Assembly: GCA_030695565.1 (NCBI GenBank) | Contig: JAUYRZ010000087.1 | Location: forward strand, 1-48,402 | Length of the DNA: 48,402 nt | Direction: 5' to 3' | From: Archangium sp. | Lineage (GTDB): Bacteria > Myxococcota > Myxococcia > Myxococcales > Myxococcaceae | Part shown: in pieces, positions 1-48,402 of the stretch | Layout: every line of letters starts with the position of its first letter | Numbering within the stretch: position 1 is the first letter of the stretch | The notes under the pieces: generated by a model | Told to the model about the DNA's origin: nothing | The model's input: only the letters and a program-made list of their open reading frames with translations | Database searches by the model: none | Position numbers and translations under genes: made by a program

Positions 1-506
1 GCTCCGGCGGAGCAGCAAACGCGATAACGTTCGCGATCACATCGACCGACGGACCCGGGTCTCCGGTGATCCCGGTGAAAGTGGATCTCGATCACGTCGG
101 TGGTGACAAGAAGTCCGCCGACAACCGCAGCGAGCGCACCAGCCACCGGACCACCCATCAAGAGGATGGGAATGCCCAACAGCCCCGCGCCGAACAACGT
201 GTTCTCCTTCCGTGCTTCCTCCGCCTGGCGTCGCGAGAGCGGCGCGCGCGTCACTCCGTTGCGAGCCCGTGCAGCGCGAGTCGAGCCGTCACTCTTGTCC
301 CGGTTGCAGTCGATGCACGCCGGATAGAGGTTCGACAGGCGATCACTGCCGCCACGCGACCTCGGAATCGAGTGGTCAACGTGCCAAGCCCCCGACTGAC
401 CCTCCTGCGCGTAGTTCCGGAAGGAGAGCCTGCTGGTGCAGATGTGGCAGTAGCCGGAGGAGCGGTCGAAGATCTGCCGCTTCCGGCTTTCGTCCCAGGC
501 ACCCAT
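1..506 (-). CDS. HNH endonuclease with C-terminal hydrophobic segment (partial, runs off the window)
   Basis: The reading frame is open from the ATG at 506 to base 1 (168 codons) and has no stop, so the C-terminus lies outside the window. Residues about 20-75 form a HNH nuclease with paired zinc-binding cysteines: CHIC, then the metal-binding WHVDHSIPRSRGGSDRLSN core, then CIDCN. This is the classical McrA-like arrangement that cuts DNA with one divalent metal. After a charged linker there is a hydrophobic stretch (about residues 110-135, rich in Gly, Ala, Val and Leu) that looks like a membrane segment, which is odd for a nuclease. The start codon overlaps the stop of the upstream HNH gene (TAATG), so the two are probably translated together. 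The fold call is firm; the target and biological role are unknown. Its position beside DISARM genes suggests defence. Confidence 0.8.
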   Translation of the reverse strand, partial: MGAWDESRKRQIFDRSSGYCHICTSRLSFRNYAQEGQSGAWHVDHSIPRSRGGSDRLSNLYPACIDCNRDKSDGSTRAARARNGVTRAPLSRRQAEEARKENTLFGAGLLGIPILLMGGPVAGALAAVVGGLLVTTDVIEIHFHRDHRRPGSVGRCDRERYRVCCSAG

Positions 507-820
507 TAGAACCTCACCTCGCACGCCCACCTGTCGGGCGGGTTGTCGGACTTCGCCCGGTTGTTCGCCCACTGCAGCGCCTGGAGGTTGCTGAGCACAT
601 CGCTCCCTCCGGCGGCGACGGGCTTGATGTGGTCGATCTCCCAGCCGAACTTCTCGATCCTGCCGTAGTCAACCCAGCGGATCGGGGCGCCACATCCGTC
701 GCGGCGCCATTCAGCGGGCGCGTAGCCCGGAATGATTGCCGCTTTGATCCAGACTGCCGCCCGCGTTTCAAAGTCGAAACCACCACCGCCCGTGTTCGTG
801 TTGCGATTCCTCAGTGCCAT
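506..820 (-). CDS. small HNH endonuclease
   Basis: This is a 104-residue protein. The C-terminal half carries a HNH core: WEIDHIKPVAAGGSD, then LSNLQALQWANNRAKSD, which supplies the His, Asn and Asn/His positions of the beta-beta-alpha-metal fold. It lacks the CxxC zinc pairs of its downstream neighbour, so the two are different HNH subtypes and not a duplication. The frame stays open upstream to 868, but the ATG at 820 is preferred because an AAGGA ribosome binding site sits eight bases before it. It overlaps the next HNH gene by one base. It is divergent from the XRE/ImmA gene and probably shares a control region with it. The function is inferred as DNA nicking or cleavage, for example in restriction of foreign DNA; a homing-type HNH is also possible, although no intron or intein is visible. 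Confidence 0.8.
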   Translation of the reverse strand: MALRNRNTNTGGGGFDFETRAAVWIKAAIIPGYAPAEWRRDGCGAPIRWVDYGRIEKFGWEIDHIKPVAAGGSDVLSNLQALQWANNRAKSDNPPDRWACEVRF

Positions 821-845
821 GTCGTTATTCCTTTCGTGGTTTGGT

Positions 846-905
846 ACATCGCTTCGACTCCGGAGCAATTGGCTACCGGAGTAGACATCGCTTCGTATGT
901 CGATG
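846..905. promoter_or_regulatory. repeat-rich divergent control region, candidate operators
   Basis: The spacer between the divergent HNH and XRE/ImmA genes (821-925) holds an exact 11-base direct repeat, ACATCGCTTCG, at 846-856 and 885-895. Between the copies lies an inverted repeat, ACTCCGG (857-863) and CCGGAGT (876-882). A further inverted pair, CATCG (886-890) and CGATG (901-905), overlaps the second copy. Such nested symmetry in an XRE regulator's own upstream region is typical of autoregulatory operators. The repeats are seen directly; binding by the XRE protein is inferred. Confidence 0.5.
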
Positions 906-925
906 AGAAGTATACATCACCCGGA

Positions 926-2047
926 ATGGGAGGCAAGGTGCCCTCAGAAAACGCCATTGCGTCGAACTGCCGGATGCTCCGCAACGCTCGTGGCCTGAGC
1001 CAAATCGAGATGGCCGAGAAGGTGGGCCTATCGCGCGCGGGCTACTTGAAAATCGAAAGCGGTGAATCGACGCCTCGCTCGGACACGCTCGAGCGGCTCG
1101 CTTCTGCGCTCGGCGTCAAGATTGCCGAGCTGATGAGGGCTCCCGACCAGCTGCAGCACGTGCGCTTCCGGTCGAAGAAGCGCATCAACTCAAGGGAAGA
1201 ATTGCTGGTCGAGGTGAAGAGCCGGCTCGACGCGTACCAGGCGCTCGCGCAGGCACTCGGCGATCAGCGCAGACCCGCCGCAGTCGAGGTTCCCCGGAAA
1301 GACATGGAGAAGGCGGCGCAAGCAGTTCGCCTCGCCCTCAAGCGAACCCCGGATGAACCGATTCACGACATCTGCGGGCTCGTCGAGAGCGCGGGCTATC
1401 GGCTGCTCAAAGTGCGCCTCAGCTCGACGTTTCTCGAAGGAGAAGACGCGACTGACCGCGCGGAGGGCTTCTTTGGTCTCTCCGTGTTCGCTGAGGACGA
1501 TGTTCCCGCCATCGTCGTGAATGACTTCGAACGCATATCGATCGAGCGTCGCATCTTCACGGTCGCCCACGAACTCGGGCACGTGCATCTCCACCGCGAT
1601 TCGTACACGGCAGCCGAGAGCGACGAGAGAGAGAAGGAAGAGCTGGAGGCTGACCTCTTCGCATCACACTTCCTCATGCCTCGGGCCCGCTTCGACAAAG
1701 AGTGGACCGGGGCGTACGGGCTCCCCTTCATCGAGCGTGTCCTCAAGGTGAAGCGCATCTTTCGGGTCAGCTACAAGACCGTGCTTCGGCGCTTGCAGGA
1801 TCAGGGCGACGAGAACCTCTACCCGCGGTTCTTCGGCATGTTCAAGAAGCGCTTCGGACGCAGCCTCACCAAGCGCGAGGAGCCGAGCCCGCTCGATGAA
1901 TCGGACTTCGAGGCCGATCTCCTGCCTTCGATGGTGCGGAAGGGCGTGGAAAGAGAGATTCTCAGCCAGGCACGGGCGGCAGAACTTCTTGGGGTGGAGC
2001 TCAAGCAGTTCAGGGAGCGGGCGTCGGAATGGAACCTCACCGGGTAG
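926..2047 (+). CDS. XRE-family regulator fused to ImmA/IrrE metallopeptidase
   Basis: The 373-residue protein has an N-terminal helix-turn-helix of the XRE/Cro type (about residues 15-70; motif LSQIEMAEKVGLSRAGYLKI). A middle linker follows, then a zinc peptidase of the ImmA/IrrE family with the HELGH site (His215, Glu216, His219) and a downstream EADLFASHFLMP segment that supplies the third metal ligand. Proteins of this kind cleave or release a repressor, often in mobile elements, phage immunity or toxin-antitoxin loci. The frame is open back to base 212, but that stretch is antisense to the HNH genes. ATG 926 is taken as the start; GTG 938 with GGGAGG just upstream is an alternative. The 3' end overlaps the PIN gene by 19 bases, so the two almost certainly form one operon and may form an antitoxin-toxin pair. 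Confidence 0.85.
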   Translation: MGGKVPSENAIASNCRMLRNARGLSQIEMAEKVGLSRAGYLKIESGESTPRSDTLERLASALGVKIAELMRAPDQLQHVRFRSKKRINSREELLVEVKSRLDAYQALAQALGDQRRPAAVEVPRKDMEKAAQAVRLALKRTPDEPIHDICGLVESAGYRLLKVRLSSTFLEGEDATDRAEGFFGLSVFAEDDVPAIVVNDFERISIERRIFTVAHELGHVHLHRDSYTAAESDEREKEELEADLFASHFLMPRARFDKEWTGAYGLPFIERVLKVKRIFRVSYKTVLRRLQDQGDENLYPRFFGMFKKRFGRSLTKREEPSPLDESDFEADLLPSMVRKGVEREILSQARAAELLGVELKQFRERASEWNLTG

Positions 2048-2550
2048 GCGCTCCCCTCTACATCGCTGACGCGAACGTCCTCATCGACTTCCTGAACGCC
2101 GACCTCAAGGTGCTCGGGCTCGTCTCCGAGTTCATCGGTCCGGTGCTGGTGTTGCGCGTCATCCTCCGAGATGAAGTCGATGGTCTGACTCTGGCTGGCT
2201 GTGCGAAGGCTGGCTTGCAGGTCGTCGATTCCAGCGTTGAGACCCTGATCCAGGCGGCCAGGCACGAATCCACGGGGCGCCTGCTGTCCTTCTATGACTG
2301 GCTCGTCTTGCTCGAGGCCAAGGAGCGCGGCGGCGCGTGTCTGACCAACGATGGCGCGCTCATCAAAGCCTGCCGAAGCCACGGAATCGATGCCGTTCGC
2401 GGACTTGCTCCTCTTCTGCAGTTGGTGAGTCTGGGGAAGTTTCGCAAGAAGGAGGCGCTTGAGTTGGTTGAGAAGATGGCCGCCAAGAACTCCTACCTCC
2501 GCAAGGTCGTTCCCGAGTTCGTCAAGAAACTCGGGGCGCTCCCAAAATAG
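2029..2550 (+). CDS. PIN-domain protein, partner of XRE/ImmA
   Basis: This 173-residue protein matches the PIN ribonuclease fold. It starts with the acidic strand YIADANVLIDF, has a central acidic residue in ILRDEVD, and a late ACLTNDGALIKAC segment that resembles the conserved TND active-site loop. PIN enzymes cut RNA using clustered acidic residues and are the toxins of VapBC-type systems. The start lies 19 bases inside the XRE/ImmA gene, with a GGGAG-like site upstream, so translation is probably coupled. Pairing of an XRE-metallopeptidase with a PIN-like protein fits a toxin-antitoxin or abortive-infection module. A Lys-rich C-terminal tail (about residues 130-173) extends past the catalytic core. 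The fold is likely; the toxin role is an inference. Confidence 0.7.
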   Translation: MEPHRVGAPLYIADANVLIDFLNADLKVLGLVSEFIGPVLVLRVILRDEVDGLTLAGCAKAGLQVVDSSVETLIQAARHESTGRLLSFYDWLVLLEAKERGGACLTNDGALIKACRSHGIDAVRGLAPLLQLVSLGKFRKKEALELVEKMAAKNSYLRKVVPEFVKKLGALPK

Positions 2551-2572
2551 GCTCTGGTAGCTTTCGCCTCCG

Positions 2573-5213
2573 ATGACGACGTCACTGGAGGCGAGGGGGA
2601 AGTTGGTGGAGGCGCTCTCATTGGACCTGGTGGGTCCGGGACCGGGGCACCTCCACGAGAGTGAGCTCATCGATCAAGCGCCCTCGCGCTGGTACCTCGC
2701 GGGCTTCCTGGTCCCGCGTGAAACCAAGGCTGAAGAGAAGACCGGTTTCGAAGGCGAGGGCGAGGTCGACTCCGCTACCGACGGGGGCGGGGGCGGTGAC
2801 GACGAGAAGACGCCGGAGCGCACCTCGGGACGCAAGGCGATGTTCTCTTCCTCGATGGGCATGTCGGTGCTGGTGCCCGCAGCTGCGAAGACCATCGAGT
2901 TGACCGTGGAGTGGGGCGACTACACGCCCGAGGAAGCGGGGAAGCATGATGGCCCCCAGCGCGCCAACTGGAAGAGGAAGCAGTGCAAGGTCGAGGTCAG
3001 CCTTCCCCTGGTCAAGCGCCGAGCGACCAAAGCGTTGGAGGGCTTCGCCGGGTTGTCCGTCGTGTGGACCGTACGAAAGGTGACCGTCGATGACGGCATC
3101 GCGCTGCCGAAGGGGACCCGGGCCGTCTCGCTCTTCTTCGTGAACGACCGCCAGCCGCAACCCGAGCAGAATCGAGATGAGGCCTACGTGTTTCAAGCGC
3201 AGCTGCACGCCCGCTGCGCAGAGGGCTTCGTTCCCAGGCCCAATTGGCGCGGCCTCACCACCAGCGACGTCGACGAGCGAACTGCCGACCTCCAGTACCG
3301 CGACGCGTATGAGTACGGCGTGGGCCATGGAGTGGCCACCGATGCCGTGGTGGCCGACGACGCGTGCAAGGAAATCCACACGTCCTGGATTCCGTCTGCC
3401 GAGGTGGAGCGCGTGGTGCCCTCCGATGTGAAGGGGGTGGAGCTGCGCATGATCGAGTTGGCGAAGCTCACGTCGGGCGACACCGCCGCCAAGCTGGGTG
3501 CCTTCGTCTCGGAGTGGAAGCTGTGGCTGGCTGAGCAGGCCAAGGTCAACGTCGATCACCCCAAACGCAAAGAGGTGCTCACCGAGCTGCTGGCCCAGGC
3601 GGCGTTCTCACAGAAGCGCCTCGCCGACGGCATCGCACTTTTGTCCCAGCCGAACGTGCTTCGCGCCTTCTGTCTCGCCAACAAGGCGATGGATCTGCAG
3701 GCGCGGCAGAGAAATAGCCTTCGGCCCACGCCCGATCGCAAGGACCCTCAGTGGCGCCCCTTTCAGTTGGCCTTCGTGCTGCTCAACCTGCGCTCCATCG
3801 TCGACCCTGCCCCCGCCTGACCTCATCATTCAAGACGAACTCCACCTCATCTCAGGGCCTCTCGGGACGATGGCTGGGCTGTACGAGTCGGCGATCGAGC
3901 AACTGTGTTGCCGAAAAGTTGGAGAGAAGCTGATCAAGCCCAAGGTGGTCGCATCGACCGCGACGGTGCGACGCGCGGGCACCCAGATTCGGGCTCTCTT
4001 CGCGCGCACTCGGGTGGAGATCTTCCCGCCTCCTGGACCAAACCGGCGCGACTCCTTCTTCGCGAAGACGGTCCCTCCTTCGCCCGAGGATCCGCCGCGC
4101 CTCTACCTGGGAGTGGCCTCTGCAGGTCGGAGCCTCAAGGTCATCCTGCTCCGCACTTATGTGGCGCTGCTGTCGGCCGCGCAGAAGCTCTATCTGGCGA
4201 ACGGCGGCAAACGAGCCGACAACCTGGCCGACCCGTACATGACGCTGCTGGGTTACTTCAACAGCCTCCGCGAATTGGGTGGGGCACGCCGAATCGTCGA
4301 AGACGAGGTGCAGGGAAAGGTCTCCCGGTACGGTGATCGACGCCGTGTCGGCGAAGACGAGAAGGGCACGCCGTTCGCCCGTCGGCAGATTCAGTACGAC
4401 GTCGTCGAGCTGACCAGCCGCGAGTCGAACAGCAACGTGGCCAAGGCCAAGCGTCGGCTCGAACTGACGATGAATGAGAAAGACGCGGTCGACGTGGCGA
4501 TCGCAACGAACATGATCTCCGTCGGCCTCGACATTACCCGGCTGGGCTTGATGGTCGTGCTCGGCCAGCCCAAGACGACGGCCGAATACATTCAGGCCTC
4601 GAGCCGAGTTGGCCGTGACGCCAGAAAGCCCGGGCTGGTGGTGACGCTGCTCAATGTTCATCGCCCTCGTGATCGCTCGCACTACGAGCGCTTCGAGGCG
4701 TACCACCAGTCTTTCTACCGGAGCGTCGAGGCGACGAGCGTGACCCCCTTCTCTGCGCGCGCCATCGATCGCGGCCTGGCTGGCGTGGTGGTCGGGCTGG
4801 CGCGCCATGGCCAGCCGGAACTGACCGCGCCTCGGAGCGCCGTCGAGATGGACAAGCTCGTCAGCAAGACAGCGTGGGTTGCGGCTGCACTCGGCCGCCG
4901 TGCTGCGTTCGTCACGGGCGACGAAACGACCGCAAAGAAGGTGGAAGATCGCGCCAAGTCGCTGCTGGACGACTGGAGCATCATCGCCACGGAGCAGCGC
5001 AAGGTGCAGGCGGGGCTTCAGTATCAGCGAGAGGTCGGCAACGAGCCGCCGCTGCTGCACACGCCCCTCGACCCGGCTCTCGACACCCTGGGTGAACGTC
5101 AGAAGCGCTTCAAGGCAAACCGATCGCTGCGCGACGTCGAGCCTTCGGTGAACCTCTACGTGCGCAGTCTCGTGCACCAGGATGTCGTCGTCGACGATGG
5201 GGAGGTGGAGTGA
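2573..5213 (+). pseudogene. drmA: DISARM helicase DrmA, disrupted: internal deletion plus frame change
   Basis: DrmA is the SF2 helicase of the DISARM anti-phage system and works in a complex with DrmB. The first frame (2573-3820, 415 codons) has the family's N-terminal features, such as SRWYLAGFLVP, SSMGMSVLVP and WRPFQLAFVLLNL, then stops at TGA 3818-3820. The second frame picks up at about 3813 with PPDLIIQDELHLISGPLG, then STATVRR (motif III), NMISVGLDITRLG (motif V) and YIQASSRVGRDARKPG (motif VI), and ends at 5213. In intact DrmA several hundred residues with the Walker A segment (a PTGGGKTEAY-like motif) lie between the LLNL and PPDLIIQDELH landmarks. Here they are absent and the frame changes by +1. 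No GKT/GKS motif occurs in either part, so ATP hydrolysis should be lost. An ATG at 3870 could start a shorter C-terminal product. The family call is strong and the deletion is clear from recalled alignments. Confidence 0.85.
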
Positions 5214-7081
5214 TGGCCGCTCGTCGCCGCGCAAGGCCCCATGGTCAGATCCGTCGAAGTCAGCTGGTAGGGCAGTTCGGGCCCGGCTCACTCATCGACA
5301 TGCCCCGGCACTCCGTCATCGTGGGTGGGCTGGAGCAATGGGGAGATCCCGAGAAGAACGGGTTTCCTCCCGTGTTCGAAGATCGGCTCAAGGCCAACCT
5401 GGAACAGGCACTCGAGCTCCAGGGGTTGCGCTTCTTCTCTCCGCCCATCGACCTCGACACGTTCGGTGACGAGGCGCCCCAGGGCATCACGGTGTGGGAG
5501 TTTCCCCAGTGGTTCGTCGCGCAGTGGGCGCCGACCGACTCGCCTGGCAAGCGGCCGCTGGTGCACGAACGTCGGCTCGTATCTGGCCGCTTTCTCGCGG
5601 ACGACAAGAAGCCGAAGCCCGTGGTACCGATTCGTTTCGTGCAGGCCTGTCGGAATGGTCACGTCAGTGACATTGATTGGCCCACCTTCGCCCATCGAGG
5701 GAACTCAAGTTGTCAGCAGCAACTGTGGTTGCTCGAGAAGGGCACCAGCGGCGACTTCCTCGACCTCTTCATTCAGTGCGACTGCGGGGTACCGATGCGC
5801 TCGGTGTTCGAGGCGACCCGCTTCGGGGAGGACGGCATGTCACCGCTGGGGCTCTGCAAAGGCCATCGGCCCTGGCTGGGCCCCAACAGCCGCGACCCCA
5901 ACCCCTGCCTGAGTGACGGCGGCAAGCACTCGCCCAACAAGCTCCTCGTGCGTACCGCCAGCAACGCCTACTTCGCGCGCGTGGTCAGCGCGATCTCGAT
6001 TCCGGAGAAGGATCGCAAGGTCCGCGAGGCGGTGGAACACCTGTGGACCGACTTCATGGTGCAGTGCGAGAGCCAGGCGGACGTCAAGCATGAGAGGAAG
6101 AAGCCGAAGGTGCAGGCGTCCCTGGGGACCCTCACTGATGCGCAGGTCTTCGCCGAGATTCAGCGCAGGAAGTCCCCCACACCGACGCCAGCGAAGAAGC
6201 TGAAGCAGGCCGAGATCGAGACCCTGCTGTCAGTCGAGGATGAACTGGGCGACGACAAGCTCGGGAGCGACTTCTACGCGACAGTGCTCCCCGCCAAGAA
6301 GCCTCAGTCACGACTCCTCGAGGCATTTCACAAGATCGTGCTGGTTCAGCGCATGCGGGAAGTTCGGGTCCAGGTTGGCTTCACGCGGTTCGAGGACCAG
6401 GCGCCAACCATCGATGGTGAGCTGGATCTCAACGTGGGCATGGCCTCGCTTTCTCGCGAGGCCACATGGCTACCGGCGGTGGAGAACTACGGCGAGGGAC
6501 TCTTTCTCTCCTTCGATCTGAAGAGACTGATCGACTGGAGCAAGCGGCCTGCAGTGCAGACCCGCGAGAAGGAACTGCACGACGGCTTCAAGGCGTGGGT
6601 GGACAGCCAGCGGGGCTCGAAGGAGAAGAAGCAGTCCATCGTGGCGCCGCCGGTCGTCTACGTGATGCTTCACTCGCTCTCTCATCTCCTGATCAACGCG
6701 ATGTCGCTGGAGTGCGGCTATTCAGCGAGCAGCATCCGCGAGCGCATTTACGTGACGAAGGAAGGGGCGGGGATTCTGCTCCACACCGGTACGCCTGATG
6801 CTGAGGGAACGTTGGGTGGCTTGGTCGAGGTCGGCAAGCGGTTCGATGAGATCCTCCGTGTGGCGCTCGAGTTGGGGAAGCTGTGCTCGAACGACCCTGT
6901 CTGTGCCGCGCACCGGCCCAACGACTCAAACGAGGAGCGGCCGCTCCATGGGGCCGCCTGCCATGGTTGCCTGCTCACCTCTGAGTCAAGCTGCGAGCGG
7001 AGAAACGAGCTGCTTGATCGTGCTCTTGTCGTTCCCACCGTCGAGGATTGCGGCTGCGAGTTCTTCACAGAGGCTGAGTGA
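5213..7081 (+). CDS. drmB: DISARM protein DrmB (DUF1998 helicase partner)
   Basis: The protein has 622 residues. The N-terminus, with QLVGQFGPGSLIDMP followed by SVIVGGLEQWGD, matches the DrmB family opening. Several Cys/His clusters (QACRNGHVSDIDW, QCDCGVPM, GLCKGHRPWLG) look like zinc sites. The C-terminal DUF1998 region includes YVMLHSLSHLLINAMSLE, then CGYSASSIRERIYV, and ends with a cysteine cluster (HGAACHGCLLTSESSCERRN). DrmB binds DrmA, and together they recognise and move along phage DNA with a 5' overhang. The ATG at 5213 overlaps the drmA stop; a GTG at 5210 is equally possible. The 3' end overlaps drmC, so the trio is one transcription unit. The reading frame is complete and shows no decay, in contrast to drmA. 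Confidence 0.9.
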   Translation: MAARRRARPHGQIRRSQLVGQFGPGSLIDMPRHSVIVGGLEQWGDPEKNGFPPVFEDRLKANLEQALELQGLRFFSPPIDLDTFGDEAPQGITVWEFPQWFVAQWAPTDSPGKRPLVHERRLVSGRFLADDKKPKPVVPIRFVQACRNGHVSDIDWPTFAHRGNSSCQQQLWLLEKGTSGDFLDLFIQCDCGVPMRSVFEATRFGEDGMSPLGLCKGHRPWLGPNSRDPNPCLSDGGKHSPNKLLVRTASNAYFARVVSAISIPEKDRKVREAVEHLWTDFMVQCESQADVKHERKKPKVQASLGTLTDAQVFAEIQRRKSPTPTPAKKLKQAEIETLLSVEDELGDDKLGSDFYATVLPAKKPQSRLLEAFHKIVLVQRMREVRVQVGFTRFEDQAPTIDGELDLNVGMASLSREATWLPAVENYGEGLFLSFDLKRLIDWSKRPAVQTREKELHDGFKAWVDSQRGSKEKKQSIVAPPVVYVMLHSLSHLLINAMSLECGYSASSIRERIYVTKEGAGILLHTGTPDAEGTLGGLVEVGKRFDEILRVALELGKLCSNDPVCAAHRPNDSNEERPLHGAACHGCLLTSESSCERRNELLDRALVVPTVEDCGCEFFTEAE

Positions 7082-7860
7082 TGCCTGGTCGCTGGTCACC
7101 CACGACGATCGAGGCGCTCTCCCGTGCTTTGCGAACCGGCCGACTGAGCGTGCCGACTTCGACCTTCGGGATTGCGCGCGCAGTGGGCGGTCTGCCCTTC
7201 GACCTCGAAGCGGCCGTATTGCGCTGGGGCGCGGGGGGGATGTCGGCGGCAGTGATGGCCGACGTTCTCGAAACGGTTCAACTGCAATCAGAGCCTGAAG
7301 AAGCGGTCAGTACGGAGTTGGTTTGGACCGGGCCAGAGGCCGCAGACACGGGGACCCGCGATACTTCGGTGGTCGTGCGCGAACTCTTCGGTGCTGCAAC
7401 TCAGCGCGTACTCGTCGCCGGATTCGCATTTGTCGGTGGCCGAGATCTCTTCGAGCCACTCGCGAAGAGAATGGATGAGGCGGCCGAACTCGACGTCACG
7501 TTCTTCGTCAACGTTGCGAGGGAAGGCGCCCACGACCTTCGGGATCCGGCAACGGTGGCGACTGAGTGGGGACGCAATTTTCGCGAGCGCCAATGGCCGG
7601 GGAAGCGGTTCCCGAAAGTGTTTTACGACCCACGCTCGCTCTCGGACGACAAGACCGTTCGGGCTTCGCTGCACGCTAAGACAGTCGTGATTGACGGGTC
7701 CGCCGCCCTCGTTACGAGCGCCAACTTCACGTCCCATGCCCAAACGCGAAACGTAGAACTCGGGCTGCTCGTTCGAGGGTCCGCTTTGCCTGCATTGATT
7801 GAACGGCAGTTTTCGGGACTCGTGACACTCGGTCACGTCAGTCGCTTGGCCGGATGCTGA
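7081..7860 (+). CDS. drmC: DISARM phospholipase D-like nuclease DrmC
   Basis: This 259-residue protein carries one phospholipase D signature near its C-terminus: LHAKTVVIDGSAALVTSANF, giving His, Lys and Asp in the HxKx4D spacing plus the Ser and Asn that follow. An N-terminal helical region (STFGIARAVGGLP and neighbours) matches the DrmC family. PLD-type nucleases with a single motif usually act as dimers. DrmC is a core DISARM gene, but published work found it dispensable for some phages. The ATG overlaps the drmB stop (GTGATG, so GTG 7078 is an alternative start). It ends three bases before the convergent Hsp70-like gene, so no room is left for a normal terminator between them. No MTase gene (drmMI or drmMII) follows. 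Confidence 0.87.
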   Translation: MPGRWSPTTIEALSRALRTGRLSVPTSTFGIARAVGGLPFDLEAAVLRWGAGGMSAAVMADVLETVQLQSEPEEAVSTELVWTGPEAADTGTRDTSVVVRELFGAATQRVLVAGFAFVGGRDLFEPLAKRMDEAAELDVTFFVNVAREGAHDLRDPATVATEWGRNFRERQWPGKRFPKVFYDPRSLSDDKTVRASLHAKTVVIDGSAALVTSANFTSHAQTRNVELGLLVRGSALPALIERQFSGLVTLGHVSRLAGC

Positions 7861-7863
7861 TGC

Positions 7864-9102
7864 CTAAAGCTTGAAGGCGAGATCGGCTGCGCGCCCCAGG
7901 CCCTCCACCACGCTGGTGAACGCGTCGGCAGTGCGCAGGCGATCTTCCCCGAACTTGCGGGCGAACAAGGCGCGCACGGCGGGAATCTGCGAGCTGCCGC
8001 CGGTGAGGAACACCGAGTCGATGCGCAGGTCTTTCGGAGCGCGGGCCAGCAGCTCGTCGGTGCACACTTCGAGCTCGTCGATGAGCGGCTTGCAGAACGT
8101 GTCGAACTCCGCGCGGGTGACCTGCTCTTCGATGTGCACCCGCTCGTCGGAGAACACCACCGTGGCCTTCTTCTTGGTGGAGAGCTCGACCTTCGCCTGC
8201 TCGATGGCGCGGTAGAGCCGGTAGCCCAGGTTGTACATCACCAGATCGTGCAAGGCGGCGATGGCGTCCTTGTTGGTGCTGGTCTTCATCATCTGGTCGA
8301 TCAACTCGCGGGTCGACTTCTCGCGGATGAGCGACATCTCGTTCCACGAGAGCAGGCGGCTCAGCACGTAGGTGGGAATGGGCATGCGCTTGAAGCCGAC
8401 CTCGTAGGTCGTGCCCTGCCCGAAGTAGGGCAGCAGCTTGTGCTTCATGATCGCCGCGTCGAACCGATCGCCACCGACGTACACACCTGAGCTCGCCACC
8501 ACGTCGCCGCGGCGCTCCGTCTTCACCCGGCGCGTCGGGCCCAGCCACATCAAGGTCAGGTCAGACGTGCCTGCGCCGAAGTCGGCCACCAGCACCAGCT
8601 CGTCGCGCTTCAAGGTCGCCTCGTACGCGAGCGCGGCAGCGATGGGCTCGATGAGAAACGACACCTGGGTGAAGCCGGCCAGCTCGGCCGCTTTCTTGAG
8701 CCGCTCTTGCGCGAAGGCGTCGGCGACCGGGTCGGTGGAGAAGCGCGCCGGGCGACCCATCACCACCTCGTCGAGGTCTTTGCCCAGCGTCTCCATCGCG
8801 CTGGTGCGCAGGCTCTTCAGAAAGACGGCGATCAAATCCTCGAGCAGCAGCGTGCGATTGCGAATCTGCGTGCGCGTGAAGGTGCTGCTGGGCAGCCAGG
8901 TCTTCATCGACTGAATGAAGCGGCCCGCGTTGTCCTCGAGATACCGCTCGATGGCCGGGCCACCGGCGAGCACCTCACCTGTGTCTTCGGGAAAGAAGAG
9001 AACTGACCGGGAGAGGCGGCCGGAAGCTTCGACCTTCAACACCTCACCCGTCGACAGCGCGACGGCGCTGTTGCTCGTACCAAAATCGACTCCGCACCTC
9101 AT
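7864..9102 (-). CDS. Hsp70-family protein, YegD-like
   Basis: The 412-residue protein is an actin/Hsp70 ATPase. Phosphate loop 1 is GVDFGTSNSAVAL (residues 4-16), phosphate loop 2 is VADFGAGTSDLTL, and the adenosine site is VFLTGGSSQIPAVR near the C-terminus. It stops after the nucleotide-binding domain and has no substrate-binding or lid domain, which is the layout of the YegD group and not of DnaK. A role as a chaperone-like ATPase is inferred; the client is unknown. It is last in a leftward operon after the DUF2378 gene (25-base gap), the flavoprotein and the SnoaL-like gene. It converges on drmC with a three-base gap, so it marks the right boundary of the defence island. Confidence 0.87.
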   Translation of the reverse strand: MRCGVDFGTSNSAVALSTGEVLKVEASGRLSRSVLFFPEDTGEVLAGGPAIERYLEDNAGRFIQSMKTWLPSSTFTRTQIRNRTLLLEDLIAVFLKSLRTSAMETLGKDLDEVVMGRPARFSTDPVADAFAQERLKKAAELAGFTQVSFLIEPIAAALAYEATLKRDELVLVADFGAGTSDLTLMWLGPTRRVKTERRGDVVASSGVYVGGDRFDAAIMKHKLLPYFGQGTTYEVGFKRMPIPTYVLSRLLSWNEMSLIREKSTRELIDQMMKTSTNKDAIAALHDLVMYNLGYRLYRAIEQAKVELSTKKKATVVFSDERVHIEEQVTRAEFDTFCKPLIDELEVCTDELLARAPKDLRIDSVFLTGGSSQIPAVRALFARKFGEDRLRTADAFTSVVEGLGRAADLAFKL

Positions 9103-9127
9103 GCCGGAGCCGATAGCAGAACGATCG

Positions 9128-9679
9128 CTATTCGTCCCACTCCACGCGGAACGTGTGGCCGGGCGCGGTGCTCTCGACCGTGGAGACCCGCAGGTTCTTC
9201 GCGTGGGCCATGCGCCCGCCCTCTTCGAGGATGCCCTGGTAGAAGCTGGGCATCTGGCTGATGTCGCTGAACTTGAGCTCGATGCAGTTGCCTGAGAGCA
9301 CCACCGACGACGTCTCGAGGTAGTTGTTCCCCGAGCGCATGCTGGTGTGCATGCGCAGCAGCGAGCGGCGCACCCCGATGAGCTTGAGGATCTGGATGAG
9401 CGCCTTGCCCAGCAGCGTCTCGGTGTAGCCGCGCATCGAGCTGACCCCGAGTTGATGAAACGCCTCGGGCTCGGAGAGGCCCGCGTAGAGCGCTGGCATG
9501 GCCAGCTTGCACGCCGCGTAGACCTGCTCCACCGGATAGGCGGGGGCGAGCTTGTCGAGATCGATGCCCGCCTTCTTGATGTCGGCTTTCAGCTTGGGAG
9601 TGATCTTCCCGGCGAGGCCCTTGATGAAGATGGCCTCGATGACCGTGGAAAACCAGAGACGTTCGACCTTGGCACTCAT
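9128..9679 (-). CDS. DUF2378 (TIGR02265) family protein
   Basis: The protein has 183 residues. It belongs to a paralogous family found almost only in myxobacteria, recognised by the features LGKALIQILKLIGVRRSLLR and SPEAFHQLG-like text (here SEPEAFHQLGVSS). The C-terminal part is a beta-rich segment that includes NNYLETS and FYQGILEEGG. No biochemical function is known for the family. The ATG at 9679 overlaps the stop codon of the upstream flavoprotein gene by one base (TGATG), so the longer frame back to 9757 is rejected. Co-translation with the flavoprotein and the Hsp70-like protein suggests a shared process, but the sequence does not say which. It is one of the better taxonomic markers in the window. 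Confidence 0.8.
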   Translation of the reverse strand: MSAKVERLWFSTVIEAIFIKGLAGKITPKLKADIKKAGIDLDKLAPAYPVEQVYAACKLAMPALYAGLSEPEAFHQLGVSSMRGYTETLLGKALIQILKLIGVRRSLLRMHTSMRSGNNYLETSSVVLSGNCIELKFSDISQMPSFYQGILEEGGRMAHAKNLRVSTVESTAPGHTFRVEWDE

Positions 9680-11544
9680 CAGAGACCCAACTGTTCTTTC
9701 CAGTACTTCGTGAGGAAGATGTTGCCGGGGTCGACGCGCGCGCGCGTGGCCTTCCACTTCTCCCAGCCGGGGTAGCGGCGGGTGAGTTGATCAGGCTTCG
9801 ACGCATCGGGCGCGGGGAGGAACTTGCCCCAGTGCAGCCGGTACTCGAGCGGCTCGAGCACGTCCCAGAACTGGCGGTAGAAACCCTTCACCGGATCGCC
9901 CGAGTTCTTGCCGAACCAGAAGACGTCGACGCGGAAGACGTGCGTTCCCGTCGCGGGGCTCAGATAAAAAGTCGGGTCGGCCTTGCCCACGTAGAGCTCG
10001 TAAGCGAACGCGCCGGTCGCGGCGTAAGCACCTTCGGGCGTGCCGTCGGCGTCGAAGTGTTTGCGCAGGCGGGTGATGGTCTCCTGCAGCTTGCCGTCAC
10101 CGGGCGTGAACGGAACCCACAGCTCGGTGAACCAGGTGGGCATCAGCAGGTCGTCCATCTGGTTGTCCATGGGCAGGCCCATGAAGCCGCGATCGCAGAA
10201 CTCCTGCGTGGCCGGCGTGCCGTCGGGGCCTGTTTCGACGAACAGGCTCAACACCGTGTCGATGTGTGAGGGCACCAGCTTGCCCAGGCGCTTGAACAGC
10301 TGGCTCAAGCCGGGAAGCTTCAGGGCCATCGCGAGCGCGTCGTCGCTGGCCGTGACGAAGAACTCGATGATCACGATCCACGCAGCGCCCAGGGTGATGG
10401 GGCTGTGCCGTTCACCCTTGAGCAACTCGTACAGCGCGCTCAGCCAGGGGAACCGCTTCTGTGGCGCCTCGGGCTGGGAGGGATCGATCGGCGGAATCAC
10501 GAAGCGCCGCAGCCAGTCGCCCACGCCCTTCCAGTCGACGTCGGTGATGCTGGTGCGCAGGTGCAGCAGGTGTTCGACCGCGGCTTCCGGTTCATCCAGG
10601 TGACCGACCAGCGTGTAGACGAACGACGCGGCCACCTGCGAGGCGACGGGCAGGCGGGCGATCTCGCGGTACGGGTGGAGCTCCCGCTTCGCTTCGAACG
10701 GCACGCGCTCGGCCTGCCACACCACGAGGCGATCGAAGTTGTGCTGCGGCCACCACATCAGCCGCACGTAGTCGGTCTCGACGAGGAACTTCTCCAGCGA
10801 CGGCAAACCCGAGGCTTTGCGATCGCCGTAGAAGTCGAGATCGTCGGACAACGCCGTAGCGCTGATCGTCTCGCTGCCGATGACATCGAAGGTGGGGATG
10901 CACTTGAAGGTGATGGTGCTGATGACGCCGCACAGGCCCATGCCGATGCCGGCCGAGCGAAACCAATCGGGGTCATCGCCGTCGGGGGTGAGCTCCTTCA
11001 CGTTGCCCAGGCCGTCGATGACGCGCAGCTTCGCGATGGCCTCGTGCACCGACCACTTCACCGTGCCGCCCGCGGAGCCGGTAGAGATGAAGCCCGCGAC
11101 GGTCTGGTGCGAGATACCGCCCAGGTCAGGCAGCGCCAGCCCGTCGCGGTGATGCAGCGTCGAGGTGAGGCTCTTTTCCCAGCTGCCGTCGTGCCACGGA
11201 GAAGGCTGGCGGATGTCGCTGTCGAGCGGGCGCTCGATGATGCGGCCCTGCACGGGGCGGGTGGGGCACAGGCCGACGTGACAGCCCGCCTGCACCTCGA
11301 CGAACACGCCGTTGGCTTCGAAGACCCTGGTGTAGCGATCGAGCACGACCGTCACTTCGTTCAGAGGCGTCTGCGCGCCCGAGAAGTTGTCGGTCACGAT
11401 GGCGCGCCACACCGAGTGGGTGGAGCCCATCACGCGCAGCTGCTTGCCCGTGTCCTTCGCGTGGCGGACCAGCGCGCACAGCTCTTCTTCCGTGGACGGG
11501 TGGTGGCAGCCGTCCGGCTCACGAGCGGGCATGGCGGCGCTCAC
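9679..11544 (-). CDS. FAD-binding oxidoreductase, aldonolactone-oxidase-like
   Basis: This 621-residue flavoprotein has a vanillyl-alcohol-oxidase-type FAD domain in the N-terminal third: LRVMGSTHSVW (the position where the related aldonolactone oxidases attach FAD through the His) and the pyrophosphate-binding stretch LGGISHQTVAGFISTGSAGG. The C-terminal part resembles the D-arabinono-1,4-lactone oxidase (ALO) domain and ends with VDPGNIFLTKYWKEQLGL. ALO enzymes oxidise sugar lactones with oxygen, but the middle of this protein is longer than usual, so the substrate is open. Translation starts at GTG 11544 next to the SnoaL-like stop; ATG 11532 is an alternative. It lies in an operon with the SnoaL-like, DUF2378 and YegD-like genes, and no signal peptide is visible. 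Confidence 0.82.
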   Translation of the reverse strand: MSAAMPAREPDGCHHPSTEEELCALVRHAKDTGKQLRVMGSTHSVWRAIVTDNFSGAQTPLNEVTVVLDRYTRVFEANGVFVEVQAGCHVGLCPTRPVQGRIIERPLDSDIRQPSPWHDGSWEKSLTSTLHHRDGLALPDLGGISHQTVAGFISTGSAGGTVKWSVHEAIAKLRVIDGLGNVKELTPDGDDPDWFRSAGIGMGLCGVISTITFKCIPTFDVIGSETISATALSDDLDFYGDRKASGLPSLEKFLVETDYVRLMWWPQHNFDRLVVWQAERVPFEAKRELHPYREIARLPVASQVAASFVYTLVGHLDEPEAAVEHLLHLRTSITDVDWKGVGDWLRRFVIPPIDPSQPEAPQKRFPWLSALYELLKGERHSPITLGAAWIVIIEFFVTASDDALAMALKLPGLSQLFKRLGKLVPSHIDTVLSLFVETGPDGTPATQEFCDRGFMGLPMDNQMDDLLMPTWFTELWVPFTPGDGKLQETITRLRKHFDADGTPEGAYAATGAFAYELYVGKADPTFYLSPATGTHVFRVDVFWFGKNSGDPVKGFYRQFWDVLEPLEYRLHWGKFLPAPDASKPDQLTRRYPGWEKWKATRARVDPGNIFLTKYWKEQLGL

Positions 11545-11545
11545 G

Positions 11546-11989
11546 TCACGCCACCAGGTGGCTGAAGATCTTCTTGTACAACCAGCTGATGGGCGCGAAC
11601 GGACCGACCAGCGTGCCGAGCGGATCGAAGTAATCGCGGCACAGGAAAATCTTGCCGTCCTTCGCGTGGCAGTCGGTGGCCATCTCGGTCACGAACGTGG
11701 GGCCGATCGCGAACTTGATGTTCATCGAATAGGTGAGGCTGAAGAGCTCGTCGGTGCCGGTGACCAGCACGTTCTTGAACTCGAACGTCTTGTACTGGCG
11801 CAGCGCCTTCTTCCACGTCTCTTCGAAGTTCGAGAGGCCGCGCTGGTCGACGACCGGGTTGATGAAACGAACGTCTTCGCTGTACAGCTTGGCCAATTCT
11901 TCGAGGGCGGCGTCGCGCTCCACGGAGATGCGCTCGTAGAACTTCTTGACCCGCTGAGGCAGAGCCTCACCTTGAACCGACTTCGACAT
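11546..11989 (-). CDS. SnoaL-like / NTF2-fold protein
   Basis: The 147-residue protein has the size and layout of the SnoaL-like cone fold: an N-terminal helix pair (VKKFYERISVERDAALEELA), YSEDVRFINPVVDQRG, and later strands ending in KIFLCRDYFDPLG. Proteins with this fold are small-molecule isomerases, hydrolases or binding proteins. The RDYFDP segment near the end matches the family's typical closing strand. The ATG at 11989 has a very good ribosome binding site, AGGAGG, about six bases upstream, and this appears to be the first gene of the leftward operon. The stop lies one base from the GTG of the flavoprotein. A role beside that enzyme, acting on the same metabolite, is plausible but unproven. 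Confidence 0.72.
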   Translation of the reverse strand: MSKSVQGEALPQRVKKFYERISVERDAALEELAKLYSEDVRFINPVVDQRGLSNFEETWKKALRQYKTFEFKNVLVTGTDELFSLTYSMNIKFAIGPTFVTEMATDCHAKDGKIFLCRDYFDPLGTLVGPFAPISWLYKKIFSHLVA

Positions 11990-12053
11990 CGACGCCTCCT
12001 GAAACTGGGGAGCCGCGACTCTACGGTCGATGGGTCGCTTTCACGCCGTCTTT

Positions 12054-12728
12054 TCAGCGGGGCAGAACGCGACGATCCTCACGACGTTCGCCGCGGTCCT
12101 CGCGCAGCTCGCGCTGATCTTCCCGCCGCTCCTGCTGATCGCGCGCGACCTCGGTGAACGCGGCGCTGAGCACCTCTGCATACAGTCCACGCTTCTGTGC
12201 GATGGCGGCACCATCGAAGCGCCCGGCGAGCCCTCCGAGCTGACCTTGAAGGTCGATCAGCCGCGCGCGGGACAAGCGCTCCTTCGTGGCGTCGGCGCGA
12301 TCATCGGCCAGGTTTCGCTGGTCGCGGTTCTGGTCGCGCGCGTCGTCGAGCACCACCCCGGGGCGGCGGCCTCGAGCGAGGTCTTGCCGCAGCTCACGCT
12401 TGTCGGAGCGCAGCTCCCGTTTGTCTTCGCGGATCTCTTGCCGGGCCTGGGCGCTCTCGAACTTCGACTCTGAGATCTCCCGCGCGAGGTGCTGATTGAA
12501 GGCGGCATCGAGCCCACCGAGCCGCACCACGTCGTTCATCGCGGCGGCGGCGTCATAGTCGCGCAGCAGCGAAGCAGCGCGCGCGGCGTCGAGACGATCG
12601 TCGGTGAGCTGACGACGGTCTTGCCGGAGGTCTTGTCGATCGCGCGCCCGTTCGTGCTTGTTCTGCAGACTCTGTGCGCAAGCGAACGAACCGAGCAGCA
12701 CCACGGTCATCGTCAGGTATCGGGTCAT
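12054..12728 (-). CDS. secreted Arg/Asp-rich helical protein
   Basis: The family was not recognised. The 224-residue product has a signal peptide (residues 1-18, ending SFACA). The rest is almost entirely helical and charged, with recurring Arg-Asp/Glu heptad-like units such as RQDLRQDRRQL (near residue 32), IREDKRELRSDKRELRQDL (near 100) and ERREDQRELREDRGERRED (near 200). Neutral helical segments with Ala and Leu separate the charged blocks. Once exported it could form a long single alpha-helix or a coiled coil in the periplasm, or bind a polyanion. The alternating charges are i,i+4 compatible, which favours a stable single helix. A Cys at residue 17, inside the predicted signal region, leaves lipoprotein processing possible. 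It stands alone between the SnoaL-like operon and a TetR remnant. Confidence 0.6.
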   Translation of the reverse strand: MTRYLTMTVVLLGSFACAQSLQNKHERARDRQDLRQDRRQLTDDRLDAARAASLLRDYDAAAAMNDVVRLGGLDAAFNQHLAREISESKFESAQARQEIREDKRELRSDKRELRQDLARGRRPGVVLDDARDQNRDQRNLADDRADATKERLSRARLIDLQGQLGGLAGRFDGAAIAQKRGLYAEVLSAAFTEVARDQQERREDQRELREDRGERREDRRVLPR

Positions 12729-12767
12729 GCAGGGTGAACCCGCGAGCCGCGGAATGGTTGCGGGCCT

Positions 12768-13139
12768 TCAGCCCAGTCTGGCAACCACGCGGAACGCCTC
12801 GCGCACGATGGTGCCCAGCGGTCTGCGAGCCCGTTCCTTTCTCCACCGCTCCACCGATACCTCGAGAGTCGAGCCGAACACGGCGCAGAGCAGCTCGCGC
12901 TCCAGCGGGTCTTTGACTGTGGCCCGCAGCACCCGGTCGAGCCCCTCTCGCAGCGCGTGCACCTGGGCGCGGCCGGCGAGCTGGAGCACGGCGGTCTTCG
13001 CCATCAGGTCGCTGCGACGCAGCACCCGTTTGCGGTCGGTCTCGTAGATGGTGCCGAGCGCCGCCTGCACCCCGGCAGCGCGCGAAGGCAATCAGGTGCC
13101 CACGGGTCAGCTCCTCGTGGTGATCGACGAGTGACCTCA
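12768..13139 (-). pseudogene. truncated, frameshifted TetR-type regulator remnant
   Basis: Two leftward frames carry parts of one domain. The upstream frame (from about 13139) reads HHEELTRGHLIAFA; the next frame continues with AAGVQAALGTIYETDR and runs to the stop at 12768, with DPLERELLCAVFGSTLEVSV and ERWRKERARRPLGTIVREAF. The latter resembles the ligand-binding C-terminal part of TetR repressors. The switch occurs near 13085. No helix-turn-helix is present, because the Uma2 gene occupies the place where the N-terminus would be. It is therefore probably a decayed regulator without its DNA-binding half. A short in-frame product starting at TTG 13091 cannot be ruled out. The family call rests on pattern memory only. 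Confidence 0.5.
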
Positions 13140-13706
13140 AGAAGGGTCGAGCGCGACGCCCTGGTAGAGGGCATCGACGCTGAGCGTGAGCCTGGGGTTT
13201 TCAAGCGAGAGCTGCTCGCCCGCGCGGACCTCACGTGTGGCCCAGCCTGCGGTGCCGCGCTCGACGACGGTCACCCGTTGCGATCGATGCGAGATGAGCA
13301 GCACGGCTCGAAGCGAAGGAATCTGACGGTACTGGCTGAGCTTCTCGCCGCGGTCGTAATCTTCCGTGCCCTTGCTCGTGACCTCGATGAGTACGGCAGG
13401 GTTGACCAGCGCGTTGCGATCGTTGGCAGCATTCTTGAGGTCGCCGCACGCAATCGTCGCATCAGGGAACGTGGCCAACCCGGTCGCTTCGACCTGCACC
13501 TTCGCGTCGGAGGTCAAGACACGGCATGCGCCGCCGAGGGCTTGCGTGAGCTGCGCGATGGCCCGCGCTCCCAGCTCAGCGTGGGCGAGCGTGCCACCCG
13601 CCATCGCGTAGATCTCACCATCGAAGTACTCGAGCTTGATGTCCGAGTCCTCGAGGGCGCCGAGGTAATCTTCGTAGGAGTAATGCACGCGTCGAGCGGT
13701 GCTCAT
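13137..13706 (-). CDS. Uma2-family (DUF820) PD-(D/E)xK nuclease-fold protein
   Basis: The 189-residue protein follows the Uma2 pattern: an N-terminal IKLEYFDGEIYAMAGGT segment, a helix with HAELGARAIAQLTQAL, then the nuclease core with FPDATIACGD supplying the Asp and VLIEVTSKGTEDYDRGEKL supplying the Glu-x-x-x-Lys. LSQYRQIPSLRAVLLI closes the core. Family members are widespread in cyanobacteria, myxobacteria and related soil bacteria, often in many copies, and their biological role is unknown. Key catalytic residues are present, so nuclease activity is possible. Its 3' end meets the TetR remnant, so the regulator's front half may have been lost when this gene arrived. ATG 13706 has no rival nearby. 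Confidence 0.85.
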   Translation of the reverse strand: MSTARRVHYSYEDYLGALEDSDIKLEYFDGEIYAMAGGTLAHAELGARAIAQLTQALGGACRVLTSDAKVQVEATGLATFPDATIACGDLKNAANDRNALVNPAVLIEVTSKGTEDYDRGEKLSQYRQIPSLRAVLLISHRSQRVTVVERGTAGWATREVRAGEQLSLENPRLTLSVDALYQGVALDPS

Positions 13707-13753
13707 GTACCCATGGTAGCCGATGCCCTGCGCGACCGCCCGTTGCCAAGCGG

Positions 13754-15076
13754 TCAGACCCGCTGATCGCCTGCCTGGGCAAGCAACCCCTGCTTCGCGG
13801 TGCGAGACATGCGCTGGCTGGCGAGAAGCAGCACCTGTTTCCGGGTGTCGGGGTTGCCCAGCACGATCTCCCTGAAGATGTCGGCGGGCACGCGCAGGGC
13901 GACCACCGGCTCCTTCGCCATCACGGTCGCCGAGACGGGGACCTGCGCGGTCACCGAGATCTCGCCAATCGCGTCGCCTGCCACCAGGTCAGGGTACGAG
14001 CCCAGAGACGGGTCGCGGTGAAACACGGCGCAGCGCCCGTGCAGCACCAGGAAGACAGCCACGCCGGGTCGGCCCTCTTCCAGGATGATCTCCTTCGGTT
14101 TGAAGGTGCACGACTGAAAGGCCGCAGAGAGCGCCGCGCGCTGCTCGTCGGTCAGCGGCTGCAGCAGGGGGTTCGCGCGCATCAGGTTCGCCAGCAGCCG
14201 CACGCGGTAGAACTGCTCGAGCGCGATCTTCACGCCGGGGTGGCGCGACCTGAGCGCGTCCATGCGCTCGCGCGGAAACTCGAGCACCACCACGTCGGTC
14301 TCCGCACGCACCGTGGCGATGCGCGGCGCATCCGACAGCAGGGCCATCTCGCCGAAGAAGTCGCCGTCCTGCATCACCGCCACCTTCTGCGTCTGCCGAT
14401 ACACCGCCACGCTGCCCTGGGCGATCGCGTACATCGCGTCGCGGGGCTCGCCTTCAGTCACGATCGCCTCACCTGCGTTGACGGCCCTGGTCTGCATCGC
14501 TCCGGTGAGCACCTCGAGGAACTCTGGCGGGCTCAGGGATGAGAAGAACGGAATCTGCGGCAACGTGCCGCGGGGTGGTGCCGGCGGTTCGGCCTCGAAC
14601 ACCAGGTCCTCCGCTGCGATGTCCACCGAGAAGTCCGACTCGGGCACGGCGGGTGGGGGTACCGGTGGAACGTTCGCCTGCGCGATCGCTCCTGCTTCCA
14701 GCGGCGCGCCCGGAGCCGGAACGGTCCTGACCACGGGACCCCGCTCTTTCGGCTCGAAGCGCGCGGCGTAGAGCTGCGCGAGCTGCTGTTGGGTGTGCTC
14801 GTGCTTCGGGTCGAGCGTGAGGATCACCCGGCACAAGGCCGTGGCCTTGAAGAACAGCCCCTGCTCCGCATAGCGGCGAGCGACCTCGGCATACTCGGCC
14901 ACCGCAGCGGGCACCTCGCCCTGGCGCGCGAGGATCTCGGCGATCTTCTGCCTCACGCCGAGCTCTCCAGGCACGGCCTTGATGATGCGGCGGAGCTCTT
15001 CGAGCGCCGCGGGCAGGCGGCCCTTCGACAGCAACAGGGTGGCGCGGTCTTTCTGGCGGCGTACGGCGTCGGTCAT
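13754..15076 (-). CDS. TPR protein with two cyclic-nucleotide-binding domains
   Basis: The 440-residue protein begins with TPR-like helices (residues 1-110; LPAALEELRRII, GEVPAAVAEYAEVARRY, GLFFKATALCRVILTLDP). A proline-rich linker (about 110-180) follows, then two CNMP-binding domains. The first has an intact phosphate-binding cassette, GDFFGEMALLSDAPRIATV, with the Arg that binds the cyclic phosphate. The second has GDAIGEISVTAQVPVSATV, where that Arg is replaced, so it may not bind cAMP or cGMP. There is no DNA-binding domain, so it is not a CRP-type regulator; a cytosolic signal-relay role through the TPR part is more likely. Similar TPR-CNMP proteins are common in myxobacteria. It stands alone between Uma2 and the S46 peptidase gene. 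Confidence 0.85.
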   Translation of the reverse strand: MTDAVRRQKDRATLLLSKGRLPAALEELRRIIKAVPGELGVRQKIAEILARQGEVPAAVAEYAEVARRYAEQGLFFKATALCRVILTLDPKHEHTQQQLAQLYAARFEPKERGPVVRTVPAPGAPLEAGAIAQANVPPVPPPAVPESDFSVDIAAEDLVFEAEPPAPPRGTLPQIPFFSSLSPPEFLEVLTGAMQTRAVNAGEAIVTEGEPRDAMYAIAQGSVAVYRQTQKVAVMQDGDFFGEMALLSDAPRIATVRAETDVVVLEFPRERMDALRSRHPGVKIALEQFYRVRLLANLMRANPLLQPLTDEQRAALSAAFQSCTFKPKEIILEEGRPGVAVFLVLHGRCAVFHRDPSLGSYPDLVAGDAIGEISVTAQVPVSATVMAKEPVVALRVPADIFREIVLGNPDTRKQVLLLASQRMSRTAKQGLLAQAGDQRV

Positions 15077-15141
15077 GCCGTCTTTTCGAAGGTTCGCCGC
15101 TCACAGTCAACGAGCACACCGATGCAGCTCGAGCTCCAGCC

Positions 15142-17151
15142 TCAGGGCCGCAGCTCTTTGGCGAGGTGACCTGCGCCGTACACGCTCTGCAGCGCGGTGA
15201 GGATGAGGTCTCCGTGCACCGCGACGGTGCGGTTGCCTGACGGCTCGTAGCCGAAGTTTCCGCCGAGTGACTGCAAGTTTCCGTCGAACACGAGGCCGAC
15301 CACGTCACCGTTGCGGTCCACCAGCGGCGAGCCAGAGTTGCCACCGATGATGTCGTTGGTGGTCGCCACGTCATACGGCGTCGCGCCACTGAGCTTGTTC
15401 TTCTGCGCGAGCCAGCGTTCGGTCACCGCGAACGGCGCCTTGCCCGACGCGCGTTCGAAGAGGCCCTTGATGGTGGTCATCGCCGGGCCGTTGCCCACGC
15501 CTTTGACTCGCCCATACGAGAGCCGCAGCGTGAAGGTCGCATCGGGCGGGCCGCGCTGGCCCTGCGCGCGTTTGGCCTCTGAGATGAGCTCCATGTTCTT
15601 CTTCACCACCGAGTCGACCTCGTCTTCCCAGCGCTTGCGCACCGCACGGCATTCATCGTCGATGCGCCTGGCGAAGGCGATCATCGGATCGACCTCTTCG
15701 AGCTTCCCCTTGAACTCGTAGCGCTCCTTGCGGAAGGCCGGGTCGCCCACGCGCGTACCGTCGATGAGCTGGGCGGCGAGCTCATCGGGCGACTGACCGG
15801 CGAGCACCTTCTTCACGAACGCGTCGTCAGCGCCGTACACCTCACGCAGCTTCGTGAGCGACCAGGTGAGGCGCGCCTTCTCCAGCTCCATCGGGATGGG
15901 TGCGGGGTCGAGCAGGCCTTGCTGCAACGCGGGCAACTGCGCGTCGGTGTACTCGCGCAGCCGCTCTGCGTTCGGCTTGGCGGCCTCCACCGGCGCGCGG
16001 GCCAGGCGGCGGGCGTGAGCGAAGAGCTCTGATTGAAAAGCCTGGCTGCCTTCGCGCATCACGTAGTCGACGTAGAGCGTGCGCTGCACCTGGAGCGCAG
16101 CGGCGATGGCGTCCCACGCGCCCTTCGACGTCTCGGGCGCCTTCGCCTGCAGCGCGAGCTCGGCGATGCGTTTGGCTTCCAGAAAGCCCGGGCTCACCAG
16201 CGCTTCACGACGGCCCTTGAGCGCCTTCAACGAGTTCTCGATCGCCCGCAGCCTCGACTTCGCGACGCGCTCACGATCAGGTGACTGCTTCATCCACTCA
16301 TCGAGACGGCCACGCTGCTCGGCGAGGGAGACCAGGTTCCACGGCAACGAGACGTCACGCAGGAACTCGTACTGCGCCAGCGTGAGCCCACGTTCGGTGC
16401 CGCCGGGATGGCCCGACACGAACACCACGTCGCCTTCCTTCGCGCTCTTCTTCGACCACTTGAGATGCTCCGGCGTCTTCACCGGCTTGCCGTCTGCGTA
16501 GAGGCGCAAGAAGGCGGCATCAAAGCCGTAGCGGGGAAAATTGAAGTTGTCGGGATCTCCGCCGAACGCGGCCATCTGAAACTCAGGCGCGAAGGCCACG
16601 CGGAGGTCCTGGAAGCGGCGGTACTCGTAGAGATGAAACTTCGCGCCGTGGAACAGCGTGACCACGTCACATCGGCGCAGCGCGTCGCCTTTGCTGCACT
16701 CCGACTCGAGGCGCGCGCTCTCGGCCTTGAGCGCCTTCTGAAAGTCAGCGCCCTTCTTGTCCTTGATGACCGCCAGCACGGAGGCCGTGACGTCGGTGAT
16801 CTTTTGCAGCTGGTTGCCTTCGAACTTCGGGCACTTCTCTTCCTTCTCTTTGGCGGCGGCCACGAAGCCAGTCGCGAGCAGATCGCGCTCCTTCGTGGAG
16901 AGATCCTCGAGGCACGCGCGAATGCAGTGGTGGTTGGTCATCACCAGGCCATCGGGTGAGACGATCGACGCGCTGCAGCCGTTGGCCAATCGCAAGCTGC
17001 CCAGCCGCACGCGATCGAGCCACGCCTGATCAGGTGCGAAGCCGAGCTCCTTCTTCGCCTGCTCGGTGGGGAACTCGTTGAAGAGCCACATGCCTTCTTC
17101 GGCAGAGGCGGTCAGTGCAGACAGGAGGACGATGGCAGCAGCGCAACGCAT
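15142..17151 (-). CDS. S46-family dipeptidyl-peptidase (DPP7/DPP11 type)
   Basis: The 669-residue secreted protein has a signal peptide (MRCAAAIVLLSALTASA). The catalytic His lies in GLVMTNHHC, and the nucleophile Ser in IIGGNSGSPLVDRNGDVVGL, the chymotrypsin-like pattern of family S46. An acidic GGDPDNFNFPRYGFD segment holds the catalytic Asp. These peptidases remove dipeptides from the N-terminus of peptides in the periplasm. The specificity loop reads VFDGN; Gly at this place is found in DPP7-type enzymes that prefer hydrophobic residues, while DPP11 has Arg there (from family knowledge). The ATG at 17151 is chosen because the signal peptide begins there; the frame extends uselessly to 17208. 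The length fits the family's usual 700 or so. This would help a predatory or proteolytic lifestyle. Confidence 0.9.
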   Translation of the reverse strand: MRCAAAIVLLSALTASAEEGMWLFNEFPTEQAKKELGFAPDQAWLDRVRLGSLRLANGCSASIVSPDGLVMTNHHCIRACLEDLSTKERDLLATGFVAAAKEKEEKCPKFEGNQLQKITDVTASVLAVIKDKKGADFQKALKAESARLESECSKGDALRRCDVVTLFHGAKFHLYEYRRFQDLRVAFAPEFQMAAFGGDPDNFNFPRYGFDAAFLRLYADGKPVKTPEHLKWSKKSAKEGDVVFVSGHPGGTERGLTLAQYEFLRDVSLPWNLVSLAEQRGRLDEWMKQSPDRERVAKSRLRAIENSLKALKGRREALVSPGFLEAKRIAELALQAKAPETSKGAWDAIAAALQVQRTLYVDYVMREGSQAFQSELFAHARRLARAPVEAAKPNAERLREYTDAQLPALQQGLLDPAPIPMELEKARLTWSLTKLREVYGADDAFVKKVLAGQSPDELAAQLIDGTRVGDPAFRKERYEFKGKLEEVDPMIAFARRIDDECRAVRKRWEDEVDSVVKKNMELISEAKRAQGQRGPPDATFTLRLSYGRVKGVGNGPAMTTIKGLFERASGKAPFAVTERWLAQKNKLSGATPYDVATTNDIIGGNSGSPLVDRNGDVVGLVFDGNLQSLGGNFGYEPSGNRTVAVHGDLILTALQSVYGAGHLAKELRP

Positions 17152-17206
17152 GCTCGCACCGTAGATGATCGTGCTCGGGTCGGCTCGTCTGGATACCTTC
17201 GCGGCC

Positions 17207-17962
17207 ATGACGGCTCCTCAGCTCGTGCTCGTGGTGTTCATCGGCCTCATCGTGTTCGCGGTCATCTACCTGCGCCGAGGTGGCGGGCGCGGCAAGCCCG
17301 GTCCTGATCCCGTACCCAGGCTGCGCGGATTCTTCGAGCGCACCGGCTACGGCTTTGCGGATGCTCGGCAAGCGCCGCCGCAGGCTCAGGCAGAGCGCTG
17401 GAACGCCATGTATCTCGCGTCGATGAGGGGCCAGAAATACCAGCTCCACCTCGTGCGCAGCTACGAGGGGCGCGAGCTGCACTGGGAGCAGTCGAACGGC
17501 ACGGCCGGTGGCACCCTCACGTGGTCCCAGTCGTGGGTGATGCCGCTGTCTTCACCGCCGCGCGTTCAGTTCCACGTGTCCGACCGCTCCAACCTCACCA
17601 TCGGAGAGCGCGGGCGCACGAGCACGTGGCAGCCGGCATTTCAGAACGCGCTCCAGATCGGCGATCCCGAGTTCGATGCGCGCTTCGTGGTGTACGGCCT
17701 CGACGAGCAGGGCGTGCGTGACGTGCTGGCCGACTCCACGCTGCGCCAGGCGCTGATGGAGTGCTCTCACGTCGACCTGCGCGTCCTGACCGAGAGCGTG
17801 CGTTTCTCAGACCCGATGGAAAAGAATGCCACCAGGTGGATGGGCGGCGTGCAGGGCTACCTCAAGTCCATCCGTGATCCGGGCAGCAAGTTCGAGGTCA
17901 CCGATGGCATGCACGATCACCTCGCCCGCTTGATGCTCAGCGCCGCGTCGCTGGCGAGCTGA
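17207..17962 (+). CDS. membrane-anchored protein of unknown function
   Basis: No family was recognised. The 251-residue protein starts with a single membrane segment (residues 4-20; PQLVLVVFIGLIVFAVIYL) followed by an Arg/Gly-rich stretch, so the N-terminus is a signal anchor and most of the protein is soluble. The remaining part is mixed alpha/beta, with WNAMYLASMRGQKYQLHLV and VMPLSSPPRVQFHVSDRSNL. ATG 17207 is preferred over GTG/ATG codons nearer 17165, since the anchor starts directly after it. It is divergent from the S46 peptidase gene (55-base gap, presumably with both promoters) and converges on the beta-helix lipoprotein gene with a three-base gap. Codon use looks like that of the host, so it is probably a real chromosomal gene. 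Confidence 0.65.
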   Translation: MTAPQLVLVVFIGLIVFAVIYLRRGGGRGKPGPDPVPRLRGFFERTGYGFADARQAPPQAQAERWNAMYLASMRGQKYQLHLVRSYEGRELHWEQSNGTAGGTLTWSQSWVMPLSSPPRVQFHVSDRSNLTIGERGRTSTWQPAFQNALQIGDPEFDARFVVYGLDEQGVRDVLADSTLRQALMECSHVDLRVLTESVRFSDPMEKNATRWMGGVQGYLKSIRDPGSKFEVTDGMHDHLARLMLSAASLAS

Positions 17963-17965
17963 AGC

Positions 17966-20365
17966 CTACGGAGACGGCACAGGCACGGTGACGGCGCTCA
18001 GCTTCGCCGCGTTCGCTTCGAACACCGTGCTGGTGGTGACGATCACCTGGCGTGCACCGAGCGTCGCGGGCGCCGCAGCGAGTTCTTCGACGGTCGAGCC
18101 ATCCTGCGCGTGGAGCCCGATGGTGTTCTTCGCCACGCGTGCCCCCTCCAGCACACCGGCGCCCTCGGCGTACACCGCCGCGATGCCCGCGCTGCCTTCG
18201 ATCGCTCCTCCGCGGAAGTCGATGCGGCCGTCCGTGAGCGCTTCGAGCCCGTTGCCGTAGGCGCCCCCCGGATCAGCGCGCGTGCCCGACACGAGCGAGT
18301 TCGTGACGGTGACGCGGGATTGGAAGGCGAAGAGCCCCACCTGCTGGTTGTCGATGAAGGCCGAGTCGAGGACCTCGAGCCCACCTCCGAAGTTCGCGTT
18401 CGCACCGCGGCCGCGTGTACCGGCCCCGTTCGGCTGCGTGGAGCGCACCGTCACGTGGTCTGCACGGAGCTCGCTTGCAGGGTCTGCGGCCTGCAGCCCT
18501 GCCGTGTGACAACGCGCCACGGTGACCTGGGTGAGGTCGATGCGCGCGCCGCCTTCCACCACCGCGCCCTGGCCGTACTCACCATTCGCGTCGAGCTGGG
18601 TCTCTTCGATGACGCTGTCGCGCACGACGGCCAGCGCGTTCGCAGTTCGCGCGTAGACGCCTGCTCGCCTGGAGCGCTGAACGAGGCAACGCTCCAGCTC
18701 GAGCACGCCCAGGTCGCTCGCGGCCGCGCCGAGCGCTTCATCGCTGGTGCCCTCGGCGAGCACGCAGCCGACGAGGCGCAGCGAACCACCCTGCAGCGCG
18801 AGCACCCCGGTGTCGGCGTGACGTCGAACCTCGATGGCCGTGCCGACGAAGCGCGCCTGCTGCGCCCGAATGCCGACCGTCACATCGAAGAGCCCCACGC
18901 GGTCGGCGACCAGCTCACCTTGCGATGACGAGAACAGCGCGCTCCCCGCGGTCTGCAGCACGGCCACCGATTCCAGAACGACCGAGGCCGAGTCCGTGGC
19001 GTCGATGCCCGACGGCGGCACCCCTGGCGTCTGGGTCACGCCCCGCGCGGTCACCTCGCGCAGGGTCGCGCTGGTCCCCGGGTCTTGCGCGTGCACGAGC
19101 GTGCCGGGCGAGTCTTCTGCCGCGCCGCGCACCCAGCTGAGCACCGCGCCCTGCAGTACGGCCACTGCGAGGCCGCTGGGTCTTCCGAGGTTGTCCACGC
19201 CGAGCGCCGTGCGCCGGATCAGCGTGTCCGTGAGCTGCGCTCGGCTCGGAGCCCCGCCCACCACGAGGCCCGTGGCGCGGCTGCCCTCCACGACGAGCCG
19301 GTCGGCCGTGAGCACCGCACCCCGCTGCACCGCGACACCCCAGCCCAGCCGCCCTGTGCTCTGCCGCGGCAGCGTGTTCGACACCACCGTGCGTGTCACC
19401 GTGGCCTCGGTCGCGTCGCGATCCAGGAAGAGTGAGGTCTCCCGATTCCCCGAGAGCTCGACGTCGAGCAGCGTGAGCTTCGCCCCGAACGAAGCGGCGA
19501 TGCCCTGGCCAAAGGTCTGCGTCGAGGGATCCGGCAGCGTGTCTCGCACGACCACCTCTTCGAGCGTCACGCGCGTGCCCGGGTCGACGGCCTGCACCGC
19601 CGAGCGCAGGTTCGCTTCCAGCACGACGTGACGCAGCGTGACCTCTCCGCCGCGCTCGACGCGCACCGCGAGCAACGAGTCGCGCACCGTGACGCCCTCG
19701 AGCTCCACGCCGCTCACGCCGTTCGCGAAGAGGGCGGGGCTGCCGATGAGCCGCACCTGCGCCGGGCATTGGCCCACCAGCTTCACCGCCTTCGAAGGCA
19801 TGAGCGCCTCGCGGTAGGTGCCGGGCGCCACCGCGATGGTCGACCCCGCGGGGGCCGCCGCGAGCGCAGCGGTGATGGTGGTGAAGTGCGTCGCGTCGCC
19901 GCCATCGAGGCGCTCGTCGACGAAGTACGTGGCCCCCGCGGGTGGAAAGGCGGCCGCGCAGTCGCCCACCGGCACGCAGCTGCCTGCGCCGATGGAGGCC
20001 CGCGTGGCGCCCGTGCACGCGGCGCCCGGGAGCGTGGGCTCGCAGCTCCACCCGTCGTCCGCAAAACCGTCGGGGCAATTCGACCAGCCGATGGCCACGC
20101 AGCCGCCGCCCAGCACGGACATCGTGCCGGCGTCGCACGCTTGAACGTCGGCTTCGCAGCCCCAGCCCGAGGCATGCCGGCGGAAGCCCGTCGCGCATTC
20201 AGTGGCGCCCGCGGGACGGCACTCACCGGTGGCTGCCTGGTACGTGCCCGCCTCACAGCCACTGAGGGGTGTCGAGGCGTCGAGCCCAGCGTCGGGCAAA
20301 CCTTCGGGGACCGCACAGGCACACAGCAGCGCGCACCCGGCCCACAACCACGGGGAGAAGTTCAT
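17966..20365 (-). CDS. parallel-beta-helix lipoprotein, large
   Basis: This 799-residue protein begins with an export signal and a probable lipobox (ALLCAC). Residues 30-140 form a Cys-rich region with repeated CxxG and CATGF-type turns (DAGTMSVLGGGCVAIGW, then FADDGWSCEP). From about residue 140 the protein is a right-handed parallel beta-helix: FTTITAALAAAPAGSTIAVA leads into GTYREALMPS, then dozens of turns of the form VELEGVTVRDS and LRADHVTVRSTQPN. Such folds occur in carbohydrate lyases and surface adhesins; no catalytic residues were recognised. The ATG at 20365 overlaps the stop of the upstream lipoprotein gene (ATGA), so the frame beyond 20365 is ignored. The pair are probable paralogues. 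It likely sits on the outer membrane. Confidence 0.8.
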   Translation of the reverse strand: MNFSPWLWAGCALLCACAVPEGLPDAGLDASTPLSGCEAGTYQAATGECRPAGATECATGFRRHASGWGCEADVQACDAGTMSVLGGGCVAIGWSNCPDGFADDGWSCEPTLPGAACTGATRASIGAGSCVPVGDCAAAFPPAGATYFVDERLDGGDATHFTTITAALAAAPAGSTIAVAPGTYREALMPSKAVKLVGQCPAQVRLIGSPALFANGVSGVELEGVTVRDSLLAVRVERGGEVTLRHVVLEANLRSAVQAVDPGTRVTLEEVVVRDTLPDPSTQTFGQGIAASFGAKLTLLDVELSGNRETSLFLDRDATEATVTRTVVSNTLPRQSTGRLGWGVAVQRGAVLTADRLVVEGSRATGLVVGGAPSRAQLTDTLIRRTALGVDNLGRPSGLAVAVLQGAVLSWVRGAAEDSPGTLVHAQDPGTSATLREVTARGVTQTPGVPPSGIDATDSASVVLESVAVLQTAGSALFSSSQGELVADRVGLFDVTVGIRAQQARFVGTAIEVRRHADTGVLALQGGSLRLVGCVLAEGTSDEALGAAASDLGVLELERCLVQRSRRAGVYARTANALAVVRDSVIEETQLDANGEYGQGAVVEGGARIDLTQVTVARCHTAGLQAADPASELRADHVTVRSTQPNGAGTRGRGANANFGGGLEVLDSAFIDNQQVGLFAFQSRVTVTNSLVSGTRADPGGAYGNGLEALTDGRIDFRGGAIEGSAGIAAVYAEGAGVLEGARVAKNTIGLHAQDGSTVEELAAAPATLGARQVIVTTSTVFEANAAKLSAVTVPVPSP

Positions 20366-21510
20366 GGGAGCAGTTCGAAGCGGGTGGACTGCACGGTGAG
20401 CGGCACACCGGCGTCGTCGACGAGCGCGGTGTCGAGCTGAAGCGGCTGTGACGTGCCCTGAACGATGGCGCGGAAGCGGCCGCCGGAGAGCGTGGGCGCG
20501 AGCACCCTCACGTTGGCTCCCACCGAGTCGGCGAGCAGCTGGGCGCGCGCGTTGCCTTCGAGCCGCACCGACTCGAGCGTGGCGTTCGTGATGCCCGAGA
20601 AGAGGCCGATGCCGTCGCCCACGTCTTCGAAGCGCGCGATGTCGATGGGCACGCGCACCGCGAAGGTGTCTTTCACCAGGACCTGCTTCACCACGAGGCC
20701 CGAGGTGTCGCGTGCTCCGATGCCCACGAGCGCGTTGCCGCTCACCTCGCCGCCCGTGACGGAGACGGTGGCCACACCTGCGTCGGCTGCCTGCCCCTGC
20801 GCCCAGATGCCACGGCCGAGGTTGCCCTTCACCGCACACGAGTCGATGGAGGCGCGCGTCTCCGCGCCGTCGAGCAGCACGCCCACGTTCTCGTTGCCCT
20901 CGATGGTGACGTTCGTGAGCGTGACGTGTGCGCCGTCGCTGGCCACCAACCCTGATCCCGCGGAGAGCGAGGTGCCCTGCTGTTGTGCGAGTCTCCCTCC
21001 TTCGAGACGCGCGTACGCGCCCCTGAGGCGCAGGCCCACCGCGCTCTGGGTGAGCTCGCAGTCGATGAGCACCACCTCGCGGTTCTCACAGTCGGGGCGG
21101 GTGCAGGTGGAGGTCACCGCGCTCGTGCTCGCCTGCATCACCTTCACGCCGATGAGCCGCGCCGGGCCGGGGTCGATGGCGATGCCAGCGCCCGTACCCC
21201 CGACGATGCGGACGCCTTGCACGAGGGTGCGATCGCCGCCCTGCACGGTGAGCACCGGGTCGCCCCCGCTGAGCGTGACGACCGCGCCCGCACTCGCAGC
21301 GAGGCTCACGTCGGAGGGCAGCACGAACGGGCCCGTGTACGTGCCGTCAGGGAGAATGACGCAGTCACCGGGCGAGGCGAGCCGGAGCGTGTCGGAGAGC
21401 GAGCTCGAGGGAATGGCCACCCGGTCGCAGACGAGCCCCTGGGGCCGCACCGTCTGGGGCGGCGTGAGCGGACCGCACGAGACGAGGAGAAGGGGGATGA
21501 GGGCTCGCAT
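20362..21510 (-). CDS. parallel-beta-helix lipoprotein, smaller paralogue
   Basis: The protein has 382 residues, a signal peptide with lipobox LLLVSC, and then a parallel-beta-helix body. The opening turn PSSSLSDTLRLASPGDCVILP and DGTYTGPFVLPSDVSL resemble the start of the helix in the downstream protein. Later turns include LIGVKVMQASTSA, LTNVTIEGNENVGVLLDG and VTGGEVSGNALVGIGARD. Right-handed helices with this Asn/Gly pattern bind or cut polysaccharide in many families, but no active-site set is visible. It overlaps the downstream paralogue by four bases and is the first gene of the pair. The two differ in the N-terminal Cys-rich region, which only the larger one has. A surface role in adhesion or polysaccharide handling is a guess. 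Confidence 0.8.
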   Translation of the reverse strand: MRALIPLLLVSCGPLTPPQTVRPQGLVCDRVAIPSSSLSDTLRLASPGDCVILPDGTYTGPFVLPSDVSLAASAGAVVTLSGGDPVLTVQGGDRTLVQGVRIVGGTGAGIAIDPGPARLIGVKVMQASTSAVTSTCTRPDCENREVVLIDCELTQSAVGLRLRGAYARLEGGRLAQQQGTSLSAGSGLVASDGAHVTLTNVTIEGNENVGVLLDGAETRASIDSCAVKGNLGRGIWAQGQAADAGVATVSVTGGEVSGNALVGIGARDTSGLVVKQVLVKDTFAVRVPIDIARFEDVGDGIGLFSGITNATLESVRLEGNARAQLLADSVGANVRVLAPTLSGGRFRAIVQGTSQPLQLDTALVDDAGVPLTVQSTRFELLP

Positions 21511-21558
21511 GTCTGACCGATGACCTTAATCCCAACTGCCACGGCGGCGCTGATCAGC

Positions 21559-22524
21559 TCACTGGTCGAGACGGTTGAATTCGATGCGCCGGTTGATCGC
21601 GCGCGACGCCTCGTCGGTGTTCTTCACCTTGGGCCGGGTGGAGCCATGGCCCTTCGAGGTGAGTCGCCGCGCGTCGATGCCGTGGGCCACCAACCAACCG
21701 GCCACGGCCTGTGCGCGCGCCTGAGAGAGGGTGTCGTTGCGCTCGGCGCTCCCGGTGTCGTCGGTGTGCCCGCCGACCTCGACCCGCGCGTCTGGGTTGT
21801 CGCGCAACGCCGCCAACGCGCGCTGAAGCGTGCGCTCGGAGTCGGGCTCGATGTCTGCGCTGTTGAGCTTGAAGAAGATGCCCTCGAGCACCATCGCCCG
21901 GGGAATGAGGGTGCAGCCGCGCGCATCGACCTCGGCACCCGCAGGCGTCTCAGGGCACACGTCTCGTTCGTCGCCCACGCCGTCACCGTCGCGGTCGAGC
22001 CCCAGCTCGGGCCCCAGACCGAAGGTGACCGCGAGGCCGACGGTGACGCCGCCCACCACGCCGAAGCTGCCAAAGCCGATCACCGGCCGGATGAAGGGCC
22101 CGAGCTGCACGGGGCGGCCGACCGAGAAGACATAGGTGACCTCGGTGTCGAGCGTGAGGCCCGCTCCGACGCTGCCGATCAACGCGCCCAGGTGCGGCGC
22201 GACGCTCAGGTGGCCGGCGAGGTTTCCCGGCGTGTCGTTCGCGTAGCCCTGATGATCATCGAGAAAGCGCAGGCGGACACCGACCGCGGGGTTGAAGGCG
22301 ATGCCCAGCCCGAAGTCGCTGAAGAGCAACATCGTGCCGATGCGCGCGTCGAGGCCCAGGCCCCTGGTGAATTGCCAGTCTGCGCCCACGCCGAGGTCGA
22401 GGCCCACGCCCGCGTTGGCGAGGAGCAGCCCTGGCGTGACGTGGAGGTTGAAGCGGTGACTTTCGGCGCGTGCGCCAGAGGAGGCCAGGAGCGCAAGGAG
22501 GAGCGGCAGCGTGAATCGAGGCAT
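21559..22524 (-). CDS. OmpA-family outer-membrane protein
   Basis: The 321-residue protein has a signal peptide (MPRFTLPLLLALLASSGARA). A beta-barrel-like region of amphipathic strands follows (about residues 25-190; for example LGIAFNPAVGVRLRF), then one Asp-rich calcium-type repeat (LDRDGDGVGDERDVCP). The last 110 residues are the OmpA peptidoglycan-binding domain: IFFKLNSADIEPDSERTL, VGGHTDDTGSAERN, LSQARAQAV and a closing INRRIEFNR. The Asp and Arg that hold diaminopimelate are present. It would tie the outer membrane to the cell wall. ATG 22524 is chosen because it opens the signal peptide; the frame continues to 22701 across the ligD upstream region. It is divergent from the LigD-type gene. 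Confidence 0.87.
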   Translation of the reverse strand: MPRFTLPLLLALLASSGARAESHRFNLHVTPGLLLANAGVGLDLGVGADWQFTRGLGLDARIGTMLLFSDFGLGIAFNPAVGVRLRFLDDHQGYANDTPGNLAGHLSVAPHLGALIGSVGAGLTLDTEVTYVFSVGRPVQLGPFIRPVIGFGSFGVVGGVTVGLAVTFGLGPELGLDRDGDGVGDERDVCPETPAGAEVDARGCTLIPRAMVLEGIFFKLNSADIEPDSERTLQRALAALRDNPDARVEVGGHTDDTGSAERNDTLSQARAQAVAGWLVAHGIDARRLTSKGHGSTRPKVKNTDEASRAINRRIEFNRLDQ

Positions 22525-22630
22525 GGGGAGCAGTTCCAGACGTCGCGGGAAATTCCGCGTTTCGTCCCCAAGACACGGGTCACTTTCCGAAGTCGCACGG
22601 CACCGCCGCTCCGTGGCTAGGGTTGCAGCC

Positions 22631-23593
22631 ATGGTGGAGAGGAAACCCAGGGTCGAGGTGGAGGTCGAAGGCCGGCCACTCACGCTCTCGAACTTGAGCA
22701 AGGTGCTCTACCCCGAGGCCGGGTTCACCAAGGCGCAGGTCATCGACTACTACCGCCGCATCGCACCCGTGCTGGTGCCACATCTCACCGACCGGCCGCT
22801 CACCCTCAAGCGTTACCCCAACGGCGTCGACTCGATGTTCTTCTTCGAGAAGAACGCCACCAAGGGGCGGCCCGAGTGGGTGAAGACGGTGGGCATCTGG
22901 GGCCACGGCCGGGGTTCTGAGCTGCACTTCATGCTCTGCAACGACACGCCGACCCTCGTCTACATCGCCAACCTCGCGGGCCTCGAGTTGCACCCGGCGC
23001 TCGCGTGTGCGCCCGGGTTGGAGAGCCCCACCATGGTGGTGTTCGATCTCGACCCGGGCCCGCCGGCAGACCTCGTCACCTGTTGCAATGCCGCGCTCGT
23101 CTTCCGCGAATACTTCCGCGCCGTGGGTCTCGAGTCGGTGGCCAAGACCTCGGGCAACAAGGGCATGCAGCTCTATGTGCCGCTCAACACGCCGATTACC
23201 TACGACGAGACCAAGAGCTGGGCCCGTGGGCTCGCAGAGGTGTTCGAGGCGAAGTTTCCTGAGCTCTTCGTCTCCCAGATGAAGAAGAGCCTTCGCGACG
23301 GGAAGGTCTTCGTGGACTGGAGCCAGAACGACGCCAACAAGACCACCATCAGCGTGTACAGCTTGCGCGCGCGCGCACGGCCTACGGTCTCCACGCCCAT
23401 CTCCTGGGAGGAGATTGAAGTGGCTGTGAAGAAGGCAGACGCGAGCCACCTCGTGTTCGAGGCGGGCGATGTGCTCACTCGCGTGGAGACGGTGGGCGAT
23501 CTTTTTGCGCCAGCGCTGAGTTTGAAGCAGCAGCTTCCGGACTCACCGCGAGCGGGTACCCGGAAACGGGCTGCTCGCGCTCGGGGAGCCTGA
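22631..23593 (+). CDS. LigD polymerase-domain protein, stand-alone
   Basis: The 320-residue protein is the archaeo-eukaryotic-primase-type polymerase domain of NHEJ ligase LigD. It begins with LTLSNLSKVLYPEAGFTKAQ and TDRPLTLKRYPNGVD, has the metal-binding VVFDLDPGPP, the nucleotide loop TSGNKGMQLYVPLN and the third acidic residue in KVFVDWSQNDANKTT. It adds ribonucleotides or deoxynucleotides to broken ends during Ku-dependent repair. No ligase or phosphoesterase domain is fused, and no ku gene is adjacent. Split LigD systems of this sort occur in several bacteria, with partners elsewhere. The ATG at 22631 follows an uninformative region; the frame upstream overlaps the OmpA gene. It ends 13 bases from the convergent SRPBCC gene. 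Confidence 0.9.
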   Translation: MVERKPRVEVEVEGRPLTLSNLSKVLYPEAGFTKAQVIDYYRRIAPVLVPHLTDRPLTLKRYPNGVDSMFFFEKNATKGRPEWVKTVGIWGHGRGSELHFMLCNDTPTLVYIANLAGLELHPALACAPGLESPTMVVFDLDPGPPADLVTCCNAALVFREYFRAVGLESVAKTSGNKGMQLYVPLNTPITYDETKSWARGLAEVFEAKFPELFVSQMKKSLRDGKVFVDWSQNDANKTTISVYSLRARARPTVSTPISWEEIEVAVKKADASHLVFEAGDVLTRVETVGDLFAPALSLKQQLPDSPRAGTRKRAARARGA

Positions 23594-23606
23594 TTCGCCC
23601 TGGGCG

Positions 23607-24071
23607 TCAGGGGTGCGCGGCGCTTCCTGCGCGAGATGCTTCGACCGACTCGACCAACTTCTTGAGCGCCGCCAGCATCGAGCTCCAGTTCTTCTCGGAG
23701 TGCACCCTCGCTTCACGCGATTCGCTCTTGTCCTGCGTGATGGCGACGATGGTGGAGTGGTGCTCCTCGGTCAGCTCGATGGTGACCGTGTGGTAGTTCT
23801 CGGGTGAATCGGGTTTGCCGGAGAGCGGGCTGTAATGGTTGTACTGCAGCAGCTTGAGCGGCTTGAGGCGCAGGATGACGCCCTTGTCCTCATACGGTTT
23901 GCCCTGCCAGACGCCCTTCCATTTGATCGGTCGGCCTTCGTGCCAGTCGGAGGTCACGGTGGCTCCGAACATGAATTGCTTGTTCGCCTCGGGGTTCAGC
24001 AGTGCGTCCCACACCACCTCGGCCGGCGCGTTGATTCGGGTCGAGGCGACCGCGGTGAAGTCGTCAAACAT
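23607..24071 (-). CDS. SRPBCC / AHSA1-like protein
   Basis: This 154-residue protein has the START/Bet v1 helix-grip fold. The N-terminal STRINAPAEVVWDALLNPE pattern and the later HTVTIELTEEHHSTIVAITQD strand pair are typical of the AHSA1-like (DUF SRPBCC) group. Proteins of this group bind hydrophobic ligands or act as stress proteins. The acidic IDE-type and Trp positions (SDWHEGRPIKWKGVWQ) are conserved. ATG 24071 is preferred to the extended frame from 24137, which starts at an unconvincing codon. It is convergent with the LigD gene and probably transcribed alone. The ligand is unknown. Confidence 0.8.
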   Translation of the reverse strand: MFDDFTAVASTRINAPAEVVWDALLNPEANKQFMFGATVTSDWHEGRPIKWKGVWQGKPYEDKGVILRLKPLKLLQYNHYSPLSGKPDSPENYHTVTIELTEEHHSTIVAITQDKSESREARVHSEKNWSSMLAALKKLVESVEASRAGSAAHP

Positions 24072-24164
24072 GGGTGGCTCCTGTCTCGTTGTTTGCCGGA
24101 ATGCATGTCGGCGAAAAGCGGGTGGAGCAACGCTCATTCGTTCACCTCGCCAATCAGGCTGTGG

Positions 24165-24986
24165 TCACGGTTTCTCCAGCGAGACGAGCTGATCGCACGG
24201 AGAAGGCACGGTGTCGCGCAGCTCGCCCAGCACGATGCACTGAAACGAAGTCCAGCGGCCCTGACGATCACCGACGCCGATGATGATGTTGAACGGCGCC
24301 TTGTTGGCGGTGCCGCTCAGCACGCTGCACGTGGAGGGCTTTCCTCCGATTCTGCAGACGCGATCGACGCGCGCGGAGCCGGGCGGCATCTGCTTGAGCG
24401 CCATCTCAGCGAGCACCTTCTGGCTGTTGAGCGGTCCATCGGGCGGGCGATCGCCCCACATGAGCGAGGCCGTCTTGCACTCGATTGCTCCGGGCTCGTT
24501 CGACGTGCAGCCCGCGGGCGTGGTGAGCGCGACACCGGTCCACGTCTTCTTGCCGTCGGGAATCACCGGCTCGGGAGCGGTCGGGTTCTTCACGGTCATC
24601 GCCGTCTCGAAGCCGCGCTGGCACAGCTCGGGCTTCACCCCGGGCTCCGTCACGCACACCAACACGCGCGAGATGCCCTCACGCTCGAGCACGGCGGTGA
24701 TGCGCGCGGCGCCGATGGTCTTCTTGTCATTCTCCGAGGCGAACAGCGTCAGGTCGACCGCGCGCAGACGCTGCTTGCCCAGCTGCACCTCGACGTCGCG
24801 TTTCTCCACCGCGGTGTAGAGGCGCGACATGCCTTCGACCACGCTGGGCAGGGCCTGTGCGGGTGCGCCTTGCGCGAGAGAGACGAGCACCTTTGCCCCG
24901 CTGCAGTTGATGACGGTGCCACCGTCGGTCGAGGTGGTGCACTCAGGTGTCGCGGCAAGGATGAACAGGCTGAGCAGAAAAGACAT
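24165..24986 (-). CDS. secreted protein of unknown function
   Basis: No family was recognised. The 273-residue protein has a short signal peptide (MSFLLSLFILAATPE, cleavage near residue 13-15). The mature part has scattered cysteines (several likely disulfide pairs, for instance CTSNEPGAIEC and CRIGGKPSTC), which suits the periplasm or the outside. Mixed alpha/beta content is suggested by LGKQRLRAVDLTLFASEND and NIIIGVGDRQGRWTSF. It is not clearly co-transcribed with either neighbour: a palindromic repeat lies upstream and about 90 bases separate it from the SRPBCC gene. A hydrolase fold could not be seen. The start ATG at 24986 sits directly at the signal peptide. Confidence 0.6.
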   Translation of the reverse strand: MSFLLSLFILAATPECTTSTDGGTVINCSGAKVLVSLAQGAPAQALPSVVEGMSRLYTAVEKRDVEVQLGKQRLRAVDLTLFASENDKKTIGAARITAVLEREGISRVLVCVTEPGVKPELCQRGFETAMTVKNPTAPEPVIPDGKKTWTGVALTTPAGCTSNEPGAIECKTASLMWGDRPPDGPLNSQKVLAEMALKQMPPGSARVDRVCRIGGKPSTCSVLSGTANKAPFNIIIGVGDRQGRWTSFQCIVLGELRDTVPSPCDQLVSLEKP

Positions 24987-25007
24987 CCCTGCGGTCTACC
25001 ACTTGTT

Positions 25008-25031
25008 CCCCTTTCCCCTTCGGAGAGGGAG
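25008..25031. repeat. REP-like palindromic element
   Basis: The bases CCCCTTTCCCCTTCGGAGAG (first 20) form an imperfect palindrome with a C/T-rich left arm and a G/A-rich right arm around a CCTTCGG loop. It lies between the secreted-protein gene and the SCO1 fusion gene. The element at 42452-42472 has the same architecture (CCCTCTC ... GAGAGGG). It may act as a weak hairpin or be a passive dispersed repeat. Confidence 0.45.
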
Positions 25032-25039
25032 ACGGTTTC

Positions 25040-26121
25040 TCAGCGGTAGGCGTCGGGATTCTCTGCGAAGCGCGCCTTGCACCACTCCGAACAAAAGTAC
25101 TTCGGCGTGCCCGCATCGACCGTGAGCGCGTTCGGGGTCACCCGCACCTTCATGTGACACACGGGGTCGATCTCCACCGCAACGTCGGGTGAGACGATCG
25201 GCGGCGGCAGCGCGGCGATGTACTTCACCAGGTCATCCAGCTCTTCGGTCGACAGGTGCCCCGCGTACGACGGCATCATCAACGGATACCCGGCCACCCG
25301 CTTCGCCACGGGCGCGAGGATCGACTCCTTCACGTACGCCTCGTCAGCGGTGACCAGCAGCCGGGTCTCCAGCTCGCGCCGCTGACCCGACAGTCCACCC
25401 AGCGGAGGCGCCAGCTCGGGATGCTCGTGACAGTTCGCGCACGACAGCTCGTGAAACAGCACCTCACCCGACCGCGCCTTCGCAGCCACGGGCGGGGGCG
25501 CGTTGCCCACCAACGTGCGCACGTTGCGTTCGAGCGCCTTGAAGTCTTCCGTCTCCTCGGAGTTGTAGACGCCGCGCACCACGCCGTACTGATCGACCAA
25601 CACGAACACCGCGCTGTGCATCACCGCGTCGAGGCCGCCATCCGTGCGCTCTGCGGTGATCTTGAAGCCGCGCGCGATCTCCGCCAGCCCCGGCGTGGTG
25701 GTCTCCAACAGCAACCACCGCTTCTCATCCGCGTTCCACTGCTTCGCGTACGCCGCGAGCGCCTCGACCGTGTCGTGCTCGGGATCGACCGAGAAGCTCA
25801 CGAAGTGCATCGGCACCCCCGGCAGGTTGCGCTGCAGCCGCACCATCTTCGAGGTGAGCAGCGGGCACACCGTGCGGCAGGTGGTGAAGATGAAGTTCGC
25901 CACGTACGGCTGGCCGATGAGCGAGCCCTTGGTGACCAGCTCACCCGTCTGCGCCTTGAAGCTGAAGTCGGGCGAAGGAAACAACGCGGCCGGACTCTCG
26001 GAGCGCGGCAGGTGCGCGAAGTCCTCCACCTCGAGGGGCTGGCGGGTGATCTGCTTGACCGAGAGCAGCACGATGAACGACGCCGAGATGCCCAGCACGC
26101 CGAGCACGACGAGGAGCTGCT

Positions 26122-26125
<4 letters not shown>
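25040..26125 (-). CDS. SCO1-cytochrome c-YHS triple-domain protein
   Basis: The 361-residue protein has an N-terminal membrane anchor (residues 3-22). Residues about 50-200 are a SCO1/SenC copper chaperone with the CxxxC site at Cys83 and Cys87 and the conserved His170. Residues about 215-305 form a class I cytochrome c with the haem site CANCH (229-233) and a Met ligand near Met283/284 (YPLMMPSYAG). Residues 318-361 are a YHS domain (DPVCHMKVRV ... YFCSEWCKARF), which binds metal through Cys323, Cys345 and Cys349. SCO1 proteins deliver copper to the CuA site of cytochrome oxidase. A fusion of all three parts in one chain is unusual. The start overlaps the stop of the RnfD-UnbV gene, so they form an operon. 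The likely place is the periplasmic face of the inner membrane. Confidence 0.88.
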
Positions 26126-28920
<2,795 letters not shown>

Positions 28921-29049
28921 GGTGCCTCCCTAGCATCGACTCAGGGTGTCGTGATCAGCAGCAGCGGCGTCACGGGTCAGCGGCGCGCGCCCTCCAGACC
29001 AACCAGAGGACTGAACCGGTCCTCCCCGGGCGCCCTTGTCTTCAGTCCA

Positions 29050-29904
29050 TCAGGCCACCAGTGAAGCACTGAGGCGCCGCCGTCGGCTGATCAGCAGGAG
29101 CAGCGACAGGGCCAGCGGCCCCCCCCCTTCGGCGCAGCCACAGCCCTGCGGTTGAGGGCTCCCCGCCAGCCCCACGGTGAACTCGCAGGCGAAGCAGGCA
29201 TCGCAGTTCGCGCGGGCACGCCCCCCTCGACCCAGGCGCTGAACCACCCACCCGTCCACCGGCGTGCCGTCACAGCCGGTGAAGGTCTGGAGGGGGGCCC
29301 CCGGGCAGGAGAGGCCGGTGAAGTTGCCACACACGTCGCCGCAGGCGAGCGCGCCTTCGCAGGCGCCGTCGGCGGCGCAGGGTGCGTGACCCAGCATGTC
29401 GTCTACGGTCTCCACCAACTCATGCATGCCGATCTGCGTCTCGTTGCGCAGCAACTGGGTGCCGGGCCAGCAGGGCGGGCTCACGCGCACGTGCGCCACC
29501 CCGGCCTTCTTCCCCGCCACCGTGGCGGCCAGAGGGCGCCCGCACGCGCCCTCCGCGATGGGCGCGTCGCCATAGACCAGGTACACCGGCCACTCGCCGT
29601 CGGGCGGGGGCGGCAGGCGGCCGGCTGCCAGTTGGCGCTCCACCCAGGCGGGCGTGGCGGCGAGAGTGAGGCTCTCGTCCGCAGGCACCACCACCGAGCC
29701 GCGGTAGTGGAACACGAGCTGACCGTCCCAGAACTCCGCGAGGTTGGAGCTGCCCACCAGGCACTGAAAGAAGGCGTCGAGCTGAGCTCGATCTGCCTGG
29801 GCCCCTTCCAGCCACACCACGTGCACGCCCACCGGCCTCGTCGCGGCAGCAGTCGGGGTGCCCGCCAGCGCCAGCACCACTCCTCCGAGCGTCATCCACC
29901 GCAT
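29050..29904 (-). CDS. secreted MYXO-CTERM-type protein with HExxE motif
   Basis: The 284-residue protein has a signal peptide (residues 1-22, ending PTAAA) and ends in a sorting tail: CGCAEGG, a short hydrophobic stretch PLALSLLLLI, then SRRRRL. This is the MYXO-CTERM type that myxosortases are thought to process. Between them are IGMHELVETVDD, with HELVE resembling a shortened metal-binding site, and many paired cysteines in the second half (CDGTPVDGWV, NCDACFACE). The body could be a metallopeptidase-like domain, but a full HExxH is absent. ATG 29904 is chosen because AGGGAG lies just upstream; the frame to 29949 has no such site. It stands divergent from the Cys-rich lipoprotein gene (89-base gap). 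Confidence 0.78.
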   Translation of the reverse strand: MRWMTLGGVVLALAGTPTAAATRPVGVHVVWLEGAQADRAQLDAFFQCLVGSSNLAEFWDGQLVFHYRGSVVVPADESLTLAATPAWVERQLAAGRLPPPPDGEWPVYLVYGDAPIAEGACGRPLAATVAGKKAGVAHVRVSPPCWPGTQLLRNETQIGMHELVETVDDMLGHAPCAADGACEGALACGDVCGNFTGLSCPGAPLQTFTGCDGTPVDGWVVQRLGRGGRARANCDACFACEFTVGLAGSPQPQGCGCAEGGGPLALSLLLLISRRRRLSASLVA

Positions 29905-29993
29905 GCGGCTCCCTACGGAATTTCCGCCGGCCTTGCAGCCCCTTCGCATATCCTCGCGTCCGCCCTCATCCTACCGTCAAGAGGTTCCAAAAC

Positions 29994-30662
29994 ATGCATC
30001 CCCGTTCGCTGCCCGCGGCCGCCCTTGCCTGTACTCTTCTCCTCGCTGGACTGAGTGGGTGTGACGAAGACGACTTCTTTCACGACTCCGAATGGGACAT
30101 CGAAGTGGAAGACTTCGATTGGGACGAGGCGACGCGCTTCACCGACGAAGACGGTGACGAGGTGTACACCGACGAGGCCACGGTGAAGCTGACTCAGGGC
30201 AAACGCTCGGTGGGGCTGCGCAATGAGGTCGCGCCGGCTTCCAGGGGCGGGGGCATGGTCCTCACCGTCAGCGACGCCGACAACCAGCGCGTGTACAGCT
30301 TCGACCCCACCCAGAACGCCCTCTCCATCGCCGCTGGGACGGACAAGCTGACCGTGGTGCAGAACCCCGACAAGTCATACACGGTCGACGGGGTGGCGGC
30401 GGCCAACGGGAAGGCGGCGGTGGCGCTGCTCAAGCAGTCGCCGGTCTACAACGACGCCTCGGCCTGGGGCTTCGCGCTCACCTATTCGGTGTGCCAGAGC
30501 TGCCTGACCCGCAACGCAGCCCGCCAGCCCATCTGTTGCTACAACTGCGGTTCCGGCGGCCCCGCGGCGGATCCGCCGGCAGTGTGTGACGTGATGCGCG
30601 ACCTCTGCGACTGCGCGGCCTGCGACAAGCTGGGCAAGACGTCTTGCCCGAAGTGCCCGTAG
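29994..30662 (+). CDS. lipoprotein with Cys-rich C-terminus
   Basis: No family was recognised. The 222-residue product starts with a lipoprotein signal peptide (lipobox LSGC, Cys23). The next 40 residues are very acidic (DEDDFFHDSEW ... DFDWDEATRFTDEDGD). A middle region (about 55-165) with VKLTQGKRSVGLRNE and YTVDGVAAANGKAAV looks like beta strands. The last 56 residues contain eleven cysteines, in VCQSC, ICCYNC, LCDCAAC and SCPKCP, which suggests a disulfide knot or a metal site. The gene overlaps the start of the Lnt-like gene by 19 bases, so the two products are probably made together; the lipoprotein may be the substrate of that enzyme. Confidence 0.75.
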   Translation: MHPRSLPAAALACTLLLAGLSGCDEDDFFHDSEWDIEVEDFDWDEATRFTDEDGDEVYTDEATVKLTQGKRSVGLRNEVAPASRGGGMVLTVSDADNQRVYSFDPTQNALSIAAGTDKLTVVQNPDKSYTVDGVAAANGKAAVALLKQSPVYNDASAWGFALTYSVCQSCLTRNAARQPICCYNCGSGGPAADPPAVCDVMRDLCDCAACDKLGKTSCPKCP

Positions 30663-32563
30663 CATCCACGCCCATCGGCAGCGGCCTGACGTTCCTCCTC
30701 GCCGGGCTGGGGCTGGGGCTGAGCGGACTGCAGCCCTGGGCCTGGCCCCTCGCCTGGCTCGCGTTCGCGGGGCTCACGTTCGCTCTGGCCCGCGCGCCCT
30801 CCCGCGCTGGCGCGCTCCTTGGGCTGCTCTTCTTCCACGCGGCCCTCTTCGGGCTGTGGCTGCACTGGAGCTACGGCATGACCAGCGCCACCTTCGGCCA
30901 GGGCGCGCGCGCCCGGTGGCTGGCAGCGGGCTTCGTGCTGGTGGAGGCCGCGCCCACGTTTCTGGCGGTGGGGCTGGGCGCCCTGGTGTTTCACGGCCGG
31001 GCGGGGGGGCGGCTGTGGCTGCCGGTGGCCTGGGCGGCGGGGGAGGCACTCCAGGGGGCATTGACCCACGTGCACACGGAGTGGCTCTTCACCCAGGCTG
31101 CGGTCTCGCCGGTGCTGCGCGCCCTCGGGCTGCTGGGCAGCGTGCCCACGCTGCTGGGCTGTCTGGTGCTCGCCGCCAGCGTGGGGGAAGCGATGGCGTG
31201 GCGCGCGCCCCGCATGGCCTGGCCCGGGGTGTTGCCGCTGTTGGTGTTGCTCTTCGCGCCGACCCTGGCCCCCGCCGACGCGCGCACCTTCGAGGGTGTG
31301 GCCGCGGTGCACATGCGCTCCGAGTTGGAGCCGCCACTGGTGCAGGGCGAGCTGAGCCTCGTGGTGTGGCCAGAGACGGCGGTGGCCCAGGCCCCCGCGC
31401 TGGACGAAGGCGCGCCAGTGGGGGTGACGGTGGAGCTGCTGCGCCACCAGGCAGGCGCGGCGCACCACCTGGTGGGGGCGATGACCCGGCTGGTGCAGGG
31501 CAAGCAGAACAGCGCGCTGGCGGTTGCCCCAGGAGGCCAGGTGACCGGCGCGCGGGCGAAGCGAGTGCTCTTCCCGGTGACGGAGCGCCCCTTTCTGGGG
31601 GCCGGTGTTCGTCACTACACCGCGGGCCGGGCCGCGCCGGTGCTCGAAGTCGCCACGCGCAGGGTCATCCCCCTGGTGTGCTTCGAGTACATGACCCGCA
31701 GCCTCATCGCAGAGGGCCAGGCCGCGGGCGGCACGCTGCTGGCGGTGCTGGCCGGCGACACCTGGCAGGCGGGCAGCGAGGTGGCCTTCCGCCAGGCGCA
31801 GGCCCACGTGCGGCTGCGGGCAGCGGAGTTCGGGCTGCCGGTGGTCTACGCCTCGCGCGGCAGCCGCTCCTTCCTGGTGGGCCCCGATGGCGCGGTGCTG
31901 GCCGAGAGCGAGCCGGGCTTGAGTGGGTGGCTCACCTGGTCGCCGCAGGTGGGCGCGCGCGACGAGCGGCCGGTGTCGCAGCCCCGGGTCGAGGTGCTCT
32001 TCTCGGAGCGCACCCCCTGGTTCCGGCCCGACTGCCCGGCGGGGAGCTGCCGGTTTCACGTGGTCGAGCGCTTCGAGTGCCCCGCTGCTCCCGGGCAGGT
32101 GGTGGTGCTGGCCGGCCACGGCTCGCCGCCCGAATACCTGGGCCAGCCCGCCTCCCAGCTGGCCCAGTGGTTGGGCTGCTTCGCCCCGCAGCTGGTGGTG
32201 GTGGACGCTTGCTACGGAGCGTCCTCACCGCTGCTGGCTGCGCTGGCGCCGCTGGGGCCTGAGGTGATCGCCCCAGCCTTCTTCGTGGACCACGGTGGGC
32301 TGCGGTACCAGCCTGCGTTCTACGAGGGCGGCCCACTGGCGGGCCGGAGCGCGGCGGTGCTCGCTCCGCCCGGGCAGTCCCTGCTCCGCTGGCGGCCGGA
32401 GCTGGGCGCGCTGCAGGCGGCGCAGGCGCGAGTGGCCGCCATGGACCCTCCGACCTTGCGCGCCAGGGTGCGCAACTGGGTGCCCACGCTGGCCGCAGAG
32501 GAGGTTGCGCCAGGCCAGGAGGTGCTCTTCCCGGTGGACTGGCGCCGGGTGGGGCCGCGCTGA
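30644..32563 (+). CDS. Lnt-like apolipoprotein N-acyltransferase with extra C-terminal caspase-like domain
   Basis: The product has 639 residues counted from TTG 30644 (GTG 30653 is an alternative). Residues about 8-215 contain several membrane helices. Residues about 225-460 are the nitrilase fold of apolipoprotein N-acyltransferase with its triad: Glu244 in VVWPETAVA, Lys306 in ARAKRVLFP and Cys346 in LVCFEYMT. Lnt moves an acyl group onto the N-terminal Cys of lipoproteins. The C-terminal 180 residues are not part of normal Lnt (about 500 residues): VVVLAGHGSPPEYLG (His492) and LVVVDACYGASSP (Cys523) are spaced like the His-Gly and Asp-Ala-Cys pair of clan CD peptidases or CHAT domains. 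The overlap with the Cys-rich lipoprotein gene suggests a dedicated partner. The caspase-like call is inference. Confidence 0.78.
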   Translation: MPEVPVASTPIGSGLTFLLAGLGLGLSGLQPWAWPLAWLAFAGLTFALARAPSRAGALLGLLFFHAALFGLWLHWSYGMTSATFGQGARARWLAAGFVLVEAAPTFLAVGLGALVFHGRAGGRLWLPVAWAAGEALQGALTHVHTEWLFTQAAVSPVLRALGLLGSVPTLLGCLVLAASVGEAMAWRAPRMAWPGVLPLLVLLFAPTLAPADARTFEGVAAVHMRSELEPPLVQGELSLVVWPETAVAQAPALDEGAPVGVTVELLRHQAGAAHHLVGAMTRLVQGKQNSALAVAPGGQVTGARAKRVLFPVTERPFLGAGVRHYTAGRAAPVLEVATRRVIPLVCFEYMTRSLIAEGQAAGGTLLAVLAGDTWQAGSEVAFRQAQAHVRLRAAEFGLPVVYASRGSRSFLVGPDGAVLAESEPGLSGWLTWSPQVGARDERPVSQPRVEVLFSERTPWFRPDCPAGSCRFHVVERFECPAAPGQVVVLAGHGSPPEYLGQPASQLAQWLGCFAPQLVVVDACYGASSPLLAALAPLGPEVIAPAFFVDHGGLRYQPAFYEGGPLAGRSAAVLAPPGQSLLRWRPELGALQAAQARVAAMDPPTLRARVRNWVPTLAAEEVAPGQEVLFPVDWRRVGPR

Positions 32564-32666
32564 GGGCGCTCTGAGCCGACCGCGCGGCCCAGCGGCCGTC
32601 CGTCTTCGTCGTACGTGTCCGCGGGTCGGCCTCGGAGCTGTCGGTCGGCGATGTTAAGGTTCAGGA

Positions 32667-32867
32667 ATGGAGCCAGAGAACCTCACCGTACGTCTGCTGC
32701 AGGAGATCCGCGACGAGGTGCGCCGGTCTTCCGACAAGAGCGAAGTGCGCTTCGAGAAGATGGACCAGCGCTTCGAGAAGATGGACCAGCGCTTCGAAGT
32801 GATCGAGACGAGCCTGCGCGACCTCGCTCAGCAGATGGTGATGCTCGCGCGGGGCATCAAGACCTGA
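32667..32867 (+). CDS. small coiled-coil protein with internal repeat
   Basis: The 66-residue protein is helical throughout and shows an exact seven-residue repeat, RFEKMDQ RFEKMDQ RFE, encoded by a 21-base tandem repeat. N- and C-terminal parts (ENLTVRLLQEIRDEVRR and LRDLAQQMVMLARGIKT) resemble a group of short helical proteins common in myxobacteria, in which the central repeat number differs. It could form a coiled-coil oligomer. An AGGTTCAGGA site precedes the ATG. No partner is adjacent; the neighbouring photolyase gene is convergent. The function is unknown. Confidence 0.65.
   Translation: MEPENLTVRLLQEIRDEVRRSSDKSEVRFEKMDQRFEKMDQRFEVIETSLRDLAQQMVMLARGIKT
32748..32797 (+). repeat. 21-bp in-frame tandem repeat
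   Basis: Two full exact copies of a 21-base unit beginning CGCTTCGAGAAGATGG (32748-32768 and 32769-32789) are followed by a partial third copy, CGCTTCGA (32790-32797). Each unit encodes one coiled-coil heptad, so copy-number changes would alter length without shifting the frame. Confidence 0.85.
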
Positions 32868-32878
32868 ACGCTTGCTGA

Positions 32879-34450
32879 TCAGCCCGCGTCTTCGTCGAAC
32901 TTCCACGCAGGTTTGAGCGGCTCGAGCGATTTTCGGTGCGCCTCGGCCGTCTGGTGAATCGCCTTCACCTGCTCGGGGCCGAAACGATCGAGCGTCGAGA
33001 GCAACTGCCGCATGCGCATGTTGCTCTTCAACCGCTCGCGGTGTTTGGCCAGAAAGTCCCAGTACATCGCGTTGTACGGGCACGCCTTCGGGCCCACGCG
33101 TTGATCAGGGTCGAACGCGCAGCGTGCACACGGCGCTTCGTTCAACGCCGCTTTCGGTCCGCGGCCCTTGGCCGACATGCCCGACTGCCGCTTCATGTAC
33201 GCCGCGCTCGCGACGTACGGCTTGCTGGTGAATGCGCTGGTGCCGTGCATGCCCATGCCCACCACGTTCGGCAGCTCGACCCACTCGTAGGCGTCGGCGA
33301 ACGCCGCCCAGAACCAGTGCGAGACCGCGCGGGGATCGAGGCCCGCAAGCGTGGCGTAGTTGCACAACACCATCAGCCGGCCGATGTGATGCAGGTAGCC
33401 GGTCTGTTCCACCGACTGCACCGCCTCGCGAACGCACTGCATCTCAGTGCGCTCGGGTTTCCAGAAGAAGTCGGGCAAGGGCAGGGAGGCCTCGAGCTGA
33501 TTGGCGCTGCGCAGCCCGGGCATCAGCTGCCAGTACACGCCACGAATGAACTCTCTCCAGCCGATGACCTGGCGAATGAAACCCTCGGCGCAGGCGAGCG
33601 TGACGTCACCCCGTTCGTAGGCCGCGTTCGCCGCGCGCGCGATCTCTTCGGGCCGGAGCAGCCCCAGGTTGAGCGGCACCGACAACAACGAGTGAAAGAG
33701 AAACCGCTCATCGCTGCGAATGGCGTCTTCGTAGGGGCCGAACTGCGAGAGCCGCACCTTGATGAAATGGTCCAGCCAGCTCAGCGCCTGCGTGCGCGTC
33801 ACCGGCCAGCCGAAGCCCTCGAGGGTTCCCCACGCGCCGACCTTGCCGACCCAGTGCATCACCTTCTTCGTCAGCTCGTCGGGCTTGAACCACGGCACCT
33901 TCGGCATGATGACGCCGCGGGCGTGCTCGCGATTCTCCGCGTCGAAGCTCCACTTGCCGCCGGTGGGTTTGCCGCTCTTGTCGACCAGCAGGCCCAGCCG
34001 CTTGCGCATCTCCGGATAGAACCGATCCATCCGCAGCTGGCCCTTTTGTGTGCGCGCCCAATCAGAGAATTGCGAGCGCGTGATGAGGAAGTGGCCCCCT
34101 TCGCCACCGTCTTCATGCACCGTCACGCCTTTCATCTTTCGAACGCGTGCATCGATCGCCCACTCGCGCGGCGCGGTGATGTGAATCGACGACGGTTTGG
34201 CCCATCTGGCGAACGCCTCGATGCCTTGCGCGTAGTCGTCAGCCACCCGGTGCTCGACGTGAAAACCCGCGGCGCGCCGCTCCTCCACGAAGTGCCGCAA
34301 CGAGCTCACCACCAGGGTCAGCTTCTGCCGGTGCCAGGGCAGCGCGTGCACCTTCGCCTTCGTCTCCAGCACCAGCAGGTCACCGTCTGCGGGCGTTCTG
34401 GGAAAGGCGGCGAGCGTCGGGTCCTGATCCCACGGGAGGACGACGGTCAC
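32879..34450 (-). CDS. FeS-type (6-4) photolyase / cryptochrome, PhrB family
   Basis: The 523-residue protein (540 if started at GTG 34501) belongs to the FeS-BCP group of photolyases. Its C-terminal half shows GYLHHIGRLMVLCNYATLAG, then WVELPNVVGMGMHG, and the iron-sulfur ligands: a Cys in TEMQCVREAV, then CARCAFDPDQRVGPKACPYN, which together give the four cysteines for a 4Fe-4S cluster. FAD and a second chromophore are expected. PhrB-type enzymes repair (6-4) photoproducts in DNA using light. The start at GTG 34450 is preferred because GAGGA lies about six bases upstream and the protein then begins at the first Rossmann strand TVVLPWDQD. A role in light defence of a soil bacterium fits. It is transcribed alone and convergent with the coiled-coil gene. 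Confidence 0.9.
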   Translation of the reverse strand: MTVVLPWDQDPTLAAFPRTPADGDLLVLETKAKVHALPWHRQKLTLVVSSLRHFVEERRAAGFHVEHRVADDYAQGIEAFARWAKPSSIHITAPREWAIDARVRKMKGVTVHEDGGEGGHFLITRSQFSDWARTQKGQLRMDRFYPEMRKRLGLLVDKSGKPTGGKWSFDAENREHARGVIMPKVPWFKPDELTKKVMHWVGKVGAWGTLEGFGWPVTRTQALSWLDHFIKVRLSQFGPYEDAIRSDERFLFHSLLSVPLNLGLLRPEEIARAANAAYERGDVTLACAEGFIRQVIGWREFIRGVYWQLMPGLRSANQLEASLPLPDFFWKPERTEMQCVREAVQSVEQTGYLHHIGRLMVLCNYATLAGLDPRAVSHWFWAAFADAYEWVELPNVVGMGMHGTSAFTSKPYVASAAYMKRQSGMSAKGRGPKAALNEAPCARCAFDPDQRVGPKACPYNAMYWDFLAKHRERLKSNMRMRQLLSTLDRFGPEQVKAIHQTAEAHRKSLEPLKPAWKFDEDAG

Positions 34451-34592
34451 CCGTCGTCCTCGGCGCGCATTGGGTTCGGTCACAGCAAGGGGCGAAGACA
34501 CGGCTCTGGGCTAACGGCGACCCTTCCAAACTGCTGGATTAATTGAGGCGACACTGTAGGCAACTTCGCCACACGGCTGCCGATAATGCGTC

Positions 34593-35438
34593 ATGGCTCG
34601 CATCCCCACGACCCCCTCGCCGCGCGTCTTCGCTGAAACCTGGAGCACCGACTTCAAGGAGGCCGTGAAGAAGGCCGCCGGTAAAGACGGGCGCCTGACG
34701 ATGTCGGAAGCCACCAAGCTCGCTGCGCGGCCCGACGCCGACAAGGTGTTCGCGGACAACGCCATCAACTACCTCAAGGCCACCGGCAAGCAGTCGGTCA
34801 GCGTCGAAGTGCTCGCCACCTCGGCGAAGGCCTACGCCCTGCGCGCCGCCGAAGTGGCCGCGGGCAACGACGGCAAGCTCTCGTTGGCTGATGGCGCGAA
34901 GCTGCCCAACGACCTCAAGGAAGACTTCTTCATGCTGCGCGGCAAGACGGTGCCGGGCACCACGCCTGCTCCGGCCAGCGCGCTCTCCGAAGTGAAGGCG
35001 AAGCTCGAGGCGGCCACCGACGGTCTCTGGATGCCCAGCGAGACCGACGCGAAGTTCAAGTTTCTCACTGGCACCCAGCTCAACGGCGCGCCCATCACGG
35101 CCGATCTCGTTCGCGCCCAGTTCAGCGCGCAGCACGACGCAGCCATCGCCGACCTGATGTGGATGGATCCGTCGCAGATTCCGCTGAGCACGCACACCAA
35201 CGTCGAAGAGCGCAACGCGAACGACTTCTTGAACCGCCTCGCCATCGATCACGACCCGAGCGATCCCGAGTCGACCGCGCGCGCCGCCCGCTTCGCCGCG
35301 CTCAAGCGCACCATCGACTCCCAACTGACCGACGTGAAGGTCTTCCGCTTCGGTGACAACTCCCTCTCGACCTTCATCGTCGGCCGCACCCGCACCGGCG
35401 AGCTGGCGGGTCTGCTCACCGGTCAGGTCGAGACCTGA
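34593..35438 (+). CDS. NuiA-like nuclease inhibitor domain protein
   Basis: The 281-residue protein has no signal peptide. Residues about 25-110 contain two Asp/Gly loops, GKDGRLTMSEA and GNDGKLSLADG, that look like degenerate calcium-binding turns in a helical region. Residues about 135-281 match the NuiA nuclease A inhibitor family: AATDGLWMPSETDAKFKF, then FLNRLA and VKVFRFGDNSLST, ending GRTRTGELAGLLTGQVET. NuiA of Anabaena blocks its sugar-non-specific nuclease. The N-terminal extension is not part of NuiA itself and may place the inhibitor in a complex. No nuclease of the NucA type is adjacent. The next gene starts near its stop codon, so the two could be co-transcribed. Confidence 0.7.
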   Translation: MARIPTTPSPRVFAETWSTDFKEAVKKAAGKDGRLTMSEATKLAARPDADKVFADNAINYLKATGKQSVSVEVLATSAKAYALRAAEVAAGNDGKLSLADGAKLPNDLKEDFFMLRGKTVPGTTPAPASALSEVKAKLEAATDGLWMPSETDAKFKFLTGTQLNGAPITADLVRAQFSAQHDAAIADLMWMDPSQIPLSTHTNVEERNANDFLNRLAIDHDPSDPESTARAARFAALKRTIDSQLTDVKVFRFGDNSLSTFIVGRTRTGELAGLLTGQVET

Positions 35439-35449
35439 AGAAGTTCGTC

Positions 35450-35806
35450 GTGCTGTGCTGGGCGATCCGCGCTGCCTCTTGCGCCGACCTGCAGGTCACC
35501 ACGCCGCTGCAACCGCTCGCCATCGGGGAGACCTTCGAGGCGCGCTTTCAGTTCGCGACGTCGTTGGCGTGCACCGTCGACAAGGCCTGCCGCGCGCAGG
35601 GTCTGCCCTTCATCGAGTCGATTTCCTCGGTGGAGATCGATGACGCGTCGCTCTTCGAGGTGAACGTGCCCTTGATGGGCGACACCTTCAGCGTGAAGGC
35701 GCTGCGCGAGGGCCAGACCCTCATCACCGTCAATGGCATCGACGACAAGGGCGCGCGCCACACGGCTGCGGCGCCCTTCCGCTGCGTGCGGGGCGCTGCT
35801 CCCTGA
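35450..35806 (+). CDS. small secreted protein of unknown function
   Basis: No family was recognised. The annotated GTG start at 35450 gives 118 residues that begin MLCWAIRAASCADLQV, a short signal peptide without a positive n-region. In the same frame a CTG at 35435 would add KKFVV just before it and give a textbook n-region. That CTG overlaps the stop of the NuiA-like gene, so a rare CTG start with coupled translation is possible. The mature part is a beta-sandwich-like domain (FEARFQFATSL, VEIDDASLFEVNVP, GQTLITVNGIDD) with three or four cysteines that could form disulfides. Its position suggests a link to the NuiA-like protein, but it is not clear that they share a function. Confidence 0.55.
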   Translation: MLCWAIRAASCADLQVTTPLQPLAIGETFEARFQFATSLACTVDKACRAQGLPFIESISSVEIDDASLFEVNVPLMGDTFSVKALREGQTLITVNGIDDKGARHTAAAPFRCVRGAAP

Positions 35807-35909
35807 TTCGCGGGGTGCACGGCCCCTTCGCGCAAACTCACCGTCACTGACCGCAAAGTTCTCCGCGCTTCAGGTCGGTCACCCGGGTAACGCGTTGGTG
35901 GCGTATCGG

Positions 35910-38189
35910 ATGCAGTGGCGAAAGGTCCTCTCCTTCCAAGGACGGTGGCCTGTGCGTCGACTCATTCAACTGGTGTGTGGAGCGTCGGTAAGTCTGGTGT
36001 GCGCGGCCCTGTTCATGGGGTGCGGTTTCGAAATCGGGGTGCTCGGTACGTACGATGCGGGCCCGTCCGACAACGCGTACGAGTGCGGCTGTGAGTGCGA
36101 GAAGGCCGTGTTGACGCTGACGCCTTCGGCCTCTCCGAAGCAGAGCAGCGACGACGCGGAAGAGCTCCTCGCGACCGGCGCGATGACGCTCAACGGCGTG
36201 AACCTCGACATGGTGGTTCCTCCCGAAGGGCAGCAGGCGGTTGGGCTGCGCTTCCCGCAACTGGGTCTGCCTCGCGGGGCGATCATCGAAACCGCCACGA
36301 TCCAGTTCACCACTTCCGTGGCTTCGAGCGTCGCCACCACCCTGTTCTTCCGCATCGAAGCGGCGGACAACGCGGCGCCCTTCACCACCACCGCCGGCAA
36401 CCTCAGCGGCCGCACGCCCACTGGAGCGGTGGTTCATTGGGATCCGCTGCCCTGGAACACGGTGGGGCAGAACGGCGCAGCTCAACGCACGCTCGACCTG
36501 AAGACGCTCGTGCAGGACGTGGTCGATCGCGCGGGCTGGCAGCCGGGCAACGCGATGGTCGTGTTGATCACCGGCACCGGTCTGCGCCGCGCCGTGAGCT
36601 TCGATCAGAACCCCGGGCAGGCACCGCGTCTGGTCATCACCTACCGCGACCCGTCAGTGACCTTCGTGTTGCCGGTCTGCATGCCGGCCACCCTCAACCC
36701 GAACAATGGCAATGCCGCCCCGACCGCGGAACAACTGCGGGCCGACTGCGAGGGCCGGGTGGAGAACACGGTGCGCGGCTTGACCCAGACCTGCGGCTAC
36801 CCCAGCGCGTGCAACTGCACGCCCACCCCGGCGATCACCGTCTTCCAGGCCTCATGCAACGATCCGTGCGTCGAGACGCCGCTGGCCGCGGGCTGCACCA
36901 ACTTCAACCCTGAGGTCGCTGGCGGCACCACGGCAACCAACGCGCCGGGCGATACGCCGGTGTGCACCACCAACTCGCCGCTCGCCTCGGCGATGTTCGG
37001 CAAACGCAGCGCGTGCAACGTCAGCGGCACCGGGTTGGTTCAGGTGCCTGACGAGTCTGACAAACACCCCGCGGTGAGCGGGCTCATCGAGTTCATCGGA
37101 GCTCCCTGCCCGGGCGCTTCGTGCGCGGTGGGCATGGCGACGCGGCTGCAGCTGGCCAACGTCACCTACAGCCACACCTTCGGCTCGCGCACCTTCAGCG
37201 ATCTCGGCGCGCTCTCGGAGTCGTTGCCCGGCCAGGAGGCGACGTTGAACGCCTCGGGTACGGGGCTCTTCGCGCCCGGTTCGAACGGGCTCGCCGCGCA
37301 CGGCCGCAGTGGGAGTGATGAGCAGGCCGTGGTCGGCGCGAACAACGACGCGCTGGCCATCACGGTCGATTGGAGCGCAGCCACCTGCCATGTGAGCGGC
37401 GCGTTGATCGGGGTGGCCGACCCCGAGCTCTCGCGTTGCGAGAACGCGGGCCCCTTCGCCAATGAGATCTGTGCCGACGACGCCGCCTGCGGTGAAGATC
37501 CCGAGTGCAGCGACGGCGTGTGCAACTGCGTGCAGGTCGAAGACGTGGGCGTGACGATGGCCATGACCGTCGCAGGGCCCCTCGTTAATCAACCGCCGCG
37601 CGCGAACGCGGGTGTCGATCAAACGGTGGAGTGCAACCAGGCGGGCGGCGCTTCGTTGGGCCTCGATGGCTCGGGCAGCACCGACCCCGACTCGAACCTC
37701 GCCTCGTTCACCTGGTTCTCGGGAACTCGCGCGGGCACCATCATCGGTCACCAGTCGAACGCGTCGATCGTGCAAGCCGCGGCCACCAGCGCGACCTACG
37801 TGCTGCGCGCCATCGACCGCGCAGGTCAGGCCGACGAAGACTCGGTGGGCGTCGCGGTGGTCGACACCACGCCCCCGGTGATCGCCTGCAACAACCCACC
37901 GGCCATCATCCCGCCCAGGGCTCCGGTGGCGTACACCGCGAGCGCGACCGACGTGTGTGACCCGGGCGTGGCAGCCGTGGTCACCGCCGTCGAGTGCTTC
38001 AAGATTTCACCCAACGGCAACCGGGTTCCGAAGGACAAGGCCTGCGGCGCCACCTTCACGGGAGCCACCCTGAACCTGAAGAAGGGCGGCGGCGTGGACG
38101 ATCAGATCCAGTGGACGGTGCGGGCGGTGGACCTGGCCGGCAACGTCACCACCCGAACCTGCGAAGTGCGCGTCGTCAATCGCCTCTAG
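35910..38189 (+). CDS. DNRLRE-type Cys-rich surface lipoprotein with PKD-like domain
   Basis: The product has 759 residues from ATG 35910. GTG 35952, which gives a shorter signal peptide (RRLIQLVCGASVSLVCAALF) and lipobox LFMGC, is perhaps the true start, since the extra N-terminus is poor. Residues about 60-250 match DNRLRE-like beta domains seen in surface proteins (IIETATIQFTTSV, FRIEAADNAAPF, RLVITYRDP). The middle is Cys-rich (GYPSACNCTPTP, CSDGVCNCVQVED). Residues about 565-650 form a PKD-type Ig-like domain (ANAGVDQTVECNQAGGASLG, SGSTDPDSNLASF). It looks like an outer-surface adhesin. It lies ten bases before lgt, but is not obviously part of that operon's function. Confidence 0.75.
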   Translation: MQWRKVLSFQGRWPVRRLIQLVCGASVSLVCAALFMGCGFEIGVLGTYDAGPSDNAYECGCECEKAVLTLTPSASPKQSSDDAEELLATGAMTLNGVNLDMVVPPEGQQAVGLRFPQLGLPRGAIIETATIQFTTSVASSVATTLFFRIEAADNAAPFTTTAGNLSGRTPTGAVVHWDPLPWNTVGQNGAAQRTLDLKTLVQDVVDRAGWQPGNAMVVLITGTGLRRAVSFDQNPGQAPRLVITYRDPSVTFVLPVCMPATLNPNNGNAAPTAEQLRADCEGRVENTVRGLTQTCGYPSACNCTPTPAITVFQASCNDPCVETPLAAGCTNFNPEVAGGTTATNAPGDTPVCTTNSPLASAMFGKRSACNVSGTGLVQVPDESDKHPAVSGLIEFIGAPCPGASCAVGMATRLQLANVTYSHTFGSRTFSDLGALSESLPGQEATLNASGTGLFAPGSNGLAAHGRSGSDEQAVVGANNDALAITVDWSAATCHVSGALIGVADPELSRCENAGPFANEICADDAACGEDPECSDGVCNCVQVEDVGVTMAMTVAGPLVNQPPRANAGVDQTVECNQAGGASLGLDGSGSTDPDSNLASFTWFSGTRAGTIIGHQSNASIVQAAATSATYVLRAIDRAGQADEDSVGVAVVDTTPPVIACNNPPAIIPPRAPVAYTASATDVCDPGVAAVVTAVECFKISPNGNRVPKDKACGATFTGATLNLKKGGGVDDQIQWTVRAVDLAGNVTTRTCEVRVVNRL

Positions 38190-38198
38190 AGCGCACCC

Positions 38199-39017
38199 AT
38201 GCACCCGGTCCTCTTTCACGTGTTCGGAGTGCCGCTTCACAGCTACGGCGCCCTGCTTGGGCTGTCGCTGGTGATCGGCTGGCACCTCACGCTTTTCTCC
38301 GGCGTGAAGGGGGGCCTGAATGCACGCCAGGTGCGAATGGGCGTGGTGTGCACGGCGGTCGCCGCGTTGACCGGGGCGCGGCTGCTGTACGTGGTGACCA
38401 ACCCCGAGCGCTTTCACGCGCTGGGTGAAGTGCTCGCGGTCTGGAAGGGGGGCCTCGTCGCCTACGGCGGCTTCCTCGGAGGGTTCGTCGGCGCGCAGCT
38501 CTTCTGCTGGCGCCAGGGGATGTCGGTGTTGAAGTTCGCCGACTGCGCGGTGCCCTCGTTGTGCACCGGGCTGCTGCTCACCCGCATCGGCTGTTTCCTC
38601 AACGGCTGCGATTTCGGCGCGCCCTGGGAGGGCCCGTGGGCAGTGCATTTTCCCGCGGGCTCTCCGGCGTTCGTCACGCAGCAGCAGCTGGGGCTGTTGC
38701 CGCCCGGCGCGCTGCAGTCGTTGGCGGTGCACCCCACGCAGCTCTACGAGGCGGCCGTGGGGGTGATTCTCCTGGGGGCGGTGCAGTGGCGCCGCCGGTT
38801 CTCCGGGCAGTCGCTGGTGGTGTTCACCATGGGCTACGCGCTGCTGCGCTTTCTCATCGAGACCGTTCGCGCCGATGGAGAACGCGGCCAGGTGGGCCTG
38901 CTGTCGACCTCGCAGTTCATCGCGGTGCTCACCTTCGTCAGCGCGGGTGGCCTGCTGGTGTACCTCTGGCGAAGACCCATGCCCCGCGGCGCTCCGGCAC
39001 GCTGGGTTGCTGGCTGA
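38199..39017 (+). CDS. lgt: prolipoprotein diacylglyceryl transferase
   Basis: The 272-residue polytopic protein is Lgt. It transfers diacylglyceryl from phosphatidylglycerol to the lipobox Cys, the first step of lipoprotein maturation. Seen in order: VPLHSYGALLGLSLVIG (first helix), GGLVAYGGFLGGFVG, LLLTRIGCFLNGCDFG (the signature with the essential Arg and Asn) and HPTQLYE near the C-terminal third. Seven helices can be traced. The length is near the family's usual 260-290. The gene is followed at 16 bases by a SurA-like gene and then a POTRA lipoprotein gene, so maturation of lipoproteins and outer-membrane assembly factors appear to be made together. The genome probably has other lgt copies, since myxobacteria often do, but that cannot be checked here. 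Confidence 0.92.
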   Translation: MHPVLFHVFGVPLHSYGALLGLSLVIGWHLTLFSGVKGGLNARQVRMGVVCTAVAALTGARLLYVVTNPERFHALGEVLAVWKGGLVAYGGFLGGFVGAQLFCWRQGMSVLKFADCAVPSLCTGLLLTRIGCFLNGCDFGAPWEGPWAVHFPAGSPAFVTQQQLGLLPPGALQSLAVHPTQLYEAAVGVILLGAVQWRRRFSGQSLVVFTMGYALLRFLIETVRADGERGQVGLLSTSQFIAVLTFVSAGGLLVYLWRRPMPRGAPARWVAG

Positions 39018-39033
39018 TGGTACGGTCGCCTGC

Positions 39034-39564
39034 GTGCGCCTGCTCCTGTGTTGGTTGTCCGTGGCCTCGCTGGTGGCGCGTGCCGACGCGCTGCTGGTCG
39101 ATCGCATCGTCGCGGTCGTCGATCTTCAGGCCATCACCCGCTCTGCCGTGAACGAGCGGGCCCGTTCGCTCCTGCCGCTCGCGAAGACCGAAGCGCAGAA
39201 GGCCCACGTGCGCCGCGAGGCGTTGAGCTCGCTCATCGAAGACGCGCTCATCTTGAAAGATGCGATGCGCCTCAAGCTCGAGGTGAGGGACGAAGAGGTC
39301 GAAGCGGCGCTGGCCGAGGTGGCCCGTCAGAATCAGCTCTCCGTCGCGGCGTTGATCGCCGAGACCCGCCGGCAGGGGTTCGAGGGCGACTCGTACCGCG
39401 CGATCCTCAAGGGGAAGATCTTCGAGCTCAAGTGGCTCAACGTGCGCTCCAACCGCATGGCCGAACCCGAGGCCGAAGCCGACCGCGGCGCCTTCCTGAT
39501 GCGCGAACGCGCCCGGTTGGTCGCCGAGCTGCGCGCCAGCGCGGTGATCGAGGTGCGCGAGTGA
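39034..39564 (+). CDS. SurA N-terminal-domain periplasmic chaperone-like protein
   Basis: The 176-residue protein starts at GTG 39034 with a signal peptide (RLLLCWLSVASLVARADA). The mature part begins LLVDRIVAVVDLQAITRSAV, the pattern of the SurA_N chaperone domain, and continues with helices (LSSLIEDALILKDAMRLKLE, EEVEAALAEVARQNQLS). SurA binds unfolded outer-membrane proteins in the periplasm. The PPIase (rotamase) domains of SurA are missing, so this is a chaperone-only short form. Its stop overlaps the start of the next gene (GTGA), so it is translated with the POTRA lipoprotein. The longer frame back to 38875 lies inside lgt and is rejected. Confidence 0.82.
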   Translation: MRLLLCWLSVASLVARADALLVDRIVAVVDLQAITRSAVNERARSLLPLAKTEAQKAHVRREALSSLIEDALILKDAMRLKLEVRDEEVEAALAEVARQNQLSVAALIAETRRQGFEGDSYRAILKGKIFELKWLNVRSNRMAEPEAEADRGAFLMRERARLVAELRASAVIEVRE

Positions 39565-40673
39565 GGGCCGTGCTGGGGCTCTTGCTGCTCGCGGGTTGCG
39601 CCACCCTGGGCCCCTCGAAGAAGGATCCCGTGGTCGAGCCGAAGCCGGGCCCGCCGCTGGTGGGCGTGTGCCCCACGAGCGCCGTGCCCTGGTCGGAGGC
39701 GGAGAGCGCGCTGGGCGTCATCGTGGAGAAGGTGTGCCTGGTGGGGGCCAGCGAAGACAGCTACCTGCGCCTGCACGAGCTGGTGGCCCCGCGCGAAGGC
39801 AACGTGGTCGACGCCAGCATGGTGCGCGCCGACATCGAGCTGATGTTCGAGCAGCACCTGCTGCGCGACGTGGTGGTGGTGGCGCAGCCGCTCGCTTCGA
39901 AGAGCGTGATGCTCACCTACGTGGTCAGCGAGTACGAGTGGATCACCCAGATCGAATACACCGGCGTGCACGCGGTGAACGTGGAGGACTTCAAGGAGCT
40001 CGCGCACTCAGGCATTCGCGCAAACCCCTTCCTGCTCAAGACGCTCACCGAGACGGTCAAGGCGCTCTACGCGGGCCTCGGCTACCCGGCGGCGAAGGCG
40101 ACGGCCACGGTGAAGAGCCTGGGCGGCGGCAACGCGAAGCTCACCCTGGCGATCGATGAGGGTGAGCAGGTGAAGGTGGGCGCGGTCTCTTTCGAGGGCA
40201 CTCGGCAGCTGCCTGAAGCCGAGCTGCGCAAGGTGATCGGTTCGTCGACGGGCCAGCCGTACCTGCAGGAGCTGGCCGAACGCGACACGCTGGCGATCAC
40301 CACGGTGTACTTCGACTACGGCATGGTGAACGTGGCGGTGGCGACCAGCACCCGCGCGTTGGTGGCGCCCCCAGGGGCGGTGGAGGTGGTCTTTCAGGTG
40401 AAAGAAGGCGACGTGTTTCGCCTGGGCAGGGTGAAGCTCACCGGCTTCTCGTTGGGGGTGGAGAAGGACGTGCTCAAGGGCATGGAGGCCAGGCCCGGGA
40501 GTGTGTTCTCTCGTGCGGTGCTCCAGCGCGACATGGAAAAACTGAAGGCGCGGGCGCAGCTGCAGGGCCACGCGGTCGAGATCATTCCGCAGACCACGGT
40601 CGATCCCGAGAAGAAGACCATCGACGTGTCGTTCGAGCTCGAGAAGAAGCCCTCCGGAACCATCCGCTTCTGA
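39561..40673 (+). CDS. POTRA-domain lipoprotein, BamA-like without a barrel
   Basis: The 370-residue protein has a lipoprotein signal (LGLLLLAGC, Cys13). The rest is a row of three or four POTRA domains, as in BamA/Omp85: IEYTGVHAVNVEDFKELA, LTETVKALYAGLGYPAAKAT, GAVSFEGTRQLPEAELRKVI, LAITTVYFDYGMVNVAV and VKLTGFSLGVEKDVLKGM. Normal BamA continues with about 400 residues of beta-barrel; here the protein ends straight after the last POTRA (KKPSGTIRF). It therefore cannot insert proteins alone, and a lipid anchor replaces the barrel. It may work as a periplasmic POTRA adaptor with the SurA-like protein made from the same operon. The GTG 39561 overlaps the upstream stop. No frameshift or lost barrel is visible before the convergent gene. 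Confidence 0.87.
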   Translation: MRAVLGLLLLAGCATLGPSKKDPVVEPKPGPPLVGVCPTSAVPWSEAESALGVIVEKVCLVGASEDSYLRLHELVAPREGNVVDASMVRADIELMFEQHLLRDVVVVAQPLASKSVMLTYVVSEYEWITQIEYTGVHAVNVEDFKELAHSGIRANPFLLKTLTETVKALYAGLGYPAAKATATVKSLGGGNAKLTLAIDEGEQVKVGAVSFEGTRQLPEAELRKVIGSSTGQPYLQELAERDTLAITTVYFDYGMVNVAVATSTRALVAPPGAVEVVFQVKEGDVFRLGRVKLTGFSLGVEKDVLKGMEARPGSVFSRAVLQRDMEKLKARAQLQGHAVEIIPQTTVDPEKKTIDVSFELEKKPSGTIRF

Positions 40674-40685
40674 GCTCCCTCTGCC

Positions 40686-42446
40686 TCAGTGCTCGATGAT
40701 GAACTCGACGCGCCGGTTGTTCGCCCGGCCCGCTTCGGTCTTGTTGTCATCGGCCGGGCGATCAGGCCCGAAGCCCAGCGCATTGAGCCGGCTCGCTTCG
40801 ATGCCCTGATGTTCGAGGTACGCCTTGACCGACTTCGCGCGCGCCAGCGACAGCTTGCGGTTCAGCTTCGCGCTGCCCTTGTCGTCGGTATGACCCTCGA
40901 CGGTGACCATGGTGATCTCCGGGTGTGAGCGGAGCACCGAGGCCACCTGGTTGAGCAACCCGAACGACACCGGAAGAATCGTGGCCTTCGCGGTGGCGAA
41001 GAAGATCTTGTCGGAGATCTCCAGCTTGTCCGCCGTGATGATCACCAGCTGACGTTCGGCCGCGGGGCAACCGGCGTTCTCCACGAGGCCCTTCACGTCG
41101 GGGCAGTTGTCGCGGGCGTCTTCCACGGTATCGCCGTCCTTGTCCTTCAGAGGACACCCCTTGCGCTCCTTCGGCCCCGGCTCGGTCGGGCAGGCATCGA
41201 CTTCGTCTTCCACGCCGTCGAGATCGCCATCCTTGATGGGGCAGCCATCGCGGTTCCTGGGCCCCGGAATGGTGGGGCACCTGTCCTGGAGATCCGGCGT
41301 GCCGTCGTTGTCGTTGTCGCGCACGCGAATGGGGCACCCGTTGTTCGACTTCGGGCCTGGCTCGATGGGGCACTGATCGTCGCCGTCGAGAACGCGATCA
41401 CGATCGTTGTCGGGGTCGATGCAGCCGTCGTCGTCTTCGAACTGATCCTTGTCCTCCGGCTCGAGGGGGCAGCGATCGACGCGGTTCTTCAGGCCGTCGC
41501 GATCGTCATCCAGGTCAGGGCACTCGGCAGGCGTGTGTGGAGAATTCGCCTCGCACTTTTCAGCCTGCGGCTTGAGGCCGATGCCGGCGAAGACCCGGAA
41601 CGTCGGCGTGCCGGGCAGGCTGCCGAAGCCGGGGCCACCGAGCGCGAACAGCTCGATGGGGCCGATCGGTACGCGCACGCCACCCAGCAGCTCGAACCCG
41701 GGGGGCGCGCCGCCTTCGATGGGAATGAGCGAGTGGAAGGAGCCTTCGAAGCGGGCGCCGTCGCCGTTGCTCGAGACCAGCGCGCGGATGCCCAGCTGCG
41801 AGCCGACGGTGTCGCGAATGCTGTTCTCGGTGAGCACGGTGGGCGGGCGAATGAGAAAGGAGACCTCACCGCCGAGCCGTACGGCGCCCACGTTCGCGCC
41901 CGCGGAGAGCTGCGGCACGAAGTTCCAGCCGCTCTCGATGTTGAGCGCGTTGCCCACTCCGAAGGGCAGCGAGAGGCCCAGCTGCAGCGCGAGATCCAGC
42001 GGCGCGTCGGCTTTGATGCCGCCGGCGCCCTGCGAGAGAAAACCCGCGCGCACGGCGAGGCGCGTCGAGCCGAGGCCGAAACCATCGGGCGCCACCGTGC
42101 CGGCCGACTGCCTGAGATCGTCACCGGTCTGGGCGATCACCATGGGGAGCTCGGCGCTCACCTGCAGCCACGAGGTGATGCCGAACCCCAGGCCGAGGTG
42201 CAGCTGCGCACGGTGCGCCACCAACGCGCCCACCCGGGTGGTGTCGCGGTAGTACACCAGCGGGTTGTTCTCGTAGTGAATGCCCAGCGTCGCGCGGAAG
42301 CGGTGCAGCGGCAGCGTGTCGCCGGTCGCCGCGGCGAGGCCTCCCTTGCCACCGTCGTTGAGCGTGAAGCGAGACAACGAGAACGAAGGAAGCGGCTGCG
42401 CCTGCTGAGCGAACGCAGCACTCGCCAGCATCAGCGCAAGCACCAC
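40686..42446 (-). CDS. OmpA-family protein with type 3 thrombospondin-like repeats
   Basis: The 586-residue protein has a signal peptide (VVLALMLASAAFAQQ), a long beta-barrel-like N-terminal half (about residues 20-310), then Asp/Pro-rich calcium repeats: DLDDDRDGLKNRVDRCP, DPDNDRDRVLDGDDQCP, DNDNDGTPDLQDRCP, DGDLDGVEDEVDACP and DKDGDTVEDARDNCP. The C-terminal OmpA domain follows (ITADKLEISDKIFFATAKAT, VTVEGHTDDKGSAKLN, GFGPDRPADDN, NNRRVEFIIEH). It is an outer-membrane protein that would hold the envelope to peptidoglycan. GTG 42446 is used as start because GGAGAGG lies before it; the frame up to GTG 42497 reads through a palindromic repeat and overlaps the next gene's stop. Confidence 0.87.
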   Translation of the reverse strand: MVLALMLASAAFAQQAQPLPSFSLSRFTLNDGGKGGLAAATGDTLPLHRFRATLGIHYENNPLVYYRDTTRVGALVAHRAQLHLGLGFGITSWLQVSAELPMVIAQTGDDLRQSAGTVAPDGFGLGSTRLAVRAGFLSQGAGGIKADAPLDLALQLGLSLPFGVGNALNIESGWNFVPQLSAGANVGAVRLGGEVSFLIRPPTVLTENSIRDTVGSQLGIRALVSSNGDGARFEGSFHSLIPIEGGAPPGFELLGGVRVPIGPIELFALGGPGFGSLPGTPTFRVFAGIGLKPQAEKCEANSPHTPAECPDLDDDRDGLKNRVDRCPLEPEDKDQFEDDDGCIDPDNDRDRVLDGDDQCPIEPGPKSNNGCPIRVRDNDNDGTPDLQDRCPTIPGPRNRDGCPIKDGDLDGVEDEVDACPTEPGPKERKGCPLKDKDGDTVEDARDNCPDVKGLVENAGCPAAERQLVIITADKLEISDKIFFATAKATILPVSFGLLNQVASVLRSHPEITMVTVEGHTDDKGSAKLNRKLSLARAKSVKAYLEHQGIEASRLNALGFGPDRPADDNKTEAGRANNRRVEFIIEH

Positions 42447-42451
42447 TGTCC

Positions 42452-42472
42452 CCCTCTCCTTCCGGGAGAGGG
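42452..42472. repeat. REP-like palindromic element
   Basis: The arms CCCTCTC (42452-42458) and GAGAGGG (42466-42472) flank a TTCCGG-containing loop in the short gap between the OmpA and Ig-like genes. It resembles intergenic palindromes found in many bacterial genomes, whose reading gives the TPTLSRKERG peptide. The element at 25008-25031 is similar. Confidence 0.5.
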
Positions 42473-42493
42473 TCGGGGTGAGGGCCGAACGAA

Positions 42494-45400
42494 TCACGAC
42501 CGCACCTCACGCCGGCGCCGAATGCCCAGCAGCGCAAGCACCGCCAACACCTCGAACCCACCCGTCGCACTGCACCCGATCACGCCTTGGCCCGCGAACC
42601 GCGCATCGGCCGCCCGAACGCTGAAGTCCACCGGCGCCGACTTCGGGCTCGTATTTCCCGCCGCGTCGCGCGCATCGGCCGTCACCACATGCGGGCCCTG
42701 ACCAATCGTCGCGGGATCCACCGTCACCGAGAACCGGCCCGCATCATCGGCGACCGCCGTGCCGACCTCGCGGCCATCGATGTACACGGTGACCGTGGTG
42801 CCCCGTTCGGCGCCGCCACCCGAGATGACGAGCGGACGATCGACGTCGGCCTGCGAGTTGCCCGCGGGCGTGATGATCACCGGCGCGGGGGGCGCGAGGC
42901 TGTCGATGGTGAACGTGGGCCCGGTGATCACCGGGCCCAGGTTGCCCGCCCGATCCTGCGCGGTGACGCTGATCACGAACACGCCGTCGGCGATGGGCGT
43001 GGGGGGCGTGAACGTCCACATGCCCATGGTGTTGGCCACCGCGGTGCCCACCTCGTTGCCGTTGACGTAGATGGTCACCGTGGCGCCCGGCTCGGCGCTG
43101 CCGCTGATGGGCGGGGTGTTGTTGGTGGTCACCGTGCCCTGCGGAGGACTGGTGATCGACGTGCCCATGGGAGCGGTCGCGTCTTTGAGAACCACCCGCG
43201 TGTCCGCGCCCGTGCCCGCCGCGGTGGTCTGCGCCGCGCGCACGGTCACCATGGAGCCATCAGGCAACGCCCTCACGTCGATGGTCGCGCTGAACATGCC
43301 CCCCGCGCAGGGCGCCGCCTGGGAGATCAACCCCACGCTCACCGTCACGTCGCCCGCGTTCTGCGTGCAGGCCCCGGTGACCACGTAGCGCTCGGCGTTG
43401 GCCGCGTTGATGTCGGTGGGCGTGTTGAGCAGCACGTTGGGCAGCCCCTGCACTTCGAAGCTGCGCGCCGACGAATCGACCGAGACGTTGCCCGCGCGAT
43501 CGGCCTGGCGGGCGACCACCGCATGCGGGCCCGAGCCGAGCACCGTGTTGCACGTCCACGCGCCCGTTCCGTCGGCGACCACCGAACACACCAACGCGGC
43601 GCCTTCGAACACGCTGACCACCGCGAACGGCTCGGCGGTGCCGGTGAGCATCGGCGAAGGCGCGACCGAAGCGCCCATGGTGGGCGTGGAGATGATCGGC
43701 GCCACCGGGGCCTGGGTGTCGATGGTGAAGGTTCTCTGCGGGGACACGCCCGACGCATTGTCGGCGGCATCGGTCGACCGCACGGTGACCACCACCACGC
43801 CCGGCAGCAGGCCCGACGAGGTGCAGGCCCATTGGCCCGAGGTGGGCACCACGGTGCTGCACAGCTCCACGCCGCCGCGGCTGACGCGCACCGTGCTGCC
43901 GGGCTCGCCGGTGCCGGTGAAGGTCGGGGTGGTGGTGTTGCTGAACGACATCTCGGCCGGCGCCACGATGGTGGGCGTGGTGGGCGCGACGGTGTCTTTC
44001 ACGGTGCTGCGCGTGTCGGTGCCGGTGCCGGTGACGTTGGTCTGCTGCGCGGTGAGCACGATGGCCGGCCCGTCGAGCAGCGTCGACGCGTTGACCGACG
44101 CCGAGAAGCGGCCCGCGGTGCAGTTGGTGGTGACCTGCACGGTGCCCACGCGCACGGTGACGATGCCCGCTGCGGTGGTGCAGTTCCCCGCCACGGCGAC
44201 GGAGGTGACGTTCGCCGCGTTGATCGGCCCCGGCGTGTCGAGGGTGACGGTGGGCACGTTCGCCACGGTGAAGGTGCGGCCGGGCGAGTTGGTGCCCACG
44301 TTGGTCGCGCGATCGATCTGCCGGGCGATGATGGTGTGCGTGCCGGTGCCCAGCGAGGTGGGGCAGCTCCATTGGCCGGCGGCGTCAGCCGGCGTGCTGC
44401 ACAGCTGGGTGCTGCCTTCGAAGACCAGCACGGTGGCCAGGGGCTCGGAGGTGCCCGACACCGGGGGCAGCGGCGCGACGGTCGCGGCCGAAGCGGGGTT
44501 GCTGATCACCGGCGCCGGCGGAGACGTGGTGTCGACGGTGACGGTGCGGCCCGGCGAGGTGGTGCCGCTGTTGCCCGCGGGGTCCGTCGCGCGCGCGGTC
44601 AGCGAATGGACGTCGTCGACCAGCATGCTCGAGGTGCAGCTCCAGTTGCCCGAGGCGGGGACGATGGTGCTGCAGACTTCGGTGGTGCCGGCGAAGACGC
44701 GCACGGTGGCGCCGACTTCTCCGGTGCCCGCGATGGTGGGCGTGCCGTCGTTGGTGAACGCGCCGGCCGTCGGCATGGTGAAGGCCGGAACGCCGGGGGC
44801 GATGGTGTCTTTCACCGTGGTCGACGAACCGGAGCCGGTGCCTGCGCCGTTGGTCTGCGCTGCCGAGACGCTCACGCTCGGGCTGTCAGGCAACGAGCTG
44901 ACGGACAGCGTGGTGGTGAAACGGTTCATCGAGCACGGCGTGGAAGTGGTCAGCGTTCCCACGCGTACGGTGACCACGCCGTTGGAGTCCTGGCAGGTGC
45001 CCGAGACGCGGTAGGCGGTCGAGTTGCCGCTGTTGATGGTGCCGGGGGCATCGAGCGTGACGATGGGCGCGCCGATCACCACCGAGAGCGTCTGCGCGGT
45101 GACCTGATTCGCCAGCACGGACAGCCCCGAGATGTTGTTCTCACCGTTCACGTACGCACCCGCGGTGCTGCTGGTGACGTTGACGACGATGGTGCAGCGT
45201 GAGCCGCCCGAAGCGAAGCCGCCCGCGGCCAGCCGCACCGAGTTGCTGCCCGCGGTGATCGCCGCGCCCGAGGCGGTGGTCACCGAGCCACCGCAGGTGT
45301 TGGTGACCGTGTTGTTGGCCATCACCAGGCCGGCAGGGAAGGTGTCGGTGAAGCCCAGGTTCGTCTGCGGCAGCGCGCCCGGCACGTTGTCGATGGTGAA

Positions 45401-46297
45401 GGTCAGCGTGGTCGACATGCCCGACGTGAGCGCGGTGGCCCCGAACTTCTTCGAGAGCTGCGGCTGGAAGGAATAGAAGGTCAGATCGTTGAGCGAGCTG
45501 TACGTGCCCGGCATCGAGCCGAAGTTCCACATGATGCCGAACGAGTTGTCGACGGTGGTCGGCTCGACGTAGTTGGTGAAGGTGCCGGCCGCGTTGACGG
45601 AGTTGGTCTGGCCCACCGGGCAGCTCGCCGCGCTGAAAAGGCACGCGTAGAAGCCGGCGAAGTAGCCCGTCCACGTGATGCCGCTGCGGTAGCGCCAGGC
45701 CTCGACGATGTTGCTCGCGGGGCGGTAGCCGCCGACCAGCGCGGGCGGGCCCAGCGAGAAGAAGCTTGGGCCGAAGTCGTCGCCGCCGAGGAAGGCGTCA
45801 GCCACGTGGTACAGCCGCACCGTCGAGGTGTTCCCCGAGGGGATCAGCAGGGAGTGCGTGATGATCACGAAGTCGTTGGGGTACGTGTAGTTCCAGGTGA
45901 CGGTGAGGTCGTAGTTGCGCGCGGCCACGGTGGCGCGCAGCACGGTGGTCGCGGTGCCGCCGCTGCCTTGCGGCGTGAAGGTGTTCGAGATGGGCGTCCA
46001 CTCCTGGAGCGTGACGCCGGTGCTCGCCACGGTCGCGAAGTTGCGCGGGCCGGCCACGGTGTTGCCCACGGCCAGGAAGATGCCGTTGGTCATGCTGTTG
46101 TTGGTCGCAGCGCCCGCGGAGAGGGTCGGGTTGTAGAGCTGGCCCGTGCCGTTGCGCAGCACCTGGAGCTGGCCGGTGTTGCCGATGGTGAGGCGGATGC
46201 CGTCGGTCGCCCCGGTGCCACCGGTGGGGTTGATGACGACCTGGGCGAGACTCAAAGCTGGCACGAGCGCCAGAAGCGCGAAGACCGACGAACGCAT
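42494..46297 (-). CDS. giant Ig-like-repeat surface protein with MYXO-CTERM tail
   Basis: The 1267-residue protein has a signal peptide (MRSSVFALLALVPALSLA). Residues about 20-330 are an N-terminal beta domain with WNYTYPNDFVIITHSLLI and other strands, followed by a DUF11-like region (FTDTFPAGLVMANNTVTNTC). From about residue 410 a super-repeat occurs three times: a Cys-containing domain opening IVTLDAPGTINS, VTLDTPGPINAANVTS or VLLNTPTDINAANAER, each followed by Ig-like domains with APxxP openings (VKDTIAPGVPAFTMP, VKDTVAPTTPTIVAP, LKDATAPMGTSITSP). The C-terminus is GCSATGGFEVLAVLALLGIRR, then RRE: a MYXO-CTERM sorting tail. The ATG at 46297 has GGGAGAG before it. The protein is probably a stalk or adhesin on the cell surface. 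Confidence 0.85.
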   Translation of the reverse strand: MRSSVFALLALVPALSLAQVVINPTGGTGATDGIRLTIGNTGQLQVLRNGTGQLYNPTLSAGAATNNSMTNGIFLAVGNTVAGPRNFATVASTGVTLQEWTPISNTFTPQGSGGTATTVLRATVAARNYDLTVTWNYTYPNDFVIITHSLLIPSGNTSTVRLYHVADAFLGGDDFGPSFFSLGPPALVGGYRPASNIVEAWRYRSGITWTGYFAGFYACLFSAASCPVGQTNSVNAAGTFTNYVEPTTVDNSFGIMWNFGSMPGTYSSLNDLTFYSFQPQLSKKFGATALTSGMSTTLTFTIDNVPGALPQTNLGFTDTFPAGLVMANNTVTNTCGGSVTTASGAAITAGSNSVRLAAGGFASGGSRCTIVVNVTSSTAGAYVNGENNISGLSVLANQVTAQTLSVVIGAPIVTLDAPGTINSGNSTAYRVSGTCQDSNGVVTVRVGTLTTSTPCSMNRFTTTLSVSSLPDSPSVSVSAAQTNGAGTGSGSSTTVKDTIAPGVPAFTMPTAGAFTNDGTPTIAGTGEVGATVRVFAGTTEVCSTIVPASGNWSCTSSMLVDDVHSLTARATDPAGNSGTTSPGRTVTVDTTSPPAPVISNPASAATVAPLPPVSGTSEPLATVLVFEGSTQLCSTPADAAGQWSCPTSLGTGTHTIIARQIDRATNVGTNSPGRTFTVANVPTVTLDTPGPINAANVTSVAVAGNCTTAAGIVTVRVGTVQVTTNCTAGRFSASVNASTLLDGPAIVLTAQQTNVTGTGTDTRSTVKDTVAPTTPTIVAPAEMSFSNTTTPTFTGTGEPGSTVRVSRGGVELCSTVVPTSGQWACTSSGLLPGVVVVTVRSTDAADNASGVSPQRTFTIDTQAPVAPIISTPTMGASVAPSPMLTGTAEPFAVVSVFEGAALVCSVVADGTGAWTCNTVLGSGPHAVVARQADRAGNVSVDSSARSFEVQGLPNVLLNTPTDINAANAERYVVTGACTQNAGDVTVSVGLISQAAPCAGGMFSATIDVRALPDGSMVTVRAAQTTAAGTGADTRVVLKDATAPMGTSITSPPQGTVTTNNTPPISGSAEPGATVTIYVNGNEVGTAVANTMGMWTFTPPTPIADGVFVISVTAQDRAGNLGPVITGPTFTIDSLAPPAPVIITPAGNSQADVDRPLVISGGGAERGTTVTVYIDGREVGTAVADDAGRFSVTVDPATIGQGPHVVTADARDAAGNTSPKSAPVDFSVRAADARFAGQGVIGCSATGGFEVLAVLALLGIRRRREVRS

Positions 46298-46362
46298 GGG
46301 CACTCTCCCGGGATGAGTCGTGTGGGGCAATAGGGGTGTGTGGGCGCCGAGGTCAAGCAGGG

Positions 46363-46456
46363 TCTCCCTCTGGGGCCGGAGCGAAGCCGGTCCAGCGGCA
46401 CGCTGGGCGAGCGCAGCTGGAGCGAAGCGACCCAGAAAAGAGGATCGGGGAGAGGG
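46363..46456. repeat. compound REP-like hairpin element in a divergent gap
   Basis: Two small hairpins sharing the sequence GGAGCGAAGC lie side by side: CCGG (46376-46379) with CCGG (46387-46390), and CTGG (46417-46420) with CCAG (46432-46435). Outer arms TCTCCC (46363-46368) and GGGAGA (46448-46453) enclose both. It sits in the 251-base gap between the divergent Ig-like and carbonic anhydrase genes, and resembles dispersed repeats of the REP kind. Promoters for the two genes must lie around it but were not identified. Confidence 0.4.
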
Positions 46457-46548
46457 CTATCCAGACCCGCACAGGTCGAAGGCACCTCGGCTCAAGCCTC
46501 TGGTTGGGCCTGTTTGCCGACGGATCACTCCTTGCTGTGGACCACCCC

Positions 46549-47316
46549 ATGCAGAAGTCGCTCGTCGCCGTGGTCGTCGGCCAAATGGTGGTGCTCGCGC
46601 TGTGCGTGGGCTTCCTGGCCACGCGCAACCAGGGCCACGCCCCCGCGCCGGCAAAACACGTCAACGCCCCTGCTGAGAAGGTCGAAGAGGCCCCCGAACC
46701 CGACGGCGGCGGCGAGTGGGAGGCCTTCCCCCAGCCCCACGTCGCGCCCATCGCCGAACCTTCCGCTCCGCCAGCGCCGCCCACTCCAGTCCATGCCCAG
46801 ACCTTCGAGCAGCTGATCACCGAGCTGCAGCAGGGCAACACCCGCTTCATCGAAGGCGTGAGCCGGCAACGTGACGTGCTCGCCCGCCGCGAAGCGCTCG
46901 CTTCCGCCGAGCAGGCCAGCGCCGTGGTGGTCACCTGCACCGACAGCCGCGTGGTGCCCGAGCTGATCTTCGATCAACCGATGGGCACCTTCTCGGTGGT
47001 GCGCCTGCCCGGCGCTCAGCTGGGCGAAGCCGGAGCACGTGCCGTGGAAGAGTCGGTGAAGCGGCTTCACGTGAGCGCGGTGTTGATCCTCGGCCACTTC
47101 GGTTGCCACCACGTGGGCGAGAGTGAGGAGGCCACGCTCAGCAGCGTCTCCTTCGCGGCGCGCGAGCTGAAGCGGCGCAGCAAGGCCATCGCCAAGGCGA
47201 CCGACCTGAACGTGCTGCGCGTGGTGTACGCGCCGAAGACCGGGCAGCTGCGCTGGCTCGACGCGGAGCCGGAGGTGGCGAGCGCCGCGACACCGCGCTC
47301 GGGCCGGCACCCGTAG
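46549..47316 (+). CDS. membrane-anchored beta-carbonic anhydrase-like protein
   Basis: The 255-residue protein has an N-terminal membrane segment (MQKSLVAVVVGQMVVLALCV), then a proline/alanine-rich linker (about residues 28-85) and a C-terminal beta-carbonic anhydrase domain. The zinc ligands and dyad are present: Cys130, Asp132 and Arg134 in TCTDSRV, and His183 and Cys186 in LGHFGCHHVG. Beta-carbonic anhydrases hydrate carbon dioxide and are usually cytosolic; a signal anchor with a long linker would put the enzyme in the periplasm. The domain ends quickly after the zinc site (VVYAPKTGQLRWLD), shorter than typical. ATG 46549 is chosen as it opens the anchor. The gene ends 16 bases before the next. 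Confidence 0.83.
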   Translation: MQKSLVAVVVGQMVVLALCVGFLATRNQGHAPAPAKHVNAPAEKVEEAPEPDGGGEWEAFPQPHVAPIAEPSAPPAPPTPVHAQTFEQLITELQQGNTRFIEGVSRQRDVLARREALASAEQASAVVVTCTDSRVVPELIFDQPMGTFSVVRLPGAQLGEAGARAVEESVKRLHVSAVLILGHFGCHHVGESEEATLSSVSFAARELKRRSKAIAKATDLNVLRVVYAPKTGQLRWLDAEPEVASAATPRSGRHP

Positions 47317-47340
47317 AGGCTATGGTCGGGCAGTGCGACC

Positions 47341-47367
47341 GGTCATCCCGAGCGAAGTCGAGGGATC
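47341..47367. repeat. dispersed palindromic repeat (VIPSEVEGS type)
   Basis: The sequence TCATCCCGAGCGAAGTCGAG, followed by GGATC, is a near copy of a well known dispersed repeat that is read as VIPSEVEGS on one strand and DPSTSLGMT on the other. It lies directly before the ATG of the last gene and explains the odd N-terminal extension of that frame. Confidence 0.6.
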
Positions 47368-47380
47368 AGCTCTCATTCGG

Positions 47381-48265
47381 ATGGCAAGTGCCCCCTCGAC
47401 GTTGCCCGAAGAGAACGGTGCGTGGCGAACGCAGCTGATGGGCTTACTGGACATCGCGAGGCTCGGTAGCCAGTTCCCTGATTCAGTGAAGTGGCGCTCG
47501 TTGCTCGAGCTGCTCGGCAGGGAAAGCCGCCGCCCGCTGGTGGTGGAGCGCTCCGCCCTGAGCGGGCTTCCCACCCTGAAGGCGCTGGTGAAGCTGCACC
47601 GTCTGCAGTTCGTCGCGCGCGAGTTCTTCGAGACGCACCGCAAGCAGCCGGTCAAAGAGTCACGTGCGTTCTCCATGGCGTTGGCGGCGCTGGAGTTGCC
47701 TCCCGTCTCGCAGACCCACGTACGGCTGATGACGAGGGGCAAGGTGAACCGGTTCTCGTTGCTGCACGAACGGCTCGAGGCCTGCGCCGTGCGCTTCACC
47801 ATCGTGATGGATCAACGCAGCGGCTCGAACATCGTGCTGGGCAAGGATCAGCTCGCGCGCTGTTCGGAGTCGTTCGCGAAGACGGTGCTGCGGGCGTGCG
47901 ACGACAGCGCGACGGCGGCGCACCGGGTGCTGGAAGCAGTGCCCGGCCTCGAGGTGGTCGAAGTGCTGCGCGGTCAGTTGGGTCCCTTCGTCTCTGGCTC
48001 GTGGCCTGCGCCGAAGGAGGTGCCGGTCGACGTGAGGGCCCTGCGCGAAGTGGTGAAAGACGCGACCAGCGCCGTACTCTCGGTGCAGCTGGAGCGCCTC
48101 AGCGCCGACGTGGCGCGCACCTCGTTGCTGGATCCCTGGGTCGGAGAAGAGCCGCCGGTGAAGGGCAAACAGCTCGCGCGTGAACGCCGCTTGTTCTGCA
48201 CACCCGAAGTCGAGAAGGCGCTTAAAGAACGCGCCGGCAAGACCGTGCTCGTGCGCAGTTTCTAG
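47381..48265 (+). CDS. protein of unknown function
   Basis: No family was recognised. The 294-residue product starts at ATG 47381, just past a dispersed repeat; a codon at 47333 would only add the repeat's peptide and is rejected. The protein is basic and predominantly helical, with LLELLGRESRRPLVVE, LKALVKLHRLQFVAREFFE and LREVVKDATSAVLSVQLER. No signal peptide or membrane segment is present, so it is cytosolic. GSNIVLGKDQLARCSESFAK and LGPFVSGSWPAPKEV are possible conserved patches. The ORF has good third-position GC and spans almost the whole interval, so it is very likely real. The C-terminal ERRLFCTPEVEKALKERAGK region could bind a nucleic acid, but that is only a guess. Confidence 0.6.
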   Translation: MASAPSTLPEENGAWRTQLMGLLDIARLGSQFPDSVKWRSLLELLGRESRRPLVVERSALSGLPTLKALVKLHRLQFVAREFFETHRKQPVKESRAFSMALAALELPPVSQTHVRLMTRGKVNRFSLLHERLEACAVRFTIVMDQRSGSNIVLGKDQLARCSESFAKTVLRACDDSATAAHRVLEAVPGLEVVEVLRGQLGPFVSGSWPAPKEVPVDVRALREVVKDATSAVLSVQLERLSADVARTSLLDPWVGEEPPVKGKQLARERRLFCTPEVEKALKERAGKTVLVRSF

Positions 48266-48402
48266 CACTACTGCGGTGAGAGGCCCGCGGGCGTGATCGA
48301 CCACTCGGAGATGCAGGCTGTAAATCGCCTCTGCGAGCTGAGTTCCTGATCGCGGTTTTGTCCCTCTTGCTCGGCGTTTCGCTCGGTGATCGAAGGCGTG
48401 CA
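48266..48402. other. window end, no gene recognised
   Basis: The last 137 bases hold no convincing reading frame. A start of a further gene beyond the window cannot be excluded. Confidence 0.4.

Follow-up and report, generated by a model that had tools for sequence, protein, structure and literature searches.

A DISARM locus of Archangium sp. whose restriction arm is probably off through a recent out-of-frame deletion in drmA

Introduction

The window analysed here, a stretch of 48,402 nucleotides (contig JAUYRZ010000087.1 of the Archangium sp. assembly GCA_030695565.1), carries genes of the anti-phage defence system DISARM, one of which, drmA, is read in two pieces that lie in different frames. 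The question raised by this locus is whether the break disabled the system in the cell or arose only in the assembly, a draft of 8,515,972 bases in 134 contigs with a contamination estimate of 3.59%. We consider it fairly probable that the locus belongs to class 1 of DISARM and that a recent out-of-frame deletion in drmA has turned its restriction arm off. The window drmA is probably an ordinary loss-of-function allele, a broken member of a well-known defence system.

The broken drmA and its neighbours

The original prediction described two drmA frames fused with a frame change at 3813-3820, and both frames indeed match the DrmA profile. The first (2573..3820, plus strand, 415 aa) opens with the ATG at 2573, ends in ...FVLLNLRSIVDPAPA (also given as ...WRPFQLAFVLLNLRSIVDPAPA) and stops at the TGA at 3818-3820, just past the junction. 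The second (3813..5213, plus strand) reads PPDLIIQDELHLISG (also given as PPDLIIQDELHLISGPLGTMAGLYE) from 3813 and stops at the TGA at 5211-5213, which overlaps the start of drmB. The junction itself, placed at 3803..3821 by codon comparison with 22 homologues and by its own sequence, sits in a C-rich run. Against the NCBIfam profile NF038325 (DISARM_DrmAS, 1165 positions, curated cut-off 950 bits), the N-terminal fragment covers positions 2-454 with 257 bits and the C-terminal fragment positions 727-1165 with 600.8 bits, so that both fall below the cut-off, no single frame reaches the score of a whole protein, and positions 455-726 are absent between them. The PADLOC models label both fragments DrmA. 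The C-terminal fragment, with PPDLIIQDELH at 3813 and a match to Helicase_C (PF00271), retains the DExH box and the helicase C domain; motif I (G-x-G-K-T/S) is found nowhere in the drmA frame of the window.

The rest of the DISARM core in the window adjoins drmA and exceeds the curated cut-offs. An intact drmB (5210..7081, plus strand, with a start at GTG 5210 or ATG 5213 and an MZB domain) matches positions 2-604 of the 604 in NF038324 at 546.6 bits against a cut-off of 240, and it is followed by an intact, phospholipase D-like drmC (7078..7860, plus strand, PLDc_2), which scores 160.8 bits with NF038319 against a cut-off of 133.

Directly upstream of the broken drmA there is a pair of genes (926-2550) for an XRE-ImmA (RmrA-like) protein and a PIN-like protein. 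The former (926..2047, plus strand) joins an XRE helix-turn-helix (PF01381) to an IrrE/ImmA-like Peptidase_M78 domain (PF06114) and is matched by the PADLOC RmrA models (best E 4.1e-30); the latter, an ORF of 173 aa (2029..2550, plus strand), is PIN-like by eye only and has no match at E 0.01 to any family of Pfam, PADLOC or NCBIfam. A BLAST comparison with the long ORFs of 26 DISARM loci gave no match to the pair at E 1e-4; the pair may represent cargo of the toxin-antitoxin type. Two HNH endonuclease-like ORFs (PF01844) lie beyond it on the minus strand, at 506..868 and at 3..572, the latter running off the start of the contig.

The missing block

The extent of the loss can be read from two landmark codons, for the D of VDPA and the P of PDL, whose starts are separated by 13 bases in the window and, in the closest homologue (genome G014, locus L035), by 245 residues (735 bases). 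Relative to this homologue the window gene has lost ~722 bases, out of frame. Among 22 aligned homologues the spacing is 216-276 residues and falls within 245-253 in 20 of them, the outliers being those of loci L042 (216) and L045 (276). The original prediction of a lost block therefore stands, but its size, put at several hundred residues, is rather less, at ~240-250 residues. The lost stretch comprises motif I (PTGGGKT), the remainder of the first RecA domain as far as the DExH box, and a CxxC segment. The corresponding block of G014 holds FFPTGGGKTEAYLG (motif I), with the predicted Walker A sequence PTGGGKTEAY, as well as RYTLRLLT and the CPWCG...C segment. Of the two fragments, the N-terminal one aligns with positions 5-418 of the G014 DrmA frame at 48% identity, and the C-terminal one with the same frame from position 660 at 68%.

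Such a lack of motif I is not a matter of chance, because the motif lies 204-259 residues before the DExH box in all 48 of the other distinct DrmA frames in the fetched loci, to which the reading of motif I was confined (45 frames with a QDExH box and three with QDEFH, distinctness being judged by the 140 residues around the box). A homologue that naturally lacks the Walker A block, sought as possible counter-evidence, did not appear among the DrmA frames examined. A search of the phylum with the DrmA profile covered 195 genomes, 58 of which had a match. At 38 places, including one on contig C85 of the window's own assembly, a single match runs from profile position 1-2 to 1164-1165; at 8 further places two stretches listed with one and the same open-frame length match, the first of them ending at about 681-687; and the DrmA of G049 matches at 289-1164 in a 1242-residue frame. 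Outside this count are G092 (two stretches, divergent), G194:C134 and C376 (contig edges) and 14 weak matches. The window contig (G000:C120) alone skips positions 455-721 with a frame change.

The original prediction proposed a comparison with close relatives. An undeleted close allele was not found in the genome search, which may omit records very near the window's genome; the best relatives in the C-terminal part are 68% (G014) and 65% (L019) identical, and the viral contigs scanned contain no relative of the C-terminal fragment. A short repeat at the edges is suggested by the codon comparison with the 22 homologues, in which the ~6 bases CTGCCC (3807-3812) fit both flanks, as part of VDPA on the left and of LPPPDL on the right. 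Since no undeleted allele closer than 68% (C-terminal part) was found, we infer the deletion edges and the short direct repeat by homology, and a short-homology deletion through CTGCCC is a plausible origin.

Frame breaks are also present in other draft DISARM loci. The drmA of L033 (L033 5313-8698) is in two frames, split further downstream and with motif I kept, and the drmB of L024 (L024 9501-11391) is in two reading frames.

Outside the junction neither window fragment shows visible decay. Comparison of 16 near-clade homologues gives 35 invariant columns in the N-terminal part and 130 in the C-terminal part, of which the window keeps 33 and 129; the other members, left out in turn, match fractions of 0.58-1.00 and 0.95-1.00 of these columns, respectively. 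The break is therefore either a recent deletion or an artefact of assembly. The third-position G+C is 0.84 and 0.79 in the N- and C-terminal fragments, 0.80 in drmB and 0.69 in drmC.

A probable upstream half on contig C47

Neither DrmMI nor DrmD was recognized in the part of the window read, among its ORFs or with the Pfam, PADLOC and NCBIfam models. A search for DrmMI found it twice in the window's assembly, once on C85 and once at C47:426-4301 (minus strand), where the 3' side of drmMI faces the end of the contig and drmD adjoins. Both C47 genes are free of stops and match nearly the whole of their models. The C47 DrmMI is 62% and 57% identical to an N-terminal and a C-terminal piece of the G014 DrmMI, respectively, as against 47% over the full length for its next best relative (L021) and ~52% for C-terminal pieces. 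The C47 DrmD is 58% identical to the C-terminal piece of the G014 DrmD, 53.5% identical to that of L032 over its length, and 66% identical to a 231-residue N-terminal piece from L021, a part that is not available for G014. In the window, DrmA and DrmB score best with G014; for DrmC, L024 and L025 outscore G014. Because the C47 DrmMI and DrmD and the window DrmA and DrmB are all near G014, the drmD-drmMI genes of C47 are probably the upstream half of the window locus. If this adjacency holds, the locus would be a class 1 DISARM in which drmA alone is broken, and the original prediction of intact partners would extend from drmB and drmC, full length and above their cut-offs, to a drmD and a drmMI that are likewise open and full length.

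A DISARM without a methyltransferase had been entertained for the window and for G014, as neither has drmMI adjacent to drmA. The DrmMI at the end of C47 and the one at the start of G014:C176 led to the rejection of this idea. The ends of C47 and C120 have no common word of at least 15 bases in the first 3 kb of each. Near its start the window carries a repeat of 54 bases (55-108) that is identical to C41:88-141 and C33:64722-64775. This repeat is perhaps what split the operon between contigs, and C41 and C33 are possible neighbours of the window contig in place of C47.

A second DISARM in the same assembly

The DrmA profile finds three places in the window's own assembly, namely the two window fragments and a complete drmA on C85 (a 1128-residue frame, 1090.7 bits). 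Searched with the G014 block, the assembly yields the C85 gene, an 18-residue edge of the C-terminal window frame (E 0.06) and one insignificant match. By both searches the missing block is on no contig of the assembly except in the C85 drmA. In the C85 DISARM the frames of drmMI, drmA, drmB and drmC are open; of its drmD only a part was seen. Its DrmMI groups with another lineage (65.5% identical to L039 and 68.6% to L041).

Genes between drmMI and drmA

A gap of 0.98-6.3 kb between drmMI and drmA occurs in seven of the 34 distinct places (37 rows with 3 duplicates) that have both genes on one strand, a biased count in that many loci had a flank of 1.5 kb only, in which longer inserts are invisible. 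The seven are L028, L033, L034, L035, L037, L039 and L040. The gap of L040 holds an IetA/IetS-like AAA and subtilase pair as well as a PDC-M02B candidate, that of L033 GmrSD-like, Macro and DarT genes, that of L028 a HEC-01A/AriA-like AAA gene, and that of L035 Schlafen-AlbA and ParA-like genes. A DarG-like Macro gene occupies the gap of the C85 locus (L034, L001, L080). The gap of L037 gave no match and that of L039 only a weak TPR match. Several of these inserts resemble other defence systems, and the gap has the look of a slot that takes up nested defence genes as cargo. An AAA and subtilase pair, the second gene IetS-like, also lies immediately upstream of drmA in a bin of Vicinamibacteria (L027 4594-7925), in which no DrmMI was recognized at E 1e-30.

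The window locus might be a demoted DISARM, in which a deletion silenced the restriction helicase while the methyltransferase, DrmB, DrmC and the inserted genes were kept, so that the locus would no longer restrict and would instead carry nested defence cargo and, as a remnant, methylate the chromosome. The inserted genes would be the HNH genes and the XRE-ImmA and PIN-like pair, placed between drmMI and drmA. We regard this reading as improbable.

Origin and consequences of the break

The preferred explanation is that motif I and most of the first RecA domain were lost in a recent out-of-frame deletion of ~720 bases, which ~6 bases of short homology may have mediated. The two remaining pieces of DrmA would be unable to form an ATPase, DrmAB could not then act on phage DNA, and restriction by the window copy would be off while the reading frames of DrmMI, DrmD, DrmB and DrmC are still intact. 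The class 1 DISARM on C85, with its intact drmA, could cover the loss. A study of the Serratia DISARM (PMC9142583) reports ADP between the two RecA domains, reduced protection when four ADP-contacting residues of DrmA were mutated, and ATP hydrolysis as essential for DISARM. In the related ARMADA systems, mutations of Walker A or B in a YprA-like helicase abolished protection, according to a preprint (PMC12458937). Because motif I is gone, neither window fragment would be expected to bind ATP normally, and restriction by the window copy is most likely off, in agreement with the inactive helicase that had been proposed.

We think it somewhat unlikely that the cell has an intact gene instead, the assembler or a gap closer having joined its flanks at the C-rich stretch, or a variant of a minority strain having been picked in a metagenome bin. 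The draft state of the assembly and its contamination estimate would fit such an origin, as would the contig break within the probable DISARM operon, the C-rich run at the junction and the conservation of both fragments as in intact genes. Assemblers, however, usually need an overlap well above ~6 bases, and the edges estimated from homologues share only about that many. The lack of the block on any other contig save in the C85 gene also speaks against an artefact, more weakly, since an orphan of only ~0.7 kb might have been discarded for its length. On this balance the deletion is probably real in the cell.

Two further readings also seem unlikely. The two fragments might work as separate proteins, or be joined by a ribosomal frameshift, in a function that needs no ATPase, such as binding DNA with DrmB; both have open frames in which nearly all invariant positions are conserved, and the C-terminal frame has an internal ATG at 3870. 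Yet motif I would be absent from any product, a start at 3870 would drop the DExH box as well, such a form is seen in no other DrmA examined, and ATP hydrolysis is reported as essential in DISARM (PMC9142583), so that we hold this to be very improbable. It is scarcely credible that the block is a mobile or invertible segment, excised and restored as a genetic switch. The clean junction would suit such a switch, and nothing more does, whereas the assembly has no copy elsewhere save in the C85 gene, the block in relatives is an ordinary helicase core, and the edges appear to share only ~6 bases.

Under the preferred reading of a recent deletion, the window would offer a natural near-null allele of drmA beside partner genes that were retained, and one could ask of it whether methylation without restriction is a stable state for a DISARM, and whether selection is relaxed where a second copy is present. 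The literature searches on DISARM returned no description of a drmA deletion in titles or the starts of abstracts. There is also a practical side, in that profile annotation calls both fragments DrmA, so that the genome might be credited with two DISARM systems, one of which is probably non-restricting.

Comparison with known DISARM systems

The C85 DISARM belongs to the same family as that of the window, from which it differs in its complete drmA and in the genes between drmMI and drmA; the C-terminal parts of the two DrmA proteins are 49% identical. Against the DrmA of the Serratia DISARM (PDB 7s9v/7s9w), the N-terminal window fragment matches residues 147-587 of 7s9v and the C-terminal fragment residues 859-1259. 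Residues 588-858, which carry PTGGGKTEAY, are missing from the window DrmA, their placement being by way of the G014 alignment. With class 1 DISARM (drmD, drmMI, drmA, drmB, drmC), which we take to be defined by a DrmMI methyltransferase and a DrmD helicase in the locus, the window shares the order drmA-drmB-drmC, and the drmD-drmMI genes of C47 are close to those of G014. The window differs from this class in its drmA, which is in two frames and has lost ~240 residues, motif I among them.
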